Part shown: one piece after another, positions 1-64,000 of the stretch | Numbering within the stretch: position 1 is the stretch's first letter | Layout: each line of letters opens with the position of its first letter | Source: Prochlorococcus sp. AG-418-I20 | Lineage (GTDB): Bacteria > Cyanobacteriota > Cyanobacteriia > PCC-6307 > Cyanobiaceae | Reading direction: 5' to 3' | Assembly: GCA_003214175.1 (NCBI GenBank) | Contig: QCLZ01000003.1 | Location: 24,001 to 88,000 of the forward strand | DNA: 64,000 nucleotides | The notes under the pieces: generated by a model | Database searches by the model: none | The model's input: only the letters and a program-made list of their open reading frames with translations | Told to the model about the DNA's origin: nothing | Translations under genes and position numbers: made by a program

Positions 1-2
1 TT

Positions 3-650
3 TATGTTTATAAGAATAGTGAACATAATACTCACTTTTGGCAGGTTACTAGAGCAGAAACTTTTGAAGAAGCAGAGAAATTATTAAAAAGAAATTTTAA
101 CTGGAAGGATATTAAGGACGGCTATGGTGGCGGCATGAAATATTTAGATTGGTGGGATAAAGATTGCAAAAATGCTGCAATGTCAGAAAACAAACCTGTT
201 GATTGGATGAAAAAAAGAATAATGAAAAATAAAATAGCACCTGAATATTTTGAAAACAAAGAATCAAATACAAAAAAGAAACCAAATTGTAATGACTTGA
301 AATTTACTAAAGAAAGCGATTTTATTGAGACCAGAGAGAAAAAAGAAAAATCAGTTTTTTCAAAAAACAAAAAAAGTAAATCAACTTTTCCTTCTTGGCT
401 TCCTCTAATTACAATTCCTTTAATATTTTTAATAAGAGGGTATATTAATGGGCCGCAACAACAAAGAGTCGTTCCTCCAACAAGAACCGTTCCTCCGCCA
501 ACTCAAGGTAATGTTTTAGAACAAACTTGTAGACAATGCAGAATTTTGGGAGATTGTAGTGCCTTCCCCTTTTGCACTAGTAGTCAAAGGACTTGCGAGT
601 GGAAACAAACTTATGATGGAAAGTTAGTTCAGGAATGTAGAAGTTTTTAA
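3..650 (+). CDS. Hypothetical protein, 5' end outside window, one membrane segment and Cys-rich tail
   Basis: The reading frame is open to the left edge, so the ATG at 135 is probably internal; 215 residues are visible. The early part is rich in Trp and acidic residues and is followed by a Lys-rich linker. A single hydrophobic segment lies at about residues 129-145 of the visible part. The tail has a Pro/Gln-rich spacer and then six cysteines within the last 44 residues, an arrangement that would suit disulfides outside the cytoplasm. I do not recognise a family. It lies just left of the tRNA-Pro fragment at 848-893 and may be cargo of a neighbouring integrated element. That it is a gene is likely from the long frame and coherent architecture; function is unknown. 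Confidence 0.65.
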   Translation, partial: YVYKNSEHNTHFWQVTRAETFEEAEKLLKRNFNWKDIKDGYGGGMKYLDWWDKDCKNAAMSENKPVDWMKKRIMKNKIAPEYFENKESNTKKKPNCNDLKFTKESDFIETREKKEKSVFSKNKKSKSTFPSWLPLITIPLIFLIRGYINGPQQQRVVPPTRTVPPPTQGNVLEQTCRQCRILGDCSAFPFCTSSQRTCEWKQTYDGKLVQECRSF

Positions 651-847
651 TCAATTTTAAGAATAAAACTTCTTAAAATGTTTAGTGCTGATAAAACCCC
701 TTGAGAGGAAATGAAGAGTAATCCTTTTAGGATAAATATGGAAATTTCAGAAATCAATGCTTTAAAATATTCTATTTTGAGGGAAATATGAGGGAAAGAC
801 TTTTTGAGGGAAATATATTATTAGCTGAGACTTACTGCTATAACTGA
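651..847. other. Non-coding stretch left of the tRNA-Pro fragment
   Basis: No convincing gene on either strand. Apart from the GAGGGAAA repeats there is no clear hairpin with a T-run. It separates the truncated gene at the left edge from the att fragment at 848. Confidence 0.4.
775..816. repeat. Three direct repeats of GAGGGAAA beside the att fragment
   Basis: GAGGGAAA occurs at 779-786, 790-797 and 806-813. The outer copies are embedded in a longer identical 15-mer (TTTTGAGGGAAATAT at 775-789 and 802-816). The cluster ends about 30 bp before the tRNA-Pro fragment at 848. Iterated short direct repeats next to an att core are typical arm sites of tyrosine integrases; that role is inferred. 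Confidence 0.55.
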
Positions 848-893
848 TCGGGGCGACAGGATTCGAACCTGCGACCTAGTGCTCCCAAAGCAC
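848..893 (-). repeat. Orphan 3' fragment of tRNA-Pro (distal att site)
   Basis: This is a perfect 46-bp match to 4056-4101: discriminator base, 3' acceptor strand, T arm, variable region and anticodon arm up to the loop. The 5' half of a tRNA is missing, so it is not a functional tRNA. At its inner edge the sequence forms a perfect inverted repeat TAGTGCT-N5-AGCACTA (877-895) centred on the anticodon loop. A longer inverted pair ACCTAGTGCT / AGCACTAGGT lies at 874-883 and 910-919. Confidence 0.85.
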
Positions 894-982
894 TAAACAG
901 CTCTAGTGCAGCACTAGGTTTTCAAGCTATGACTATTTTTTTGCTTAGTTCTGCGAGGTTTGTCGTGACAAATAAAGTAATA

Positions 983-1002
983 TTTGTCCGCAATTTGTCC
1001 GC
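983..1002. repeat. Tandem TTTGTCCGC repeat, left end of element
   Basis: Two TTTGTCCGC copies (983-991 and 994-1002) are separated by AA. The same two-copy array with spacer TA occurs at 3961-3980 in the same orientation near the other end. Spacing is 11 bp, one helical turn, in both. I infer arm-type binding sites for an integrase or excisionase. Confidence 0.6.
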
Positions 1003-1028
1003 AAGTTGAAAATTTATTATGAGATTAC

Positions 1029-1409
1029 TTAATAACTCACTTCTTGAAGTTTTAGTATGGTCATTATAAAAAAGATTGCAGATAATAAAAACATTACAAT
1101 TCTTCTCGTCGGCTTATTTGGTATTCCGGTACTCGCTAATAAAATTAAAAAAGTCGGAGTAGTAAATCCTATAGAATAAAAAACCCCTCCTTTTGATGTA
1201 ATTAAAAGCCAATTTACAAACCAAAAGCCAAGAGCATATAACCTATCATTTTTTTTTCCAGAATTTTTTTTGGCTGCATTAGATTCTTTTTTTTGATTAG
1301 AAGTAGTTAAAGGTTCATTTCTTTCTTCTGTAATATTTATTGGAGAACCACAGTTTTTACAAAATTTCTGATTTGCTTCTAATTTTGTTCCACATTCAAT
1401 ACAAAACAT
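1029..1409 (-). CDS. Zinc-ribbon small membrane protein
   Basis: A 126-residue protein starting with a zinc ribbon at its very N-terminus (C3, C6, C17, C20), then a polar Lys/Asn-rich linker to about residue 55, then about three hydrophobic segments (near 58-73, 77-93 and 103-120). The ribbon should face the cytoplasm. It is transcribed away from the three plus-strand genes of the island, with only 63 bp between the starts, so the two units probably share a promoter region. The ribbon closely resembles that of the protein at 3387-3935 (same C3/C6/C17/C20 spacing). Specific function is unknown; a membrane-anchored partner of the other ribbon proteins is an inference. Confidence 0.8.
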   Translation of the reverse strand: MFCIECGTKLEANQKFCKNCGSPINITEERNEPLTTSNQKKESNAAKKNSGKKNDRLYALGFWFVNWLLITSKGGVFYSIGFTTPTFLILLASTGIPNKPTRRIVMFLLSAIFFIMTILKLQEVSY

Positions 1410-1472
1410 TATGAAATTTTGAACCTTATTTTTTTCTTAAATATAATATGAAAAATCTTTTTCAAAATATTA

Positions 1473-2417
1473 ATGACAGCAAATAGTAATGAAAATGATC
1501 CACTATTAGCTCAAAAAAGACTACTTGGAACTTTAAAAAATATTGTTAACAAGGCCGAAAACTATTTCGAGGAAGATGAAGGAGAATCTCTATCTACTAA
1601 TAAACAAGATCCTGCATATAAGTTTATAAAAAGCAAAACGAAATCAAATCCAAATTGGAAGTCTGAATTAAATGATGAGGAAAAAGAATATCTTAAAAAT
1701 CATCCTAGTCCTATTTTTGAACGACAAGATGCTTTTAATCAAAGATTCTTAGCTCATAAGAAATTTAAGAAAGGGAAAGGTGAACTTATAATTAATGGCA
1801 TAAAACAGAATGAACTAGGTGAACAAAGCGAAAAGCATAAAGAGATTAGTAATTTAGAGAACAAAACCAACTCAACGCCAATTAATGACGAGTCATACAA
1901 AAATGTCATCAAAAATCATGCCGTTTTAAATTGTTCTAATTGTGGATCCTCTATCAATAAAAATGATCTATTTTGTGGAGAATGTGGGTTTAAATTAGAA
2001 GTAATAAAACCACCTCGAGAGAAAGGAGAGAACAAGGAAGAAAATTTAATAGAGTTCAAAAAAGAAAAAAATATCGAAAATAAAATTTATAAGAAATCCT
2101 CAGAATCTAAAAAAGAAGAAAAGGCCCAAGAAAATAAGGTTAATGAGATAGCAACAAAAAAACTAAGCTACAACAATTTACCCATTGAAACTCTAAAAAT
2201 ATTAAAGACTTTTTTTGATGATCAACTTATAGTTGAAAGCGAATATAATATCCTCCGAAAGTCAGCATTAAATCTCTCTAATAGTAATGAATTAATTCCA
2301 TCTATTAAATCTATCTCTAGAGAAAAATTAGCTGAATTAAAAGTTCTTTTCGATCAAGAACTAATTCATAAGGAAGAATATGATCTTTTGAGAAGAAATT
2401 TATTATTTGAAAAATAA
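1473..2417 (+). CDS. Zinc-ribbon protein with two C-terminal SHOCT-like repeats
   Basis: A 314-residue, highly charged protein without signal peptide or membrane segment. A central zinc ribbon (C154, C157, C168, C171) sits between long Lys/Glu/Asn-rich linkers. The C-terminus has two copies of a roughly 28-residue motif (about 238-265 and 285-312) of the form L-x2-L-x2-hydrophobic-F-x-D/E-x-L-I-x4-E-Y-x2-L-R. This matches the SHOCT (short C-terminal) domain pattern, known as an oligomerisation or targeting module on otherwise unrelated proteins. It is first in a three-gene run; the metallopeptidase gene starts 5 bp after its stop. A scaffold or adaptor role is inferred only. SHOCT recognition is by eye. 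Confidence 0.8.
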   Translation: MTANSNENDPLLAQKRLLGTLKNIVNKAENYFEEDEGESLSTNKQDPAYKFIKSKTKSNPNWKSELNDEEKEYLKNHPSPIFERQDAFNQRFLAHKKFKKGKGELIINGIKQNELGEQSEKHKEISNLENKTNSTPINDESYKNVIKNHAVLNCSNCGSSINKNDLFCGECGFKLEVIKPPREKGENKEENLIEFKKEKNIENKIYKKSSESKKEEKAQENKVNEIATKKLSYNNLPIETLKILKTFFDDQLIVESEYNILRKSALNLSNSNELIPSIKSISREKLAELKVLFDQELIHKEEYDLLRRNLLFEK

Positions 2418-2422
2418 ATAAT

Positions 2423-3370
2423 ATGGTAAAAAAAATACTCAAAGACCTAAAACCAGAAGAGTATGAACATCCTTTAGATAGGTCTGCTTTGGAAAAGCTA
2501 GAATCTATTCCTGGGATAAGGGCAATTATTAGTCAAATTTGGGATAAATTCTTGGATAGGCTTTATTATTTTGAATCTACAGGATCCAGAATTCAAATAA
2601 ATAAAGAAAATTATTCTGAACTTTTTAATATTTATTTAGAAGCCTGTTCAATTCTTGATATGAATCAGGTTCCTCCTCTTTATTTAGATAATAATCCTCG
2701 TATTAATGCATTCGCTCATGGTGTAAAAAGGCCCTATATTGGGATTTCTTATGGAGCTATTGAAAGATTAGAAAAAGATGAATTACTTTTTGTATTAGCA
2801 CATGAATTGGGGCATATAAAAAGTGAACATGTACTTTATAGGGATGTTGCTGAAAATTTCAAAGCAATTGTTGAAATAGCTAGTCAAATGAGCTTAGGGA
2901 TAGCAGGTTTAGTAGGAGGTAGTTTTCAAGTTGCATTAAGGTATTGGTGGCGAATGTCAGAATTTACTTCTGATAGGGCAGGTTTGCTTGCTTGCCAAGA
3001 TAGTAAGGTCGCTATCAGAACCATCATAAAAGTTTCTGGGTTGCCTGTTAATCACATAAATGTAGAAAATTTTGAGAAATCATTCTTAAAACAGGCAAAT
3101 GATTTTGAAGATTTTGATTATGGAAAGTTGAACAAACTTATTAGATTTTGGAGTACTGCAGATAATACACATCCTTGGTCTGTTTTAAGAGCCTCTGAGA
3201 TATTAAAATGGGAAGCTTCTGAAGAATTTGAAAATATTTTAAAAAGAGAAAAAAAGGTAAGTTCTGAATTGATATCAGAGAATTTTCACTTTTGCTCACA
3301 ATGTGGGAATAAGTTGCAAATGTCCCAAAAATTCTGTGGTAATTGTGGAAACAAGGTCGAAATAAAATAA
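2423..3370 (+). CDS. M48-family metallopeptidase with C-terminal zinc ribbon
   Basis: A 315-residue protein with the HExxH zinc site (H127, E128, H131). Fifty residues later comes the M48-type third-ligand motif, E180 in E-F-T-S-D-R-A, and then T-H-P at about 249-251 with R256, as in M48 peptidases. The family hydrolyses peptide bonds, often in misfolded or membrane proteins. Unlike HtpX it has no obvious transmembrane helices, so it is probably cytosolic or recruited to the membrane. The last 25 residues form a zinc ribbon (C291, C294, C305, C308) like that in the three other island proteins. It is the middle gene of the operon (5 bp after the SHOCT gene, 16 bp before the TPR gene). The protease call is firm; substrate is unknown. 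Confidence 0.88.
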   Translation: MVKKILKDLKPEEYEHPLDRSALEKLESIPGIRAIISQIWDKFLDRLYYFESTGSRIQINKENYSELFNIYLEACSILDMNQVPPLYLDNNPRINAFAHGVKRPYIGISYGAIERLEKDELLFVLAHELGHIKSEHVLYRDVAENFKAIVEIASQMSLGIAGLVGGSFQVALRYWWRMSEFTSDRAGLLACQDSKVAIRTIIKVSGLPVNHINVENFEKSFLKQANDFEDFDYGKLNKLIRFWSTADNTHPWSVLRASEILKWEASEEFENILKREKKVSSELISENFHFCSQCGNKLQMSQKFCGNCGNKVEIK

Positions 3371-3386
3371 TTTAACTTTTAATTTT

Positions 3387-3935
3387 ATGTTTTGTACTCA
3401 ATGCGGTCAAAAATATTCATCTAATGATCGTTTTTGTACAAAATGTGGAGCATCAATTAATTGTTTAAAAGAGAAAAAAGTTCCTTCATCTTTTAAAGAT
3501 GGCAGTAGGGAAAAAGAATTTAAGGAAACTATAGAAAGAGCGTCTTTCTTTCATGATAGAGGGATAAAAAAAATGATTGAAAAAGATTACAAAGGGGCAA
3601 AAGAAGATTTTGAAAAGGTTATTGAAATCTACCCAAATGCCCCATTAATTGAAGAGACATATCTAAATCTTGGGGTGATGTATCTTAGGCTTGGGAATGA
3701 ATCAAAAGCTTTATCTGCCACAAAAAAGGCACTTGAGATTAATCCAAATTATTTAGACGCCAAAAATAATCTCAATAGAATGCTTAATCAAAAAAAAAGA
3801 ATCCTTAATCAGAAAAAATTTGATTCTTCAATAAGTTTTATAAGTAGGGTCTTTGCTGTGCCAGCAGGGATAGTTATCTTTTCACTTTTAAGAATTTTTC
3901 TTAAAGAACTCATGCAAGCATTAACCAACCAATAA
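3387..3935 (+). CDS. Zinc-ribbon and TPR protein with C-terminal membrane segment
   Basis: A 182-residue protein opening with a zinc ribbon (C3, C6, C17, C20). Residues about 48-135 contain at least two TPR-like helical pairs, with the typical A-x2-D-F-x-K-hydrophobic-I-E-hydrophobic-x-P-N and L-N-L-G-x2-Y patterns. A hydrophobic segment at about 152-172 would make it tail-anchored, with ribbon and TPRs in the cytoplasm. It is last in the zinc-ribbon operon. TPRs bind partner proteins, so recruiting clients or the M48 protease to the membrane is plausible but not shown. Confidence 0.82.
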   Translation: MFCTQCGQKYSSNDRFCTKCGASINCLKEKKVPSSFKDGSREKEFKETIERASFFHDRGIKKMIEKDYKGAKEDFEKVIEIYPNAPLIEETYLNLGVMYLRLGNESKALSATKKALEINPNYLDAKNNLNRMLNQKKRILNQKKFDSSISFISRVFAVPAGIVIFSLLRIFLKELMQALTNQ

Positions 3936-3960
3936 TAAATTGTTGCTTATTGAATTAATT

Positions 3961-3980
3961 TTTGTCCGCTATTTGTCCGC
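3961..3980. repeat. Tandem TTTGTCCGC repeat, right end of element
   Basis: TTTGTCCGC occurs at 3961-3969 and 3972-3980. It mirrors the array at 983-1002 in sequence, spacing and orientation, differing only in one spacer base. An inverted GCGGACA follows at 3988-3994. The array lies 75 bp from the tRNA-Pro att copy. An integrase arm site is inferred. Confidence 0.6.
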
Positions 3981-4006
3981 TTTGGCTGCGGACAGATTTT
4001 CCCAAT

Positions 4007-4032
4007 AAAAAAGCGAGTCTGGGTAACTCGCT
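4007..4032 (-). terminator. Intrinsic terminator of tRNA-Pro
   Basis: AGCGAGT (4012-4018) pairs with ACTCGCT (4026-4032) around a 7-base loop. On the minus strand the hairpin is followed by six T. It lies just downstream of the 3' end of tRNA-Pro and, if the element model is right, is carried by the element. Confidence 0.75.
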
Positions 4033-4055
4033 AGTATGACTTGGTTTTGATTGAG

Positions 4056-4129
4056 TCGGGGCGACAGGATTCGAACCTGCGACCTAGTGCTCCCAAAGCA
4101 CCCGCGCTACCAAGCTGCGCCACGCCCCG
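4056..4129 (-). tRNA. tRNA-Pro (anticodon UGG)
   Basis: A full cloverleaf on the minus strand: acceptor CGGGGCG/CGCCCCG with discriminator A; D arm; anticodon stem GGTGC/GCACT (one G-U pair) around loop TTTGGGA, giving anticodon TGG; T arm with GGTTCGAATCC. Length is 74 without an encoded CCA. Its 3' 46 bp are duplicated at 848-893, making it the target of an integrated element. Confidence 0.96.
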
Positions 4130-4524
4130 CTCATAAGATATTAGTTCATAACAGTCATCTATAAAAGACCAAATAGATAAATATTTTATAAAAAATCACT
4201 TTTGAGACTGGAAACTGATTTTTGTCGCTTGATTTCATTTTTTAGAAATTTTTAATCATTTTCCTCTAAAAGCTTTTTTAATTTCATCTTCTAATGAAAT
4301 TTCAATTGAGTATGAAGGGTTATATGATAAGAACTAAGTTAATAAAAGTAAAAATGATTTCATTTAATCAATAAAAGATTTAACTCCATTATATTTATCA
4401 ATAAAAATCCTCAAAATCTATAGAAAGCACCCGCGCTACAATAGTTTTGTCGCTTAATGGAAATATCTGATTTTTAAATTAATAAGAAGAATTATTATCA
4501 AAAATATTATTTAATTTTTTAGGC
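4130..4524. other. Non-coding gap with a tRNA-Pro-like 16-mer
   Basis: No good gene. AAAGCACCCGCGCTAC at 4424-4439 is identical to part of the tRNA-Pro gene (4095-4110). TTTGTCGCTT is present twice (4221-4230 and 4446-4455). A minus-strand stop-free stretch ending at 4256 has protein-like composition but no start. The gap looks like decayed insertion debris. Confidence 0.4.
4424..4439 (-). repeat. Second, short tRNA-Pro fragment
   Basis: A 16-bp perfect match to 4095-4110, covering part of the anticodon loop, the anticodon stem 5' strand and the adjacent D-stem edge. It lies outside the element, on the 5' side of the tRNA. Its GC-rich sequence stands out from the surrounding AT-rich gap. It may be the trace of an earlier recombination at this tRNA. 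Confidence 0.45.
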
Positions 4525-5037
4525 ATGAAAACATTAGAGAGTTTGATTAAGACATATAATGACTTTCCAAAAAAAGGTGTAGCTTTCAAAGACGTTCTTG
4601 GAATTATTCAAGATACCGAAGTGTTTAGGGAACTAATCTTTAAAATGTCTTCACATCAGTTGATAAGAGATTCTGAGGCCATAATTTCAATAGACGCAAG
4701 AGGTTTTCTTTTTGGCTCGGCAATTTCGTTTCAGGCATCTAAACCAATGATAGTTGCTAGAAAACCTGGTAAACTACCAGGTAATTTAATTCAGAAAAAC
4801 TACAATTTAGAATACGGAAAAAATTCTCTATCAATCCAAAAAGAAGCTCTTAACAAATTTAGTTCTTATGCAATTGTTGATGATCTTTTAGCTACTGGCG
4901 GCACAGTGGACTGTATAGCTAGATTAATTAATGAAAATGGTAAGAAAATATTAGGGTTATTAACTGTTATAGAATTAGAAAGCTTAAATGGAAGGTCTAA
5001 ATTTGATTTCCCCGTCGAATCAATAATAAAAATGTAA
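4525..5037 (+). CDS. apt: Adenine phosphoribosyltransferase
   Basis: Salvages adenine with PRPP to give AMP and diphosphate in the cytosol. The 170-residue length is normal for the family. Visible hallmarks are the N-terminal D-F-P-K-K-G-V-x-F-K-D segment (about 13-23), G-F-L-F-G (60-64) in the adenine-site loop region, and the PRPP-binding loop V-D-D-L-L-A-T-G-G-T (118-127). It is a lone gene on the plus strand just beyond the tRNA-Pro island, with a 395-bp upstream gap, so it probably has its own promoter. The ATG at 4525 gives the expected N-terminus. Confidence 0.95.
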   Translation: MKTLESLIKTYNDFPKKGVAFKDVLGIIQDTEVFRELIFKMSSHQLIRDSEAIISIDARGFLFGSAISFQASKPMIVARKPGKLPGNLIQKNYNLEYGKNSLSIQKEALNKFSSYAIVDDLLATGGTVDCIARLINENGKKILGLLTVIELESLNGRSKFDFPVESIIKM

Positions 5038-5101
5038 TAGGTATATTTAATGCAATAGGAGTTATATTTATTTTATTTTAGATATTAAAAAATTTTAAAA
5101 T

Positions 5102-5206
5102 TTATATCAAACCCATTGATCCTGCTGTAAAACCTACTATCAAAAAGAATGCAAATTCAGTCAAATCTCTGGGCATAGAATTGACAATAATACTTAGTTG
5201 AGTCAT
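5102..5206 (-). CDS. Single-pass 34-residue membrane peptide
   Basis: Starts M-T-Q-L-S and contains one hydrophobic helix (about residues 18-33). The reading frame is preceded on the minus strand by GAGGAG, about 13 bases before ATG. Size and layout resemble the tiny single-helix subunits of photosystems, cytochrome b6f or NDH-1, but I cannot match it to a named subunit. It is too short for ordinary ORF calling. It is convergent with apt. Confidence 0.5.
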   Translation of the reverse strand: MTQLSIIVNSMPRDLTEFAFFLIVGFTAGSMGLI

Positions 5207-5433
5207 TTAACCTTGTGCTCCTCAGGTTTATTTATTTTCAAAAAATATAACTAAGAATATTTTTTATTGAGGTTACAACCTTTATTTTTTTCTTTTTTCT
5301 AAAGATTTCAAAAATTTAAATAGTCTTTAATTTAAGAAATTGCAAATTACTTGAATCACAAAATAACAATAATTGGGGTAAATTTTCTTTAATGCTATAT
5401 TTTAAGTTAATTACTTTTAAAGAAGAAACTTGA

Positions 5434-5601
5434 ATGGACTATAAAAAAAAATCTTTGAAAAGTCTTAATAGAAATGAATGTTATGAGGAGATAGATACTA
5501 GGCTTGCTTCTGGATGGTATGTAGATGTGACGGCAGGTAACAAGAAAAAGAAATATAAAACTAAAGAGGTAGTTTTTAAAGTATCTAAAAAGTCTTCATA
5601 A
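5434..5601 (+). CDS. Small basic hypothetical protein (55 residues)
   Basis: Starts ATG GAC TAT and ends TAA at 5601. It is Lys-rich, with no membrane segment and a Trp-Tyr-Val-Asp core followed by a basic stretch. AAAGAAG lies about 10 bases upstream as a weak ribosome site. Composition is protein-like and the frame fits the gap between apt and the porins. Such short basic proteins are common in Prochlorococcus; function unknown. Confidence 0.45.
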   Translation: MDYKKKSLKSLNRNECYEEIDTRLASGWYVDVTAGNKKKKYKTKEVVFKVSKKSS

Positions 5602-5890
5602 ATCCAACTAAAAATTTTTTTGCAATTTTTCACAATTACTCATAATATATTTTCGAATATTTATTAATCCATTTATAAAAATATGGATGCTTTTCATTAA
5701 ATATACAAATTACAAATTACTAGATTTAATAACTTACTGATTTTGTTAGTGAACGATGAATTTATGAAGATTTTGAATGTATAGATTTTTAAAGTGGCAC
5801 AGAATATCGGGAAATGTATCAGCTTACACTTGATTTTGTTAAGCAATATACATTATCTTAAGGTGTCCTTTAAATTCGTGTGAGGAATTT

Positions 5891-7003
5891 ATGAAGCTTT
5901 TTAAAAGCTTGCTTGTAGCGCCAGCGACATTAGGATTATTAGCTCCTATGGCTGCTACAGCAAATGAAGTTACTATTAGTGACTTTGCCCCTGCTGAAGA
6001 ACTTGCTATTACTAATAGCCGTGTAGATGGTTTAGAAGCAAGGTTAAACAACTTTGAAGCTGGTTCATTCTCTGAAACAACTTCAGCATCATTCTCAGCT
6101 GATTTTGCAATCGGTACAGTTGATGGAACATCTGGTGAAGAAGCAGTAGGAACTGCTTATGGTTTCCAGATTGACCTATCAACAAGTTTCACTGGAGAAG
6201 ATTCATTTGATGTTTCTATAGATGCTGGTACAACAGATGCTAATTCAGTATTAGATGAGCTAGACCTTAATGATGCTAGCGATACATTAACAGTCGATGG
6301 TATTTCATATACTTTCCCTCTTGGCGACAAGATGACAGTTTTTGTTGGTGATAGCGTTGACGGAAGTTCTCTTTACAGCACAGCTTGTGTATATGGTGGA
6401 GTAACTGACGTTCTTGATGATTGTGGAAATCAATTCTCTGCAATGGACGGTGGTGCAGGTACTGCAGCTGGTGCTAGCTTTGAAATCGGCAACGGATTCA
6501 CTGCTGCTATTGGCTATACAGGAGACGGTTCAAGTGACAGCTCTACTAATGGTTTAATGACCAAAGAGGGTCTTGATGTATATGGTGGACAACTAACATA
6601 TACTGGTGACTCATATGGTGCATCTGTAACTTACGCACTTGCAGAAACAAGTTCTACTGCTGAGACAACATACTGGGCACTTAACGGATACTGGACTCCA
6701 GAAGAAACAGGAACTGCTGTTCCTTCAATCAGTGTTGGATACGAAATGGGAGATCCTTCAACTGGTGTAGATACAGAGCAATGGTTCGTTGGACTTCAGT
6801 GGGATGAAATAGGAGCAGGAACACTTGGTGCTGCTGTTGGTACAAAAGGTGCTATCAATGAAGGAGCTACTGAGTACTATCAGTACGAAGCTTTCTATAG
6901 CTACCCAGTAAATGATTCAATGACAGTTACACCTTTGATCTATGTTGCTGAAGATTCAACTGATTCAACAGGTATCATGGTTAAAACATCATTTAGCTTC
7001 TAA
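5891..7003 (+). CDS. Outer-membrane porin-like protein, copy 1
   Basis: A 370-residue precursor with a signal peptide (about 1-24, cut after A-T-A). A short amphipathic helix (40-56, N-S-R-V-D-G-L-E-A-R-L) follows, then a Gly/Ser/Thr-rich stretch with alternating hydrophobic residues typical of a beta-barrel, ending in Phe as outer-membrane proteins do. C166 and C178 could form a disulfide in a loop. It is strongly acidic and lacks the long SLH domain of larger cyanobacterial SomA-type porins; the short helix may be its remnant. The ribosome site GAGG lies 5 bases before ATG. It differs from copy 2 at only four residues (29, 30, 251, 276). Likely role: passive uptake of small solutes across the outer membrane. 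Confidence 0.85.
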   Translation: MKLFKSLLVAPATLGLLAPMAATANEVTISDFAPAEELAITNSRVDGLEARLNNFEAGSFSETTSASFSADFAIGTVDGTSGEEAVGTAYGFQIDLSTSFTGEDSFDVSIDAGTTDANSVLDELDLNDASDTLTVDGISYTFPLGDKMTVFVGDSVDGSSLYSTACVYGGVTDVLDDCGNQFSAMDGGAGTAAGASFEIGNGFTAAIGYTGDGSSDSSTNGLMTKEGLDVYGGQLTYTGDSYGASVTYALAETSSTAETTYWALNGYWTPEETGTAVPSISVGYEMGDPSTGVDTEQWFVGLQWDEIGAGTLGAAVGTKGAINEGATEYYQYEAFYSYPVNDSMTVTPLIYVAEDSTDSTGIMVKTSFSF

Positions 7004-7041
7004 TTTATAACTTAAGTTAGAAAATCTTACACACAAATAAA

Positions 7042-7069
7042 AGACCTGCCATTAGGTAGGTCTTTTTTT
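7042..7069 (+). terminator. Intrinsic terminator of porin copy 1
   Basis: AGACCTGCC (7042-7050) pairs with GGTAGGTCT (one G-U) around loop ATTA, followed by seven T. It is identical to the hairpin after copy 2, so each porin should make its own transcript. Confidence 0.9.
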
Positions 7070-7165
7070 ATGTATTTGTGCCTATGTTTAATTTGTCATA
7101 CATTCTCTTACCTGTTTTGAAATTTTTGTTATTATTAAGAAAAATATTCTGTGTGAGGAATTTTT

Positions 7166-8278
7166 ATGAAGCTTTTTAAAAGCTTGCTTGTAGCGCCAGC
7201 GACATTAGGATTATTAGCTCCTATGGCTGCTACAGCAAACGAAGTTACTGTTAATGACTTTGCCCCTGCTGAAGAACTTGCTATTACTAATAGCCGTGTA
7301 GATGGTTTAGAAGCAAGGTTAAACAACTTTGAAGCTGGTTCATTCTCTGAAACAACTTCAGCATCATTCTCAGCTGATTTTGCAATCGGTACAGTTGATG
7401 GAACATCTGGTGAAGAAGCAGTAGGAACTGCTTATGGTTTCCAGATTGACCTATCAACAAGTTTCACTGGAGAAGATTCATTTGATGTTTCTATAGATGC
7501 TGGTACAACAGATGCTAATTCAGTATTAGATGAGCTAGACCTTAATGATGCTAGCGATACATTAACAGTCGATGGTATTTCATATACTTTCCCTCTTGGC
7601 GACAAGATGACAGTTTTTGTTGGTGATAGCGTTGACGGAAGTTCTCTTTACAGCACAGCTTGTGTATATGGTGGAGTAACTGACGTTCTTGATGATTGTG
7701 GAAATCAATTCTCTGCAATGGACGGTGGTGCAGGTACTGCAGCTGGTGCTAGCTTTGAAATCGGCAACGGATTCACTGCTGCTATTGGCTATACAGGAGA
7801 CGGTTCAAGTGACAGCTCTACTAATGGTTTAATGACCAAAGAGGGTCTTGATGTATATGGTGGACAACTAACATATACTGGTGACTCATATGGTGCATCT
7901 GTAACTTACGCACTTAAAGAAACAAGTTCTACTGCTGAGACAACATACTGGGCACTTAACGGATACTGGACTCCAGAAGAAACAGGAACTTCTGTTCCTT
8001 CAATCAGTGTTGGATACGAAATGGGAGATCCTTCAACTGGTGTAGATACAGAGCAATGGTTCGTTGGACTTCAGTGGGATGAAATAGGAGCAGGAACACT
8101 TGGTGCTGCTGTTGGTACAAAAGGTGCTATCAATGAAGGAGCTACTGAGTACTATCAGTACGAAGCTTTCTATAGCTACCCAGTAAATGATTCAATGACA
8201 GTTACACCTTTGATCTATGTTGCTGAAGATTCAACTGATTCAACAGGTATCATGGTTAAAACATCATTTAGCTTCTAA
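7166..8278 (+). CDS. Outer-membrane porin-like protein, copy 2
   Basis: A 370-residue near-identical tandem copy of the gene at 5891, differing at residues 29 (Val), 30 (Asn), 251 (Lys instead of Ala) and 276 (Ser). It has the same signal peptide, short helix, barrel-like body and terminal Phe. The ribosome site GAGG lies 7 bases before ATG rather than 5, and the upstream region is unrelated to that of copy 1, so the copies may be expressed differently. The Ala-to-Lys change at 251 adds a positive charge, perhaps in a loop or pore-facing strand. Same inferred function: outer-membrane solute channel. Confidence 0.85.
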   Translation: MKLFKSLLVAPATLGLLAPMAATANEVTVNDFAPAEELAITNSRVDGLEARLNNFEAGSFSETTSASFSADFAIGTVDGTSGEEAVGTAYGFQIDLSTSFTGEDSFDVSIDAGTTDANSVLDELDLNDASDTLTVDGISYTFPLGDKMTVFVGDSVDGSSLYSTACVYGGVTDVLDDCGNQFSAMDGGAGTAAGASFEIGNGFTAAIGYTGDGSSDSSTNGLMTKEGLDVYGGQLTYTGDSYGASVTYALKETSSTAETTYWALNGYWTPEETGTSVPSISVGYEMGDPSTGVDTEQWFVGLQWDEIGAGTLGAAVGTKGAINEGATEYYQYEAFYSYPVNDSMTVTPLIYVAEDSTDSTGIMVKTSFSF

Positions 8279-8316
8279 TTTATAACTTAAGTTAGAAAAT
8301 CTTACACACAAATAAA

Positions 8317-8343
8317 AGACCTGCCATTAGGTAGGTCTTTTTT
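8317..8343 (+). terminator. Intrinsic terminator of porin copy 2
   Basis: Same nine-pair hairpin as at 7042, at exactly 1275 bp offset, followed by a run of T. Confidence 0.9.
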
Positions 8344-8522
8344 AATGTTCTTTATATATTGACTCTAGAACTAGTCTTAATTATTGTTTAATAATCTTAT
8401 TTTAGGATTTTTCTTCAAGCTTAAGTAAAAATCAAATTTGTAGTTTTAGAGTAATTTATATACAAATGGTTATCTTTTATTTAAATTATTATATATATGA
8501 CAATGCTAATTAGATTCTCAAA

Positions 8523-8660
8523 ATGTCACCTATTTTTAAATGTCTAATTTGTCGCAGAGATATCGAGAGATCTACAAAAACCTTTTGGAGTAAAAAAGGG
8601 CATTTACTGTGTTCATCTTGTTTAGATAGTATTGATAAAAATTCGTCAAGCAAAACATAA
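8523..8660 (+). CDS. 45-residue protein with two CxxC motifs
   Basis: Begins M-S-P-I-F-K-C and carries C7/C10 and C30/C33, a spacing able to bind one zinc as a small ribbon or knuckle; H27 is also available. It ends with a Ser/Asn-rich tail. No convincing ribosome site is seen. It stands alone between the porin terminator and a minus-strand hairpin. It is too short for usual callers but has coherent codon content. I do not know a family name. Confidence 0.5.
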   Translation: MSPIFKCLICRRDIERSTKTFWSKKGHLLCSSCLDSIDKNSSSKT

Positions 8661-8976
8661 ATAATAAATTATCTTTACTAAAACAAAATAAAAAACATCC
8701 CCAATTTGATTGGGAATGTAGTTAATGATATCTATAAAGTGATTCTTTGCTTTATCCAAATTAATCTACCAAAGTCATGTCGATTTTAAAAAAAATTTTT
8801 AATTCAAATATGACTGAAGAGTTTTAATTTTTCAAAGAAGTAACAAAAAATAAGTTAGTAAATTATTACTCCTTGAACATACATTTGAAGATACATAAAT
8901 AATCTCCAAATAATTTCAAGAGGTTTTAGAATTTAAAAATTATTAAATCTAAATATTAAGTGAATTTAAGTGTTGC
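8661..8976. other. Gap with only a hairpin
   Basis: AT-rich non-coding sequence between the small CxxC gene and hli. Apart from the hairpin at 8687-8719 I see no gene or repeat. Confidence 0.4.
8687..8719 (-). terminator. Probable minus-strand terminator
   Basis: Bases 8695-8704 pair with 8710-8719 (nine of ten positions) around a 5-base loop. Read on the minus strand the hairpin is followed by a T-rich run. The nearest upstream minus-strand gene is hli, 258 bp away. Confidence 0.5.
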
Positions 8977-9084
8977 TTAAAACCAACCTGGAATAATTTG
9001 TCCAGTAGTAACATAAGCACCAACTGCTGCAACGAAACCTAACATTGCTGCCCAACCGTTAAAACGTTCTGCTTCAGGAGTCAT
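8977..9084 (-). CDS. hli: High-light-inducible protein (Hli/Scp)
   Basis: A 35-residue one-helix chlorophyll-binding-type protein. It has the family core E-R-F-N-G-W-A-A-M-L-G-F at residues 6-17; Glu6 and Asn9 are the expected pigment-ligand positions. The helix continues to a short tail ending G-W-F. Hli proteins sit in the thylakoid membrane with photosystem assembly intermediates and protect under light stress. Prochlorococcus carries many short copies like this. A candidate promoter is at 9113-9142. It is below normal ORF length cut-offs; the motif match makes the call firm. Confidence 0.92.
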   Translation of the reverse strand: MTPEAERFNGWAAMLGFVAAVGAYVTTGQIIPGWF

Positions 9085-9392
9085 AATAATAAGAGATGAA
9101 TTTATGTAAACGATTGTAACAGGTTTTATGAAGCTTTGTAAAGTATATTCTTGATAGTTAAAAAATTAAATATTTTTTCTTATTAAAAAGAATTTTTTGT
9201 GGCAATAATGATTCATAAATGCATATATGCTCATTTCTTGTTGATTTTTTGATTCATTGAAAAAATATATTAAGCATTTTGAAAATAAAAGAAAACCTTA
9301 ATTTATGGTTATGTTTAAAAGTTATATTTTATGAAATTTTGGATTTGTTTCTATTACGAAATTTGCAAATAATGAACTCAAATTATTAAATG
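9085..9392. other. Gap between hli and tRNA-Lys
   Basis: AT-rich sequence without a supportable gene. It holds the presumed hli promoter near its left end; nothing else stands out. Confidence 0.4.
9113..9142 (-). promoter_or_regulatory. Candidate sigma70-type promoter of hli
   Basis: On the minus strand TTTACA (9137-9142) and TACAAT (9113-9118) are 18 bp apart, placing a start about 20 bases before the hli ATG. Position supports it; promoters are easily found by chance in AT-rich DNA. Confidence 0.4.
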
Positions 9393-9464
9393 TGGGTCGC
9401 CTGAGATTCGAACTCAGGACCAGCCGGTTAAAAGCCGGATGCTCTACCACTGAGCTAGCGACCC
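9393..9464 (-). tRNA. tRNA-Lys (anticodon UUU)
   Basis: Minus-strand cloverleaf of 72 nt: acceptor GGGTCGC/GCGACCC, discriminator A, anticodon stem CCGG/CCGG with loop CTTTTAA giving TTT, and T arm GAGTTCGAATCTC. No CCA is encoded. No partial copy was noticed nearby, unlike tRNA-Pro. Confidence 0.96.
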
Positions 9465-9640
9465 ATTTTGTAAAATTGAGTACATATGAAATTATCCCTT
9501 TTAAAGGCAAAAAAAACAACTTTTTATCTTAAGTTAAACAATAGAAAAACAATTCTTAACTTATTAAATAAAAAATTAAACATTCTCTCTATATTTCCAG
9601 TTGAAAGGTAAAATAATTAATAAATAATAGAATTTCAAAA

Positions 9641-9757
9641 ATGCTAAGAACTATCGTAGTATTCGCTCCAATCATCGCTGCTTTGGCTTGGGTTGTATTC
9701 AATATACAAAAACCAGCAAGAGAACAATTTAATAGAGATTTTTTGGGTAAGGATTAA
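9641..9757 (+). CDS. psbY: Photosystem II protein Y
   Basis: A 38-residue protein with one membrane helix (about 3-22, starting L-R-T-I-V-V-F-A-P) and a polar tail ending G-K-D. This is the pattern of cyanobacterial PsbY, a peripheral low-mass subunit of photosystem II near cytochrome b559. Its stop is 6 bp before the TTG start of trmFO, so the two are likely co-transcribed. Identification rests on remembered family sequence and size. Confidence 0.85.
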
Positions 9758-9763
9758 CCCAAC

Positions 9764-11176
9764 TTGACAGACAAACAAGTAATAGTAATTGGGGCAGGTC
9801 TTGCGGGTTCAGAAGCAGCATGGCAAGTAGCTAACTCTGGTGTGCCAGTGAAATTAGTTGAAATGAGACCCTTAAAATCAACACCAGCTCATAATACGAC
9901 TGAATTTGGCGAATTAGTTTGTAGTAATAGTTTTGGAGCTTTAAGTCCAGATAGAGCAGCAGGTTTATTACAAAGCGAGTTAAGATTTTTTAACTCTTTA
10001 ATTATTAGAACTGCTGATAAATTTGCTGTTCCAGCTGGGGGTGCTTTAGCTGTTGATAGATCTAAATTCAGTAAGACCTTAACTGAAGTTTTATCTAATC
10101 ATCCTTTAATTGAAATTAAGAGATTTGAACAACTAGATATCCCAAGTAAAGATAACATAACTATTCTCGCAACTGGTCCATTAACATCAGATCCATTGTC
10201 CTATGAAATCCAAAATTTTACAGGAATAAACGCCTGCCATTTTTTTGATGCTGCTAGTCCAATAATTTATGGTGATACTATTGATCAAGAGATCGTTTTT
10301 AAAGCTAGTAGATACGACAAAGGAGATCCGGCATATGTAAATTGTCCTATGGATAAAAATGTCTACATCAATTTCAGGAATGCTCTAATAGAAGGAGAAC
10401 AAGCTGAATTAAAAGAATTTGAGAAAGAATCAGCTAATTTCTTTGAAGCTTGTTTGCCAATCGAAGAAATTGCTAGAAGAGGAATTGACACCATGAGATA
10501 CGGACCTTTGAAAGCTATTGGATTATGGAATCCAAAATGGGGAAATTTATTTGATAGGGAAAATAGATTAAAAAATCGTCCTCACGCAATCGTTCAATTA
10601 AGGATGGAAGATCTCGAAGGAAAGTTACTAAATATGGTCGGTTTTCAAACAAATCTTAAATGGTCAGAACAAAAAAGAATTTTTAGGATGATTCCCGGTT
10701 TAGAAAAAGCTGAATTTGTCCGTTTTGGAGTAATGCATAGAAATACTTTTTTAGAATCTCCAAAATTACTTTTGCCTACACTGCAATTTATGAAAAGAGA
10801 AAATCTTTTAGCCGCAGGTCAGATAACAGGTACGGAAGGTTATGCAGCCGCCACTGCTGGGGGCTTGCTCGCAGGAATAAATGCATCTTTATTAGCCAAG
10901 GGTAAAAACCCGGTAACTTTTCCTGATGTATCAATGATTGGGTCTCTTATGAACTTCATTAGTAATAGAAACCAAATTTTGGCTAATCAGAAAAAAAATA
11001 GATTTCAGCCAATGCCAGCTTCATTTGGTTTAGTTCCAAAACTAACTAAAAGAATAAAAGATAAAAGATTAAGGTACAGAGCTTATCAAAAGAGATCAAT
11101 AGAAACTTTAAATGGTTTTAAGCAAATATTAGATTCTTGTTTTGAAAAAGATCACTTACTTATCAAAATTAACTAA
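9764..11176 (+). CDS. trmFO: Methylenetetrahydrofolate--tRNA-(uracil-5-)-methyltransferase TrmFO
   Basis: A flavoprotein that makes 5-methyluridine at position 54 of tRNA using methylene-THF and reduced FAD. The 470-residue protein has an N-terminal dinucleotide-binding fold [13 protein letters not shown] (6-18), the [12 protein letters not shown] motif with the family cysteine, and the C-terminal [17 protein letters not shown]-binding stretch. The start is TTG at 9764; no ATG lies upstream in frame after psbY. The older name is gid. Confidence 0.95.
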
Positions 11177-11201
11177 TATTAATTTATGCAATGATTCAAA
11201 A

Positions 11202-12746
11202 ATGAAATCTAATAAGGGTAATTTCGATGCAATTATTATTGGCTCAGGAATAGGCGGGTTAGTAACTGCATCGCAATTAGCAGCAAAGGGAGCTCAAGTT
11301 TTAGTTCTTGAGAAATATATTATTCCAGGAGGAAGTGGAGGCTCTTTCAAGAGAAAAGGTTATACCTTTGATGTTGGGGCTTCAATGATATTTGGATTTG
11401 GAGATAAAGGGTATACTAATTTACTTACTCGCGCATTAAAGGATGTAAATGAAAAATGCGAAACTATTCCTGATCCTGTGCAACTGGAATATCATTTGCC
11501 AAATAAATTTGATATTTCAGTAGATAAAAATTATGAGAAATTTATAAACAAATTATCAGCTACTTTTCCTAAGGAAAAAGAAGGTATAAGGAAATTCTAC
11601 GATACTTGTTCAAATGTATTTAGATGCTTGGATTCAATGCCTCTTTTATCAATAGAGGATCCAAGTTATCTTTTTAAAGTTTTCTTTAAATCCCCACTAT
11701 CTTGTTTAGGCTTAGCCAGATGGCTACCTGTAAATGCTGGGGATGTTGCTAGAAAGTTTATAAAAGATCCCGAGCTCTTAAGGTTTATAGATATAGAATG
11801 TTTTTGTTGGTCAGTAATGCCTGCTCTTAAAACTCCTATGATTAATGCAGGGATGGTTTTTACCGATAGGCATGTTGGCGGTATAAATTATCCAAGAGGT
11901 GGGGTAGGAAAGATTGCAGAGAAATTAGTTTCAGGTATTGAAAAATTAGGTAGTAAAATTCGTTATAAAGCTAATGTAACTGAAATACTAATAAAGGAAG
12001 AGAAAGCAGTAGGAGTTAGGCTTTCAAATGGTGAAGAAATTTATTCAAATTTTATTGTATCTAATTCCACTCGATGGGACACCTTTGGTCTAGAAGATAA
12101 AAAGAAAGGATTAATTGCAAGTAAGAATGTTCCAAAAAGTGAATATAAATGGGCAGAGACCTACAAACCCTCCCCGTCTTTTGTCTCAATTCATCTTGGA
12201 GTAGAGAAAAATGTAATAAAGGATAATTTTAATTGCCATCATATAATTGTTGAGAATTGGGATAATTTAGAAAGTGAAAAGGGAGTTATTTTTGTCTCTA
12301 TACCTACTCTGCTTGACTCATCTTTAGCTCCAGAGGGTAAACATATCGTACATGCATTTACGCCTTCATCAATGAATGAATGGGAAGGTCTATCAAGGAA
12401 AGAATACCTTCAAAAGAAAGATGAATACTTTTCCTTCATCATTGAGAGGATTTCAACTATCCTTCCAAATCTACAAAAAAATATTGAACATAAAGAAATT
12501 GGTACACCAAAAACCCATAAAAAGTTTCTTGGAAGGTATCAAGGTAGTTATGGACCTATTCCTAGTCAAAAGTTACTTGGACTTTTGCCAATGCCTTTTA
12601 ATAGTACAAAGATTAAAAACCTTTATTGCGTTGGAGATTCATGTTTCCCAGGGCAAGGCCTAAATGCAGTAGCTTTTAGTGGATACGCTTGCGCTCATAA
12701 GATAGGTGCAAAATTAAAGATAAATAGTTTTAAATTACCAAACTAA
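11202..12746 (+). CDS. crtH: Carotene (prolycopene) isomerase CrtH
   Basis: An FAD-dependent isomerase turning poly-cis lycopene into all-trans lycopene in carotenoid synthesis. The frame opens at 11142 inside trmFO, but the ATG at 11202 (M-K-S-N-K-G-N-F-D) places the dinucleotide fold I-I-I-G-S-G-I-G-G-L at the usual distance, giving 514 residues. It has E-K-Y-I-I-P-G-G-S-G-G-S, G-Y-T-F-D-V-G-A-S and a C-terminal L-Y-C-V-G-D-S-C-F-P-G-Q-G stretch typical of CrtISO. It could be confused with CrtI-type desaturases, but P-G-G-S-G-G-S and the C-terminus favour CrtH. Confidence 0.9.
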   Translation: MKSNKGNFDAIIIGSGIGGLVTASQLAAKGAQVLVLEKYIIPGGSGGSFKRKGYTFDVGASMIFGFGDKGYTNLLTRALKDVNEKCETIPDPVQLEYHLPNKFDISVDKNYEKFINKLSATFPKEKEGIRKFYDTCSNVFRCLDSMPLLSIEDPSYLFKVFFKSPLSCLGLARWLPVNAGDVARKFIKDPELLRFIDIECFCWSVMPALKTPMINAGMVFTDRHVGGINYPRGGVGKIAEKLVSGIEKLGSKIRYKANVTEILIKEEKAVGVRLSNGEEIYSNFIVSNSTRWDTFGLEDKKKGLIASKNVPKSEYKWAETYKPSPSFVSIHLGVEKNVIKDNFNCHHIIVENWDNLESEKGVIFVSIPTLLDSSLAPEGKHIVHAFTPSSMNEWEGLSRKEYLQKKDEYFSFIIERISTILPNLQKNIEHKEIGTPKTHKKFLGRYQGSYGPIPSQKLLGLLPMPFNSTKIKNLYCVGDSCFPGQGLNAVAFSGYACAHKIGAKLKINSFKLPN

Positions 12747-12764
12747 ATAGGGCTTTATAAAATT

Positions 12765-13292
12765 ATGGAAAAGTTTAAAACTCTTTTTTTTGTAAAAAGT
12801 TCATTAATTTCTCTATACCTAGCACTTACAATTCCAATACCATTTATTTCAATTGATAGATTAAAAAATATATCTTTTTTTATTTTCATACTAGGAGTGT
12901 ATTTAATTACAATGCTCACAAGTGATTACGTGGTGACTTGTGATAAAAAGATTTCATACAAAACTAGCAAAATTTCAAAATTTTTTGGGAGAAATAGTTG
13001 GGATATTCTTTGGAAAGATATTAAATTAATTCAATCCTTACCCACTAGTCAGGGAAGTAAAGTCTATTACTTTAATACTAGTAAAGGTGATAATTTTCTT
13101 GTCCCACAAAGGATTGAGAATTTTGAGGAATTTTTATTAATAATTTCTAAAAAAACTGGAATAGATGTTGCAAATATATCTTACATTTCACCTTTATGGA
13201 CTTATAAAGTATTGACACTAATATCATTTTTAATGATTATTGGGGAAATTTATGCTTTTAAATATCAGATATTATCGACGCTAAATCTATAG
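12765..13292 (+). CDS. Hypothetical membrane protein, possible PH-like domain
   Basis: A 175-residue protein with two N-terminal hydrophobic helices (about 10-26 and 33-51) and one near the C-terminus (about 148-166). Between them is a roughly 80-residue soluble part with beta-strand-like alternation (Y-V-V-T-C-D-K-K-I-S-Y, W-K-D-I-K-L-I) that resembles a bacterial PH-like domain. It follows crtH by 18 bp, and its last 28 bp overlap the 3' end of the convergent response-regulator gene. Function unknown. Confidence 0.7.
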   Translation: MEKFKTLFFVKSSLISLYLALTIPIPFISIDRLKNISFFIFILGVYLITMLTSDYVVTCDKKISYKTSKISKFFGRNSWDILWKDIKLIQSLPTSQGSKVYYFNTSKGDNFLVPQRIENFEEFLLIISKKTGIDVANISYISPLWTYKVLTLISFLMIIGEIYAFKYQILSTLNL

Positions 13293-14002
13293 CCTTGTTG
13301 TCTTACTGTTGTTATTCCTCCCCCTTCTCCTAGTCCTGCCTGCTCTAATTTTCTTCTCAATGTCAAGACTTGAGTGTCAACAGATCTTGGCCCGCCGCTG
13401 AATGGGGGCCAGGCCATCCTTAGAAGCTCTTGGCGACTTCTTACCATACCAGGAGGCATAAGAAGAGCGCAAAGCAGTGCGAACTCTCTTGGGCTAAGTT
13501 CTACAGGTTTTTCGCTGAGAGTTACTTGTCTTAAAAGAAGATGAACTTCTAAAGGTCCAACTTCTACTTTCTCTTGTAATCCTATTCTCCCTCTTTTTAG
13601 TAGGGTTCTACATCTTGCCGCTAGCTCTTCTAGTCCAAAAGGCTTTCTGAGGACATCATCAGCTCCTTCATCGAGCAGATTTACTAAAGCTTCAACACCT
13701 GATCTTGCAGTAAGAACGATAACTGAACAGCCTAATTGTTGGGCAAGCCTCATGGCTGTATTTTGTTCAAGTATTTCTGCGCTGACCAACAGGTCAGGTG
13801 ATTGTTCCCTGCATAGGTCAACTGCTTCAGCTGCTGATCCAACTGCAGCTGCAAGATGACCATCTTGACGAAGCCTTTGTACAAGGACCGTTCTAAGTGT
13901 GGGGTGTGGTTCAACAACAAGAACTCTTGAGGGAGTTTGAGAGCTTGTAGGCAATTCGGAACTGCCAGGAGTTGAAGCTAAGATTTGCTCAGTTGATTGC
14001 AT
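13265..14002 (-). CDS. Atypical OmpR-type response regulator lacking the phosphoacceptor Asp
   Basis: A 245-residue protein: a 25-residue Ser/Thr/Pro-rich leader, a receiver-like domain (about 26-137) and a winged-helix DNA-binding domain (about 148-243). The receiver keeps Thr98 and Lys120-Pro121, but the acidic pair is Glu31-Pro32 and the phosphorylated Asp position (after P69-D70-L-L-V-S) is Ala75. Phosphorylation-driven control is therefore unlikely. The DNA-binding half is normal (E-L-S-P-R-E-F-A-L-L, V-D-T-Q-V-L-T-L-R-R-K-L, R-Q-Q-G-Y-R-F). The gene is visibly GC-richer and richer in Arg, Ala and Leu than its neighbours. It has no adjacent kinase. A phosphorylation-independent transcription factor is the likeliest reading. 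Confidence 0.88.
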   Translation of the reverse strand: MQSTEQILASTPGSSELPTSSQTPSRVLVVEPHPTLRTVLVQRLRQDGHLAAAVGSAAEAVDLCREQSPDLLVSAEILEQNTAMRLAQQLGCSVIVLTARSGVEALVNLLDEGADDVLRKPFGLEELAARCRTLLKRGRIGLQEKVEVGPLEVHLLLRQVTLSEKPVELSPREFALLCALLMPPGMVRSRQELLRMAWPPFSGGPRSVDTQVLTLRRKLEQAGLGEGGGITTVRQQGYRFSVDNI

Positions 14003-14088
14003 TCTTAATTACTGTTGGGCCAGGCAATTTTTTATCATCCTTAATAAGGTATAACAAATGCTTAATAAAAATCAGAATCTATCGAATT

Positions 14089-14358
14089 ATGACATCTTTT
14101 GAAAATCCAAAGGCAATTCGTCATTTTCAATCAATTTGCGATAGTTGCCAAGACTTGGTTACTCGTTTTCATACGCCATCAGACCTTAAATTATTTAGTG
14201 ATGGTTACCTCCAAGCCTTAAGGAATTGCAGTAGTTTAGAGCAGAGAGATCAAGAGAAATTAGAAAAATTAATAGAAAGATGGATTTTAGATCCATCAAG
14301 TTTTATTGATCCAAATGAAGAGGGGAATAAAGGATTTTTTGATAAAAAAAGGATTTAA
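14089..14358 (+). CDS. Conserved small cyanobacterial-type protein
   Basis: The frame is open from 13972 inside the divergent regulator, but the ATG at 14089 gives a compact 89-residue soluble protein. It is mostly helical, with a C-x2-C (I-C-D-S-C) near residue 17, a G-Y-L-Q-A-L-R motif and L-E-K-L-I-E-R-W near the end. Such small proteins are widespread in marine cyanobacteria without assigned function. The start choice rests on removing the overlap with the regulator's coding start. Confidence 0.65.
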   Translation: MTSFENPKAIRHFQSICDSCQDLVTRFHTPSDLKLFSDGYLQALRNCSSLEQRDQEKLEKLIERWILDPSSFIDPNEEGNKGFFDKKRI

Positions 14359-14406
14359 AATATTAATTTTTATTAACTAAATCAGTATTTATACTTACTA
14401 ATTGTC

Positions 14407-14730
14407 TTAAGACGCTAATTCAATTTCTATTTTTTCTTTTAAGGATCCTGAATTGTACATTTCAATAAGAATATCTGATCCACCAAGAAATTCTCCTTTT
14501 AAATAAACTTGTGGAATTGTTGGCCAATCTGAATATTCTTTGATTCCTTCCCTTACTTCGAAATCGCTTAAAACATCAAATGTACTAAATTCAACTCCTA
14601 ATGAATTAAGTATTTGAACTACATTGTTTGAAAAACCGCATTGAGGCATTAATTTGGTTCCTTTCATAAATACCATTATTGGATTGGAATCAATTAGTTG
14701 TTGAATTTTATCTTTAGTTAAGTTGTCCAT
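14407..14730 (-). CDS. grxD: Monothiol glutaredoxin (Grx4/GrxD type)
   Basis: A 107-residue protein with the monothiol C-G-F-S active site (31-34), K-G-T (23-25) and W-P-T-I-P-Q-V-Y glutathione-site motif. This class binds a bridging [2Fe-2S] cluster with glutathione and delivers Fe-S clusters rather than reducing disulfides. The bolA gene lies directly upstream with a 3-bp gap, and Grx4-BolA heterodimers share a cluster, so the pair is functional as well as positional. Confidence 0.95.
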
Positions 14731-14733
14731 AAT

Positions 14734-14964
14734 TTAATTTGGTGTACTTGTTTTTAATGCCAGTGCATGAATGGCCTCTGATGCTAATTCCTCTTTTAAG
14801 GCAGAGTAAACCAGCTGATGTTGTTTTATTAATGATAAGCCATTGAATTCAGAAGCAATTACTGTTACTTGTAAATGATCATTTCCCTTAATGTTCTCCA
14901 CGAAAACTTGAGAACTTGGTAATTTTTTTGTTATTAGATTAATAACTTCATTTTTCGTAATCAT
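14734..14964 (-). CDS. bolA: BolA-family protein
   Basis: A 76-residue protein with the BolA fold signature: a charged middle H-L-Q-V-T-V-I-A-S-E-F-N-G-L-S-L-I-K-Q-H-Q-L-V, where Cys or His serves as cluster ligand, and C-terminal I-H-A-L-A-L-K-T. BolA partners monothiol glutaredoxin in iron-sulfur handling and iron sensing. It sits 3 bp upstream of grxD and 12 bp after the gene at 14977 in a minus-strand operon. Confidence 0.9.
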   Translation of the reverse strand: MITKNEVINLITKKLPSSQVFVENIKGNDHLQVTVIASEFNGLSLIKQHQLVYSALKEELASEAIHALALKTSTPN

Positions 14965-14976
14965 AATTATTTTTTA

Positions 14977-15492
14977 TTACCCCCTGAAATTTGTTTCCAC
15001 AAAGCCTATTTGCAGCAATGTTTCATATGCTTTTTTCCCTTCTTTGCTATTAGGAGACATTATTCTAATTGTTTCAATAAGAAGTGGCACTGCTATTTCA
15101 GGCGTCTCATTTTTTATATACAAAGCTGATAATCTTTCATTTGAAATCGCCAAAATTTGTAATATTTCCTTACCCTTCTTTTGCATTTCTTTCGGTATTC
15201 TAGCGTCGACGCCTTTAAATGATGTATTTAAATCAGAATAAAATGATGCTAATTGTGTAGCTAATTTCCTTGCATCTAAGTAAGAATCTTTAGCTTTATC
15301 AAAATCACCTTTTTTTATATAGTCATCTCCTGCATTTAAATAATTTTCAACATTAGTTATTGAGAGTTTTTTATTGTTAGTTGATAAGACTTTATAATTA
15401 TCTGCATTCTGATTACCTGCGTGAACAGAGTTTTTATAAGGGAATACTTCAAAAAAAATCAGTAGAATAGTAATTAATTTTAGAAATGTCAT
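14977..15492 (-). CDS. Hypothetical exported protein, helical
   Basis: A 171-residue protein with an N-terminal signal peptide (about 1-25, ending H-A-G). The rest is helical; the segment N-Y-L-N-A-G-D-D-Y-I-K-K-G-D-F-D-K-A-K looks like one TPR-type pair. It is probably periplasmic or thylakoid-lumenal. It is followed by bolA and grxD with short gaps, so it may be transcribed with them. No family recognised. Confidence 0.7.
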   Translation of the reverse strand: MTFLKLITILLIFFEVFPYKNSVHAGNQNADNYKVLSTNNKKLSITNVENYLNAGDDYIKKGDFDKAKDSYLDARKLATQLASFYSDLNTSFKGVDARIPKEMQKKGKEILQILAISNERLSALYIKNETPEIAVPLLIETIRIMSPNSKEGKKAYETLLQIGFVETNFRG

Positions 15493-15534
15493 ATTCTCAA
15501 TAAATATTAAATTTAATATTAACTTATTAAGTAT

Positions 15535-16215
15535 TCATCTACCGACATTTTTTAAGGCTATTTTTTCGGCATTGTTCATTTTTTCATATAAAGATGCGTT
15601 GAAAACTTCAATTGGCAAATCTAAATTATCATTCATTAAAATTGGTTTACCAAAAGACAAACAAAATGTATCGCCAAGATTAGGATTTGTTTTACTGTAT
15701 GCGATTCCAATTGGAATTACAAAAATCGAATTTGTTTTTTTTGTTGCTAAACGGGCTAATCTATATAAACCTTCCTTGAGTACTAATTTTTTCCCATTTT
15801 TATTTATTTTACCTTCGGGGAATACAACTAGTTGTTCGCCTTTTTCTATAAGATTAATCGCATACCTTAACTTTGATAAAGATGGTGATAATTGATCTAT
15901 GGAGAAACATCCAAGTCTTTTTAAAAACCAACCTTGAATACCTCTCATTTCTGATTTAGTAACCATAAATCTACAATCTTTTTTGGTTATCCTTCTACCC
16001 ATTGCCATAGTGAGAATTAAGCCATCCCATCTCGATCTATGGGTTGGAGCTAAAATAATTGAGGAATTTTTAGGTATTGAAAAATTATTTTTAATGATTT
16101 TCTTTTTACTAAAAAAAAATCTCAAAACAATATCCTGAGTAACGAACATTGCTATAAACCCCAATACTGGGTTTATTCTGTAACAAATATCTACCGATTT
16201 TTTCTTCAAATTCAA
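15535..16215 (-). CDS. plsC: 1-acyl-glycerol-3-phosphate acyltransferase family protein
   Basis: A 226-residue protein with the acyltransferase catalytic motif H-x4-D (H59-R-S-R-W-D64) and the substrate motif F-P-E-G (132-135). A hydrophobic N-terminal region (about 15-35) would anchor it to the membrane. The family moves an acyl group onto lysophosphatidate to form phosphatidate. The exact acceptor cannot be fixed from sequence alone. It is divergent from pdxJ across a 93-bp gap and first in a minus-strand run with the exported protein, bolA and grxD. Confidence 0.85.
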   Translation of the reverse strand: MNLKKKSVDICYRINPVLGFIAMFVTQDIVLRFFFSKKKIIKNNFSIPKNSSIILAPTHRSRWDGLILTMAMGRRITKKDCRFMVTKSEMRGIQGWFLKRLGCFSIDQLSPSLSKLRYAINLIEKGEQLVVFPEGKINKNGKKLVLKEGLYRLARLATKKTNSIFVIPIGIAYSKTNPNLGDTFCLSFGKPILMNDNLDLPIEVFNASLYEKMNNAEKIALKNVGR

Positions 16216-16308
16216 TTAACTATATATTAATAATTTAAGTGTTTGTGATTTTTTATTAGCTATTATTGGGCGGTTACTAGATTGTCTAGAAACTAAGATT
16301 TTAAATTT

Positions 16309-17025
16309 ATGACTACTTTAGGGGTTAACATTGACCATATTGCCAATGTGAGGCAAGCAAGGCGAACTGTTGAGCCAGACCCTGTTCAATTTGCCTTTTT
16401 AGCTGAATTAGGCGGCGCAGATTCAATAACAGTTCATTTAAGAGAGGATAGAAGACATATACAAGATAGAGATGTTTTTCTTTTGAAAGAAACTATAAAA
16501 ACAAAACTAAATTTAGAAATGGCTGCTACACAAGAAATGTTAGAAATTGCAAAAAAGATTCTTCCTGATTACGTAACACTTGTACCAGAGAAAAGAGAGG
16601 AAGTAACTACTGAAGGAGGTTTGGATGTAAAAAGTAATGCTAAATATCTTAAAAATTTTGTTGGTAGTTTAAAAGAATCAAATATTCATGTAAGTGCATT
16701 TATTGATCCTCTTTCTGAACAGATAAATTATTCTAAACAAATAGGATTTAATTTTATAGAATTACATACTGGCAAATATGCGGAACTAAAAGGTTACGAT
16801 CAGCATAAAGAGCTTCAAAGGATCATTGAGTCTACTCATGAAGCAAATGACCTAGGGTTGGTTGTTAATGCTGGTCATGGTCTTAACTACATTAACGTTA
16901 AAAAAATTGCATCAATTAACAATATCAACGAGCTGAACATAGGTCATAGTATTGTTGCAAGGGCTTTAGCGGTAGGATTAGAAAAGTCTGTTCGTGAAAT
17001 GAAGTCACTAATTACATTAAATTAA
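16309..17025 (+). CDS. pdxJ: Pyridoxine 5'-phosphate synthase
   Basis: Condenses 3-amino-2-oxopropyl phosphate with deoxyxylulose 5-phosphate to make pyridoxine phosphate (DXP-dependent vitamin B6 route). The 238-residue TIM-barrel protein opens L-G-V-N-I-D-H-I-A-N-V-R-Q-A-R and carries H-L-R-E-D-R-R-H-I, L-E-M-A-A-T-Q-E-M, L-V-P-E-K-R-E-E-V-T-T-E-G-G and the C-terminal L-N-I-G-H-S-I-V-A-R-A. It starts a long plus-strand run with ycf54 and recC 8 and 17 bp apart. Confidence 0.97.
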   Translation: MTTLGVNIDHIANVRQARRTVEPDPVQFAFLAELGGADSITVHLREDRRHIQDRDVFLLKETIKTKLNLEMAATQEMLEIAKKILPDYVTLVPEKREEVTTEGGLDVKSNAKYLKNFVGSLKESNIHVSAFIDPLSEQINYSKQIGFNFIELHTGKYAELKGYDQHKELQRIIESTHEANDLGLVVNAGHGLNYINVKKIASINNINELNIGHSIVARALAVGLEKSVREMKSLITLN

Positions 17026-17033
17026 ATTCCAAA

Positions 17034-17351
17034 ATGACAACATATTATTTCGTCGCCGCAAGTGAAAAGTTTTTGACAGTTGAAGAGCCTTTTGAAGAAA
17101 TTTTGAAAGAGAGGGAGAGAAACTACAAAGAAAATAATAAAGAAATAGATTTTTGGCTTTTAAAAAATCCATCTTTTTTAAAAACTACTCAATTTAGTGA
17201 TTTAAAAGCAAAGATTACTTCACCTCCAGCAGCTGTTTTATCAACAGATAAAAAGTTTATAACTTTCTTAAAGCTTCGCTTAGAGTTTGTTGCTGTTGGG
17301 GAATTCGAATTTCCTAATGCAGAAATAACTGATCCACTTAAAGTTGATTAA
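17034..17351 (+). CDS. ycf54: Ycf54 (Mg-protoporphyrin IX monomethyl ester cyclase subunit)
   Basis: A 105-residue protein of the DUF2488 family, recognised by M-T-T-Y-Y-F-V-A-A-S-E-K-F-L-T and by N-K-E-I-D-F-W-L-L-K-N-P-S-F-L. Ycf54 is needed for assembly or stability of the oxygen-dependent cyclase that closes ring E in chlorophyll synthesis. Length is normal. Its presence beside pdxJ and ahead of the RecBCD genes shows no clear functional link, only co-directional packing. Confidence 0.88.
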   Translation: MTTYYFVAASEKFLTVEEPFEEILKERERNYKENNKEIDFWLLKNPSFLKTTQFSDLKAKITSPPAAVLSTDKKFITFLKLRLEFVAVGEFEFPNAEITDPLKVD

Positions 17352-17368
17352 TATAGCCAACCAGTAAA

Positions 17369-20300
17369 TTGCTTAATCTTTATAAGTCAAACAAAATTGA
17401 AGTAATTAGTGAGCTGTTGGCAGAAGAATTAAAAATATATCCTCCTCTTATAACTGAGAATTTAGAAATAGCTGTCCCAAATTATTTTTTGGGTAAGTGG
17501 TTAAGTGAACAGATAACTATAAAAAACAAAATAAGTGCTCTTTATCAATTAAAGACAATATCAAGTTATACAGAATCATTATTGACAAATTTTTTCCCTG
17601 GAGTTGATATGGGTTTATGGAATTTTGAGTCAATTAAATGGGCCATTATTGATTCATTAGAAGAATTAAATAGCTTTAAAGAATCATTTCCGCTTAGAAA
17701 TTGGATTAATAAATATTTGGAAAATGAAAAAACAATTGATGGAGATATATATAATTTGACAAAAAAGATCGCGAATAATTTTATTGATTATCTAATTTTT
17801 AGACCTGAAATGATTGCTGAATGGAATAAATTTGAAATTAATTCAAATAATCTATTTAAGAATTTAAATTCAGATCAATTATGGCAACCCATTTTATATA
17901 AATTATTAGAGAAAAAAATATCTGAAAAGCCTTCATGTTTATACATGATTAAATTAATAAAGAATTTAAGAAAAGTTAAAAACCTCCAAATTAAAGTACC
18001 AAGTCAAATTTATATTATTTCAGATAATAACTTATCTAAACTGCATATTAACTTTTATTCAGAACTTTCAAAATTTACTAAGGTAAATTTATATTTATTA
18101 TCTGCAGGAGATGATTTATGGAATAGAATTAATTGTCTTGAAGGAGAGTTGGAATTTGATGATTTTGAAAGTAAACTGAATTTTAAAAATACAAATATAG
18201 AGAAAATATTTGGTAAATTTGGAGCAAACTTTCAGAAATTAATTGAGGAAAATACTAATAATGAAGGTATAAATTTAAGAAATAATTTAATATATATTGA
18301 TCCAACAACTAATTTTTATGAGAAGAAATATATTCCTCTTCTTAATCAAATACAAAAAAGACTAATTGATAATAATAGAAATGATTTTATAGTAAATGAA
18401 AAGGATGATTCCATATTACTTTGTGAGCATTTTAATCAGAATAGTCAATTAGAATATATAAGAAATAAAATTATAGAAATAATAAATTCATGTGAGAATA
18501 TTAAATATAGTGATATAGCTGTTTTATCTCCACAAACTAATCAAATTAAACCTTATCTAAGGTATATCTTTCATAATGAATTAATTAATGGTGAGAAGAT
18601 ACCTTATTATTTTATTGATGATGATAATTATGATTCACCAGACATTTATAAATTTTTAATTGAAATCACTGAAATAGCAAATGAGAAAATTACAATTGAA
18701 AAAATAGATTATTTTCTTTCAAAAAAAGTAACTCAGAACATTTTTGATTTTGATAACCTTGAGAAGGACGAAATTATTTTCTTACTTTCCCAAGTTGGTT
18801 TTCATTGGGGATTAGATGCTAATGAAAGATTAGGCGAAGAAAAAAATACTTTAGATTGGTGTATAAAGAGAATTACTTTAGGTCTGATTTATGAAAAAGA
18901 AGTCAATTTAGGTACTTTTAATTTAAAACCATTTAGCTTAAAAAATATAAGTTTGGATTTGAATAAATGGATTAAATTATTACTTGATTTCAAAAAATAT
19001 ATTAATTTACTAAGAGGATCTTTTTCTTACTCAAGTTGGGTTGAAAAGATAAAGTTTATATTAAAAAGTATTTCTGATTCTAATGCAAATTTCAATTTAG
19101 AAATAAGTGAAATAAATAGAATTATTGACAATCACGCAATACCTTTAATACCTGATGATCTTATTTTGTTAAATGTTTTTAGAGAGATATTAATTTCTTG
19201 TATAAATGAAGCTAAATATCAAAGCAAATCGCGTATCAACAAGATCCTTGTAAGTGATATTGAAAATTCCAGGCATATTCCACACAAGGTTATCTTTTTA
19301 ATAGACATGAATAGTGTTTATTATCCAAAATTATCAAAGAATGAAAATATTAATTTATTAAATAATAAATATCACCTTGGCGATCCATCAGTTTTTGAAA
19401 GACAGAAATATTCATTTCTTGAGTTGTTAATTTCCAGTAGAGATAAATTTATAGTTACTTGGATAAAGAATGACAAAAATAATAAAAAATTAGATATTTC
19501 TTCGCCTATTAAAGAGTTAATATCTTTTTTTGAAAGTTTTTTGAACCAAGCCCAAAGAGAAATAATAATTAAATATTCAGATTTAAATAAAAAAGAAATA
19601 ATTGATCTTGGAAGTTCTGAAATAATTAAAAGTAATTATTCTTTAGTAAAAGATACAGATTGGAATGAAAAAAAATCAGATATAAAAAATTATAAATTAT
19701 CAGAACTGATTTATTGGTTCAAAACTCCACAAAAATATTGGCTAAATAAAAAAAATATTTCTCCCAAGAAAATATTTATTCATCATCCTAATGAAGAGTA
19801 TGTAAGTAATCTGCAGAAGTCGCAACTAATTACAAAAATAATCCAGGAATTAGAGATTGATAATCATAATGTTATTGATGATTTAAAAAATTTAAATATT
19901 AATGATCAATTGGTTGAAAATGGTATTATTATGCCCAAAAATAGTATTTTTATAAAAGAAAAAGAAATCAAAGATTTATTAGAAAGTCTATCTATAAGTT
20001 TGAGTCAACATAATAAGATTAATAGAATTTATGTTAAATCAAATGCAAATAAAGAAGAATATTTCATAGCTGATGACACAGTAATTGAATTAATTCATTC
20101 AAAACTAAGTTTAAGTCGTTTGATAGAGTCTTGGATAAAATCACTCTTCATTTCTTCTTTAAAAAAGAATATAAGAAAGACTAAAGTAATTTTTAGAACA
20201 GAAAATTGTTATAAATCGCAAATTATTCAAACTCCAGGAGCAATTGAATCAAATTTAATTTTGGATGAATACATAAATATTTTTAAAAATTATTCTGAAA

Positions 20301-20551
20301 AATGTTTTCCTCTCCCTCCAGAGAGTTCTTATAAATATGTAGAAGCAAAAATAAAATTAAAAAATGAGAATAAAGCTTTTACTGATAGATGGATTGGTAA
20401 TAAACCTTTTTCTGAAGGAGAAAGAGATAATATCGAGATGAAATTATGTTTTGGAAATGAAAAAGAACCAGATTTCTTTTTGAGAAATAATAATTTTGAT
20501 AAATTATCCTTCAGATTATATGGCCCTCTTATTAATGCATTAAAGAAATAA
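17369..20551 (+). CDS. recC: Exodeoxyribonuclease V gamma subunit RecC
   Basis: A 1060-residue subunit of the RecBCD helicase-nuclease that processes double-strand ends; RecC splits the strands and scans for Chi. The start is TTG at 17369. Family signs are the N-terminal P-N-Y-F-L-G-K-W-L region, helicase-like but degenerate motifs, D-Y-D-S-P-D-I-Y-K-F-L, and R-H-I-P-H-K-V-I-F-L-I-D-M-N near residue 640. It is very rich in Asn, Lys and Ile, as is typical for large proteins of this genome. recB and recD follow on the same strand. Confidence 0.9.
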   Translation: MLNLYKSNKIEVISELLAEELKIYPPLITENLEIAVPNYFLGKWLSEQITIKNKISALYQLKTISSYTESLLTNFFPGVDMGLWNFESIKWAIIDSLEELNSFKESFPLRNWINKYLENEKTIDGDIYNLTKKIANNFIDYLIFRPEMIAEWNKFEINSNNLFKNLNSDQLWQPILYKLLEKKISEKPSCLYMIKLIKNLRKVKNLQIKVPSQIYIISDNNLSKLHINFYSELSKFTKVNLYLLSAGDDLWNRINCLEGELEFDDFESKLNFKNTNIEKIFGKFGANFQKLIEENTNNEGINLRNNLIYIDPTTNFYEKKYIPLLNQIQKRLIDNNRNDFIVNEKDDSILLCEHFNQNSQLEYIRNKIIEIINSCENIKYSDIAVLSPQTNQIKPYLRYIFHNELINGEKIPYYFIDDDNYDSPDIYKFLIEITEIANEKITIEKIDYFLSKKVTQNIFDFDNLEKDEIIFLLSQVGFHWGLDANERLGEEKNTLDWCIKRITLGLIYEKEVNLGTFNLKPFSLKNISLDLNKWIKLLLDFKKYINLLRGSFSYSSWVEKIKFILKSISDSNANFNLEISEINRIIDNHAIPLIPDDLILLNVFREILISCINEAKYQSKSRINKILVSDIENSRHIPHKVIFLIDMNSVYYPKLSKNENINLLNNKYHLGDPSVFERQKYSFLELLISSRDKFIVTWIKNDKNNKKLDISSPIKELISFFESFLNQAQREIIIKYSDLNKKEIIDLGSSEIIKSNYSLVKDTDWNEKKSDIKNYKLSELIYWFKTPQKYWLNKKNISPKKIFIHHPNEEYVSNLQKSQLITKIIQELEIDNHNVIDDLKNLNINDQLVENGIIMPKNSIFIKEKEIKDLLESLSISLSQHNKINRIYVKSNANKEEYFIADDTVIELIHSKLSLSRLIESWIKSLFISSLKKNIRKTKVIFRTENCYKSQIIQTPGAIESNLILDEYINIFKNYSEKCFPLPPESSYKYVEAKIKLKNENKAFTDRWIGNKPFSEGERDNIEMKLCFGNEKEPDFFLRNNNFDKLSFRLYGPLINALKK

Positions 20552-20554
20552 ATA

Positions 20555-21028
20555 ATGACTAAATTTCAGTTAAAATTTTTTTTAAAAGCTACTTATGAAA
20601 TAATCCTTGTTTTTTTACAGTTCTTTATTATTAGTCTCCATTTTTTTAAATTGGAATTTATTCCACAAAAACAAATAATTCAAGTTAGTTCTTTATCTAA
20701 TTTAGTAGGGTTATTAATTATCATAATTGCTTTCATAATATTGTTAGTTGCAATTAAAGACTTAGGCAGAAATTTATCCCCGTTCCCAAGAACTTTAAAT
20801 AATAGCAATCTTGTAACTACAGGTATTTATCGATATACCCGTCATCCTATGTACTATTCTTTAATATTTATTTCCTTTGGAGTTTTTACAACCAAGTTAT
20901 CTATTTATTATTTATTATTATCAATAAGTTTATGTTTAATAATTAAATTTAAGATTGCTTTAGAAGAGCAATATTTAAACAATAAATTTAGGAATTACTT
21001 ACTTTATAAAAAAGAGGTCAAATATTAA
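20555..21028 (+). CDS. Isoprenylcysteine/phospholipid methyltransferase-like membrane protein
   Basis: A 157-residue protein with about four hydrophobic helices and the ICMT/PEMT family signature T-T-G-I-Y-R-Y-T-R-H-P-M-Y (about 88-100), followed by E-E-Q-Y-L near the C-terminus. These integral membrane enzymes methylate lipids or small molecules with S-adenosylmethionine. It is inserted between recC (3-bp gap) and recB (12-bp gap), so it is surely co-transcribed with them. No known link to DNA repair; substrate unknown. Confidence 0.82.
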   Translation: MTKFQLKFFLKATYEIILVFLQFFIISLHFFKLEFIPQKQIIQVSSLSNLVGLLIIIIAFIILLVAIKDLGRNLSPFPRTLNNSNLVTTGIYRYTRHPMYYSLIFISFGVFTTKLSIYYLLLSISLCLIIKFKIALEEQYLNNKFRNYLLYKKEVKY

Positions 21029-21040
21029 TTCAATAAAGAT

Positions 21041-24000
21041 ATGGATATTAATCAAATTAATTTAGATAACAAATTTAAATTACTAGAAGCAAGTGCAGGT
21101 ACTGGCAAAAGTTTCACTTTGGCTCATCTAGTTTTAAGAAATGTTTTGGAGAAAAAAATTAAACCAGATGAGATACTCTTACTAAGTTTTACAAAAAATA
21201 CATGTTCTGAATTAAGAGATAAAATACTTTTTAGATTTCAGGATTTAAAATTATATTTGCAAAATCATAATGAAAGTAATATAGATAAAACCCTTAAGGA
21301 TTGGTATCTAAAATTTAAGGAGAAGGAAAAATCTAAGAAAAAAACTATATCCGAAATTGATGATTTTGTTAATGAAATTTATAAGTTACAAGTAACTACA
21401 TTCCATTCTTTTTGCAATAATATTATTGATGAATTTAGTATTGAAATAGGAGTAACTCAAGATCCTTACATTGAGAATAATATAGACAATTTGTATAAAG
21501 ATGTAATAGATAATTTGTGGATTGAAGATTTTCTTAATCTTAATCATGAGCTTATTTCAGCAGTAAACAAAAAAAAAATAAGTTCTAGATTTGGTAATAG
21601 GATCAATAAGTCATTTTTTGTACAAATTTTAAAAAATATAGATCAAGAAAATATCTGTAAATTTCAAATAAATAATAAATATAAGATTAGTGATATAAAT
21701 AATTATTTTAATGAATCTTTTTATTTGAATTGGAACGAGTTTTGTGTTGAATGGAATAAGAACGGTAAGGAATTATTTTTACAACTCATAGAGTTGGGTA
21801 AATTAATTAAGGATAGTGGTGGTAAAAGTCAAATATATTCAGCAAAACCAAGAAATGATAAGTTTAATCAAATAATTTGTTGGATTGAAGAGATTAATAA
21901 AAGGCTTAATTCGAAAAATGTGATTGATTTTATATATGATATTTCTAAAGATGATCTTTTATCTAAATATTTTTACAATGAAAATATATCTAAAGAAGTT
22001 ATCAAACATAATCTAAAATTAGATTTTACTAAATTTAATTTATTACAAGATAAAATTTATAAAATAAAAGAAGGTTTCTATACCGAATTTGTAAGAATAT
22101 TTACCCAATTAGCTTATATAAAATTAATTGAATTAAAGAAAAGTTTTTCTATTTTTAACTTCAATGATCTTATTAAGACTGTAGAAAATACATTTCTAGA
22201 TTCAGAAATAAGTAATAGTATTACTCTATCTAAAATTCAAAAAAGATTTAAATGTGTCTTAGTGGATGAGTTTCAAGATACAGATAATACTCAGTGGAAT
22301 TTAATAAAAAAGTTCTTTAATACAAAAAATCATTTTTTACTTTGTGTAGGAGATCCAAAACAAGCGATCTACAAATTTAGAGGTGGAGATATTGAAACTT
22401 ACTTAGATGCAAGATCTAATGCAATTGAGGTTTATAATCTTACAGATAACTATAGATCCTCAAAAAAGTTAATCGATGTTCTTAATAAACTTTATAAGAA
22501 TGGACTTAAACAATCAAATCTAAACTATAGGAAATTAACCTCTAGAATTAATGAAAATATTAATTCTCAATTTAAATATAAAGATGTATTTGAAATTGTA
22601 GAATTCTCAAAAAAAGAAACTGATATAGAGGATCTTGTAACTCATTACATAGTTAACTTTATTTTAAATAATAAAGAAATTGATATTAATAAAATTGCGA
22701 TTCTTACATTAAATAATTCGCAATGCTTAGATTTTAAAAAAAAATTAAATCAGTTTAACCTCCCATGCAAAATTCAAAATAAACAAAATATTTTTGATAC
22801 AGAAGCAAGTTCTCTACTTTTTTTATTCATTGAATGTTTATTAAATCCAAGGTTTTTAAAAAATATAAATTTGCTTGCTTCTTCAAAGTTTATAGAAATA
22901 GAATTACAAGAATTACTCGATGATGGAATTAGTAATAATTTAGAAATTTTAATTAATAAATGCATTACTTGGTCCCAGGAACTGAGAGAAAAAGGGTTTT
23001 TAAATATTGTTAATGAACTCCTTATAAATTACAATTCAACCTCGATTATTCAAGATTCAGAATTAAATGCAAATTTATTTCAACTCTCAGAAATTGTTGA
23101 AATAGAATTAATGAATAATGACTTTAATCTCAATAAGGTTTTCAATTGGTATAAAAATCAGTTAGATCATATTTTAAGAATTTGTACTGGAGAAGATTTT
23201 TTGACGAAAGATTATAATCTTCAAAATGGAATAAATCTTTCTACCATTCATAGTAGTAAGGGACTTGAATTTGAAATCGTCCTATGTCCATATCTCTCAA
23301 TTATTTCAAATAAGTCAAATAAAATTAAAGGACCTCTCTGGAAATCAAATATTGATAGAAACATATACATTAATATTTCTAATAATTACGCGAAGGTTGA
23401 AAAATTTAAACTAATAGAAGAAGAAGATTTATTTAAAGAGAGTGAGAGGTTAATTTATGTAGCACTTACAAGGAGCAAATATAAACTAATAGTTTTTAAT
23501 GATTTAGAAGATAAAAATAATATTTTAAATAATGATTTACTTAATAATTTGGAAAATATTAATATTTATAAGTCTAATTTTGAAGTAAGGATAGAAAAAG
23601 ATAAAATAAAAGAAATTTTTGCTAAGTTCCAAGCTAACCGATTTAATAATAGTCTTTGGAAAATCGATGAAAGTAATAAAAAAATATCTAAAGAATTTAA
23701 TTCTGATAAATTTATTTCTTATTCAAGTTATTCTTCTTGGATACGTAAAGATAAAAGTTTTGATGCAGTAATTAATCAATATAAGGATTATGAAGATAAT
23801 ATTTCAATTATCAAAGATTCTAATCTTAGGAAATCAAAGAATTATCCTAATTATTTTTCTTATCCAAACCCCTTAAGTGAATTTCCAAAAGGAACTATTG
23901 CTGGGACTTGCCTCCATAAAATAATAGAAAGATTTGAATTTAGAAACGATAATAATCAAGAATTAATTGATTTAATTATTGAAGAATTGAGCTTTCATCA

Positions 24001-24667
24001 AATCGATAGTTCTTTGGCTTTTAAAGTAAAAGATGCAATTTTAAGAATTATAAATATATCTTTAGGAAGTGAATTACAAAACAAGAAATTAGTTGATATT
24101 CCAAATGAATACTTAATTAAGGAGCTTAAATATGATTTAACTTTATCTTACGAAGGTAAAAATATTAATTCTTATGATATATCAAAATGCTTTTTTTTAG
24201 ATCAGGAATATGAATTTGGTAAAGAATATGCAAACAAAATAAATGATCTTCAAATTATGAGTAAAGGTTTTCATTCAGGATGTATTGATTGTGTTTTCCC
24301 CGTAGGTAATAAATTAGAAGAGAGTAAATGGTGGGTAATTGATTGGAAAAGTAATTTTATTTCTGATAGTGATAATAGTAATTGTCTACCAAGAAACTAT
24401 AACTATGAAAATATGAGAAATGAAATGATTAAACATCATTATCCATTGCAATCTCATCTTTATTTATTAGCATTGCATAGATTATTAAAGTGGCGACTTA
24501 AAAAGTATCAACCACATAAAAATCTTGGAGGATATATTTATTTGTTTTTAAAGGGATTGCCAGATTTTGAATTATATGAAAAATCTAAGTCGAAAGATAT
24601 ATCTCCAGGTATTTTTATTAGTAAAGCACCTTTAAAGAGAATTAATTATTTAGATAACCTTTTTTAG
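21041..24667 (+). CDS. recB: Exodeoxyribonuclease V beta subunit RecB
   Basis: A 1208-residue SF1 helicase plus nuclease subunit. It shows Walker A A-S-A-G-T-G-K-S (17-24), motif II D-E-F-Q-D (409-413), G-D-P-K-Q-A-I-Y-K-F-R-G-G-D, a C-terminal T-I-H-S-S-K-G-L-E-F motif, and V-A-L-T-R. The C-terminal RecB nuclease site is intact: D1083 (G-C-I-D), D1101 and K1103 (D-W-K-S-N). It translocates 3' to 5' and cuts DNA within RecBCD. It overlaps nothing; recD starts 1 bp after the stop. Confidence 0.95.
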   Translation: MDINQINLDNKFKLLEASAGTGKSFTLAHLVLRNVLEKKIKPDEILLLSFTKNTCSELRDKILFRFQDLKLYLQNHNESNIDKTLKDWYLKFKEKEKSKKKTISEIDDFVNEIYKLQVTTFHSFCNNIIDEFSIEIGVTQDPYIENNIDNLYKDVIDNLWIEDFLNLNHELISAVNKKKISSRFGNRINKSFFVQILKNIDQENICKFQINNKYKISDINNYFNESFYLNWNEFCVEWNKNGKELFLQLIELGKLIKDSGGKSQIYSAKPRNDKFNQIICWIEEINKRLNSKNVIDFIYDISKDDLLSKYFYNENISKEVIKHNLKLDFTKFNLLQDKIYKIKEGFYTEFVRIFTQLAYIKLIELKKSFSIFNFNDLIKTVENTFLDSEISNSITLSKIQKRFKCVLVDEFQDTDNTQWNLIKKFFNTKNHFLLCVGDPKQAIYKFRGGDIETYLDARSNAIEVYNLTDNYRSSKKLIDVLNKLYKNGLKQSNLNYRKLTSRINENINSQFKYKDVFEIVEFSKKETDIEDLVTHYIVNFILNNKEIDINKIAILTLNNSQCLDFKKKLNQFNLPCKIQNKQNIFDTEASSLLFLFIECLLNPRFLKNINLLASSKFIEIELQELLDDGISNNLEILINKCITWSQELREKGFLNIVNELLINYNSTSIIQDSELNANLFQLSEIVEIELMNNDFNLNKVFNWYKNQLDHILRICTGEDFLTKDYNLQNGINLSTIHSSKGLEFEIVLCPYLSIISNKSNKIKGPLWKSNIDRNIYINISNNYAKVEKFKLIEEEDLFKESERLIYVALTRSKYKLIVFNDLEDKNNILNNDLLNNLENINIYKSNFEVRIEKDKIKEIFAKFQANRFNNSLWKIDESNKKISKEFNSDKFISYSSYSSWIRKDKSFDAVINQYKDYEDNISIIKDSNLRKSKNYPNYFSYPNPLSEFPKGTIAGTCLHKIIERFEFRNDNNQELIDLIIEELSFHQIDSSLAFKVKDAILRIINISLGSELQNKKLVDIPNEYLIKELKYDLTLSYEGKNINSYDISKCFFLDQEYEFGKEYANKINDLQIMSKGFHSGCIDCVFPVGNKLEESKWWVIDWKSNFISDSDNSNCLPRNYNYENMRNEMIKHHYPLQSHLYLLALHRLLKWRLKKYQPHKNLGGYIYLFLKGLPDFELYEKSKSKDISPGIFISKAPLKRINYLDNLF

Positions 24668-24668
24668 A

Positions 24669-26372
24669 ATGACTAAAACTACTTCGGATATTGAAAAGTT
24701 CCAATATGATCATATATATAATTTGATCTTATGCATTTTCAAATTTAATGAAAAAAAATATGGAAATTTCTTAAAAGATGCACTAAGAATTTTATTAGAG
24801 TTTGAAAAAAATGGTGAGACTATTATTGATGTAGATAATAGTTTGATAATCTTTGAATTATTAGAAGATGGATGGCCCAATAATCATATAGATGTTCTAA
24901 AAAATATAGGCTTGATAGGTTCTCTTAATTCTCCATTCGTATTAGTAAATAGAAAATTATCCCTCTCAAAATGGTCAAAAAAGATAGAAAGAGTTATTAA
25001 TTCTTTTTTAAAAAAAATAGATACCGATAATTTAATGAACTCTAAAATTTATAAATATGATAATAAAATTGATCAAATTAAAAATATATTTAAATATTCA
25101 AACTTAGTTTTCCTTCAAGGAGGACCAGGGACGGGTAAAACCACTTTAATAATCAACTTAATACTAGAACTCCTTCGAATTGATAACTTTTTAAATATTG
25201 GTTTGTCTGCTCCAACGGGTAAAGCTACAGCTCGTCTAAAAGAAGCATTTAATAATCAAAGAAATATTTCCTTTAGTAAATTTCTAGACCAAATAGAATT
25301 TCAAACTTTACATAGATGGATTTTAAATTCTCAAAATAAATCTCTTAAATTGAAATTCAAAATAAAAGAACTTGATATTTTCATAATTGATGAAATGTCA
25401 ATGGTTAATATCGATTTGATGGAATCAGTTTTAAGTTTACTAGCAAAGGACTGTAAAATTATTTTAGTTGGAGATAAAAATCAATTGTCTCCAGTAAATA
25501 ACTGTTCTATCTGGAATTATTTGTTTGAATATTGTGAAAATAGTTCAATTAAATCTTCAGTAGTTAATTTAGAAAAAACTTATAGAAATAGTGGAGATAT
25601 AGCATTAATTAGTAGTTTAATATTTAATAATGATTGTTCTTTACTTAATCAAAAGATAAAAGAATTCGAAAAAGATAACAATTCAAAAGAAGTTACTATT
25701 TCAAAAAGTAGAGAAAAAGATATTCCTAAAGATCTATTTTTTTCAATTACAAGTCATCTAAATAAGTTAAATCTTTCAACCTCAAATTTAAGTAAAAAAG
25801 AATATATATTTGAAGAGAGTATTGATAATTTATTACTTAATGAAAAAGATTTAGTAAATAAGATATTTCTGGATTTACAAAGTCACTTGATTTTGTGTGA
25901 AAAAAATTCTGGAATATGGAGTGTTGAATATTTGAATGAAATTATTTTTGGACAAAAAAAACCATTTGATCTTAAAAAGGTTAATGAGGGTGTTCCGATA
26001 ATGTGTACAAAAAATAATAATGAACTTGGATTATCAAATGGTGATATCGGAGTAATTATAGGTATAAAAAATAAAAGAAAATATCTTTTTAGAAAATTTA
26101 ATGATAATAACGAAGAGATTGTCGCATTAATTAATCCTTCTAATTTAGAAAATGTTGTGCCAGCAATAGCCATTACTATTCATAAATCTCAAGGAAGTGA
26201 ATCTGATAAAGTAAGCATCTTGTGGTCGCAAAAATATAGAAGAAATCAATATGCTGTAAAAGAAAAAAAAGATATTGAAAATATCTTTTGCAGAGATAAT
26301 TTTGAAAGAAGGTTATTTTATACTGCTGTTACAAGAGCGAAAAATTTTTTAGATATATATTATTTAAATTAA
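24669..26372 (+). CDS. recD: Exodeoxyribonuclease V alpha subunit RecD
   Basis: A 567-residue SF1B 5'-3' helicase. It has an N-terminal helical region, Walker A G-G-P-G-T-G-K-T-T-L (151-160), motif Ia S-A-P-T-G-K-A-T-A-R, motif II I-I-D-E-M-S-M, motif III V-G-D-K-N-Q-L, I-T-I-H-K-S-Q-G-S-E and final F-Y-T-A-V-T-R-A-K. It is the last gene of the run that starts with pdxJ. All catalytic helicase motifs are present, so a complete RecBCD is encoded. Confidence 0.95.
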   Translation: MTKTTSDIEKFQYDHIYNLILCIFKFNEKKYGNFLKDALRILLEFEKNGETIIDVDNSLIIFELLEDGWPNNHIDVLKNIGLIGSLNSPFVLVNRKLSLSKWSKKIERVINSFLKKIDTDNLMNSKIYKYDNKIDQIKNIFKYSNLVFLQGGPGTGKTTLIINLILELLRIDNFLNIGLSAPTGKATARLKEAFNNQRNISFSKFLDQIEFQTLHRWILNSQNKSLKLKFKIKELDIFIIDEMSMVNIDLMESVLSLLAKDCKIILVGDKNQLSPVNNCSIWNYLFEYCENSSIKSSVVNLEKTYRNSGDIALISSLIFNNDCSLLNQKIKEFEKDNNSKEVTISKSREKDIPKDLFFSITSHLNKLNLSTSNLSKKEYIFEESIDNLLLNEKDLVNKIFLDLQSHLILCEKNSGIWSVEYLNEIIFGQKKPFDLKKVNEGVPIMCTKNNNELGLSNGDIGVIIGIKNKRKYLFRKFNDNNEEIVALINPSNLENVVPAIAITIHKSQGSESDKVSILWSQKYRRNQYAVKEKKDIENIFCRDNFERRLFYTAVTRAKNFLDIYYLN

Positions 26373-26479
26373 ATCTTATTTTTGAGAAATTAGTAATATC
26401 TTAACCCCAAGATGTTAGATTAATAATTCGGCTCTGTAAGGCTAGTCAACAATTCAAGTCAATTTAGATATTTGTTGAA

Positions 26480-26504
26480 TGCCTAATCAGAAGATTATTA
26501 GGCA
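26480..26504 (+). promoter_or_regulatory. Hairpin immediately before the deaD start codon
   Basis: TGCCTAAT (26480-26487) pairs perfectly with ATTAGGCA (26497-26504) around a 9-base loop, ending 6 bases before the ATG at 26511. There is no T-run, so it is not a terminator. It would cover the ribosome landing area and could make translation temperature-dependent or helicase-sensitive; that role is inferred. Confidence 0.5.
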
Positions 26505-26510
26505 TTTAAA

Positions 26511-28292
26511 ATGGCTTTAAAAAAAGATAGTAACGCTCTTGATAATAAGCAGGAAAAATCTCAGAATGAAGATACTCCCTTGCTTGAGTTGACGAACTTA
26601 GAGAAAAAAAAAGAAATTGAATCTCAACCATTGGAATTATCGAAAGGAAATGATAATGAGAATGGATTTCTTGAGTTTGGTTTTAATCAATCGATCTTAA
26701 ATTCGTTAAGAAATAAAGGATATAAAAATCCAACTCCTATTCAAAAAGCTGCAATTCCGGAACTAATGTTAGGCAGAGATTTACTAGGCCAAGCACAAAC
26801 AGGAACAGGAAAGACTGCAGCTTTCGCATTACCATTAATAGAAAAACTTTCAGATAATAATGAATTAAATGCCAAGGTTTTAGTTATGACTCCTACAAGA
26901 GAATTAGCAACTCAAGTGGCAGAATCTTTTAAAAGTTATAGTTCTGAATCTAGTAATTTTAAGACGGTTGCGATATATGGAGGTACCGACTATCGAAATC
27001 AAATTTCTGCATTGAAAAGAAAAGTTGATGTTGTAGTTGGTACGCCTGGCCGAATAATGGATCATATCAGGCAGGGAACTTTTAAAATTAAAGACATAAA
27101 TTGTCTTGTTTTAGATGAGGCAGATGAAATGTTAAATATGGGTTTTCTTGAAGATATTGAATGGATAATAGATCAACTCCCGGAAAATAAGCAGATGGTA
27201 TTGTTTTCAGCAACAATGCCTAGTGAGATAAGAAATATAGCAAAAAAATATCTAAATGATCCCGCCGAAATATTAATCAAAAGTGTCAAAAAAGAAACTC
27301 AATTAATTTCGCAAAAGTTTCTATATGTACAAAGGCATCATAAGTTAGATGCTTTAAAAAGAATATTAGAGATTAATAATGAGGGAGTAATAATTTTTGT
27401 GAGGACAAAACTTCTTACTAATTCAATAGCTGAAGCTTTAGAGAATTCAGGTCATACTGTAGCAGTACTTAATGGAGATATACCTCAAAATCAAAGAGAA
27501 AATACTGTAGATAGATTAAAAAAAGGATTTATTAATATCCTTGTTGCGACTGATGTTGCAGCTAGAGGATTAGATGTTGAGAGGATAAAACTTGTGGTTA
27601 ATTACGATTTTCCTTTCGATAAGGAAACATATACTCATAGAATTGGAAGAACTGGAAGGGCAGGCAGATCAGGAGAAGCAATTTTATTTGTTAATCAAAG
27701 AGAAAAACATTTTCTAAGAAACTTAGAAAACTCTACAAGAACTAAAATTGAAGAAATAAATATACCAAGTAATAAAATAATAAATGAAAAAAGGATGGAG
27801 AAACTTATAGAGAATGTTAGTGAGAGTTCTTTAGCTAAAGATGAAAATGAAGAAAATAAAGCTTTGATTGTTGATGTACTAGATAGTTTAAAAGAAAAAT
27901 ACTCTATGGATGATTCAAATATTGCAATGGCGGCAATTAATTTAGTAATAGGTAATAAATCATTTTTTGTTGATGAAGATGATTCTTGGATTCATAAACA
28001 AAATAATACTGATAGAAATCGATCAAATAGAAATAGTAATAATCGTATGAGAAATTCAAATAGAAGAAATAATTATCAAAATGATTCTTTTGAAACCTAC
28101 AAATTTAACTTTGGTAAATTTGATGGAATTAGAGTTGCAAATATTATATCCTCAATCTGTAATTCAACTAATATCAATGGTAGATCCATTGGTAAGATAC
28201 AGATTTTTAATGATTACAGTTTGGTAGATTTACCCAGAGATCTGCATAAAGAAACTAAAAATAAATTAAAAAAAATTAAAGTAAGAAACTAG
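26511..28292 (+). CDS. deaD: DEAD-box RNA helicase
   Basis: A 593-residue helicase with the Q motif (P-T-P-I-Q-K-A-A-I-P), Walker A A-Q-T-G-T-G-K-T (95-102), P-T-R-E-L-A, D-E-A-D (202-205), S-A-T, and H-R-I-G-R-T-G-R-A-G-R. After the core comes an Asn/Arg/Ser-rich linker (about 500-525) and a C-terminal domain resembling the RNA-binding part of DeaD/CsdA. It unwinds structured RNA in ribosome assembly and mRNA turnover, often in the cold. A perfect hairpin lies 6 bases before the start. Confidence 0.93.
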   Translation: MALKKDSNALDNKQEKSQNEDTPLLELTNLEKKKEIESQPLELSKGNDNENGFLEFGFNQSILNSLRNKGYKNPTPIQKAAIPELMLGRDLLGQAQTGTGKTAAFALPLIEKLSDNNELNAKVLVMTPTRELATQVAESFKSYSSESSNFKTVAIYGGTDYRNQISALKRKVDVVVGTPGRIMDHIRQGTFKIKDINCLVLDEADEMLNMGFLEDIEWIIDQLPENKQMVLFSATMPSEIRNIAKKYLNDPAEILIKSVKKETQLISQKFLYVQRHHKLDALKRILEINNEGVIIFVRTKLLTNSIAEALENSGHTVAVLNGDIPQNQRENTVDRLKKGFINILVATDVAARGLDVERIKLVVNYDFPFDKETYTHRIGRTGRAGRSGEAILFVNQREKHFLRNLENSTRTKIEEINIPSNKIINEKRMEKLIENVSESSLAKDENEENKALIVDVLDSLKEKYSMDDSNIAMAAINLVIGNKSFFVDEDDSWIHKQNNTDRNRSNRNSNNRMRNSNRRNNYQNDSFETYKFNFGKFDGIRVANIISSICNSTNINGRSIGKIQIFNDYSLVDLPRDLHKETKNKLKKIKVRN

Positions 28293-28298
28293 GAATAA

Positions 28299-28586
28299 TT
28301 GATGAATGCTAGCAAATATAAATTCTTTATTTTTGTGAATCTGATAATCCTATTCAACTCTTTTAATAGTTACTATCTAGCTCAAACGAAAAACAATTCA
28401 ATCATAAATTTATTTTGTCTTCAGAGTGTAAAAGAGGAGATTTTGAAAGCAGAAATGGTATATAGTGAAGAAATTGCTAATGAAACTTGTGATTGTTACT
28501 ACGAAGAATTCATGAAAACGGCAAGTCATCAAGATGCAAAAACAAAATGTAAATTAGAAACTAAAGGAAAATTTAAATCATACTAG
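28299..28586 (+). CDS. Small exported protein with conserved cysteines
   Basis: A 95-residue protein with a hydrophobic N-terminal segment (about 9-24), likely a signal peptide. The mature part has four cysteines (F-C-L-Q, T-C-D-C-Y, K-C-K) and is helical and acidic. It starts 6 bp after the deaD stop and lies 20 bp before the ABC transporter gene. Unassigned; probably periplasmic. Confidence 0.65.
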   Translation: MMNASKYKFFIFVNLIILFNSFNSYYLAQTKNNSIINLFCLQSVKEEILKAEMVYSEEIANETCDCYYEEFMKTASHQDAKTKCKLETKGKFKSY

Positions 28587-28606
28587 AAAAATTTAATTGT
28601 TATTTT

Positions 28607-30379
28607 ATGAGGTCTAAGAATAATCAAAATCCAATAATTAAACTTTATTTAAATCTGATTGAAGAAAGAAGGTTACTATTTTTTGCTTTTCTTAGTTCCA
28701 TAATTAATAAAATATTAGACTTAGCTCCTCCTGTAATTATTGGTCTTGCAGTTGATATTGTTGTAAAGGAACAGAATTCATGGATTGCTGGCTTTGGGAT
28801 AAAAGAAGTTCCAGCACAATTGATTTTTCTCGCATTTGCTTCAGGAATAGTTTGGTCTGGAGAGTCTTCCTTTGAATATTTATATTCGATTTTATGGAGA
28901 AATTTGGCTCAGCTATCGCAACATAAATTAAGAATTAAAGCTTATGAGCATATCCAGCAATTAGATATGGAATTTTTTGAAAATGATAATACCGGAAGAC
29001 TATTATCTATTTTGAATGATGATATAAATCAACTCGAGAGATTTCTAGACCAAGGGGCTAATCAGATTATTCAGTTATTTATAACTGTCTTAATAATTGG
29101 GGGGACAATGATTTTTGTAGCTCCAAAAATCGCTTTATTTGCTTTCTTTCCTATCCCAATCATATTTTTAGGATCAATTAAATTTCAAAGGAAGCTTGCT
29201 CCAAAATATAGAGATGTTAGAAATAAAGCTGGGATGTTGGCATCAAGACTTAATAATAATTTAAGTGGAATTCTAACCATAAAAAGTTTTACTAAAGAAA
29301 AATGGGAACTAAATAGATTAAATAAAGAAAGTCTCGATTATCAAAGAAGTAATAAGGCTGCAATTAAATTATCCTCTGCTTTTATCCCTCTTATAAGATT
29401 TGCAATCTTATTTGCTTTTGTAGCGATTTTATTAATTGGAGGTTTCCAAACTTGGAATAAGACACTTGATGTCGGAACTTATAGTTTTTTAGTTTTTATT
29501 ACACAAAGACTATTATGGCCTTTAACTACTTTGGGGCATGTTTTAGATGATTTTCAGAGATCTATGGCTTCAATAGATAGAGTAATCGATTTAATAGATA
29601 CGCCTATAAAAATAAAAGATGGAAAAATAAAAATTGAACCTAGAGATATCAAAGGAGAAATTATTTTTAATAATGTAAATTTTAATTATCCTGGAAGAGA
29701 TTTAACTTTAAAAAACATAAATTTCAAAATTGAGAATAACTCAACATTGGGAATTGTTGGTTTAACAGGTTCTGGCAAAAGTACAATAATAAAATTACTC
29801 CTTAGGATTTACGATAGTAATAATGGGTCAATAACCTTGGATGGCATTTCTATTAAAGAAATAAATTTAAGGGATTTAAGAAAGTGTATTTCTTTAGTAA
29901 GTCAAGAAACTTATTTATTTCATGGCAGTGTACAAGAAAATATTGCTTATGGCTCAATCAACCCAAGTCTTAAAAATATTATTAAGGCATCTAAGATTGC
30001 GGAAGCTCATAAATTTATTGAACAATTACCAGATGGTTATAAAACTATTGTGGGGGAAAGGGGCCAAAGGCTTTCAGGCGGACAACGTCAAAGAATTGCC
30101 TTGGCGAGAGCTGTTTTAAAGGATGCTCCAATATTAGTATTAGATGAAGCTACAGCATCAGTTGATAATGAAACAGAAGCTTTAATTCAAAAATCATTAT
30201 CTAAAATCACCAAAGAAAGAACAACTATAGTAATAGCTCATAGATTAAGCACAATAAAACATGCGGATAATATTGTTGTTATTGATAAAGGTCAAATAGT
30301 TGAAAACGGAAAACATGAAAAATTACTAGATCAGAACAATATATATGCTGATTTATGGAATGTTCAAGTAGGAATCTAG
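28607..30379 (+). CDS. ABC transporter, fused permease and ATPase (MsbA/multidrug type)
   Basis: A 590-residue half-transporter: six transmembrane helices in about 20-320, then a nucleotide-binding domain with Walker A G-L-T-G-S-G-K-S-T (385-393), signature L-S-G-G-Q-R-Q-R (489-496), Walker B I-L-V-L-D-E-A-T-A-S and the switch His in A-H-R-L-S-T. It would act as a homodimer exporting lipids or hydrophobic compounds. The substrate cannot be told from the sequence. It is co-directional with deaD and the small exported protein. Confidence 0.92.
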   Translation: MRSKNNQNPIIKLYLNLIEERRLLFFAFLSSIINKILDLAPPVIIGLAVDIVVKEQNSWIAGFGIKEVPAQLIFLAFASGIVWSGESSFEYLYSILWRNLAQLSQHKLRIKAYEHIQQLDMEFFENDNTGRLLSILNDDINQLERFLDQGANQIIQLFITVLIIGGTMIFVAPKIALFAFFPIPIIFLGSIKFQRKLAPKYRDVRNKAGMLASRLNNNLSGILTIKSFTKEKWELNRLNKESLDYQRSNKAAIKLSSAFIPLIRFAILFAFVAILLIGGFQTWNKTLDVGTYSFLVFITQRLLWPLTTLGHVLDDFQRSMASIDRVIDLIDTPIKIKDGKIKIEPRDIKGEIIFNNVNFNYPGRDLTLKNINFKIENNSTLGIVGLTGSGKSTIIKLLLRIYDSNNGSITLDGISIKEINLRDLRKCISLVSQETYLFHGSVQENIAYGSINPSLKNIIKASKIAEAHKFIEQLPDGYKTIVGERGQRLSGGQRQRIALARAVLKDAPILVLDEATASVDNETEALIQKSLSKITKERTTIVIAHRLSTIKHADNIVVIDKGQIVENGKHEKLLDQNNIYADLWNVQVGI

Positions 30380-30394
30380 TATATAATTTCTAAA

Positions 30395-30952
30395 CTATAT
30401 TAAAAAGTTAAATGATTCAATTACATTACTAAACATACCGTCAACTTTATTCCATCTCTCTTCATTTGTTCCCACAGCAAAAGTGTAAAGTGTTCCTCTA
30501 TCAATTACAACGGTAGCTAATTCGTGTCTGGCCTGTTCATTTAAATTTAATTCATACTCTAAATCATAGAAAATATGATTGGATGACTCCCTCTTATTAG
30601 CATTTATAAGTTTTACCTCTCTACCTGAACCTTCGGGAGCAATGACTTTATCAATTAATGTTTGACCGACTTCACTTGGGCTTCCTAATTGCTCTAATTG
30701 AATCTCTTTATTTACATCAGAAATAACTAAACTTAAGGTCTCATTACTATTTATTAGATCATGATAAATAATTTCAGGTCCTCCATCGACTTTTACTCTA
30801 GTCCACCCTGTTGGATACAAAAAGGCATATCTTCCATCTGGACTTTGATAAGCTTCTAATCCCGCATTTAGTCCGCCACTACAAGCACTCAGTGTTAAAC
30901 ACAAAAAAATCAAAAATAAATATTTGAAAGGGTTAAATTTAATATTTTTCAT
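30395..30952 (-). CDS. psbP: PsbP-like thylakoid lipoprotein (CyanoP)
   Basis: A 185-residue precursor with a lipoprotein signal ending L-S-A-C (Cys24), so the mature protein is lipid-anchored in the thylakoid lumen. It has the PsbP motifs Y-Q-S-P-D-G-R-Y-A-F-L-Y-P-T-G-W and D-L-E-Y-E-L and a final F-N-F. Cyanobacterial PsbP assists photosystem II assembly or oxygen-evolving function rather than being essential. It is convergent with the ABC transporter and divergent from recR. Confidence 0.92.
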   Translation of the reverse strand: MKNIKFNPFKYLFLIFLCLTLSACSGGLNAGLEAYQSPDGRYAFLYPTGWTRVKVDGGPEIIYHDLINSNETLSLVISDVNKEIQLEQLGSPSEVGQTLIDKVIAPEGSGREVKLINANKRESSNHIFYDLEYELNLNEQARHELATVVIDRGTLYTFAVGTNEERWNKVDGMFSNVIESFNFLI

Positions 30953-31049
30953 TTTGTTTGAAATTACTAACTAAAAACATAATAAGACATTAAAAGCAAA
31001 CAATTATGGCAATTCAGAATTTTGCGTCTAAATTATCCCTAGAAATAGT

Positions 31050-31655
31050 TTGATTTTGATTACTTATACCAAACCGCTTTCAAAATTAATTGGTCATTTT
31101 GAGAAATTCCCAGGGATTGGTCCAAGAACAGCGCAACGATTAGCCCTGTTTATTTTAAAACAACCTGAAAGTTCAATAAGAGATTTTTCAAAGGCTCTTT
31201 TAGAAGCACATAGTAATGTAGGTCGTTGCAAAAAATGTTTCAATTTGACTTCAGAAGATGAATGTGAAATTTGTAAAAATACTGAAAGAAATCAAAAACT
31301 AATCTGTGTTGTAGCAGAAACTAAAGATTTGCTTGCTTTGGAGCGCGCCAGAGAATTTAAAGGTGTTTACCATGTTATTGGTGGTTTAATATCTCCAATG
31401 GATTCTGTTGGACCCGAACTCTTAGAAATAAGAAGCTTGGTAGAAAGAGTTAGTAAGTCTGAAATAGATGAGATCATATTGGCATTGACCCCCAGTGTTG
31501 AGGGAGATACAACAAGTCTTTATATTGGAAAATTGTTATCCCCTTTTACTAAAGTTACTAGGATTGCATATGGCCTCCCAATGGGCAGTGAACTTGAATA
31601 TGTAGATGAAGTTACACTTGCAAGGGCGTTAGAAGGAAGAACAAAACTAAATTAG
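31050..31655 (+). CDS. recR: Recombination mediator protein RecR
   Basis: A roughly 200-residue protein that acts with RecFO to load RecA on gapped DNA. It has an N-terminal helix-hairpin-helix [13 protein letters not shown], a zinc finger with C-x2-C...C-x2-C (C-K-K-C ... C-E-I-C), and a Toprim domain (V-V-A-E-T-K-D ... T-P-S-V-E-G-D-T-T). Starts are TTG at 31050 or TTG at 31056; the second gives [10 protein letters not shown], closer to remembered homologues. lipA follows with a 3-bp gap. Confidence 0.95.
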
Positions 31656-31658
31656 ATA

Positions 31659-32558
31659 ATGAGAGATAATAATCTAATCTGGAAAGAAAAAATCTTAAGA
31701 CTTCCCTCTTGGATTAAATTTCCTATTAGTAAAGCTTCAGAATTCGAAAAAATACAAACACTCATCAAAAAATCAAATATTCATACTATTTGTGAAGAAG
31801 CAAGATGTCCAAATAGAGCAGAATGTTATGCCTCAGGAACAGCCACTTTCTTACTGGGTGGATCGATATGTTCTCGTTCATGTGCTTTTTGTCAGGTAAA
31901 TAAAGGTAGACCTAGTTCTGTCAACATTGATGAATGTACTCAAGTCGCTGAAGCAGTGAAAGTACTAAATTTGAAATATGTTGTTTTGACATCTGTAGCT
32001 AGAGACGATCTCCCTGATCATGGTGCAAATTTATTTATATCTACAATTGATGAGATTAGAAAAATTGATTCAACAATTAAAATAGAGGTTTTAACTCCTG
32101 ATTTATGGGGTGGGGGCAAAAATTTTGATGAAACTAATAACCTTCAGACTGAGAGACTGAAGATGATTTTAGAAAAAGATCCAATATGCTTTAATCATAA
32201 TCTTGAAACTGTTGAAAGACTGCAAAAAGAAGTGAGGAGAGGCGCTAATTATAAAAGATCACTTAGTTTACTTAAAAAGTCGAAATATATTGCTCCCCAA
32301 ATTCAAACTAAATCAGGCATTATGTTAGGCCTTGGGGAAACATTGGATGAAATAAAAAATACAATTTATGATCTTAAAAAAATAGATTGTGATCAAATTA
32401 CAATTGGCCAATATTTAAGGCCTTCATTCAATCATTTAGCAGTTAAGAAATATTGGGATCCATCAGAGTTTGAATATTTATATCGCTTCTCTAAGGAATT
32501 AGGATTCAAAAAGGTATCTTCTGGCCCTTTAGTTAGAAGTAGTTATCATGCGGGTTAA
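31659..32558 (+). CDS. lipA: Lipoyl synthase
   Basis: A radical-SAM enzyme inserting two sulfurs into octanoyl groups to form lipoyl cofactors for dehydrogenase complexes. The 299-residue protein has both cluster motifs: auxiliary C45-x4-C50-x5-C56 and radical-SAM C71-x3-C75-x2-C78, plus P-D-L-W-G-G and L-R-P-S near the end. It is co-transcribed with recR. Its last 4 bp overlap the convergent gene at 32555. Confidence 0.95.
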   Translation: MRDNNLIWKEKILRLPSWIKFPISKASEFEKIQTLIKKSNIHTICEEARCPNRAECYASGTATFLLGGSICSRSCAFCQVNKGRPSSVNIDECTQVAEAVKVLNLKYVVLTSVARDDLPDHGANLFISTIDEIRKIDSTIKIEVLTPDLWGGGKNFDETNNLQTERLKMILEKDPICFNHNLETVERLQKEVRRGANYKRSLSLLKKSKYIAPQIQTKSGIMLGLGETLDEIKNTIYDLKKIDCDQITIGQYLRPSFNHLAVKKYWDPSEFEYLYRFSKELGFKKVSSGPLVRSSYHAG

Positions 32559-33055
32559 CTTTCTTTAATTAAAGCGAGTTTTTCTTCAAGTTTTCTCAAT
32601 ATTGAAATACATTCCCCGTTCATGAGTGTACCTGCACCTCCCCAAACCAATCTTAATAAAAGATCTACTGGGCTAGAACCAACTTCTTTTACAATTTTGA
32701 ATCCTATTAACTTGAAATATCTTACAAGTTTTTTACTATATCCTTCACTATCAAAAATAGCTAAAAGTCTTGCTTTGTTGCTTGATTTTTTTTCAATTGC
32801 CCAAGCCATAGTTGTTGCCCATATTAATTCTGGAACAAAAGCAGGAGCTTTACTAAGGATTCTTAATGTATCAAGCTGAATCCCTTGTTTATTTAAATAA
32901 GTCCAACCTTTCATTTCGGCCCAAATTTTAATGATGTTATCTTTCTGTTCTGCTATAACGATTCTAAAGAAACATAATCCGAGAGTTTCTCTAACTTGAA
33001 TTTTAATTACTAATCCAATAGTGCCTGCTATTTTTTCTAATTCTTCAACTTTCAT
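32555..33055 (-). CDS. Conserved hypothetical protein
   Basis: A 166-residue soluble protein without signal or membrane segment. It has mixed alpha/beta character: early strands K-I-Q-V-R-E-T-L and C-F-F-R-I-V-I-A, then [17 protein letters not shown] and a C-terminal [10 protein letters not shown]. The pattern vaguely resembles an acetyltransferase-like fold, which I cannot confirm. Its ATG overlaps the trhO stop by 4 bases, so translation is coupled at the end of the lysA operon. Confidence 0.65.
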
Positions 33056-33999
33056 GATTTTGAAAATTGCTCCTTATAAATTTTATGATTTTCCACTCTT
33101 AATCTATCGATCTGTTTTTGTCTTTCTTCAAACCTTTTCCTATCATCATCACTAAAATGATCTATGCAGAAATGACATTGGATACCCTTTCTATATTCTT
33201 TTCTTTTTTGATCTTGAATTGAAATTGGCATTCCACATGCATGACAAATCAAGTAAGAACCTTTTTCTAATTCTTGATCTAAAGCAACTCTTTTATCAAA
33301 AACATAACATTCACCTTCAAATAGGTTTTCTTCTTTTGGTATATCATCAAGGTATTGAATGATACCCCCTTGTAGGTGATAGATATTTTTATAACCTTTC
33401 TTTTTCAGCAAACTAGTAGCTTTTTCACATCTGATACCGCCAGTACAAAACATTGCTATATTTGTAGATTCTTTATTTTCTATATGACTATCTAAATGAT
33501 CATCTACCCAATTAGGGAATTCGCTAAAGTTTCTCGTATTTGGGTTTATAGAATTCTGAAATGTTCCAATAGAAACCTCATAATGATTTCTAGTATCAAT
33601 GACTATCGTATTTTGATTTTTAATTAACTTATTCCAATTAGCTGAGTCAATATAAGTCCCATTATCTTGAGAAGGGTTTATTCCATCGATACCCATGGTA
33701 ACTATTTCTTTCTTGATTTTAATTTTTAATTTTTTGAAGACTTTCTTTTTTGAGAAGTTTACTTTTATATTCAAATTTCTGTTATCTGTATATTTATTAA
33801 GTAAATTGAGAACAATATCAATTACAGTTTTCTCAGCACAAATAGTTCCATTAATACCCTCACTTGCAAAAATTAATAAACCTGAAAAATCGTTTTTATT
33901 TTCGATTTCTAATAATTTATTTTTTAGATCAATAATTAAGTTTTCTTCAAATGGGAAAAAACAATAAAGAGAAACTATTTTATAATTTTTGCCTTTCAT
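33052..33999 (-). CDS. trhO: tRNA uridine(34) hydroxylase TrhO (rhodanese-related)
   Basis: A 315-residue YceA-type protein: an N-terminal alpha/beta domain with [10 protein letters not shown], a rhodanese domain with catalytic Cys185 in C-T-G-G-I-R-C (185-191), and a C-terminal zinc-ribbon-like part (C-H-A-C-G-M-P ... C-H-F-C). The family performs oxygen-dependent hydroxylation of uridine 34 in tRNA. Start and stop each overlap neighbours by 4 bp, showing translational coupling with bioB and the gene at 32555. Confidence 0.9.
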
Positions 34000-35003
34000 A
34001 AAGAAGATAATGTTTTTTCACAAGTTTCAAAATCTTTATTAAATGAGACTCCAACCTCTTTAAGAAGTTTTCTGTCTGATTGAAAAGATGGATTTGAAGT
34101 TGTGAGTAACTCATCTCCATAAAAAATTGAATTTGCCCCACATTGAAAACATAAAATTTGAGCTTCTTTTGAAAGCTTTTCTCGTCCTGCACTTAATCTT
34201 ATTTTACTTTTGGGCATAAGAATTCTGGCTGTAGCGACCATCCTTATCATTTCAATAGAATTAATTTCTTGAGTATCTTCTAAACCAGTACCTTCAATAG
34301 CTACTAATGAATTTATAGGAACACTTTCAGGGTGAGGATTCATGTTTGAAAGCACTTCCAAAAGAGATGCTCTATCGCTATTAGTTTCACCCAAACCTAT
34401 TATTCCACCACAACAAACATTTATTCCTGCATTTCTTACTCTTTTGATAGTATCTAGTCTGTCTTGATAAGTTCTAGTCGTAATAATATTTTTATAGTGC
34501 TCAGGACTAGTATCAAGATTATGGTTATACGCGGTCAAACCTGCATCAGCTAGTCTGGATGCTTGATCTTCTGTAAGCATCCCCGCAGTAACGCATGCTT
34601 CCATTCCTAAATCTCTTACCCCTCTAACCATCTCTAACATTGCATTAAAAGATTTCCCATCTCTAATTTCTCTCCATGCCCAACCCATGCAAAACCTATC
34701 TGCACCCTCATTTTTTGCTATTTGAGCTCTTGCTAAAACCTCATCAACTTCAAATTGTGGGTGACTTTTGATTTCGCTAGTACTATATATTGATTGACTG
34801 CAATATGAACAATTTTCCTCACATCCGCCAGTTTTTACACTGAACAATGATGCTAATTGAACATTGTAGTTGTTAAATTGCCTGTGAACAATTTGTGATT
34901 CCCACATCAAATCAATCAGAGGCATATTAAGAATTTCTAATATCTCTTCCCTACTCCAATTAAACCTAATTTCGCCAGATAACTGATTTTTCAAATTAGT
35001 CAT
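33996..35003 (-). CDS. bioB: Biotin synthase
   Basis: A radical-SAM enzyme that closes the thiophane ring of biotin from dethiobiotin. The 335-residue protein has the cluster motif C61-x3-C65-x2-C68 ([13 protein letters not shown]), [15 protein letters not shown], and the [2Fe-2S] ligand region [15 protein letters not shown]. It lies 6 bp after uppS and overlaps trhO by 4 bp. Confidence 0.96.
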
Positions 35004-35009
35004 TTTTTG

Positions 35010-35813
35010 TTAGTGGGAATATTGAGAATCTTCAAAAGATTCATTTGGTAATGATTCTATACCGCCGAAACGTCTATTCCTTGATTGGTAATCAATTATT
35101 GCTTTAAGAAATTCAAACTCATTGAAGTCTGGCCACAATACATCAGATATATAAATTTCTGAGTAAGCTACTTGCCATAAGAGAAAGTTACTTATCCTTT
35201 TTTCTCCACTAGTTCTTATCAGTAATTCTGGATCTTTAATCCCATGAGTTAATAGTCCTGAATTAAATAATTCTTCATTTACCTCACTTGGTTTTATTTC
35301 TCCAGAAGAAGATTTAAATGCTAACTCTTTTGCAACTTTTACTATTTCTTGTCTGCCTCCATAATTGATACAAACATTTAGTAAAAAAGTATTGTTTTTT
35401 TTAGTTAGAGATTCTGAATGATAGATTATATTTTTTAATGACTTTGGGAAGGGTTTTAAATCTCCGATAAATTTGATTTTAATTGATTCTTCATGTATCT
35501 CTTCTATTTCGTTTTTCAAAACTTCGGCAAAAAGATTTAATAGGTAATCAACTTCTTTAGTCGGTCTTGACCAATTCTCAGTTGAAAATGCATAAACTGT
35601 GAGTACTTTGCAACCTAATTTCTTTGAAGCTTTAATAATTTCTTTTAATACATTTACACCCTTGTTATGGCCAAAAGATCTAGGTAAGCCCTTTTTAGTA
35701 GCCCATCTCCCATTGCCGTCCATTATGATTGCTACATGCTCAGGGACTTTTTGCTTATCTATTCTCTCGGATAAGTCATTTTTTTTCTTATCAATTATTT
35801 TTCCTAAGCTCAT
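35010..35813 (-). CDS. uppS: Isoprenyl (undecaprenyl) diphosphate synthase
   Basis: A cis-prenyltransferase adding isopentenyl units to farnesyl diphosphate to make the lipid carrier for peptidoglycan and polysaccharides. The 267-residue protein has the catalytic H-V-A-I-I-M-D-G-N-G-R-W (D32), G-H-N-K-G, T-V-Y-A-F-S-T-E-N-W and the C-terminal L-L-I-R-T-S-G-E-K-R-I-S-N-F-L-L-W-Q. It lies 3 bp after the diadenylate cyclase gene, so the two are coupled. Confidence 0.96.
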   Translation of the reverse strand: MSLGKIIDKKKNDLSERIDKQKVPEHVAIIMDGNGRWATKKGLPRSFGHNKGVNVLKEIIKASKKLGCKVLTVYAFSTENWSRPTKEVDYLLNLFAEVLKNEIEEIHEESIKIKFIGDLKPFPKSLKNIIYHSESLTKKNNTFLLNVCINYGGRQEIVKVAKELAFKSSSGEIKPSEVNEELFNSGLLTHGIKDPELLIRTSGEKRISNFLLWQVAYSEIYISDVLWPDFNEFEFLKAIIDYQSRNRRFGGIESLPNESFEDSQYSH

Positions 35814-35816
35814 TAG

Positions 35817-36734
35817 TTAATCCTTTTTGTTAGTAAATATCTCTGATTTTTTGGATTCTTTGTCATTGATTTCATTGATAACATTATCACTTGGGCGAGT
35901 TTTTTGGGATAAAGTAGTTTTACTTAAATTTGATTTACTTGATCCTATGGAATTTTGATTGCCAATCAAAATTTCAAGAAGTTCCTGTAACCTACTGCTG
36001 GTAATTGGCCTTTCAAGTTTGCCTTGGTTTGCTAATGATATCGTACCAGTCTCTTCAGAAACAACTATACAAATACACCTGTCAAATCTTTCTGTAATCC
36101 CTAATGCAGCTAAATGTCTTGTGCCGTATCTACTAATTCCTTGCCTCGATAGAGGAAGTATTACTCCTGCTGATATTATTTTATTACCTTTTACAAGTAC
36201 TGCTCCATCATGTAAAGGTGTATCTGTTGCAAAAAGATTTATTAAAAGGTCAGTTGATAATTGCGCATCAATATTTGTTCCTGAATATAAGAAATCTTCA
36301 GGCCTTAAATCACTCCCCAGATCTACAACTATTAAAGCTCCTCTTCTATTCTGAGATAGTTTACCTGCAGTATCAACTAACTGAGAAATAGTAGTGGATG
36401 TTGCCCTAAATTCCTTTGGTGGATTTCCTAGTAAAACAGCAAGCCTCCCAGTGCCTAATAATTCCATTAATCTTCTTAGCTCTCCTTGCCAAAGGATTGC
36501 AAGGGAGAGAGAGCAAACAAGTACTACTGCATCAATTAATTTCGATGTTAATGGAAGGTATGCATATCTTTGAATAAACCATGCGGTTGAAACTAAAAAT
36601 AAATATCCCCTTAAAAGCCATAGTGTTCTTTGTTCTTTTACTCTCGAAAATAATAAAAGTCCGAAACCAACAGCAAATAAAACGTCTAATAAAAGCTTTA
36701 AATTTATAAACCCCCAGAAATTCACATTAAACAC
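35817..36734 (-). CDS. cdaA: Diadenylate cyclase CdaA
   Basis: Makes the second messenger c-di-AMP from two ATP. The 305-residue membrane protein has about three N-terminal helices (9-30, 38-55, 65-82) followed by a DAC domain with the catalytic D-G-A (176-178) and the G-T-R-H (204-207) ATP motif. The C-terminal 50 residues are a disordered Ser/Lys tail. It lies between lysA and uppS, both needed for cell-wall building, matching the known link between c-di-AMP and envelope homeostasis. In other bacteria CdaA is usually paired with CdaR; no CdaR gene is seen here. Confidence 0.93.
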   Translation of the reverse strand: MFNVNFWGFINLKLLLDVLFAVGFGLLLFSRVKEQRTLWLLRGYLFLVSTAWFIQRYAYLPLTSKLIDAVVLVCSLSLAILWQGELRRLMELLGTGRLAVLLGNPPKEFRATSTTISQLVDTAGKLSQNRRGALIVVDLGSDLRPEDFLYSGTNIDAQLSTDLLINLFATDTPLHDGAVLVKGNKIISAGVILPLSRQGISRYGTRHLAALGITERFDRCICIVVSEETGTISLANQGKLERPITSSRLQELLEILIGNQNSIGSSKSNLSKTTLSQKTRPSDNVINEINDKESKKSEIFTNKKD

Positions 36735-36753
36735 AAAATTAATTTAAATGTAC

Positions 36754-38124
36754 CTAATTTTGTTTAATAAAGCGATCAGGTAAGACATCATATTTTAAGA
36801 GATCTAATGGACTTTCTCTCATTTGAATTATCTCTGCTTCCCCATCATAAACCAGTAGAGCGGCAGGTCTTGGAATTCTATTGTAGTTCGAACTCATGGA
36901 ATTATTGTATGCACCAGTACCAAAAACACATATAAGATCTCCTGTCTTGCAATCTGCTAGTTCTATCTCTTTAAACAAAACATCCCCTGATTCGCAGTGC
37001 TTGCCAGCGATAGTATATTTATTTTTGGAACTAATATTAAGGGGATTACTTACCAAGCATGCAGAATAATTTGATTGATATGTTATGGGTCTTGGATTAT
37101 CACTCATCCCACCATCAACAGATAAATATGTTCTGACCCCAGGAATTTCTTTAAACGCACCAATTTTGTAAATTGTTATTCCTGCTGTAGATACAATAGA
37201 TCTTCCAGGCTCGCACATTAGTGTAGGAAAATCTAAATTGTTTTTTTTACAAGCTTTAACTACAGAGTTAGAAACAGTTTTCACCCACTCATCAATTGAT
37301 GGGGGATCGTCACTCTCTATGTATTTTATGCCTAAACCTCCTCCTACATTCAATTCTTCAATATTGTGGCCAAATTTTTGTGCTTCTACAATTACATTTA
37401 CCATTATTTCGCCAAGATCTTTATGAGGTTCTAGTTCAAAAATCTGTGAACCAATATGAGCATGCAGTCCTTTTAATTTTAGATGTTTTGTATTACTAAT
37501 TTTGGTAAATAATGTATTTAAATATTCAATTCCGAAACCAAATTTGCTATCAAATGATCCCGTTCTTATATATTCATGAGTGTGGCATTCTATTCCAGGA
37601 GTAAAGCGAATCATTATTTCTAAATCATGGTTAAATGAGTTTGAAATTTTCTCTAATCTATCTAAGTCAAAATCATTATCTACAATCACTTTAATATTAT
37701 TTCTCACTGCAAACTCAATTTCTTTATCTGATTTATTATTCCCATGAAAAACAATTTTCTCATTTGGAACCCCACCTTTAAGGGCAGTTAATAGTTCTCC
37801 TTCTGAAACTGCATCAAGACCTAAACCTTCTGAAGAAATAAGGTTACTCATGAACACTGAACTATTAGCTTTAGAGGCATATATTGGTAGCGATTCTCCT
37901 GGGTAGTATTTCTGTAATGCTTTTTTGTAGGCTCTACAAGAGTTTCTTAAAGTGATTTCATCCAAAATGTAAAGAGGAGAATCATATTTTTCAACTAATT
38001 CCTCTATTGAACATCCACCAATTGATAATTTCCCATCACTTCCAATGGATGTAGTGACAGGAGTAATATTTTTATTAGGACTTTTGAGGTCAATCTTTTC
38101 TTTTAAAAAGGAATTTTTTACCAT
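36754..38124 (-). CDS. lysA: Diaminopimelate decarboxylase
   Basis: A PLP enzyme that converts meso-diaminopimelate to lysine, the last step of lysine synthesis. The 456-residue protein has the PLP lysine in Y-A-S-K85-A-N, H-A-H-I-G-S-Q, the glycine-rich N-V-G-G-G-L-G, E-P-G-R-S-I-V, and the active-site Cys in C-E-S-G-D. It is the first gene of a six-gene minus-strand operon (lysA-cdaA-uppS-bioB-trhO-hypothetical) and is divergent from rimI. Confidence 0.96.
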   Translation of the reverse strand: MVKNSFLKEKIDLKSPNKNITPVTTSIGSDGKLSIGGCSIEELVEKYDSPLYILDEITLRNSCRAYKKALQKYYPGESLPIYASKANSSVFMSNLISSEGLGLDAVSEGELLTALKGGVPNEKIVFHGNNKSDKEIEFAVRNNIKVIVDNDFDLDRLEKISNSFNHDLEIMIRFTPGIECHTHEYIRTGSFDSKFGFGIEYLNTLFTKISNTKHLKLKGLHAHIGSQIFELEPHKDLGEIMVNVIVEAQKFGHNIEELNVGGGLGIKYIESDDPPSIDEWVKTVSNSVVKACKKNNLDFPTLMCEPGRSIVSTAGITIYKIGAFKEIPGVRTYLSVDGGMSDNPRPITYQSNYSACLVSNPLNISSKNKYTIAGKHCESGDVLFKEIELADCKTGDLICVFGTGAYNNSMSSNYNRIPRPAALLVYDGEAEIIQMRESPLDLLKYDVLPDRFIKQN

Positions 38125-38214
38125 TTGATAATTCTAATTTGGGTTATGCTAAGACTGTCATAATTTTATAATGACATTAAGTTAAAAAATTTTGCGTTGT
38201 TAATTTATTATTAA

Positions 38215-38655
38215 ATGATATCTATAAGAGAAATAAATGAGAAAGATATTGATTTATGTTATGAATTAGATTCAAATTCGATTTCGTTATGGAGCAAAAA
38301 ACAATGGGCTAAAGAATTTAAAAAGAAAGGTATCAAAGTTTTTGGGTTATTAATTTCAAATTTAGTAATAGGAATATGCGTCTTTCATGTGATTCTTGAT
38401 GAGGCTCAAATAAATTTTTTCGTAGTGGACGAAAAATATAGAGAAAAAGGTTTTGGATCTCACCTTATGAACTATTTAATAAAAAAATGTAAAAAGTTAA
38501 AAATAACTAAATTATTTTTAGAAGTCTCTCATACCAATATTACAGCTGAGAGATTTTACAATCGTTTTAATTTTTCTACTGTAGGAATAAGAAAAAATTA
38601 TTATAGAGATGGTTCAGATGCTTTGTTAAAGGAAAAAAAATTAACAACTAAATAA
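38215..38655 (+). CDS. rimI: Ribosomal-protein-alanine N-acetyltransferase-like protein
   Basis: A 146-residue GNAT-fold protein with the acetyl-CoA loop Y-R-E-K-G-F-G-S-H-L (R/Q-x2-G-x-G/A type) and the RimI-like C-terminus N-x-T-A-E-R-F-Y-N-R-F-N-F-x-x-x-G-I-R-K-N-Y-Y. The family acetylates N-terminal alanines, classically of ribosomal protein S18. The specific target is not provable from sequence. Confidence 0.85.
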   Translation: MISIREINEKDIDLCYELDSNSISLWSKKQWAKEFKKKGIKVFGLLISNLVIGICVFHVILDEAQINFFVVDEKYREKGFGSHLMNYLIKKCKKLKITKLFLEVSHTNITAERFYNRFNFSTVGIRKNYYRDGSDALLKEKKLTTK

Positions 38656-38790
38656 TTTAAAAATTTTGTTGTTCGGATAACCAGAATGCTTGAAATCACT
38701 ATAATTAATTGCTATATCACTAAAAATGTAAAATTTAATTCAATAAAAAATACTTTTGGGTATTCACAAAAGCTCATCCTGAACACAAAT

Positions 38791-38819
38791 TTGACATATA
38801 ACTGGTAGGTTATTAATAA
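38791..38819 (+). promoter_or_regulatory. Candidate sigma70 promoter of clpC
   Basis: TTGACA (38791-38796) and TAATAA (38814-38819) are exactly 17 bp apart, predicting a start within about 10 bases of the clpC ATG at 38835. The -35 match is perfect; the very short leader is the weak point. Confidence 0.45.
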
Positions 38820-38834
38820 GAATATGATCTTCTG

Positions 38835-41363
38835 ATGTTTGAAAGATTTACAGAAAAAGCCATAAAAGTCATCATGCTTGCCCAAGAGGAAGCTAGAAGA
38901 CTTGGTCATAATTTCGTTGGAACAGAACAAATTTTATTAGGACTAATTGGAGAAGGTACAGGAGTTGCCGCAAAGGTTCTTAAATCTCTAGGCGTTAATT
39001 TAAAAGATTCAAGAATAGAAGTAGAAAAGATAATTGGTAGAGGTTCAGGTTTTGTAGCTGTAGAAATACCTTTTACCCCAAGGGCTAAAAGAGTTTTAGA
39101 ATTGTCACTAGAAGAAGCGCGTCAATTGGGCCATAACTATATAGGAACTGAACACCTTTTATTAGGTTTAATAAGAGAGGGTGAGGGTGTAGCTGCAAGA
39201 GTTTTAGAAAATCTTAGTATTGATCTCACTAAAGTTAGAACTCAAGTTATTAGGATGCTTGGTGAAACAGCAGAAGTCGGTAGTGGAGCAAATACAAGTA
39301 AAGGTAATTTAAAAACTGCTACCCTCGATGAATTTGGGACAAACCTTACAAAATTAGCCAGTGAATCTAAGTTAGATCCAGTCGTTGGTCGTTATGCAGA
39401 AATAGATCGTGTAGTTCAAATATTAGGTAGAAGGACTAAAAACAATCCCGTTTTAATAGGTGAACCTGGTGTAGGTAAAACAGCTATCGCTGAGGGCTTA
39501 GCACAAAGGATTCAGCTAGGAGATATTCCTGACATACTTGAAGATAAAAGAGTTTTAACACTTGATATAGGACTTTTGGTCGCTGGAACAAAATACAGAG
39601 GTGAATTTGAAGAAAGACTAAAAAAGATAATGGAAGAAATTAAATCTGCAGGTAATGTAATACTTGTCATAGATGAAGTTCATACTTTAATTGGGGCTGG
39701 AGCTGCTGAAGGTGCTATAGACGCAGCAAATATCCTCAAGCCAGCATTAGCTCGAGGTGAACTTCAATGTATTGGAGCCACAACTCTTGATGAATATAGA
39801 AAACATATAGAAAGAGATGCTGCGCTAGAGAGAAGATTCCAACCTGTAATGGTTGGGGAACCATCTATTGAAGATACAATTGAAATTTTAAAAGGTCTTC
39901 GAGAACGTTATGAGCAACATCATCGACTTAAAATTACTGATGATGCACTAGAAGCTGCAGCTCATCTAGGAGATCGTTATATATCTGATAGGTTTTTGCC
40001 CGATAAAGCCATAGACCTTATTGATGAGGCTGGAAGTAGAGTTCGTTTGATAAACTCAAAACTTCCTCCTGAAGCAAAACAAATAGATAAAGAACTTAGA
40101 CAAATTCAAAAACAAAAAGAAGAATCTGTTAGGGATCAGAATTTCGATCAAGCTGGCCAACTAAGAGAAAAAGAAATGGAATTGTCAGCAAAAATTAAAG
40201 AGGTTCTTGAAAATAAGAAAGAATCTACAACGGAGGATGAATCGAGCATTGATACAAACTCAGAAAAAAATGATTCAAAAAATATGCAAGGCCCCATGGT
40301 TTGTGAAGAAGATGTAGCACACATTGTTGCATCATGGACTGGTGTCCCAGTTCAAAAATTAACTGAAACTGAATCAGTCAAGCTTCTCAATATGGAGGAA
40401 ACTCTTCATCAAAGGCTAATTGGACAAGATGAAGCAGTAAAAGCTGTCTCTAGAGCTATCAGAAGAGCAAGAGTTGGTTTGAAAAATCCCAATAGACCTA
40501 TAGCTAGTTTTATCTTTTCAGGACCTACTGGTGTAGGTAAAACTGAATTGACTAAGTCATTAGCTTCATATTTCTTTGGGAGCGAAGAAGCAATGATCAG
40601 ATTAGATATGTCAGAATTTATGGAAAGACATACTGTTAGTAAGCTTATAGGTTCGCCTCCAGGATATGTTGGTTTTAATGAAGGTGGACAATTAACTGAG
40701 GCTGTCAGAAGAAGACCTTATACAGTCGTTTTATTTGATGAAGTGGAAAAAGCGCATCCAGATGTATTTAATTTATTATTGCAACTTCTTGAGGATGGAA
40801 GATTAACAGATTCCAAGGGTAGGACTGTTGACTTTAAAAATACCCTTCTAATAATGACCTCTAATATTGGTTCAAAAGTTATTGAGAAAGGTGGAGGCGG
40901 ACTAGGATTTGAGTTCTCGGGTGATTCTGTTGAAGATAGTCAATATAATAGGATCAAATCTTTAGTAAACGAAGAACTAAAGCAATACTTTAGACCTGAA
41001 TTTCTTAATAGGCTTGATGAAATTATTGTATTTAGGCAACTATCTAAAAATGAAGTCAAAGAAATCGCTGAAATTATGTTGCAAGAGGTGTTTGTAAGGT
41101 TAAAAGATAAAGGTATTAAACTAGATGTAACTGAAGCCTTCAAAGAAAGACTTGTTGAAGAAGGATATAATCCTTCTTATGGAGCAAGACCCTTAAGAAG
41201 AGCTGTTATGCGCTTATTAGAGGACAGCTTAGCTGAAGAAGTTCTTTCAGGCAGAATAAAAGATGGAGATAAGGCTTTGGTTGATATAGATGAAAATAAA
41301 AAAGTTACAATTAATATTTCTTCAGAAGAATCTCCTCAAGAATTAGCAAGTGCTAATTTTTAG
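38835..41363 (+). CDS. clpC: ATP-dependent Clp protease ATP-binding subunit ClpC
   Basis: An AAA+ unfoldase feeding ClpP. The 842-residue protein has two N-terminal Clp repeats (to about 145), AAA domain 1 with Walker A G-E-P-G-V-G-K-T (209-216), a middle UVR-type helix (about 428-465) that separates ClpC from ClpA, AAA domain 2 with G-P-T-G-V-G-K-T (563-570), and a D2-small domain with G-A-R-P-L-R-R. In cyanobacteria it is an essential housekeeping component. It has its own upstream gap with a likely promoter. Confidence 0.97.
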
Positions 41364-41378
41364 GTATTTAGAGTAAAT

Positions 41379-42485
41379 ATGCAGTCAATCTCTCCAGAAA
41401 ATATATTTAGGGGAAATTATGCTTGGGAAAAATCTTTATCTCAGATTACTAAGATAACTAAAAGTCCATTAATTTTAGGCAGAAGCAGTAACACAGATAA
41501 TCTGAGAAATAAGATTTATATTGATTTAAAAGATAAGAAACTTAATGTGAATTCTGCTAATTTACAATTTGATTGCTGTTATGAAGATATTGCAAGAGTA
41601 AAAAATATCATTTTAAAGAATAATAATGATTCTGTAATCGCAGCTGGAGGAGGCAAAGTTATAGATGCGGGTAAATATATAGCTCATTGTCTTGATATCC
41701 CTTGTATTACAGTTCCTCTTAGCGCTTCTACTTGTGCAGGTTGGACAGCTCTATCTAATATTTATACAAAAAATGGCCAATTCTTAGAGGATGTTGCATT
41801 AGGCTCTTGTCCAAAAATCCTAGTCTATGATCATAAATTCATTCAAACAGCTCCATCAAGAACACTTGCAAGTGGAATAGCAGATGCTTTGGCTAAATGG
41901 TATGAATCTTCGATAACAAGTTCAACAATTGATGATGGTCTTGTTCAACAAGCTATCCAGATATCAAGAGTTTTAAGAGATCAACTATTAATAGATGGAG
42001 AAAAAGCATTTAAGGGTGAATTTGAAAATAATCTTTCATGGCGAAACACTATAGAAGCGTGTGGACTCACAGCTGGATTAGTTGGTGGGATTGGGGGAGG
42101 GAAGTGTAGGACTGCTGCAGCACATGCTATCCATAATGCAATTACTCAGATAATTACACCGAATAAGTTCTTACATGGTGAGATTGTTGGGGTTGGATTA
42201 TTATTGCAACTAAGACTAGAAGAGATGAAAAATAACAATAAATTAGCTGATCAATCAATTAAACAATTATTGGTACTTATGAATGCATTGAATTTGCCAA
42301 CTACTATCGCGAAACTTGGAATAAATGTTTTTGAAAATGACAATTTAGAAAGAATTGCTGATTTCACTTGTCGAGATAAATCTGAGATTCACTTCCTGCC
42401 TTTTACAATTCAAAAAAAGGATATAGTTGAGGTTATCTCAAATTTTGAACAAAAAAACTTAAAATATAATTATCTTTTTGACTAA
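41379..42485 (+). CDS. Glycerol-dehydrogenase-like iron/zinc-containing alcohol dehydrogenase
   Basis: A 368-residue protein of the GldA/dehydroquinate-synthase-like fold: the NAD-binding glycine-rich motif V-I-A-A-G-G-G-K-V-I-D-A-G-K near 87-100, V-P-L-S-A-S-T-C-A-G near 114-123, and metal ligands in the region S-G-I-A-D-A-L-A, A-H-A-I-H-N-A and H-G-E-I-V-G-V-G. It probably oxidises a small polyol using NAD; substrate uncertain. Its last 8 bp overlap the start of the hydrolase gene. Confidence 0.82.
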   Translation: MQSISPENIFRGNYAWEKSLSQITKITKSPLILGRSSNTDNLRNKIYIDLKDKKLNVNSANLQFDCCYEDIARVKNIILKNNNDSVIAAGGGKVIDAGKYIAHCLDIPCITVPLSASTCAGWTALSNIYTKNGQFLEDVALGSCPKILVYDHKFIQTAPSRTLASGIADALAKWYESSITSSTIDDGLVQQAIQISRVLRDQLLIDGEKAFKGEFENNLSWRNTIEACGLTAGLVGGIGGGKCRTAAAHAIHNAITQIITPNKFLHGEIVGVGLLLQLRLEEMKNNNKLADQSIKQLLVLMNALNLPTTIAKLGINVFENDNLERIADFTCRDKSEIHFLPFTIQKKDIVEVISNFEQKNLKYNYLFD

Positions 42486-43389
42486 AACCGATTTCGAAAA
42501 ACTTAGTGATTTGAATGTTGATTTTTTTGAGAGAACCAAAATATCTTTATTAGATCCATTAGGTCTTTATTTAGCGAATGATGTTAAGTGGGTCAAACTC
42601 AATGAGAACTGGAACTCTTTGAAATTTCCTGTAGTAATAGGAGGGGAAGGTCAACCTATACTTCTCCTACATGGCTTTGACAGTAGTTTTTTAGAGTTTA
42701 GAAGAATATATCAATCATTAAAAAGAAATTTCCGAGTTATAATTCCTGATCTGTTAGGGTTTGGTTTTACCCCTAGATGCGCAACAAATGAATACACTCC
42801 CTCAAAAATAGTTTCATATCTAATTGATCTCCTAAGGACCTTACAAATAACAAATAATCTAAAAATTATTGGTGCCTCCATGGGAGGATCCACAGCTTTG
42901 AAACTTGCTTTTGAGATCTCATATTCTGTAGATAAAATTCTCCTTTTATCTCCCGCTGGTTTGTTCGGAGAACCTAAGAGAATCCCTTTTCCTCTTAATC
43001 AAATCGGAGCTTCATTTCTTGGATTGCCTCAGGTTAGGAAAAGTCTTTGTAGGCAAGCATTTGCTTTCCCTGATGAATGTGTTGGTGAAATGGAAGAGCA
43101 AATTGCTTCAATTCATTTGGGCTGTAAAGGATGGAGGAATTCACTTGCATCATTTGCAAAAAGTGGAGGGTTCGCAGGAACACATAAATATATCCAAAAT
43201 ATTCCAATTAAAGCAGTATGTGGAGTAAATGATCGTATTCTTGGAAAAAAAGAGATTAAAAATATAAGAAAAATTGATAAATTAAATTTTGTAGGGTTGC
43301 AAAATTGTGGTCATCTTCCTCATGTAGATTTACCATCAATATCTACTAAAATTATTCAAGATTATTTTTTAGATTTAAAAATTTCGTAA
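42478..43389 (+). CDS. Alpha/beta hydrolase
   Basis: A 303-residue protein with H-G (65-66) for the oxyanion hole, nucleophile S134 in G-A-S-M-G and a terminal catalytic His in C-G-H-L-P-H (H279 or H282). The start TTG at 42478 overlaps the dehydrogenase gene by 8 bp, so translation is coupled. The substrate is unknown; the fold covers esterases, lipases and C-C hydrolases. Confidence 0.85.
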   Translation: MTKTDFEKLSDLNVDFFERTKISLLDPLGLYLANDVKWVKLNENWNSLKFPVVIGGEGQPILLLHGFDSSFLEFRRIYQSLKRNFRVIIPDLLGFGFTPRCATNEYTPSKIVSYLIDLLRTLQITNNLKIIGASMGGSTALKLAFEISYSVDKILLLSPAGLFGEPKRIPFPLNQIGASFLGLPQVRKSLCRQAFAFPDECVGEMEEQIASIHLGCKGWRNSLASFAKSGGFAGTHKYIQNIPIKAVCGVNDRILGKKEIKNIRKIDKLNFVGLQNCGHLPHVDLPSISTKIIQDYFLDLKIS

Positions 43390-44247
43390 TTAGTTTAGAT
43401 ACTTGAGAATTATAAAAATGTAATACAAAACTGATGGAGTAAAAATGTAGCTGTCAATTCTGTCAAGTATACCTCCATGTCCCGGTAAAAAAGTTCCTGA
43501 ATCTTTTATTTTTGCATCTCTCTTCATCATTGATTCAATTAAATCTCCAACCAATGCCATAAGAGAAATTAAAGTTCCATATAAAATGCCAACTAATAAT
43601 GGATTTTCCCAATTCAGTAAAAATGCAAAAAATATTGCTAATAAAATTGAACAGGATATTCCTCCAATTAATCCTTCTATCGTTTTGCTCGGAGATATTG
43701 GAGAAAGAGATGTTTTACCAAATGACTTTCCAATAAAATAAGAACCAATATCACTAGCTACAATTAAAAAGCATGATGTTAAAGTTAAATGAAGACCTGT
43801 AGTATTTGATAAATTCTCAAACGAAATAAAACCTTGATTTGAACTTATTATCACTGATTCTAATCCCCTTAACTTAATCCAGTAACTGGGTAAAAAACCT
43901 AAATAGAATAAACCAAAAATAGAGGCTGCAATATCTGAAATTGTTCCAGGTTTTGGTTGCAAAAGTAACCAAGTGCATATCCCAACTGAACAGATGGGTA
44001 GAATTGAATTTGATATTTCTCCTTTAAGTAAACCTATGATCTCAAGATAAGTACAAATTATAATTACGAAAGATGAAAATAATGTTGTTTTTGTAGCTGG
44101 TTTTATCCCTTTAAATTCTGCCATTCTAAAAAATTCCAATAATGCTAAATAAGTAAGTAATGCTATTGCTAATGTAAAAAACCATCCCCCCAGCAAAACA
44201 ACAACTAAACCAAATATTCCAATAAGTAATCCGCTTCTAACTCTCAT
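43390..44247 (-). CDS. cdsA: Phosphatidate cytidylyltransferase
   Basis: Makes CDP-diacylglycerol from phosphatidate and CTP for phospholipid synthesis. The 285-residue integral membrane protein has about eight hydrophobic helices and the C-terminal CdsA signature: S-P-S-K-T-I-E-G-L-I-G-G (about 200-211) followed by G-D-L-I-E-S-M-M-K-R-D-x-K-I-K-D-S-G-T-F-L-P-G-H-G-G-I-L-D-R-x-D. It is in line with the PLP decarboxylase upstream (14-bp gap) and convergent with the hydrolase at its last base. Confidence 0.95.
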   Translation of the reverse strand: MRVRSGLLIGIFGLVVVLLGGWFFTLAIALLTYLALLEFFRMAEFKGIKPATKTTLFSSFVIIICTYLEIIGLLKGEISNSILPICSVGICTWLLLQPKPGTISDIAASIFGLFYLGFLPSYWIKLRGLESVIISSNQGFISFENLSNTTGLHLTLTSCFLIVASDIGSYFIGKSFGKTSLSPISPSKTIEGLIGGISCSILLAIFFAFLLNWENPLLVGILYGTLISLMALVGDLIESMMKRDAKIKDSGTFLPGHGGILDRIDSYIFTPSVLYYIFIILKYLN

Positions 44248-44261
44248 ACTAAATTCAAAGT

Positions 44262-45653
44262 TTAAATCACTCTAATATTAAAATTTACCAGATCTTTGTT
44301 GTATAAACTTTGTTTATTTATCCAATTAAATCTATAGATGTCAATTTTCTCACCAGGGATTAGTAAGGGAATTCCAGGAGGATAAGGGCAAATAATATCT
44401 CCAGATATTTTATTTAATGATTGCGAGAAAGGAATACTCTGAGTCTCACTTCTCCAAGCAACTCCAATTTCAATTTCGGGTGCTTGAACTAATTTAAAGG
44501 GTGATTGGAGCACTTCTAAACTTTTTAATTTTTTAGAATTTAATAGTAATTTATTCCACAACTTTTCAAATAATTTAGGAAATTTTTTTTGATTCGCAAA
44601 TCCTAAGCAAAAAGTAAGAGTCATCATTTCTGGTAATTCTGCAATAAGTCCATTTTTATAGAAAAATTTATCAGCAGTAAAACCATCAATCCCAACCTTA
44701 GATGTATTCAATACTATTTTTAAGGGGTCTTGCGTTTCTATGAGAGGAATATTTTTTTGGATTAATTCTTTGTAGATGCTTTTTGCTTCTAAAATTCTTT
44801 TCTGATATTTTGATAAACTTTTTTTATTAAGCCAGTCTTTAAAAGACTCTTCACAAGAAGAAAGTAATAAAGAACTTGGACTAGTAGTTTGCAACAAATT
44901 AATACTATTGATTAAATTTTGCTCATTTATTAGATTACCTTTGAACCAAAGTACAGCTGTTTGAGTTAAACCGTTTAGCGACTTATGCAAAGACTGAACG
45001 ACTAAATCTGCGTTTGATTTTAAAGCAGATTTTGGTAGGTTAAGTTTTTCGCAAAAAAGGAAATAAGAACCATGGGCTTCATCAACTAAAACAGGTAAAT
45101 GTTTTTGATGACAAAGATCTATTAAGGACTCTAAATTACCCGAATAACCATGATAAGAGGGACTTACAAGAATTACCCCTACAATTTTTTTCTCATTAAA
45201 ATTTATTTTTTTAAATACATTTTCCAACCAGACTTTTGTGATTGGTTTGTAATGACCGGTTTCTGATGAAAAATCCAGGTCAAAGAATATTGGATGTATG
45301 TTTTGCATCGTACAGATTTTTATAACACTTATATGAACATTTCTTGGCATCAGAATAGTTTCGCCAGGTTTTGCCATGGCAATTATCGCTGATTGTATTA
45401 ATCCAGAAGCACCATTGACTCCAAAAAAACATCCTTTCGCATCAAATTTTTTAGAGAATTCTCTTTGAGTTTTGGCAATTAATCCGCTTTGTGATAACGG
45501 TGAGCCAATCTCTGGTAGCTCCGGTAAGTCCCAATACCCAGGTTGATTTTTTAATAACTTTACAAATTTCTTGGGTAAAGCTGCTCCTCTGTTATGAGCA
45601 GGAAAGAAAAGTGATTTTAAAAACTTTTTAGTTAGAAAAGATGAAATACTCAT
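44262..45653 (-). CDS. Orn/Lys/Arg decarboxylase family protein
   Basis: A 463-residue fold-type I PLP enzyme: G-V-N-G-A-S-G for the phosphate cup (78-84), D-E-A-H-G (191-195) with the PLP-binding Asp, and the Schiff-base lysine K224 in S-L-H-K. It lacks the N-terminal receiver-like wing domain of enterobacterial CadA/SpeC and is therefore the short cyanobacterial-type enzyme. Whether it acts on lysine, ornithine or arginine cannot be decided here. It lies upstream of cdsA on the same strand. Confidence 0.87.
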   Translation of the reverse strand: MSISSFLTKKFLKSLFFPAHNRGAALPKKFVKLLKNQPGYWDLPELPEIGSPLSQSGLIAKTQREFSKKFDAKGCFFGVNGASGLIQSAIIAMAKPGETILMPRNVHISVIKICTMQNIHPIFFDLDFSSETGHYKPITKVWLENVFKKINFNEKKIVGVILVSPSYHGYSGNLESLIDLCHQKHLPVLVDEAHGSYFLFCEKLNLPKSALKSNADLVVQSLHKSLNGLTQTAVLWFKGNLINEQNLINSINLLQTTSPSSLLLSSCEESFKDWLNKKSLSKYQKRILEAKSIYKELIQKNIPLIETQDPLKIVLNTSKVGIDGFTADKFFYKNGLIAELPEMMTLTFCLGFANQKKFPKLFEKLWNKLLLNSKKLKSLEVLQSPFKLVQAPEIEIGVAWRSETQSIPFSQSLNKISGDIICPYPPGIPLLIPGEKIDIYRFNWINKQSLYNKDLVNFNIRVI

Positions 45654-45717
45654 AAAGTATTATTGACATATATAGAATGGACTATAAGTAATACCTCTTT
45701 GATATTATTTGACTTTA

Positions 45718-47376
45718 ATGACAAGATCTTATTCAAAATATTCTGCAAAAGATGACTTGATTTGGTTGATTTTGAGACCATGGATTTTTATCCCAAGAGT
45801 TTTATATATCCTTTTAACTTTTATTTTTCTTTTTTTAAGAATACTTTTTCAAGGTAACAGTAAAAATAAAAATGTACAAAAAAATCTTTCAAAATATCTT
45901 TTCGACGTAATAACAGATTTAGGCCCTTGTTTTATAAAATTAGGCCAGGCACTTTCAACTAGACCAGATCTTGTTAGACAAGATTGGCTAGCAGAACTTA
46001 CGAATTTACAGGATAATCTCCCAGCATTTGATCACAAAATTGCCTTAAAAATTATTGAAGAGGAACTTGGTGCGCCACCTAATGAACTATTTGATGACTT
46101 CCCTGAGACTCCAGTTGCTTCAGCAAGCTTAGGTCAGGTTTATAAAACAAAAACAAAAAATAATACTTATGTAGCTGTGAAAGTACAGAGGCCAAATTTA
46201 TACTTTCTTATAAGAAGAGATGTTGTGATATTAAGGTTTCTAGCAACTTTTTTGTCACCATTCTTACCACTAAATATTGGTGTAGGAATTGGAGAAATAA
46301 TTGATGAATTCGGGAAGTCACTTTTCGATGAAATTGACTACGAAAAAGAGGGTGAAAATGCTATGAAGTTTTCGGGTCTGTTCAAAAATAACCCAAATGT
46401 TTTTATCCCTAAATTGGAAAAACAGTTTTCATCAAAGAGAATTATTACAACTTCGTGGATTGATGGAGTCAAATTAAGAGATAGGGTTTTATTGGAGGAA
46501 AATAACCTAGTTCCGTCATCCTTTGTAAAAACATGTGTAATTAGTGGTTTACAACAATTATTTGAATATGGATATTTCCATGCAGACCCACATCCCGGCA
46601 ATATGTTTGCTCTAAAAGGAGGAAGTGCAGATTTAGGGAATTTAGCTTATGTAGATTTTGGAATGATGGATACAATCACAAATTCAGATAGGCTTACTCT
46701 CATTAAGGCAATTGTTCACATAATAAACGAAGAGTATTATCTCCTTGCAAAAGATTTTCAGAAATTAGGTTTTTTAACCAAAGATCAAGACCTCCATACA
46801 CTTGTTGAACCATTAAAAGAAGTTTTAGGTGGATCTCTAAGTGCTGAGGTTGGAAATTTTAATCTTAAAAACGTAACTGATAAATTCTCAAAACTAATGT
46901 ATTCTTATCCTTTTAGAGTGCCTAGTAGGTTTGCATTAATAATAAGAGCAGTTGTTAGTCAAGAAGGACTAGCACTAAGACTTGATCCTGAATTTAAAAT
47001 TTTAAAAGTCGCATATCCCTACATAGCTAAAAAATTACTTACTGATAATTCTGAAGAGATTTTAGGAATTCTTTTGGAAGTTGTTTTTGATAATAAAGGT
47101 CGAATTCAAATAGAAAAAGTCGAAAGTTTATTAAATACTTTGTTTAAGGATTCTGAAAATATTAATTCAGATCTCATACCAGTTGCTAACGCTGGATTAA
47201 AGTTATTTGTGAGTAAACAAGGATCAGAAGTTCGAAAAAATCTTCTTTTAAGCCTTATCAAAGATGAAAAGTTAGAATTAACTGATGCAAAAAAACTCTT
47301 AGTTTTAATTAGAGATACTTTTAATCCTTTGAATCTTGCGAAAAGTGCAGTTCAAAAATTTATTTCTCCAGTTTAG
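45718..47376 (+). CDS. ABC1/UbiB family atypical kinase
   Basis: A protein of about 552 residues with the ABC1 motifs: K-x-G-Q-x-x-S-T-R (F-I-K-L-G-Q-A-L-S-T-R-P-D-L), P-V-A-S-A-S-L-G-Q-V-Y in place of the glycine loop, V-A-V-K-V-Q-R-P, Y-F-H-A-D-P-H-P-G-N-M and Y-V-D-F-G-M. C-terminal hydrophobic segments suggest membrane association. The family supports quinone or lipid metabolism in plastids and cyanobacteria. A TTG at 45709 would add three residues; the ATG at 45718 is preferred. Confidence 0.92.
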   Translation: MTRSYSKYSAKDDLIWLILRPWIFIPRVLYILLTFIFLFLRILFQGNSKNKNVQKNLSKYLFDVITDLGPCFIKLGQALSTRPDLVRQDWLAELTNLQDNLPAFDHKIALKIIEEELGAPPNELFDDFPETPVASASLGQVYKTKTKNNTYVAVKVQRPNLYFLIRRDVVILRFLATFLSPFLPLNIGVGIGEIIDEFGKSLFDEIDYEKEGENAMKFSGLFKNNPNVFIPKLEKQFSSKRIITTSWIDGVKLRDRVLLEENNLVPSSFVKTCVISGLQQLFEYGYFHADPHPGNMFALKGGSADLGNLAYVDFGMMDTITNSDRLTLIKAIVHIINEEYYLLAKDFQKLGFLTKDQDLHTLVEPLKEVLGGSLSAEVGNFNLKNVTDKFSKLMYSYPFRVPSRFALIIRAVVSQEGLALRLDPEFKILKVAYPYIAKKLLTDNSEEILGILLEVVFDNKGRIQIEKVESLLNTLFKDSENINSDLIPVANAGLKLFVSKQGSEVRKNLLLSLIKDEKLELTDAKKLLVLIRDTFNPLNLAKSAVQKFISPV

Positions 47377-47610
47377 TTAAATTTATCTTTAGGCACTAAC
47401 TTAATGATTTTTAATTGAAAAACATTTTTTAATTAATTTGCATAAAAAAATGCTCTTTTTCAAGACCGAAATAGACAAATTAAAGGTTTTCAAGCTTAAT
47501 TGATTATTAATCTGATTGATTTACTAAGAATTAAGTTTGCTAATATTAAATTGAATACCTTAATAAGGTGATTAGAAATTAATATTTACTAATTAAATAG
47601 AGAATATGCA
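47377..47610. other. Gap before the RodZ-like gene
   Basis: AT-rich gap holding a weak hairpin GCAT-AAAAAA-ATGC followed by CTTTTT near 47440-47460 (a possible terminator of the ABC1 gene). A perfect palindrome ACCTTA-A-TAAGGT lies at 47557-47569, about 40 bp before the next start, a possible operator. Confidence 0.35.
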
Positions 47611-48105
47611 ATGAATTTTTTAAAAAATCTATTCTTATTTGATAAAGATTCTGAAAATAACATAACTTTAAATAAAGTAGACGTTGATCAATATGAAAAA
47701 ATTGCGGAGTTAGTAAAAGAATCAAGAATCCAACAAAACCTAACAATCCAAGAATTGTCGCTTATTTCAAAAATACCTACACAAACAATTAATGCTATTG
47801 AAAATAATAATACAAATAGTAGACCAGACTATCCCTTCATAAGATCAATACTTCTTAAATTAGAGGAATGTCTTGTTTTAAAAAAAAATACATTAGTAAA
47901 ATTAGCAATACAAGATCGAAATACTCTCCAGAGAAAAAAAAAGGCATTACTTGTTAACAAATTTGATCTAATAAATACTTGGCAAGGAAGTGTTTTATAT
48001 TTCCTTATATTGGTTCTAGCGATACTTTTTTTGAAGAGATATTTTATGTCAAATGTGAAAATTATTGAAATTCAAACTATTGAAAACAAAGTCATTGATA
48101 AATAG
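47611..48105 (+). CDS. RodZ-like helix-turn-helix membrane protein
   Basis: A 164-residue protein with a Cro/RodZ-type HTH (about residues 31-60: R-I-Q-Q-N-L-T-I-Q-E-L-S-L-I-S-K-I-P) and a single transmembrane helix (about 128-147) with a short outer tail. That is the N-terminal half of RodZ, which ties MreB filaments to the membrane; the long periplasmic domain is absent. It might instead be a membrane-bound regulator. Confidence 0.7.
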   Translation: MNFLKNLFLFDKDSENNITLNKVDVDQYEKIAELVKESRIQQNLTIQELSLISKIPTQTINAIENNNTNSRPDYPFIRSILLKLEECLVLKKNTLVKLAIQDRNTLQRKKKALLVNKFDLINTWQGSVLYFLILVLAILFLKRYFMSNVKIIEIQTIENKVIDK

Positions 48106-48119
48106 TATTTAAAAAATTT

Positions 48120-49640
48120 TTATTTTCTAGTTCTTCCAAAATTATCTCCTAGCTCACTAAAAATTCTAATGTTTTCATCTATTTCGTCTAGAGATTGATC
48201 TAACTTCCATCTCCAGTTGTCTTTTGTAGTTCCAGGTCTGTTTAATCTACTTGAATCATCTAGAGATAATATATCTTGTATTGGAGAGATAAAAAGATTC
48301 GCATTTGTTTTCATCCCTATTTCTATTAAACTCCATGAAGGATTTTCTGAGAATTTATAATTATCTTTTATTCTTATTTTGGTATTCTTGTCTAAATTTT
48401 CCCACCATGAAATGGAAGTAGAATTATCATGAGTACCTGTATAGACAATCCAATTTTCTCCTTCGATATTCTCAGGTAAATATGGGTTATCTTCGTTGCC
48501 ATCAAAAGCGAATTGCAAAATTTTCATCCCTGGGAGCTCAAATTTTTTTCTTAATTTTTCGACATCTTGTGTTATTAAACCAAGATCCTCTGCGATAATT
48601 GGTAAATAATCAGCCCCTAGATCTTTTTTTAGTTTATTCAATAATGTTCTCCCGGGAGAATTTATCCACTTACCACAAATCGCTGATTTTGAATTGCCAT
48701 TAACTCTCCAGTAACCAGCTAAGCCTCTGAAATGATCAAATCTTAATAAGTCCACAAGATTAAATTGCCTTTTAAATCTTTTTCTCCACCAATCGAAATT
48801 AGTCTTTTTATGTTTTGACCAAAAGTAAGTTGGGGTTCCCCACAATTGTCCTGTTGATGAAAAATAATCAGGTGGCACACCGCTTTGAAAGATTAAATCA
48901 CCATTTTTAAAAATTGAGAATAGTGATGTGTTACTCCATACGTCCGCGCTGTCCCTAGAAACATAAAAGGGCAAATCTCCTATTAACTTAATATTGAGTG
49001 AGTTTGCAAAGTTTTTAATGGCACTCCATTGCTTATCTAGTTGCCACTGTATTAATTTTATTTCAAGTATTTTGTCGCTTTTTTTCTGAATATATGAGCT
49101 TAAAAACTTTTTGTTTTTTACTTTAAATTCTTGAGGCCATTCCCACCAAGGCAACATATTAAATTCCTCCCTGATTACTGTAAATATTGCATAATCATGA
49201 ACCCAAGAATTCTTACTAATCCATTTTTGAAAATCAAGTTTTCTTTTTTCAGATTGGGAACTCCAACTTTGAAAAAGTAGGTGACCTAATTTTTTTGTTA
49301 AATCATCAGCAGCATCAAAATCAAAATGATTCTTATTATTACTTGTGGGCCCTAATTCATCTTTATTAGAAATAAAAATAAAACCTTTCTCAACTAAATC
49401 ATCTACATCAAGAAACCATGGGTTCAGTGCAAAACTAGAAGGAGAACTATATGGGGAACCTGTTGAATCAGTAGGCGTAAGAGGTAAAAATTGCCAGTAT
49501 TCAATCCCATATTTATGAAGCTTTTTTATCCACTCTTTAGCCACCTTACCAAAAGTTCCACATACTCTTCCTCCTGGTATAGATGAAGGATGCATAAGTA
49601 CGCCTAATGATTTTTTGGGAAGTACTTTATCTGTAAGCAT
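48120..49640 (-). CDS. malQ: 4-alpha-glucanotransferase
   Basis: Transfers alpha-1,4-glucan segments in glycogen and maltodextrin metabolism (GH77). The 506-residue length is standard. Motifs are Y-W-Q-F-L-P-L-T-P-T, G-S-P-Y-S-S-P-S-S-F-A-L-N-P, G-D-L-P-F-Y-V (acceptor site), L-L-R-F-D-H-F-R-G with the catalytic Asp, I-A-E-D-L-G (acid/base Glu) and T-G-T-H-D-N (third Asp). A lone minus-strand gene. Confidence 0.97.
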   Translation of the reverse strand: MLTDKVLPKKSLGVLMHPSSIPGGRVCGTFGKVAKEWIKKLHKYGIEYWQFLPLTPTDSTGSPYSSPSSFALNPWFLDVDDLVEKGFIFISNKDELGPTSNNKNHFDFDAADDLTKKLGHLLFQSWSSQSEKRKLDFQKWISKNSWVHDYAIFTVIREEFNMLPWWEWPQEFKVKNKKFLSSYIQKKSDKILEIKLIQWQLDKQWSAIKNFANSLNIKLIGDLPFYVSRDSADVWSNTSLFSIFKNGDLIFQSGVPPDYFSSTGQLWGTPTYFWSKHKKTNFDWWRKRFKRQFNLVDLLRFDHFRGLAGYWRVNGNSKSAICGKWINSPGRTLLNKLKKDLGADYLPIIAEDLGLITQDVEKLRKKFELPGMKILQFAFDGNEDNPYLPENIEGENWIVYTGTHDNSTSISWWENLDKNTKIRIKDNYKFSENPSWSLIEIGMKTNANLFISPIQDILSLDDSSRLNRPGTTKDNWRWKLDQSLDEIDENIRIFSELGDNFGRTRK

Positions 49641-49891
49641 CTTTATATTATATCTTTTTCTTTGAAATTAAATTTTTATTAATTGTCTAAATTCAACGAT
49701 ATACAAATTTTTTCTAATTGACAAATACATTCATTAATATTTTAAGACTGTATTGAAAATAAATTGTTATTTTCGTCAGTTTTTTTTAATATTTGTTCAA
49801 GAGATGTAAGTTTGAAAAGATCTAGTAATTATCTTTTGCGAAATTCACATAAACGACTACGATAAGGATATAGTTTTATATTGCTAATTTC

Positions 49892-50887
49892 GTGACAAGT
49901 TTCATCACGGCAGTGCAGAATAAAGAATCGAATTTTAATCTAACTAATACTAGATTAAGACTAGTAGGCGGAACAACAAATCCTAAATTAGCTGAAGAAA
50001 TTGCATCATACTTAGGAATTAAAAATGTACCTTTGATATCTAAAAGATTTGCTGATGGAGAACTTTATGTTCAAATTCAGCAATCTATTAGAGGTTGTGA
50101 TGTGTTTCTTATACAACCTACATGCGCTCCTGTAAATGATAGTTTAATGGAACTTATGATTATGGTTGATGCTTGCAAGAGGGCTTCTGCCAGGCAAATA
50201 ACTGCTGTAATACCTTATTTTGGATATGCAAGGGCTGATAGAAAGACCTCAGGAAGAGAGTCTATAACCGCAAAACTTACTGCTAATTTACTAGAGAAAT
50301 CTGGAGTCGATAGGGTCCTTGCTATGGATTTACATTCGGCTCAAATACAAGGTTATTTTGATATCCCATGTGATCACATTTACGGATCACCTGTATTAAT
50401 TGATTATTTAGAATCTTTAAACTTAAAGGATGTCGTAGTTGTTTCTCCCGATGTTGGTGGAGTGGCGAGAGCAAGAGCATTCGCAAAATTAATGAAAGAT
50501 GCCCCCCTAGCAATAATCGATAAAAGGAGATCCTCTCATAATATTGCTGAAAGTTTAACAGTTATTGGTGAAGTTAAAGGTAAAACAGCTATTCTCATAG
50601 ACGATATGATTGACACTGGCGGAACAATTTGTTCTGGAGCTAATTTATTAAAAAAAGAAGGAGCTAAAAGAATATTCGCATGTGCCTCTCATGCAGTATT
50701 TTCTCCGCCTTCTTATGAAAGATTAAGTGTTAAGGATTTATTCGAACAAGTTATTGTGACAAACAGCATACCAGTGTTGGTTAAAGATGATTTTCAACAG
50801 TTAAAAGTCCTTTCTGTCGCAAATATGCTTGGAGAAGCTATTTGGAGAATACACGAAGAAAGTTCAGTAAGCTCAATGTTTAGGTAA
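49892..50887 (+). CDS. prs: Ribose-phosphate pyrophosphokinase
   Basis: Makes PRPP from ribose 5-phosphate and ATP. The 331-residue protein uses a GTG start at 49892, giving about 20 residues before the conserved core L-V-G-G-T-T-N-P-K-L-A. It has Y-F-G-Y-A-R-A-D-R-K, D-L-H-S-A-Q-I-Q-G-Y-F-D, the flexible-loop V-V-V-S-P-D-V-G-G, and the PRPP motif I-D-D-M-I-D-T-G-G-T. It supplies PRPP for purines, His and Trp, and for Apt earlier in this window. Confidence 0.97.
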   Translation: MTSFITAVQNKESNFNLTNTRLRLVGGTTNPKLAEEIASYLGIKNVPLISKRFADGELYVQIQQSIRGCDVFLIQPTCAPVNDSLMELMIMVDACKRASARQITAVIPYFGYARADRKTSGRESITAKLTANLLEKSGVDRVLAMDLHSAQIQGYFDIPCDHIYGSPVLIDYLESLNLKDVVVVSPDVGGVARARAFAKLMKDAPLAIIDKRRSSHNIAESLTVIGEVKGKTAILIDDMIDTGGTICSGANLLKKEGAKRIFACASHAVFSPPSYERLSVKDLFEQVIVTNSIPVLVKDDFQQLKVLSVANMLGEAIWRIHEESSVSSMFR

Positions 50888-50896
50888 ACATTAAAC

Positions 50897-51337
50897 TTAT
50901 TTTTTGCTTTTCTTTTTGAATTCCTTTACTTTCTTTTCGTATTCTTTTTTTATTTTCTTTGGAATACTATCTGGACAAATGTTAAGTGCACTTCCAACAA
51001 TCTGAAACGTAGCAGCATTATATAATCTTTTTTCATCAAGTTTTTCATTTCCTAGGTCTTTTATTACACCACCATGCTTACCAATTATTACATTTGCAAA
51101 GGTAGCACTTGCTATACCAAGACCTTTGTTAAAATCTACTTCAGCTTTTGATGCTATACAAAGATAAGAGGCCCCCATTTGTCGATATAAAAAAAGATCT
51201 TTTTCAGAGGCTGCACTTAAATTTTCTTGAGCTTTAGCTTGTTTATTTATCGTATTAAGCTCAAAAATTGTAAAGGGTATAAAAAGCGAAATACCTAATA
51301 ATTTAAGAATTTTCTTTGAATAAAAATTAATACCCAT
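50897..51337 (-). CDS. Exported hypothetical protein
   Basis: A 146-residue protein with a signal-like hydrophobic segment (about 10-27) and A-K-A cleavage site. The mature part has two cysteines (Y-L-C-I-A-S-K, L-N-I-C-P-D) about 60 residues apart and a very basic Lys-rich tail of about 15 residues. Probably periplasmic. I recall related proteins being labelled as a cAMP phosphodiesterase, but see no motif for this and do not adopt it. Confidence 0.65.
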   Translation of the reverse strand: MGINFYSKKILKLLGISLFIPFTIFELNTINKQAKAQENLSAASEKDLFLYRQMGASYLCIASKAEVDFNKGLGIASATFANVIIGKHGGVIKDLGNEKLDEKRLYNAATFQIVGSALNICPDSIPKKIKKEYEKKVKEFKKKSKK

Positions 51338-51399
51338 TAATTACTTATATTTACTACAAGATAACATTTTTAATTTTACTATTAATTAGTAGGAATAAC

Positions 51400-51942
51400 T
51401 TATTTAATAATTTTTATTTCGTGATGATTCTCTACTATTTTTAATTTATTTTGTTGCCATGAATATATAACCCTGAATCTATAATTATCAGAATCTACTA
51501 GTCTTGTATGTTCAAGAATATACCAATCATCATAAGAAGATTCAAAAATCATTTCGTGTTCGTCAACTTGCTTAATATTTGAAATTCCTTCATTATCAGT
51601 AAAATAGAAATTCTCCCTCATAAGTTGATGTCCCCTTATGAAGGCTCGCATTTCTCCTTGTGCTTTAAATTGAGGATTTTCATCAAAGAAATTATATTTT
51701 TTTTCTGGATACCAGTTGAATTTGTAGTGAGATTCCCATTGAGATTTATTTTCAAGAGCTTGTATCTTTATATTCATACATAAATTATAAGTTTTTTGTT
51801 TTTCATTAAGAAAATATGTTCTGTTAGATTTCCATAATCCAATATTTCTAGAAAACCATCTTCTTAGATTACTATTTAAACTAATTTCCGGAGAATTATT
51901 ATCGCCAAAATTTAGGTTATTTTTTTGATTAATAACAACCAT
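51400..51942 (-). CDS. Hypothetical protein, possibly CpcS/CpeS-like beta-barrel
   Basis: A 180-residue soluble protein. Near residues 25-45 it has W-F-S-R-N-I-G-L-W-K-S-N-R-T-Y, and the rest alternates short strands, ending V-E-N-H-H-E-I-K-I. The W-F-x-R-S/N-x-G-x-W-x-S-x-R start resembles the CpcS/CpeS chromophore-lyase and related lipocalin-like families. The match is by eye and weak, so a general ligand-binding barrel is as likely. It is upstream of the exported protein on the same strand and divergent from sasA. Confidence 0.55.
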   Translation of the reverse strand: MVVINQKNNLNFGDNNSPEISLNSNLRRWFSRNIGLWKSNRTYFLNEKQKTYNLCMNIKIQALENKSQWESHYKFNWYPEKKYNFFDENPQFKAQGEMRAFIRGHQLMRENFYFTDNEGISNIKQVDEHEMIFESSYDDWYILEHTRLVDSDNYRFRVIYSWQQNKLKIVENHHEIKIIK

Positions 51943-52036
51943 ATATAAATAAGTCGTATTTATTTAATAGCTTATCTGTAGAATAAATATAAATATCTTA
52001 ATGTGTTTATAAGGATTAACAGCTTTTCAACACTTC

Positions 52037-53167
52037 ATGGGAAATATTTTGAATAGTAAAAAAGAATTAAAATTAATACTTGTAGCAGCTAGAAATCAAC
52101 TTTCTAGTAGTGATATTAAGTCCTTAATTGCCTATTTAGAATCAGATGATTGTGAATTTGAGATATCTCTTCAGATTTCTGAGCCCACAGAACAACCAGA
52201 ATTACTTGAATTACATAGATTAGTTGCTATCCCAGCTCTTATAAAGGTTTCCCCAGCGCCAAAACAAATATTTGCAGGAAGCAATATTTTTTCTCAGTTG
52301 CAAAAATGGTTACCAAGATGGAACCAGGAAGGCTTAACAAAAAATTTAGGTATTAATTTGCAACCATCAAAAATTGATTCAATAAGAACTCAAAAAGAAT
52401 TTCTTCTAGAAGACGAACTTCTTGTTTTAAGACAAGAGAATGAGACATTAACAAAAAGAATAGAATCTCAGGAAAGGTTATTAAGAATGGTTGCACATGA
52501 ATTAAGAACACCCTTAACCGCCGCCACCTTAGCTGTTCAAAGTCAAAAACTTGGACAAATAGATATTGCAAAATTGCAGGAAGTAATCAAGAGACGTCTT
52601 GAAGAGATTGAACTCTTATCTCAGGATCTTTTAGAGGTTGGTACCACTAAATGGGAAGCGTTATTTAATCCACAAAAAATTGACTTAGGTAATATTAGTG
52701 CTGAAGTAATACTCGAATTAGAAAAATTCTGGAGATTAAGGAATATTGAAATTGATACTGACATCCCATCTGATTTGCCGAGTGTATTTGCAGATCAAAG
52801 AAGAATGAGGCAAGTTTTTTTGAATTTAATTGAAAATGCCATTAAATTTTCTAAAGACTCTGGATCTATAAAAATAACGATGATTCACAAGACAAATCAA
52901 TGGGTAGAAATAACAATTTGTGACAAAGGTGCGGGTATTCCTATGAGTGAACAAAAAAGAATTTTTCTCGATAGAGTTAGGCTACCACAGACTTCAGAAG
53001 GAACCTCAGGATTTGGGATAGGTTTATCTGTATGTAGGAGAATAGTAGAAGTTCATGGCGGAAGAATATGGGTTGTATCTGAAATTGGCGTAGGTTCATG
53101 CTTTCATTTTACTGTTCCCGTGTGGCAAGGACAAAACAAAGAGCAACAATACTTGACGAAAGGTTAG
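52037..53167 (+). CDS. sasA: Circadian input/output histidine kinase SasA
   Basis: A 376-residue kinase: a KaiB-like thioredoxin-fold N-terminal domain (about 10-100, L-K-L-I-L-V-A-A-R ... [14 protein letters not shown]) that docks on KaiC, a dimerisation helix with phospho-His154 in V-A-H-E-L-R-T-P-L, and an ATPase domain ([23 protein letters not shown]). SasA relays the Kai clock state to RpaA. The regulator partner is not in this window. Confidence 0.95.
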
Positions 53168-53208
53168 TCTTACTCTTAATTTTTAATAAGCTGTTATGCT
53201 TATTTCCT

Positions 53209-53281
53209 GGCCCCATCGTCTAGAGGCCTAGGACACCTCCCTTTCACGGAGGCGACAGGGGTTCGAATCCCCTTGGGGCTA
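53209..53281 (+). tRNA. tRNA-Glu (anticodon UUC)
   Basis: A plus-strand cloverleaf of 73 nt: acceptor GGCCCCA/TGGGGCT (one G-U pair), discriminator A, anticodon stem CCTCC/GGAGG with loop CTTTCAC giving TTC, and T arm GGGGTTCGAATCCCC. tRNA-Glu also feeds chlorophyll synthesis through glutamyl-tRNA reductase. No duplicated fragment was noticed nearby. Confidence 0.96.
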
Positions 53282-53298
53282 TTATTTAAAAATTAAGA

Positions 53299-53835
53299 CT
53301 AACCTCTTGATGATTTGGCTTGCCTATCTACGGCCATCAAATTTTCTGAAAGATCCTTTTTCAGTCTCTTCTCTATCATCCCTATAGGCATCCACTGACA
53401 ACCTTGAACAGTAAGTTCGTAAATTAATGAGTTTTTTAAGGTATTTTTAATACTTTGAATTTTCCAACTTCCTTCAAATTTTCTAAAATCTCCTTTAATT
53501 AAATTAAATTTTAAAAGGCCAAGTTCTTTATCCTCAAATAAATCAATAGTTACTTCAGCTGAAAACTTCATTCCAAGGAAATCTTGTGCCCCAACTTGTT
53601 TTAGATGAACATTATTGTTCTTTCGATATATTTTTTTGCTTGACAACAGATTTGGTATATAGAGATCTAGTCGATCGTAATCTGTTAAAACATTCCATAA
53701 TGAATCAAAACTTGAAGTAGTAGTTAGTTGAGCTGCAAGCCTTCTTGTTCCACCTGAAAGCTTTTCCATAGTTTGCTCAATTGTCGCGTAATCATCTTTT
53801 TTATTATGATCGACTGATTCTTGAGAATTATTCAT
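53299..53835 (-). CDS. SRPBCC (START-like) lipid/ligand-binding protein
   Basis: A 178-residue protein with a polar 25-residue leader and a polyketide-cyclase/COQ10-type domain: S-F-D-S-L-W-N-V-L-T-D-Y-D-R-L-D-L-Y-I-P-N-L, V-G-A-Q-D-F-L-G-M-K-F-S-A-E-V, F-R-K-F-E-G-S-W and W-M-P-I-G-M-I-E. The fold binds hydrophobic ligands such as quinones or lipids. Cyanobacterial relatives are mostly uncharacterised. It is convergent with tRNA-Glu and divergent from petH. Confidence 0.85.
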   Translation of the reverse strand: MNNSQESVDHNKKDDYATIEQTMEKLSGGTRRLAAQLTTTSSFDSLWNVLTDYDRLDLYIPNLLSSKKIYRKNNNVHLKQVGAQDFLGMKFSAEVTIDLFEDKELGLLKFNLIKGDFRKFEGSWKIQSIKNTLKNSLIYELTVQGCQWMPIGMIEKRLKKDLSENLMAVDRQAKSSRG

Positions 53836-53953
53836 AAATCAATTTTTTATAAAATAAAAAATTATTTCTGTGTAACTATACAGATAAAAACAGCAAATAC
53901 TGAAAATTGATAATAATTGCATTTATTTATCCCGATCTCAAAACGTAACCATT

Positions 53954-53972
53954 TTTGTAAAATCACTACAAA
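53954..53972. promoter_or_regulatory. Inverted repeat TTTGTA-N7-TACAAA upstream of petH
   Basis: A perfect 6+6 inverted repeat 45 bp before the petH ATG. It resembles the NtcA site GTA-N8-TAC but with a 7-base spacer, so it is a candidate only. petH is a known NtcA target in other cyanobacteria. Confidence 0.35.
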
Positions 53973-54013
53973 TTAAACTACAAATTGATAATCTCTTATA
54001 TATAGAAAAATAA

Positions 54014-55126
<1,113 letters not shown>

Positions 55127-55236
55127 ATATTTGATATTTAGATTTGAGTTTTTCCTACCAAATACTTTTTGGTTTAGACACAATATGTAGCTAATCGCAT
55201 AAAAAAAGAGGATTTTAAAAAAAGAATACTAAAAAT

Positions 55237-56760
55237 ATGCCTTCAACTTTAAGTAATCCTCTAAGATTAGGCTTACGGCAAGAAAGAGTTATTTCTCCAC
55301 AATGCTTAATAATCTTTGGTGCTAGTGGAGACCTTACTCATAGAAAATTAATACCAGCCTTATTCGAACTCTATTTGCAAAGAAGAATTCCTAGTGAATT
55401 TGGAATTGTTGGTTGTGCAAGAAGACCTTGGACTGATAATGAGTTTAGAGAAAAGATGAAAGTAAAGCTATCCACTCAAATATCCGGTAAAGAAACGGAG
55501 TGGGATCAATTTTCTAATTATCTTTTCTATGAACCAGTTGACTTACAACAAAGTGATCATGTCGTAAGGCTTTCTAAAAGATTAAATGAAATTGATAAAA
55601 TACAAGCCTCTCATGGGAATAGAACATTCTATTTATCAGTATCTCCTAATTTCTATGCTAGTGGATGTAAAGCTCTTAAAGCAGCTGGCCTTTTAGATGA
55701 CCCTAAGAAAAGTCGTTTGGTGATTGAAAAACCTTTTGGAAGAGATTATTCAAGTGCAAAAAAATTGAATAAGATCGTTCAAAGTTGCGCTGAAGAAAGT
55801 CAAATTTATAGGATTGATCATTATTTAGGTAAAGAGACAGTTCAAAATATTCTTGTTTTGAGGTTTGCTAATACTATTTTTGAGCCAATCTGGAATAGAA
55901 ATTATATATCAAATGTTCAAATTACCTCATCTGAAACAGTGGGAGTTGAAGATAGAGCAGGTTATTACGAAAGCTCTGGTGCTTTAAGGGATATGCTTCA
56001 AAATCATATGACACAAATGCTTGCTGTTACTGCAATGGAACCTCCTGGAAAGTTTGAACCAGAAGCAATAAGAAATGAGAAAGCTAAGGTTCTTCAAGCT
56101 TCAAAACTTGCTGACGAAAATGAACCCTGGAATTCTTGTATAAGAGGTCAATATGGTGAGGGAGGGAATATTTCAGATCGACTCAAGGGATATAGACAGG
56201 AAGATGGTGTTAATTGTAATAGCACAACAGAAACTTATATAGCAACGAAAGTTTTCGTTGATAATTGGCGTTGGCAAGGGGTTCCTTTTTATTTGAGAAC
56301 AGGGAAAAGACTACCAAAAAGACTTGGAGAAATAGTCTTGACTTTTAAAGACGTTCCTGTTCATTTATTTGAATCAACAATAATAAATCCTGCCCCAAAT
56401 CAACTTATTCTTAGAATTCAGCCAAATGAAGGTGCTACTTTCAAATTTGAGGTAAAATCTCCTGGTTCTGGAATGAAATCAAGACCTGTTGAGATGGAAT
56501 TTTCTTATGATGAATCATTTGGAGAACCTTCAGATGAAGGCTATGTAAGATTATTAGCTGATGCAATGCTTTCTGATCCAACTTTATTTACTCGAAGTGA
56601 TGAAGTAGAGGCAGCTTGGAAACTTTATACTCCATTAATAGAATTGATGGATAATTCTCCTTGGAAGTTACCTATTTATAATTATGAATCTATGACGTGG
56701 GGACCTCCTGAGTCTGATCAATTACTTTCAAAAGATAATATTTTCTGGCGTAGACCTTAA
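55237..56760 (+). CDS. zwf: Glucose-6-phosphate 1-dehydrogenase
   Basis: First enzyme of the oxidative pentose phosphate pathway, producing NADPH in the dark. The 507-residue protein has the nucleotide motif I-F-G-A-S-G-D-L-T-H-R-K-L, V-I-E-K-P-F-G, the active-site R-I-D-H-Y-L-G-K-E, and R-T-G-K-R-L. opcA follows with a 2-bp gap, the standard cyanobacterial pairing. Confidence 0.97.
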   Translation: MPSTLSNPLRLGLRQERVISPQCLIIFGASGDLTHRKLIPALFELYLQRRIPSEFGIVGCARRPWTDNEFREKMKVKLSTQISGKETEWDQFSNYLFYEPVDLQQSDHVVRLSKRLNEIDKIQASHGNRTFYLSVSPNFYASGCKALKAAGLLDDPKKSRLVIEKPFGRDYSSAKKLNKIVQSCAEESQIYRIDHYLGKETVQNILVLRFANTIFEPIWNRNYISNVQITSSETVGVEDRAGYYESSGALRDMLQNHMTQMLAVTAMEPPGKFEPEAIRNEKAKVLQASKLADENEPWNSCIRGQYGEGGNISDRLKGYRQEDGVNCNSTTETYIATKVFVDNWRWQGVPFYLRTGKRLPKRLGEIVLTFKDVPVHLFESTIINPAPNQLILRIQPNEGATFKFEVKSPGSGMKSRPVEMEFSYDESFGEPSDEGYVRLLADAMLSDPTLFTRSDEVEAAWKLYTPLIELMDNSPWKLPIYNYESMTWGPPESDQLLSKDNIFWRRP

Positions 56761-56762
56761 AA

Positions 56763-58064
56763 ATGAAACCTCAATTAACACTCCAAACTCCATTAGAGCT
56801 ACCTTATCAGGAAATTTCTAATTACCTTAATAAATTATGGATTTCAGAAGATAAAGATAATACTGGAGCTAATACTTTTACATTAATAGTCTGGCAGCCT
56901 GCTTGGCTAGAACAATGTTTAGTTCAAAAAGGATTAGTAAGTGGACCAATCACTGGAAGTTTAAGTCAAGAGATAATTGAAGTTGCAAAAAAATTTATAT
57001 TAGATCAAGGACTTCCTATTACTACTTCTTTTAGTAGTGAAGAATTATTGAATTTGTTGAAGGAAAATTTATCTAATAAAGACTTTGAAGATTTCAGAGG
57101 GCAATTTTTTGAATCATCAATAAGTACATTGAATCCGAGAAGATTAATAACTCTTGCACCAACGTTAAATAAAAATTCAGATATCAAAACTTTTGTATCC
57201 GCTTATTGTCCATTAAGTGATACTCCAGCTATGCAACCTATATGTGGGGATTTAGTTGTTATTAGAGGGGACTCAGCCTCAATATCGAATAAAGGATTAA
57301 AAATAATAGATGAATTATCTATTGATGAATTACCTTCATGGTTGTGGTGGAATGGAAAATTGGATGAATCGCCCGAAATTTTCGAATATTTTACTAATTA
57401 TGGTCTAAGGTTAATAATTGATACTGCACTTGGATCGCCTAACAGATGTTTAAAAGTTTTAGATCAATTAAATAATTCAAATAAAGCTATTAATGATTTG
57501 AATTGGGTTAGGTTGAAAAATTGGAGGGAATCATTAGCGATGATTTTTGATCCCCCATCGAGAAGACCAATTTTAGATCATATTACTGATATAGATATTG
57601 ATATCGCAGGAGATCATATTATTCAAGCTTTGTTTTTGATTTCATGGATTAGCGATAAACTTGGTTGGTCTTTCCTAAGAGCTGCAAGGGATACAGAATC
57701 AACAAAAATAGAGTTTGAAAGAATTAATGGCGAAATAATTTCTGCATCAATTAATCCCTTATCTTTGGGAAATCCAAGTATTCATTTAGGACAAGTTATT
57801 GGATTGAGGTTGATTTCAAAAATTAGTGAGGTTCAAAAAAACAACACTTGTGTAATACTTGGCTGTGAATCAGTGGAATGTATGAGACTTGAAGCGGGGG
57901 GAATGGCTAATATGGAATTAATAGAACAAGTTGTTCCAAATTCTTTTTCTACATCAGAGTATGATGTGAGTAAATTATTGGGAAGTTGTAGAGGTAATAC
58001 AAGTCCTCTTTTTCAAAATTCTATTAAAATAGCCCTTAAAATATTTAATGGTTTTAATAACTAA
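56763..58064 (+). CDS. opcA: OpcA, glucose-6-phosphate dehydrogenase assembly/activator protein
   Basis: A 433-residue protein of the OpcA family, which makes cyanobacterial G6PDH fully active and redox-responsive. Family signs are the early T-L-I-V-W-Q-P-A-W-L-E-Q-C-L and a mid-protein R-L-I-T-L-A-P segment; cysteines near 350-355 (C-V-I-L-G-C-E-S) could be redox-active. It is coupled to zwf (2 bp) and followed by cobB (3 bp). Confidence 0.92.
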   Translation: MKPQLTLQTPLELPYQEISNYLNKLWISEDKDNTGANTFTLIVWQPAWLEQCLVQKGLVSGPITGSLSQEIIEVAKKFILDQGLPITTSFSSEELLNLLKENLSNKDFEDFRGQFFESSISTLNPRRLITLAPTLNKNSDIKTFVSAYCPLSDTPAMQPICGDLVVIRGDSASISNKGLKIIDELSIDELPSWLWWNGKLDESPEIFEYFTNYGLRLIIDTALGSPNRCLKVLDQLNNSNKAINDLNWVRLKNWRESLAMIFDPPSRRPILDHITDIDIDIAGDHIIQALFLISWISDKLGWSFLRAARDTESTKIEFERINGEIISASINPLSLGNPSIHLGQVIGLRLISKISEVQKNNTCVILGCESVECMRLEAGGMANMELIEQVVPNSFSTSEYDVSKLLGSCRGNTSPLFQNSIKIALKIFNGFNN

Positions 58065-58067
58065 TAA

Positions 58068-59459
58068 ATGCCTTGTGTAATATCTTCTCCTTCAACTGAT
58101 AGTGGGAAAACTACATTATCGCTTTTGATATCTTGTTGGGCGTTTTCAAAAGGTATAAAAATACAAACTTTCAAGGTTGGCCCAGATTATCTTGATCAAC
58201 AACAACTTAGTTCAATTGGCCAACCTATTTGTAGGAATTTAGATATTTTTTTAAGTGGGGAAGAATGGGTTAAAGAAAGTTTTTTAAAACATTCTTCAAA
58301 ATATGAATTCACATTAATTGAAGGAGCAATGGGTCTATTTGATGGATTAGGATCGACAACTTATTCAAGTACAGCAGATGTAGCTAAACTTCTCGATACT
58401 CCAGTAATTTTTATTGTTAATGCTAGAGGTCAAGTAGCTTCTCTTTTGGCGACTATTCGAGGGTTTAAGGATTTCGATAGTGATTTGTCGATATCAGGGA
58501 TTATCTTTAATAACGTTAATTCAGATAGACATAAAAAATTAATCGAAGAAGTTGTTAAAAATGAAAATATCAAAATTCTTGGTTTTTTACCATCTGATTC
58601 AAAAATTACTTTAAACAAAGCTAATTTAGGTTTGATATCTCCATTGGATAATGGTAAACAAATTGATGTTGAATATTTTGCAAATTTCGCCGAAAGAAAT
58701 CTTGATGTATCTTCTCTTATTAAATTTCTGAAATCTCCTAAAAAGAAAATATTTAATTCCGTTTGCTTTAAAGATTTTAAAATAGACAAGATCAAACCTA
58801 TCGCAATTGCAGAAGATAAGATTTTTCATTTTCAATACCCCGAAACCAAAGAGTTTTTAAGTGATCTAGGGATACCATTAATTTCATGGAGTATTTATGA
58901 TGATGAAGAAATACCTAATGAGGCTTCTTCTGTAATTATTCCTGGAGGGTTCCCTGAGAAATATGCTGATCATATAAGTAACTCTACAAAAAGCTTAAAT
59001 TCGTTAAGGAAATTCCGTAAAAATGGATTTATATATGCAGAGTGCGGAGGGATGATGATTTTAGGAGACTTTATAAAAGATGAAAATGGCAATAATCACA
59101 AAATGACTGGTATCCTGCCTTTCGGATCAAAAAAAAGTAAACTTTCAGTAGGTTATAGATACATTGAGGGTTTAAAAGATACGCCGATCATTAAACAAAA
59201 TCAATTAATTAGAGGACATGAATTTCATTATTGGGAAATTGAAAATAATTTATCTGAACTTAATTTAAGAAAAGCTGAGCATCAGAAGAAACTTTTATCC
59301 CCATGGAAAATTAAATCTTGGAAAACTGAATATAAAAATGAAGGCTTTTTTGATGAAAAATTACATGCAAGTTGGATTCACTTACATTTACCAAGTGCTC
59401 CAGAAGTCGCAAAAAACTTTGTAGATGCTACCCAAATAAGTTTTTCAAATGATTCTTAA
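58068..59459 (+). CDS. cobB: Cobyrinate a,c-diamide synthase
   Basis: An ATP- and glutamine-dependent enzyme amidating side chains a and c of cobyrinate in cobalamin-type cofactor synthesis. The 463-residue protein has an N-terminal P-loop S-S-P-S-T-D-S-G-K-T-T (6-16), E-G-A-M-G-L-F-D-G, and a C-terminal class I glutamine amidotransferase domain with the nucleophile in Y-A-E-C-G-G-M-M and R-G-H-E-F-H-Y. It is likely an end-of-operon passenger after opcA. Confidence 0.94.
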   Translation: MPCVISSPSTDSGKTTLSLLISCWAFSKGIKIQTFKVGPDYLDQQQLSSIGQPICRNLDIFLSGEEWVKESFLKHSSKYEFTLIEGAMGLFDGLGSTTYSSTADVAKLLDTPVIFIVNARGQVASLLATIRGFKDFDSDLSISGIIFNNVNSDRHKKLIEEVVKNENIKILGFLPSDSKITLNKANLGLISPLDNGKQIDVEYFANFAERNLDVSSLIKFLKSPKKKIFNSVCFKDFKIDKIKPIAIAEDKIFHFQYPETKEFLSDLGIPLISWSIYDDEEIPNEASSVIIPGGFPEKYADHISNSTKSLNSLRKFRKNGFIYAECGGMMILGDFIKDENGNNHKMTGILPFGSKKSKLSVGYRYIEGLKDTPIIKQNQLIRGHEFHYWEIENNLSELNLRKAEHQKKLLSPWKIKSWKTEYKNEGFFDEKLHASWIHLHLPSAPEVAKNFVDATQISFSNDS

Positions 59460-59935
59460 TTTATTATCAAATCAAATATTTTGAGAGGAGAACCTAAAAA
59501 AAACATTCCGGTCAAAGTTATTAATGGTCCTAAAATACTTCCCACCACGACCTCAATTTTTGTATGGCCAAGTGTGTCTTTTAAAAGTAATTCAGATTTT
59601 GGGTCTAGTTTTTTTGATAATTTATTGATTTCTGCAGCTTGAATTCCAGCTGATTTTCGAACACCACTAGCGTCATACATAACTATTAGTGCTACAGCAA
59701 CAGATAATGCGAATATTGAGCTATCAAATCCCAATTCATAACCTATACCTGATGTAGCACCAGTTATTAAGGCGGAATGACTTGAAGGCATACCACCGGT
59801 CTCGAACATGATTCCAAATCTTATCTCTCCAGTTGAAAAAAAATTGAATACAATTTTGAAAAATTGAGCTAGTAAACAGGATAATAAGCTCCAAAAAAGA
59901 ACTGAATTATTAAAAAAGGAAAAGAAATTAGGCAT
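59456..59935 (-). CDS. DUF212 / divergent PAP2-family membrane protein
   Basis: A 159-residue protein with four to five hydrophobic segments. It has the family motif F-E-T-G-G-M-P-S-S-H-S-A-L (about 45-57) with S-x-H, and Y-D-A-S-G-V-R-K-S-A-G-x-Q-A and D-T-L-G-H-T further on, as in the Yuid/DUF212 family related to acid phosphatases. Actual substrate unknown. It overlaps the cobB stop by 4 bp (convergent) and follows the prenyl diphosphate synthase. Confidence 0.9.
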   Translation of the reverse strand: MPNFFSFFNNSVLFWSLLSCLLAQFFKIVFNFFSTGEIRFGIMFETGGMPSSHSALITGATSGIGYELGFDSSIFALSVAVALIVMYDASGVRKSAGIQAAEINKLSKKLDPKSELLLKDTLGHTKIEVVVGSILGPLITLTGMFFLGSPLKIFDLIIN

Positions 59936-59948
59936 AAATTAAAATTAT

Positions 59949-60851
59949 TTATCTGTCTCTATTTGTAATAAAGTCGGCTAACGATATTAAATACTTTGCA
60001 TCTTCACCCCATGGTTCAATTGCTTTTTTTGCTTTTTCAACTAAATCAAATGCTCTTTTCTTCGACTCCTCCATCCCAAGTAATTTAGGGTAAGTAGTTT
60101 TGTCAGCTAAAAGATCTTTGCCGGCAGTTTTACCAAGCTTTTCACTGCTGGAAGTTAAATCGAGAATATCATCTATTATTTGGAAGGCTAAACCAATCCC
60201 CTCTGCATATGTTGTTAGAGCTTGTAATAGTTTTTCGTTAGCACCTGCGATCATTGCGCCTGTTCTTACGCAAGCCTTTAATAAAGCCCCAGTCTTATGA
60301 AGATGAATATATTCGAGAGTTTCAAGGTCGACTTCTTTACCTTCGCATTCCAAATCAACAACTTGCCCTCCAACTAGGCCTGGAGCACCAGCAACTAGGG
60401 ATAATTCGCCAATTACATTTAACAATCTTTTTGGATCGACTCCAGGGCTTCTTAACGAGACCATTTCAAATGCCCTGGTTAATAAGGCATCGCCTGCAAG
60501 AATAGCTATCGCATCTCCATATACTTTATGATTTGTCGGCCTACCTCTCCTCAAGTCATCATTATCCATAGCGGGCAGATCATCATGAATCAAGGACATT
60601 GTATGGATCATTTCTATTGCTACTGCAGTTGGAACAGCAAGAGAGGGTTCTCCTCCAGCCAGCGAGCAAGATGCTAAACATAAAATTGGACGTAATCTTT
60701 TCCCTCCAGCTAAAAGTGAATATCTCATTGATTCTCTTAAGATTTCTGGATTCTCAGGGCCCAAGGAAAAATCAAGTGCTTCTTCTACAACCTTTTTTGT
60801 GTTTTTAAGATAATTTTCAAAATCAGAAATATTATTTATAACTTCAGTCAT
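59949..60851 (-). CDS. crtE: Geranylgeranyl diphosphate synthase
   Basis: A trans-prenyltransferase building C20 diphosphate for carotenoids and the chlorophyll phytyl tail. The 300-residue protein has G-G-K-R-L-R-P, the first Asp-rich motif [10 protein letters not shown] with R-R-G, H-K-T-G-A-L, and the second Asp motif D-D-I-L-D. It could also act as a farnesyl synthase; in Prochlorococcus one such enzyme serves all. It lies downstream of folD on the same strand (37-bp gap). Confidence 0.93.
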
Positions 60852-60888
60852 TTTATCCCTTTAGTAAAAAAAATTTTCATCTTGGAGT

Positions 60889-61785
60889 TTATGGCAAAAG
60901 GTCATTAAGAGTTGATGATAAACCAAATTGTTTTTGCCAACTAAAAATAGTATTTACAAGTAACATTGTTACTGTCATTGGTCCAACACCTCCTGGTACA
61001 GGTGTGTAAGCAAATACTTTAGAAATGACATCTTCTAATAATACATCGCCACATAATCTGGTTTGATTTTTATCGGAACTTTTTAATCTATGTATTCCAA
61101 CATCAATAATTACTGCTCCTTCTTTTACAAAACTCGAATCTACAATATTGGGTTTTCCTGCAGCTGCAATTAGGATGTCGGCCTCTCTACAGACTTTATT
61201 CAAATTTAATGTTTTTGAATGAGTCATTGTCACCGTGCCATTTAGATTCAACAACATAAGCGATAGGGGCTTCCCCACAAGCAAGCTTCTTCCAATAACT
61301 ACAATTTTCTTACCTTCGATTGTAATATTTTGGGATCTTAATAAATTAATAATTCCTGCTGGTGTGCATGATCTCATCGCAGGTTCATTTTTTACTAATT
61401 TGCCGATGTTTATCTCATTTAATCCATCTACATCTTTGTTTGGATTGATGTGGCTGATCAGTTTTTGCTCATCAAACTTATTTGGGATGGGAAGTTGTAG
61501 CAACATTCCATCAATGTCATCATCAGAATTAAGTTTGGTTATTAATTGTTCAACTTCTTTTTGCTCTACACTATCTTTTAGATGAAAAATAAAGCTTTTA
61601 ATTCCAACTCTTGAACATGCTTTTTCCTTGTTATTAACATAAACACCACTCGCAGGGTCTTCACCTATTCTTATTACAGCTAAACCAGGAGCTCTTTTTG
61701 CGATTTTTTTATTACTAGAGATATAGTCGTTTAATCTTTCTTCAATTTCAAGAGATAATTTTTTACCGTCTAATTTTAATGACAT
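60889..61785 (-). CDS. folD: Methylenetetrahydrofolate dehydrogenase/cyclohydrolase
   Basis: A bifunctional folate enzyme interconverting methylene-, methenyl- and formyl-THF. The 298-residue protein has [10 protein letters not shown] (catalytic Lys), [26 protein letters not shown] (NADP site) and the terminal [10 protein letters not shown]. The methylene-THF it handles also supplies TrmFO. Confidence 0.97.
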
Positions 61786-61859
61786 TTAGAAAAACTTCTC
61801 CTTTTTACATCTAGCATGCCTATAATTTTAAATTAATCAAATAGATTTATTTATATTCT

Positions 61860-63332
61860 GTGAAAAACATCACAACTACCTTCAAGAAATTGTTTTATCT
61901 GTGGAGGCGATGTCAAGTCCCAATAAAACAACCAACAAGATTTTCAAAAATCGATAATCTCATAATTTTTTTAATATGTATTTTAATTTCAATAATTTCT
62001 TCTTATAAATTATTACTTATTTCACCTTTAGAAATCTCAGATATTTTTTCTTGGCTTTTGATCTTTTCAGAAGCACTTGTCAGTTCCTACATTTTGATCT
62101 TAGTTTCAAAAAAAGAGAACCCTACAATTTCTTCAAGACAGGTCATATTGCTAATAACTCTTCTTTTGGTAGTACAGACTTTGAAATTTGCTTTTGCTTC
62201 AACCATAAGTCCACTATCTATGATAATCCCCCCTGCTTTAATAATATCTCAAGGAATGGGAAGCATAACGGCTTTAGCTTGGGTATCAATAGCAAGCCTT
62301 AGTTGGCTTGACTCGGCAATTGCTATTGATAACAATTTGTTTTTTGTGTTATTAGTTTTTGCTTCTTTAGTTTCTCTACTTGGAGGAAGAATAAGAAGTA
62401 GAGCTCAATTACTTCAATTATCAATTTTTGTTCCTATTGGATCTTTCTTGAGTCAATTGATTTTGATAGGTCAAGATAAAACGTCACTTTTTGATAAAAA
62501 AGAATTTGCTTTTTCTAATGGCGATATATTTTCAGATTCCTTGTTATTAGCAATAGTAATGCTGTTAACTATTTTATTTATTCCTCTTTTTGAATCGATA
62601 TTTGGACTATTAACTAAAGCAAGATTACTTGAATTGGCTGATAAAGAAAAACCTCTTATTAGAAGATTATCTCTTGAAGCACCTGGTACTTTTGAACATA
62701 CCTTACTTATATGTGGCTTAGCAGAGGAAGCAACAAGAATGATTGGAGGAGATATTGATTTAGTTAAAACTGGAGGCTTGTATCATGATATTGGTAAATT
62801 ACATGCTCCTAGTTGGTTTATTGAAAATCAAGATGGTTCAACAAATCCCCATGATGAAATTGATGATCCTTTTAAAAGTGCAGAGGTGTTACAGGCACAT
62901 GTTGATGAAGGATTAAAGTATGCAAGGAAGAATAGACTACCTCAACCAATAGCAAATTTCATCCCAGAACATCAAGGTACTCTAAAAATGGGATATTTTT
63001 TTCACAAGGCTAAAGAAAAAAATATCAAGATTAGTGAAAATGATTTTAGATATAATGGTCCAGTTCCACAGTCAAAAGAAACAGCTATTTTAATGCTTGC
63101 TGATGGATGTGAAGCAGCATTAAGAGCTATGAACATTAACGCATCTGATAACGAAGCGCTGGAAACAATATCTAATATTTTCTATACACGTCAAAAAGAT
63201 GGGCAACTAAAAGATAGTAACTTATCTAATGGAGAAATTTTTCTAATAAAAAGGGCATTCTTGAATGTATGGAAAAGAATTAGACATAGAAGAATTCAGT
63301 ATCCAACTAGCAAAAATAATACTTTTTCTTAA
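61860..63332 (+). CDS. Membrane HDIG-domain phosphohydrolase (PgpH/7TMR-HD-like)
   Basis: A 490-residue protein with a GTG start at 61860. About seven hydrophobic helices (30-250) are followed by an HD domain with H280, H309-D310-I-G-K313, P-E-H-Q-G-T and a conserved L-A-D-G-C-E-A-A segment. This is the PgpH-type c-di-AMP phosphodiesterase plan, without its large extracytoplasmic domain. With CdaA in the same window, it is a plausible c-di-AMP-degrading partner. Confidence 0.88.
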   Translation: MKNITTTFKKLFYLWRRCQVPIKQPTRFSKIDNLIIFLICILISIISSYKLLLISPLEISDIFSWLLIFSEALVSSYILILVSKKENPTISSRQVILLITLLLVVQTLKFAFASTISPLSMIIPPALIISQGMGSITALAWVSIASLSWLDSAIAIDNNLFFVLLVFASLVSLLGGRIRSRAQLLQLSIFVPIGSFLSQLILIGQDKTSLFDKKEFAFSNGDIFSDSLLLAIVMLLTILFIPLFESIFGLLTKARLLELADKEKPLIRRLSLEAPGTFEHTLLICGLAEEATRMIGGDIDLVKTGGLYHDIGKLHAPSWFIENQDGSTNPHDEIDDPFKSAEVLQAHVDEGLKYARKNRLPQPIANFIPEHQGTLKMGYFFHKAKEKNIKISENDFRYNGPVPQSKETAILMLADGCEAALRAMNINASDNEALETISNIFYTRQKDGQLKDSNLSNGEIFLIKRAFLNVWKRIRHRRIQYPTSKNNTFS

Positions 63333-63338
63333 TTATAT

Positions 63339-63725
63339 TTAGAGTCTAATACTTCTTCTATGTTTTGGATTACACCAATATAGAAGAGCTAACGTACTTA
63401 GTAATGCTGTTAACAGAGTACACCCGCCAATTCCAAAAATGTCTTTAAGAGTTATCAGTCTTACCACTGAATAAGGACCCGTTCCAGAAATTACCATCGA
63501 TAGAGATACTAGAGTTAAAGTTACTCCCCATTTTCTCTCTGCTAAAAGAGCTGCTGAAGAAATTATTCCAACTATCGCAGCAGGCCAACCAAGACTAATG
63601 GCAAGAGTTATATTTGCAACTTTTAGTGGAGGCCCGAGACTTAATGCAATTATTGGAAGTGCAACTATATTGCTGATTAACCCAACCCATGAAAGTACCC
63701 AATATCCTAGTAACCTTTCTCTCAT
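63339..63725 (-). CDS. Small integral membrane protein
   Basis: A 128-residue protein with four hydrophobic helices (about 7-28, 35-60, 68-85, 96-114) and a basic C-terminus (K-H-R-R-S-I-R). It has no motif I can assign. It is convergent with the HDIG gene (6-bp gap) and sits downstream of leuA on the minus strand. Confidence 0.7.
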   Translation of the reverse strand: MRERLLGYWVLSWVGLISNIVALPIIALSLGPPLKVANITLAISLGWPAAIVGIISSAALLAERKWGVTLTLVSLSMVISGTGPYSVVRLITLKDIFGIGGCTLLTALLSTLALLYWCNPKHRRSIRL

Positions 63726-63806
63726 TATTTACTGCTTTAACTATTTGATTAATCTACAATATTAAGAGACTATTTTTAATGCTACTTAATAAACCTGAGA
63801 AATAAT

Positions 63807-64000
63807 TTAATTAGCAGGGTTGGACAGTAAAGTTTTATCGGGATTTTCTAAATTATCAAGTTGTGGGTGAATTGAATTTTTTTTCTCAGAAAATACAAGC
63901 CTATTTAAAGCATTAACATAAGCATTAGCTGCAGCAACTACAACATCCGTATCAGCAGAATGACCTGAATATATTTTATTATCCCTTCTTATTCTTATTG
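63807..64000 (-). CDS. leuA: 2-isopropylmalate synthase, C-terminal part
   Basis: The gene enters from the right edge; only the last 64 codons are inside the window. The reading frame holds [22 protein letters not shown], the end of the LeuA regulatory domain that binds leucine. A 20-residue Asn/Pro-rich tail follows. LeuA condenses acetyl-CoA with 2-oxoisovalerate as the first step of leucine synthesis. The start and catalytic domain are outside. Confidence 0.88.

What the first reader, a model, noticed from the sequence alone, without database searches (positions are those of the whole stretch)
1029..3935. Four-gene island where every protein carries the same zinc ribbon, including an M48 protease
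The ribbon (C-x2-C, 10 residues, C-x2-C) is N-terminal in two proteins, central in one and C-terminal in the fourth. The rest of each protein is unrelated: membrane helices, SHOCT-like repeats, M48 peptidase, TPR with tail anchor. A shared tag on a protease, a scaffold and two membrane proteins suggests one assembled complex, perhaps a membrane-recruited proteolytic stress or defence device. I know of no described system with this make-up.
Basis: partly seen in the sequence, partly recalled or inferred. Interest (0 to 1): 0.88.

Follow-up and report, generated by a model that had tools for sequence, protein, structure and literature searches.

The report
Ribbon-tagged protease set in tRNA cassette
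A tiny ocean cyanobacterium carries, in what looks like a mobile gene cassette next to a tRNA gene, a protease and three partner proteins that all bear the same kind of small zinc-binding tag; related cells carry the set with parts swapped, which suggests a plug-in protein-cleaning machine at the membrane.

Summary
In detail: all four proteins carry C-x2-C-x10-C-x2-C Zn_Ribbon_1 domains, the only four matches under E 1e-5 in this 1.5-Mb Prochlorococcus-like genome. The genes fill one 3.2-kb cassette between a 46-bp tRNA-Pro repeat and the intact tRNA-Pro gene, in a tandem array of cassettes. Of 266 genomes of the genus, 12 carry the M48-ribbon gene; in 11 at least one neighbour also carries a ribbon (seven ribbon genes in G394), the twelfth is 5'-cut. 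Partners vary (membrane proteins, SHOCT-like scaffold, TPR, DnaJ); in two cases ribbon DNA sits on a different gene body. In other phyla too, ribbon-M48s have ribbon neighbours more often than plain ones (7/21 against 1/45). Ribbons within a cluster are not more alike than between clusters. Most likely a membrane-docked protease/chaperone quality-control set recruited through ribbons; assembly, zinc binding, substrates and mobility are inferred. Defence is unsupported. Closest known: ribbon-bearing PspA-YdjGHI systems and HtpX/BepA proteases; neither membership is met.

The parts
848..893 (-). 46-bp copy of the 3' part of tRNA-Pro: left border (repeat core) of the cassette
   Evidence: 100% identical to window 4056-4101; one of 12 core positions in G000:C3:1-30000, the intact gene counted
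983..1002 (+). left pair of TTTGTCCGC words at 11-bp spacing
   Evidence: same word at the right end
1029..1409 (-). ribbon + membrane protein (126 aa, N-terminal ribbon, two hydrophobic segments, TGI.NK..R family)
1338..1406 (-). ribbon of the membrane protein
   Evidence: C3:25338-25406, E 8.4e-8
1410..1472 (.). 63-bp divergent intergenic stretch; promoter-like TTGAAC-17-TATAAT on + at 1419-1447, but the number of such sites in the region is at chance
1473..2417 (+). SHOCT-like scaffold protein (314 aa, central ribbon, two C-terminal SHOCT-like repeats by eye)
1932..1997 (+). ribbon of the SHOCT-like protein
   Evidence: C3:25932-25997, E 7.7e-6
2423..3370 (+). M48 metallopeptidase (315 aa) with C-terminal ribbon; no strong hydrophobic segment
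2801..2815 (+). HELGH zinc-binding motif (residues 127-131)
   Evidence: H127, E128, H131 and D184 invariant, E180 at least 90% in 42 sequences
3290..3358 (+). ribbon of the M48 protein
   Evidence: C3:27290-27358, E 6.5e-7
3387..3935 (+). ribbon-TPR protein with a C-terminal hydrophobic segment (182 aa; residues 155-173)
3390..3455 (+). ribbon of the TPR protein
   Evidence: C3:27390-27455, E 1.3e-8
3961..3980 (+). right pair of TTTGTCCGC words at 11-bp spacing
4012..4032 (-). terminator-like hairpin in the stretch that is repeated in front of other cores of the array
   Evidence: 2 such sites found, 1.7 expected
4055..4129 (-). intact tRNA-Pro (UGG): right border of the cassette

Best explanation
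A horizontally exchanged, membrane-docked protein quality-control set. The M48 protease is cytosolic (no strong membrane segment or signal seen) and reaches the inner face of the membrane because its C-terminal ribbon docks with ribbons of two membrane proteins (ribbon-TM and tail-anchored ribbon-TPR) and of a SHOCT-like scaffold. TPR, or in relatives a membrane DnaJ protein, brings clients or DnaK. It would cut damaged or misfolded membrane-associated proteins under stress. Shown: gene content, co-occurrence, intact catalytic motif and predicted M48 fold, different bodies behind the same ribbon DNA, cassette borders. Inferred: zinc binding, ribbon-ribbon docking, membrane recruitment, substrates, stress role, mobility of the cassette.
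For: The four ribbon matches under E 1e-5 in the genome are these four genes. In the genus 11 of 12 M48-ribbon genes (266 genomes searched) have a ribbon neighbour; the 12th is 5'-cut. By eye, 10 of those 11 sets include a ribbon protein with membrane segments (all but G395). G394 has seven ribbon genes in 6 kb. G210, of another genus, has four adjacent ribbon genes with relatives of the membrane and SHOCT-like proteins but no M48 match. A Ycf66-DnaJ membrane protein with a ribbon lies in the next cassette in G320 and in the same cassette in G365, a link to chaperone work. Its ribbon DNA is 87% identical to a SHOCT-gene ribbon, while the homologue in the own genome has no ribbon; in G320 the ribbon of the membrane gene is kept and the membrane part replaced. 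Outside Prochlorococcus 7 of 21 ribbon-M48s have a ribbon neighbour against 1 of 45 plain ones, Fisher p 9e-4, relatedness not corrected. In two Riflebacteria loci tested, M48 is followed by a Band-7/SPFH protein ending in ribbons. Fold: best matches are M48/M56 proteases such as BepA and ZMPSTE24. Precedent: YdjG/H/I recruit PspA to the membrane in B. subtilis (PMC8581546, passages); YdjG and its Band-7 partner carry ribbons (PMC11237479, passages).
Against: No interaction, expression or phenotype data. Ribbons within a cluster are not more alike than between clusters, so no specific docking code is visible. A tested SHOCT domain did not oligomerise (PMC3581485, passages). In G395, G326, G457 and G469 only two ribbon genes were seen, so scaffold and TPR are dispensable. 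Ribbons also occur alone: 12 of 266 genus genomes have one ribbon match and no M48-ribbon gene (not examined), and most of the 24 family genomes with a ribbon have one only. 14 of 21 ribbon-M48s outside Prochlorococcus have no ribbon neighbour. Ribbon exchange could be neutral recombination.
Confidence: 0.45

Rival explanations
1. The ribbons are thiol/zinc switches rather than docking tags: oxidative or metal stress strips zinc from all four proteins at once and so turns protease and adaptors on or off together.
For: Four tetra-Cys sites on one operon-like set and on varied partners; a shared sensor would give the same make-up as a shared dock.
Against: No regulator or redox enzyme recognised in the cassette; PMC3581485 says ribbons of this kind bind nucleic acids and proteins (passage).
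Confidence: 0.18
2. Clustering without a complex: ribbon coding DNA is spread among neighbouring genes by recombination or gene conversion and has no common function.
For: Ribbon DNA shared by unlike genes: DnaJ/SHOCT 81-87%, G210 membrane/AIK2 gene 80%, against a mean of 54%. Within-cluster ribbons are otherwise no more alike.
Against: Most unlike-gene ribbon pairs are only about 54% identical in DNA, so recent copying explains few of them; the association of ribbon-M48 with ribbon neighbours holds in other phyla; M48 catalytic residues are kept.
Confidence: 0.17
3. An anti-phage or abortive-infection device carried in a variable island.
For: Place in a variable cassette array and patchy distribution: 12 of 266 genus genomes.
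Against: No PADLOC match above 14.6 bits in 10 proteins; no nuclease, nucleotide cyclase or known sensor recognised in the cassette.
Confidence: 0.1
4. The set serves the mobile element itself, for example by cutting a recombinase or repressor to time excision.
For: It fills a whole cassette.
Against: Other cassettes of the array lack it, and in G394, G395, G272 and G326 no tRNA-Pro core with at most 4 mismatches was found around it (G326 has one with 6).
Confidence: 0.05

Closest known systems
PspA-YdjGHI (ydjFGHI) membrane-stress system of Bacillus subtilis and ribbon/SHOCT-bearing PSP relatives (PMC8581546, PMC11237479: passages read)
   Same: Several proteins of one locus carry ribbons; membrane proteins recruit a soluble partner to the membrane; SHOCT-like domains and, in one PSP variant, a membrane-associated metallopeptidase occur.
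   Different: No PspA, SPFH/Band-7 or TPM match in the seven proteins scanned in and around the cassette; the catalytic partner is an M48 protease; the set lies in a tRNA-Pro cassette.
M48 proteases HtpX, BepA/YfgC, Ste24/ZMPSTE24
   Same: M48 motif and predicted fold: VIA Z 10.9 to BepA 6ait, 9.9 to ZMPSTE24, 7.1 to the HtpX domain.
   Different: HtpX NCBIfam cut-offs far from reached (41.6 of 285 bits); not fused to TPR as BepA is; no strong hydrophobic segment; has a C-terminal ribbon.
Tycheposons and other tRNA-targeted elements of Prochlorococcus (Hackl et al. 2023, not held; described in PMC10872708, passages, and PMC10187409, one section and passages)
   Same: Cargo between copies of a tRNA 3' end, in an array at a tRNA gene.
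   Different: 3.2 kb and without a recombinase of its own; looks non-autonomous.
Plain YEHPLD-type M48 peptidases of other cyanobacteria and bacteria
   Same: Same peptidase family, up to 44% identical in the best segment.
   Different: 48 of the 80 loci show no C-terminal ribbon by the pattern (three of them, L052, L065 and L084, still align to the ribbon end of the query); plain ones rarely have a ribbon neighbour (1 of 45).

Membership tests
Peptidase family M48 | HExxH with a third ligand E and a following D | tested here: met
   HELGH 127-131, E180, D184; invariant or at least 90% in 42 sequences; PF01435 75.9 bits, cut-off 20.3
Peptidase family M48 | M48 fold | tested here: met
   AF2 model pLDDT 84.8; top VIA rows 3c37 Z 11.2, BepA 10.9, ZMPSTE24 9.9; Foldseek alone reaches E 5e-3 at best, none under 1e-3
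HtpX | NCBIfam HtpX equivalog score | tested here: not met
   best 41.6 bits, cut-off 285
BepA/YfgC | M48 and TPR on one chain | tested here: not met
   TPR is a separate protein
PspA-YdjGHI system | PspA and SPFH (YdjI-like) genes in the locus | tested here: not met
   Pfam scan of the four genes and three neighbouring ORFs shows neither; the rest of the genome was not scanned for them
PspA-YdjGHI system | membrane protein with N-terminal ribbon | tested here: met
   window 1029-1409
SHOCT domain | Pfam SHOCT score over its cut-off | tested here: inconclusive
   SHOCT_2 15.6 of 24 bits in the window protein, 17.0 in G210, 17.3 in G394
Tycheposon | flanked by a tRNA gene and its partial copy | tested here: met
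   intact tRNA-Pro 4055-4129 and 46-bp copy 848-893
Tycheposon | tyrosine recombinase in the element and 4-200 kb size (as given in PMC10872708) | tested here: not met
   no such match in the cassette; one PF00589 match in the genome, at C1:247633-248082; cassette 3.2 kb
Known anti-phage defence systems | match to a PADLOC-DB model | tested here: not met
   best 14.6 bits among 10 proteins
Zn_Ribbon_1 (PF13240) | curated cut-off 25 bits | tested here: met
   31.4, 27.6 and 33.3 bits; the SHOCT-like protein 23.5 there and 27.4 in the genome search

The most novel reading that the evidence does not exclude
The zinc ribbon acts as an exchangeable docking tag: a bacterial plug-in code by which unlike proteins (protease, TPR, DnaJ, scaffolds, several membrane anchors) are recruited into one membrane complex, with ribbon DNA itself passed between genes and the whole set traded as tRNA cassettes in the ocean's most abundant phototroph.
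Probability: 0.33. Interest if true: 0.82.

Novelty: new variant of a known kind. Interest (0 to 1): 0.63.

Why it matters
Prochlorococcus genomes are streamlined; a whole protease set carried as a 2-3.2-kb cassette, with constant tags and changing bodies, would show how a multi-protein complex can be assembled from exchangeable parts. It also ties small ribbon and SHOCT-like domains, whose role is mostly unexplained, to one testable job: docking of proteolysis and chaperones at the membrane.

Tried and rejected
Coincidence of a common domain: rejected. 26 of 266 genus genomes hold a PF13240 match at E<=3e-4; 42 of the 55 matches lie in 13 genomes with two or more, and in each of those 13 they lie on one contig within 5 kb (sums and positions by eye). 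Eleven of the 13 have the M48-ribbon gene, two (G305, G371) do not; 13 genomes have a single match, one of them the cut M48 gene of G359. A cluster-specific ribbon sequence: tested and not found (24 of 25 ribbons used, one with 11-residue spacing dropped).

Phage or viral carriage: searches (M48; SHOCT-like; TPR) found no relative in viral contigs; the membrane protein was not tried. (exact cassette-end pattern) none. (M48 in phages) two short matches, 28-34% of the query, E 7e-5 and 2e-4. Plasmids were not searched. These tools may leave out records very near the window's genome. Defence library. PDB by sequence: one HtpX domain and one match to the ribbon end (9sfa); nothing.

A divergent promoter was sought, but site numbers are at chance (16 found, 14.6 expected). 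A tree of 42 M48 sequences puts the picocyanobacterial ribbon-M48s in two starred groups (L013 beside the first, not starred) whose relation is unresolved; one or two acquisitions cannot be told. VIA barely tests the ribbon end of the model (rows span residues 17-276).

Literature: searches (ribbon + SHOCT + M48; ribbon + M48 + metallopeptidase) gave 0 papers; (Prochlorococcus + zinc ribbon) 4 papers, seen as a listing only and by title not on this subject; three papers were read in passages. That the system is not in print rests on these searches of the open library alone; Hackl et al. 2023 is not held.

Rows dropped: one search used 72 of 80 loci (in 8 the simple gene caller lost the M48 gene); one search left out L022 (stop codon), L065 and L084 of the list tried, and neither list used all 80 loci; one search counts 31 cassettes: words found at 20 left ends, 17 right ends and both ends of 16, only the last being tested for agreement.
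Full report
What is there. Four ORFs at 1029-3935 each carry one C-x2-C-x10-C-x2-C ribbon: an N-terminal ribbon before membrane segments (1029-1409, minus), a central ribbon before two SHOCT-like repeats (1473-2417; the repeats by eye, Pfam SHOCT_2 only E 0.019), a C-terminal ribbon behind an M48 peptidase (2423-3370), and an N-terminal ribbon before TPR repeats and a C-terminal hydrophobic segment (3387-3935). The last three run in one direction with gaps of 5 and 16 bases; the first is divergent. In the genome (1.5 Mb, 24 contigs, 95.6% complete) PF13240 has four matches under E 1e-5, all in these four genes; two others are weak (E 0.04 and 0.08). PF01435 finds two M48 genes in the genome, and both lie in the array described next (the other is L003:11934-12827).

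The frame is a cassette. An intact tRNA-Pro gene lies at 4055-4129. Its 3' 46 bases are repeated exactly at 848-893, and G000:C3:1-30000 holds 12 core positions, the intact gene included, with different small genes between them. The four genes fill the last cassette, 3208 bp from core to core. The same unit is a whole cassette of 3209, 3187 and 3129 bp in L010 (G320), L011 (G261) and G369. Near both ends of many cassettes lie two 9-base words at 11-base spacing. Of 31 cassettes in eight genomes, words were found at both ends of 16, and in 16 of 16 the left and right words agree within one mismatch (shuffled mean 5.8, 0 of 10,000 shuffles as high; 9 of 9 distinct word pairs, shuffled mean 2.9), while words differ between cassettes. 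This is what arm-type sites of element-specific integrases would look like (inference). A stretch of tRNA-Pro plus the apt gene matches 39 of 41 genus genomes, often at several places over the tRNA part; some of those matches are apt alone. No recombinase is in the cassette; the own genome has one PF00589 match elsewhere, and in L010 a 407-aa gene with a sub-threshold integrase match (E 0.0025) and a phage-capsid gene (E 3.1e-37) follow the array.

Co-occurrence in the family. In 251 genomes the M48-ribbon gene is in 3, the full-length ribbon-membrane family in 3 (two further genomes match by ribbon only), the SHOCT-ribbon gene by its alignment in 1 (G210 has a shorter relative), and full-length ribbon-TPR-TM in 2 (the 46 other genomes match over the TPR part in the rows listed, and that list is cut). 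A PF13240 match at E<=1e-4 is in 24 of 251; the genomes with three or more are G000, G184, G228 and G210, one has two on different contigs (G073), the other 19 have one, mostly in a frame of about 620 residues. G228 has ribbon-TM, a protein with ribbons at both ends, M48-ribbon and a 69-aa ribbon-TM protein; G184 has a ribbon-TM protein, a three-ribbon membrane protein, M48-ribbon and ribbon-TPR-TM; G210 has four adjacent ribbon genes and no M48 match.

Co-occurrence in the genus. Of 266 genomes searched, 12 have the M48-ribbon gene. Read by eye (G000): G000, G320, G369 and G261 have the full four; G394 has seven ribbon genes in 6 kb, with only small ribbon-less ORFs of 74 and 103 aa among them; G365 has M48, a ribbon-DUF4234 membrane protein and a ribbon-DnaJ protein in one cassette that ends at an intact tRNA-Pro gene; G457, G469 and G326 have M48 and a ribbon-DUF4234 or like protein; G395 M48 and a 180-aa ribbon protein without a clear membrane segment; G272 M48 and a 94-aa ribbon-TM protein; G359 only an M48 gene whose frame lacks its first third. 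Eight of the 12 lie between tRNA-Pro cores (G000, G320, G369, G261, G365, G457, G469, G359). Five of these are the same records as loci, judged by equal contig lengths (37606, 30071, 545159, 390212, 21708), so searches are not independent. Over the genus 26 of 266 genomes have a PF13240 match at E<=3e-4; 42 of 55 matches lie in 13 genomes with two or more, each set within 5 kb; 13 genomes have one. So ribbons also occur alone, and those 12 lone genes without an M48-ribbon gene were not examined.

Swapped bodies. In L010 the ribbon part of the membrane gene (74 nt) is 85% identical to the window gene, and the rest shows no similarity at the threshold used; its membrane part instead resembles that of a double-ribbon protein of G394 (by eye). 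The Ycf66-DnaJ gene of L010 has a ribbon that the homologue in the own genome (L003:13674-14258) lacks; its ribbon DNA is 87% identical to the SHOCT-gene ribbon of L011, 81% to that of L010 and 72.5% to the window's, against a mean of 54.3% (sd 5.9, maximum 79.7, n=143) for pairs of unlike genes without the DnaJ gene. The TPR part is missing in G228 and G394 while ribbon and tail segment seem to remain (by eye). Against a special code: ribbons inside a cluster are no more alike than between clusters (0.196 against 0.178; 414 of 2000 shuffles as high).

Beyond picocyanobacteria. Leaving out six Prochlorococcus loci, ribbon-M48s have an adjacent ribbon gene in 7 of 21 loci, plain ones in 1 of 45 (Fisher p 9e-4); immediate neighbours carry ribbons in 8 of 128 cases against 1 of 432 genes three or more places away (p 4.6e-5). 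Loci share ancestry, so these p-values are too small. In Riflebacteria loci a plain M48 gene is followed by a Band-7/SPFH protein with C-terminal ribbons (L040 and L046 tested; L048, L051 and L054 only by their ribbons).

The protease. The AF2 model (42 sequences, pLDDT 84.8, pTM 0.86) resembles M48/M56 proteases; Foldseek alone gives nothing under E 1e-3. The linker before the ribbon is of low confidence. There is no strong hydrophobic segment (one at 1.4 on the Kyte-Doolittle scale, residues 148-166).

Reading. The simplest account is a cytosolic M48 protease brought to the membrane through ribbons, with TPR or DnaJ partners handling clients. Precedents are YdjG/YdjH/YdjI recruiting PspA (PMC8581546, passages), the note that YdjG and its Band-7 partner carry ribbons and that a PSP variant has a metallopeptidase and a SHOCT-like gene (PMC11237479, passages), and an SPFH protein that works with membrane proteases (PMC2636767, one passage). 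A caution is the negative oligomerisation test of a SHOCT domain (PMC3581485, passages). Defence was not supported. Docking itself is untested.

Noticed in passing
L004/L003 (G000:C3:1-28000), L159, L160, L161, L165, L167, L168: Cassettes of the tRNA-Pro array carry matched, cassette-specific pairs of 9-base words at 11-base spacing at both ends (16 of 16 with words at both ends, of 31 cassettes), like arm-type sites of different integrases.
   Followed up: partly
L003:617, 954, 7698, 7994, 9804, 10489, 13132, 14660: Eight copies of a 49-bp element (GATTGACAGTCGATC... then, in several, a terminator-like hairpin), some directly before start codons of small genes of the array.
   Followed up: no
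L003:11934-12827: The only other M48 gene found in the genome lies in another cassette of the same array; by eye it has an N-terminal hydrophobic stretch and no ribbon.
   Followed up: no
window 5891-7003 and 7166-8278: Two nearly identical 370-aa genes in tandem, porin-like by eye.
   Followed up: no
L010:9685-10908 and 11645-13027: A divergent integrase-like gene (PF00589 below cut-off) and an HK97-type capsid gene (Phage_capsid E 3.1e-37) beside the array in AG-670-O13, perhaps a satellite or prophage remnant.
   Followed up: partly
L121:7050-7706, 4931-5935; L012:3530-4333: A shared domain (AI.AA...GEI..S..D) without Pfam match at E 0.05, together with a ribbon in these three proteins.
   Followed up: partly
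L008:2377-2500 and 5233-5345: In G228 the ribbon set is flanked, by eye, by direct repeats of about 110 bp with a different paired word (TTTACTCAAAC), and one degenerate tRNA-Pro core was found.
   Followed up: no
L169:6134-6724: G359 carries an M48-ribbon gene whose frame lacks the first third, without ribbon neighbours, between tRNA-Pro cores: perhaps a decaying copy.
   Followed up: no
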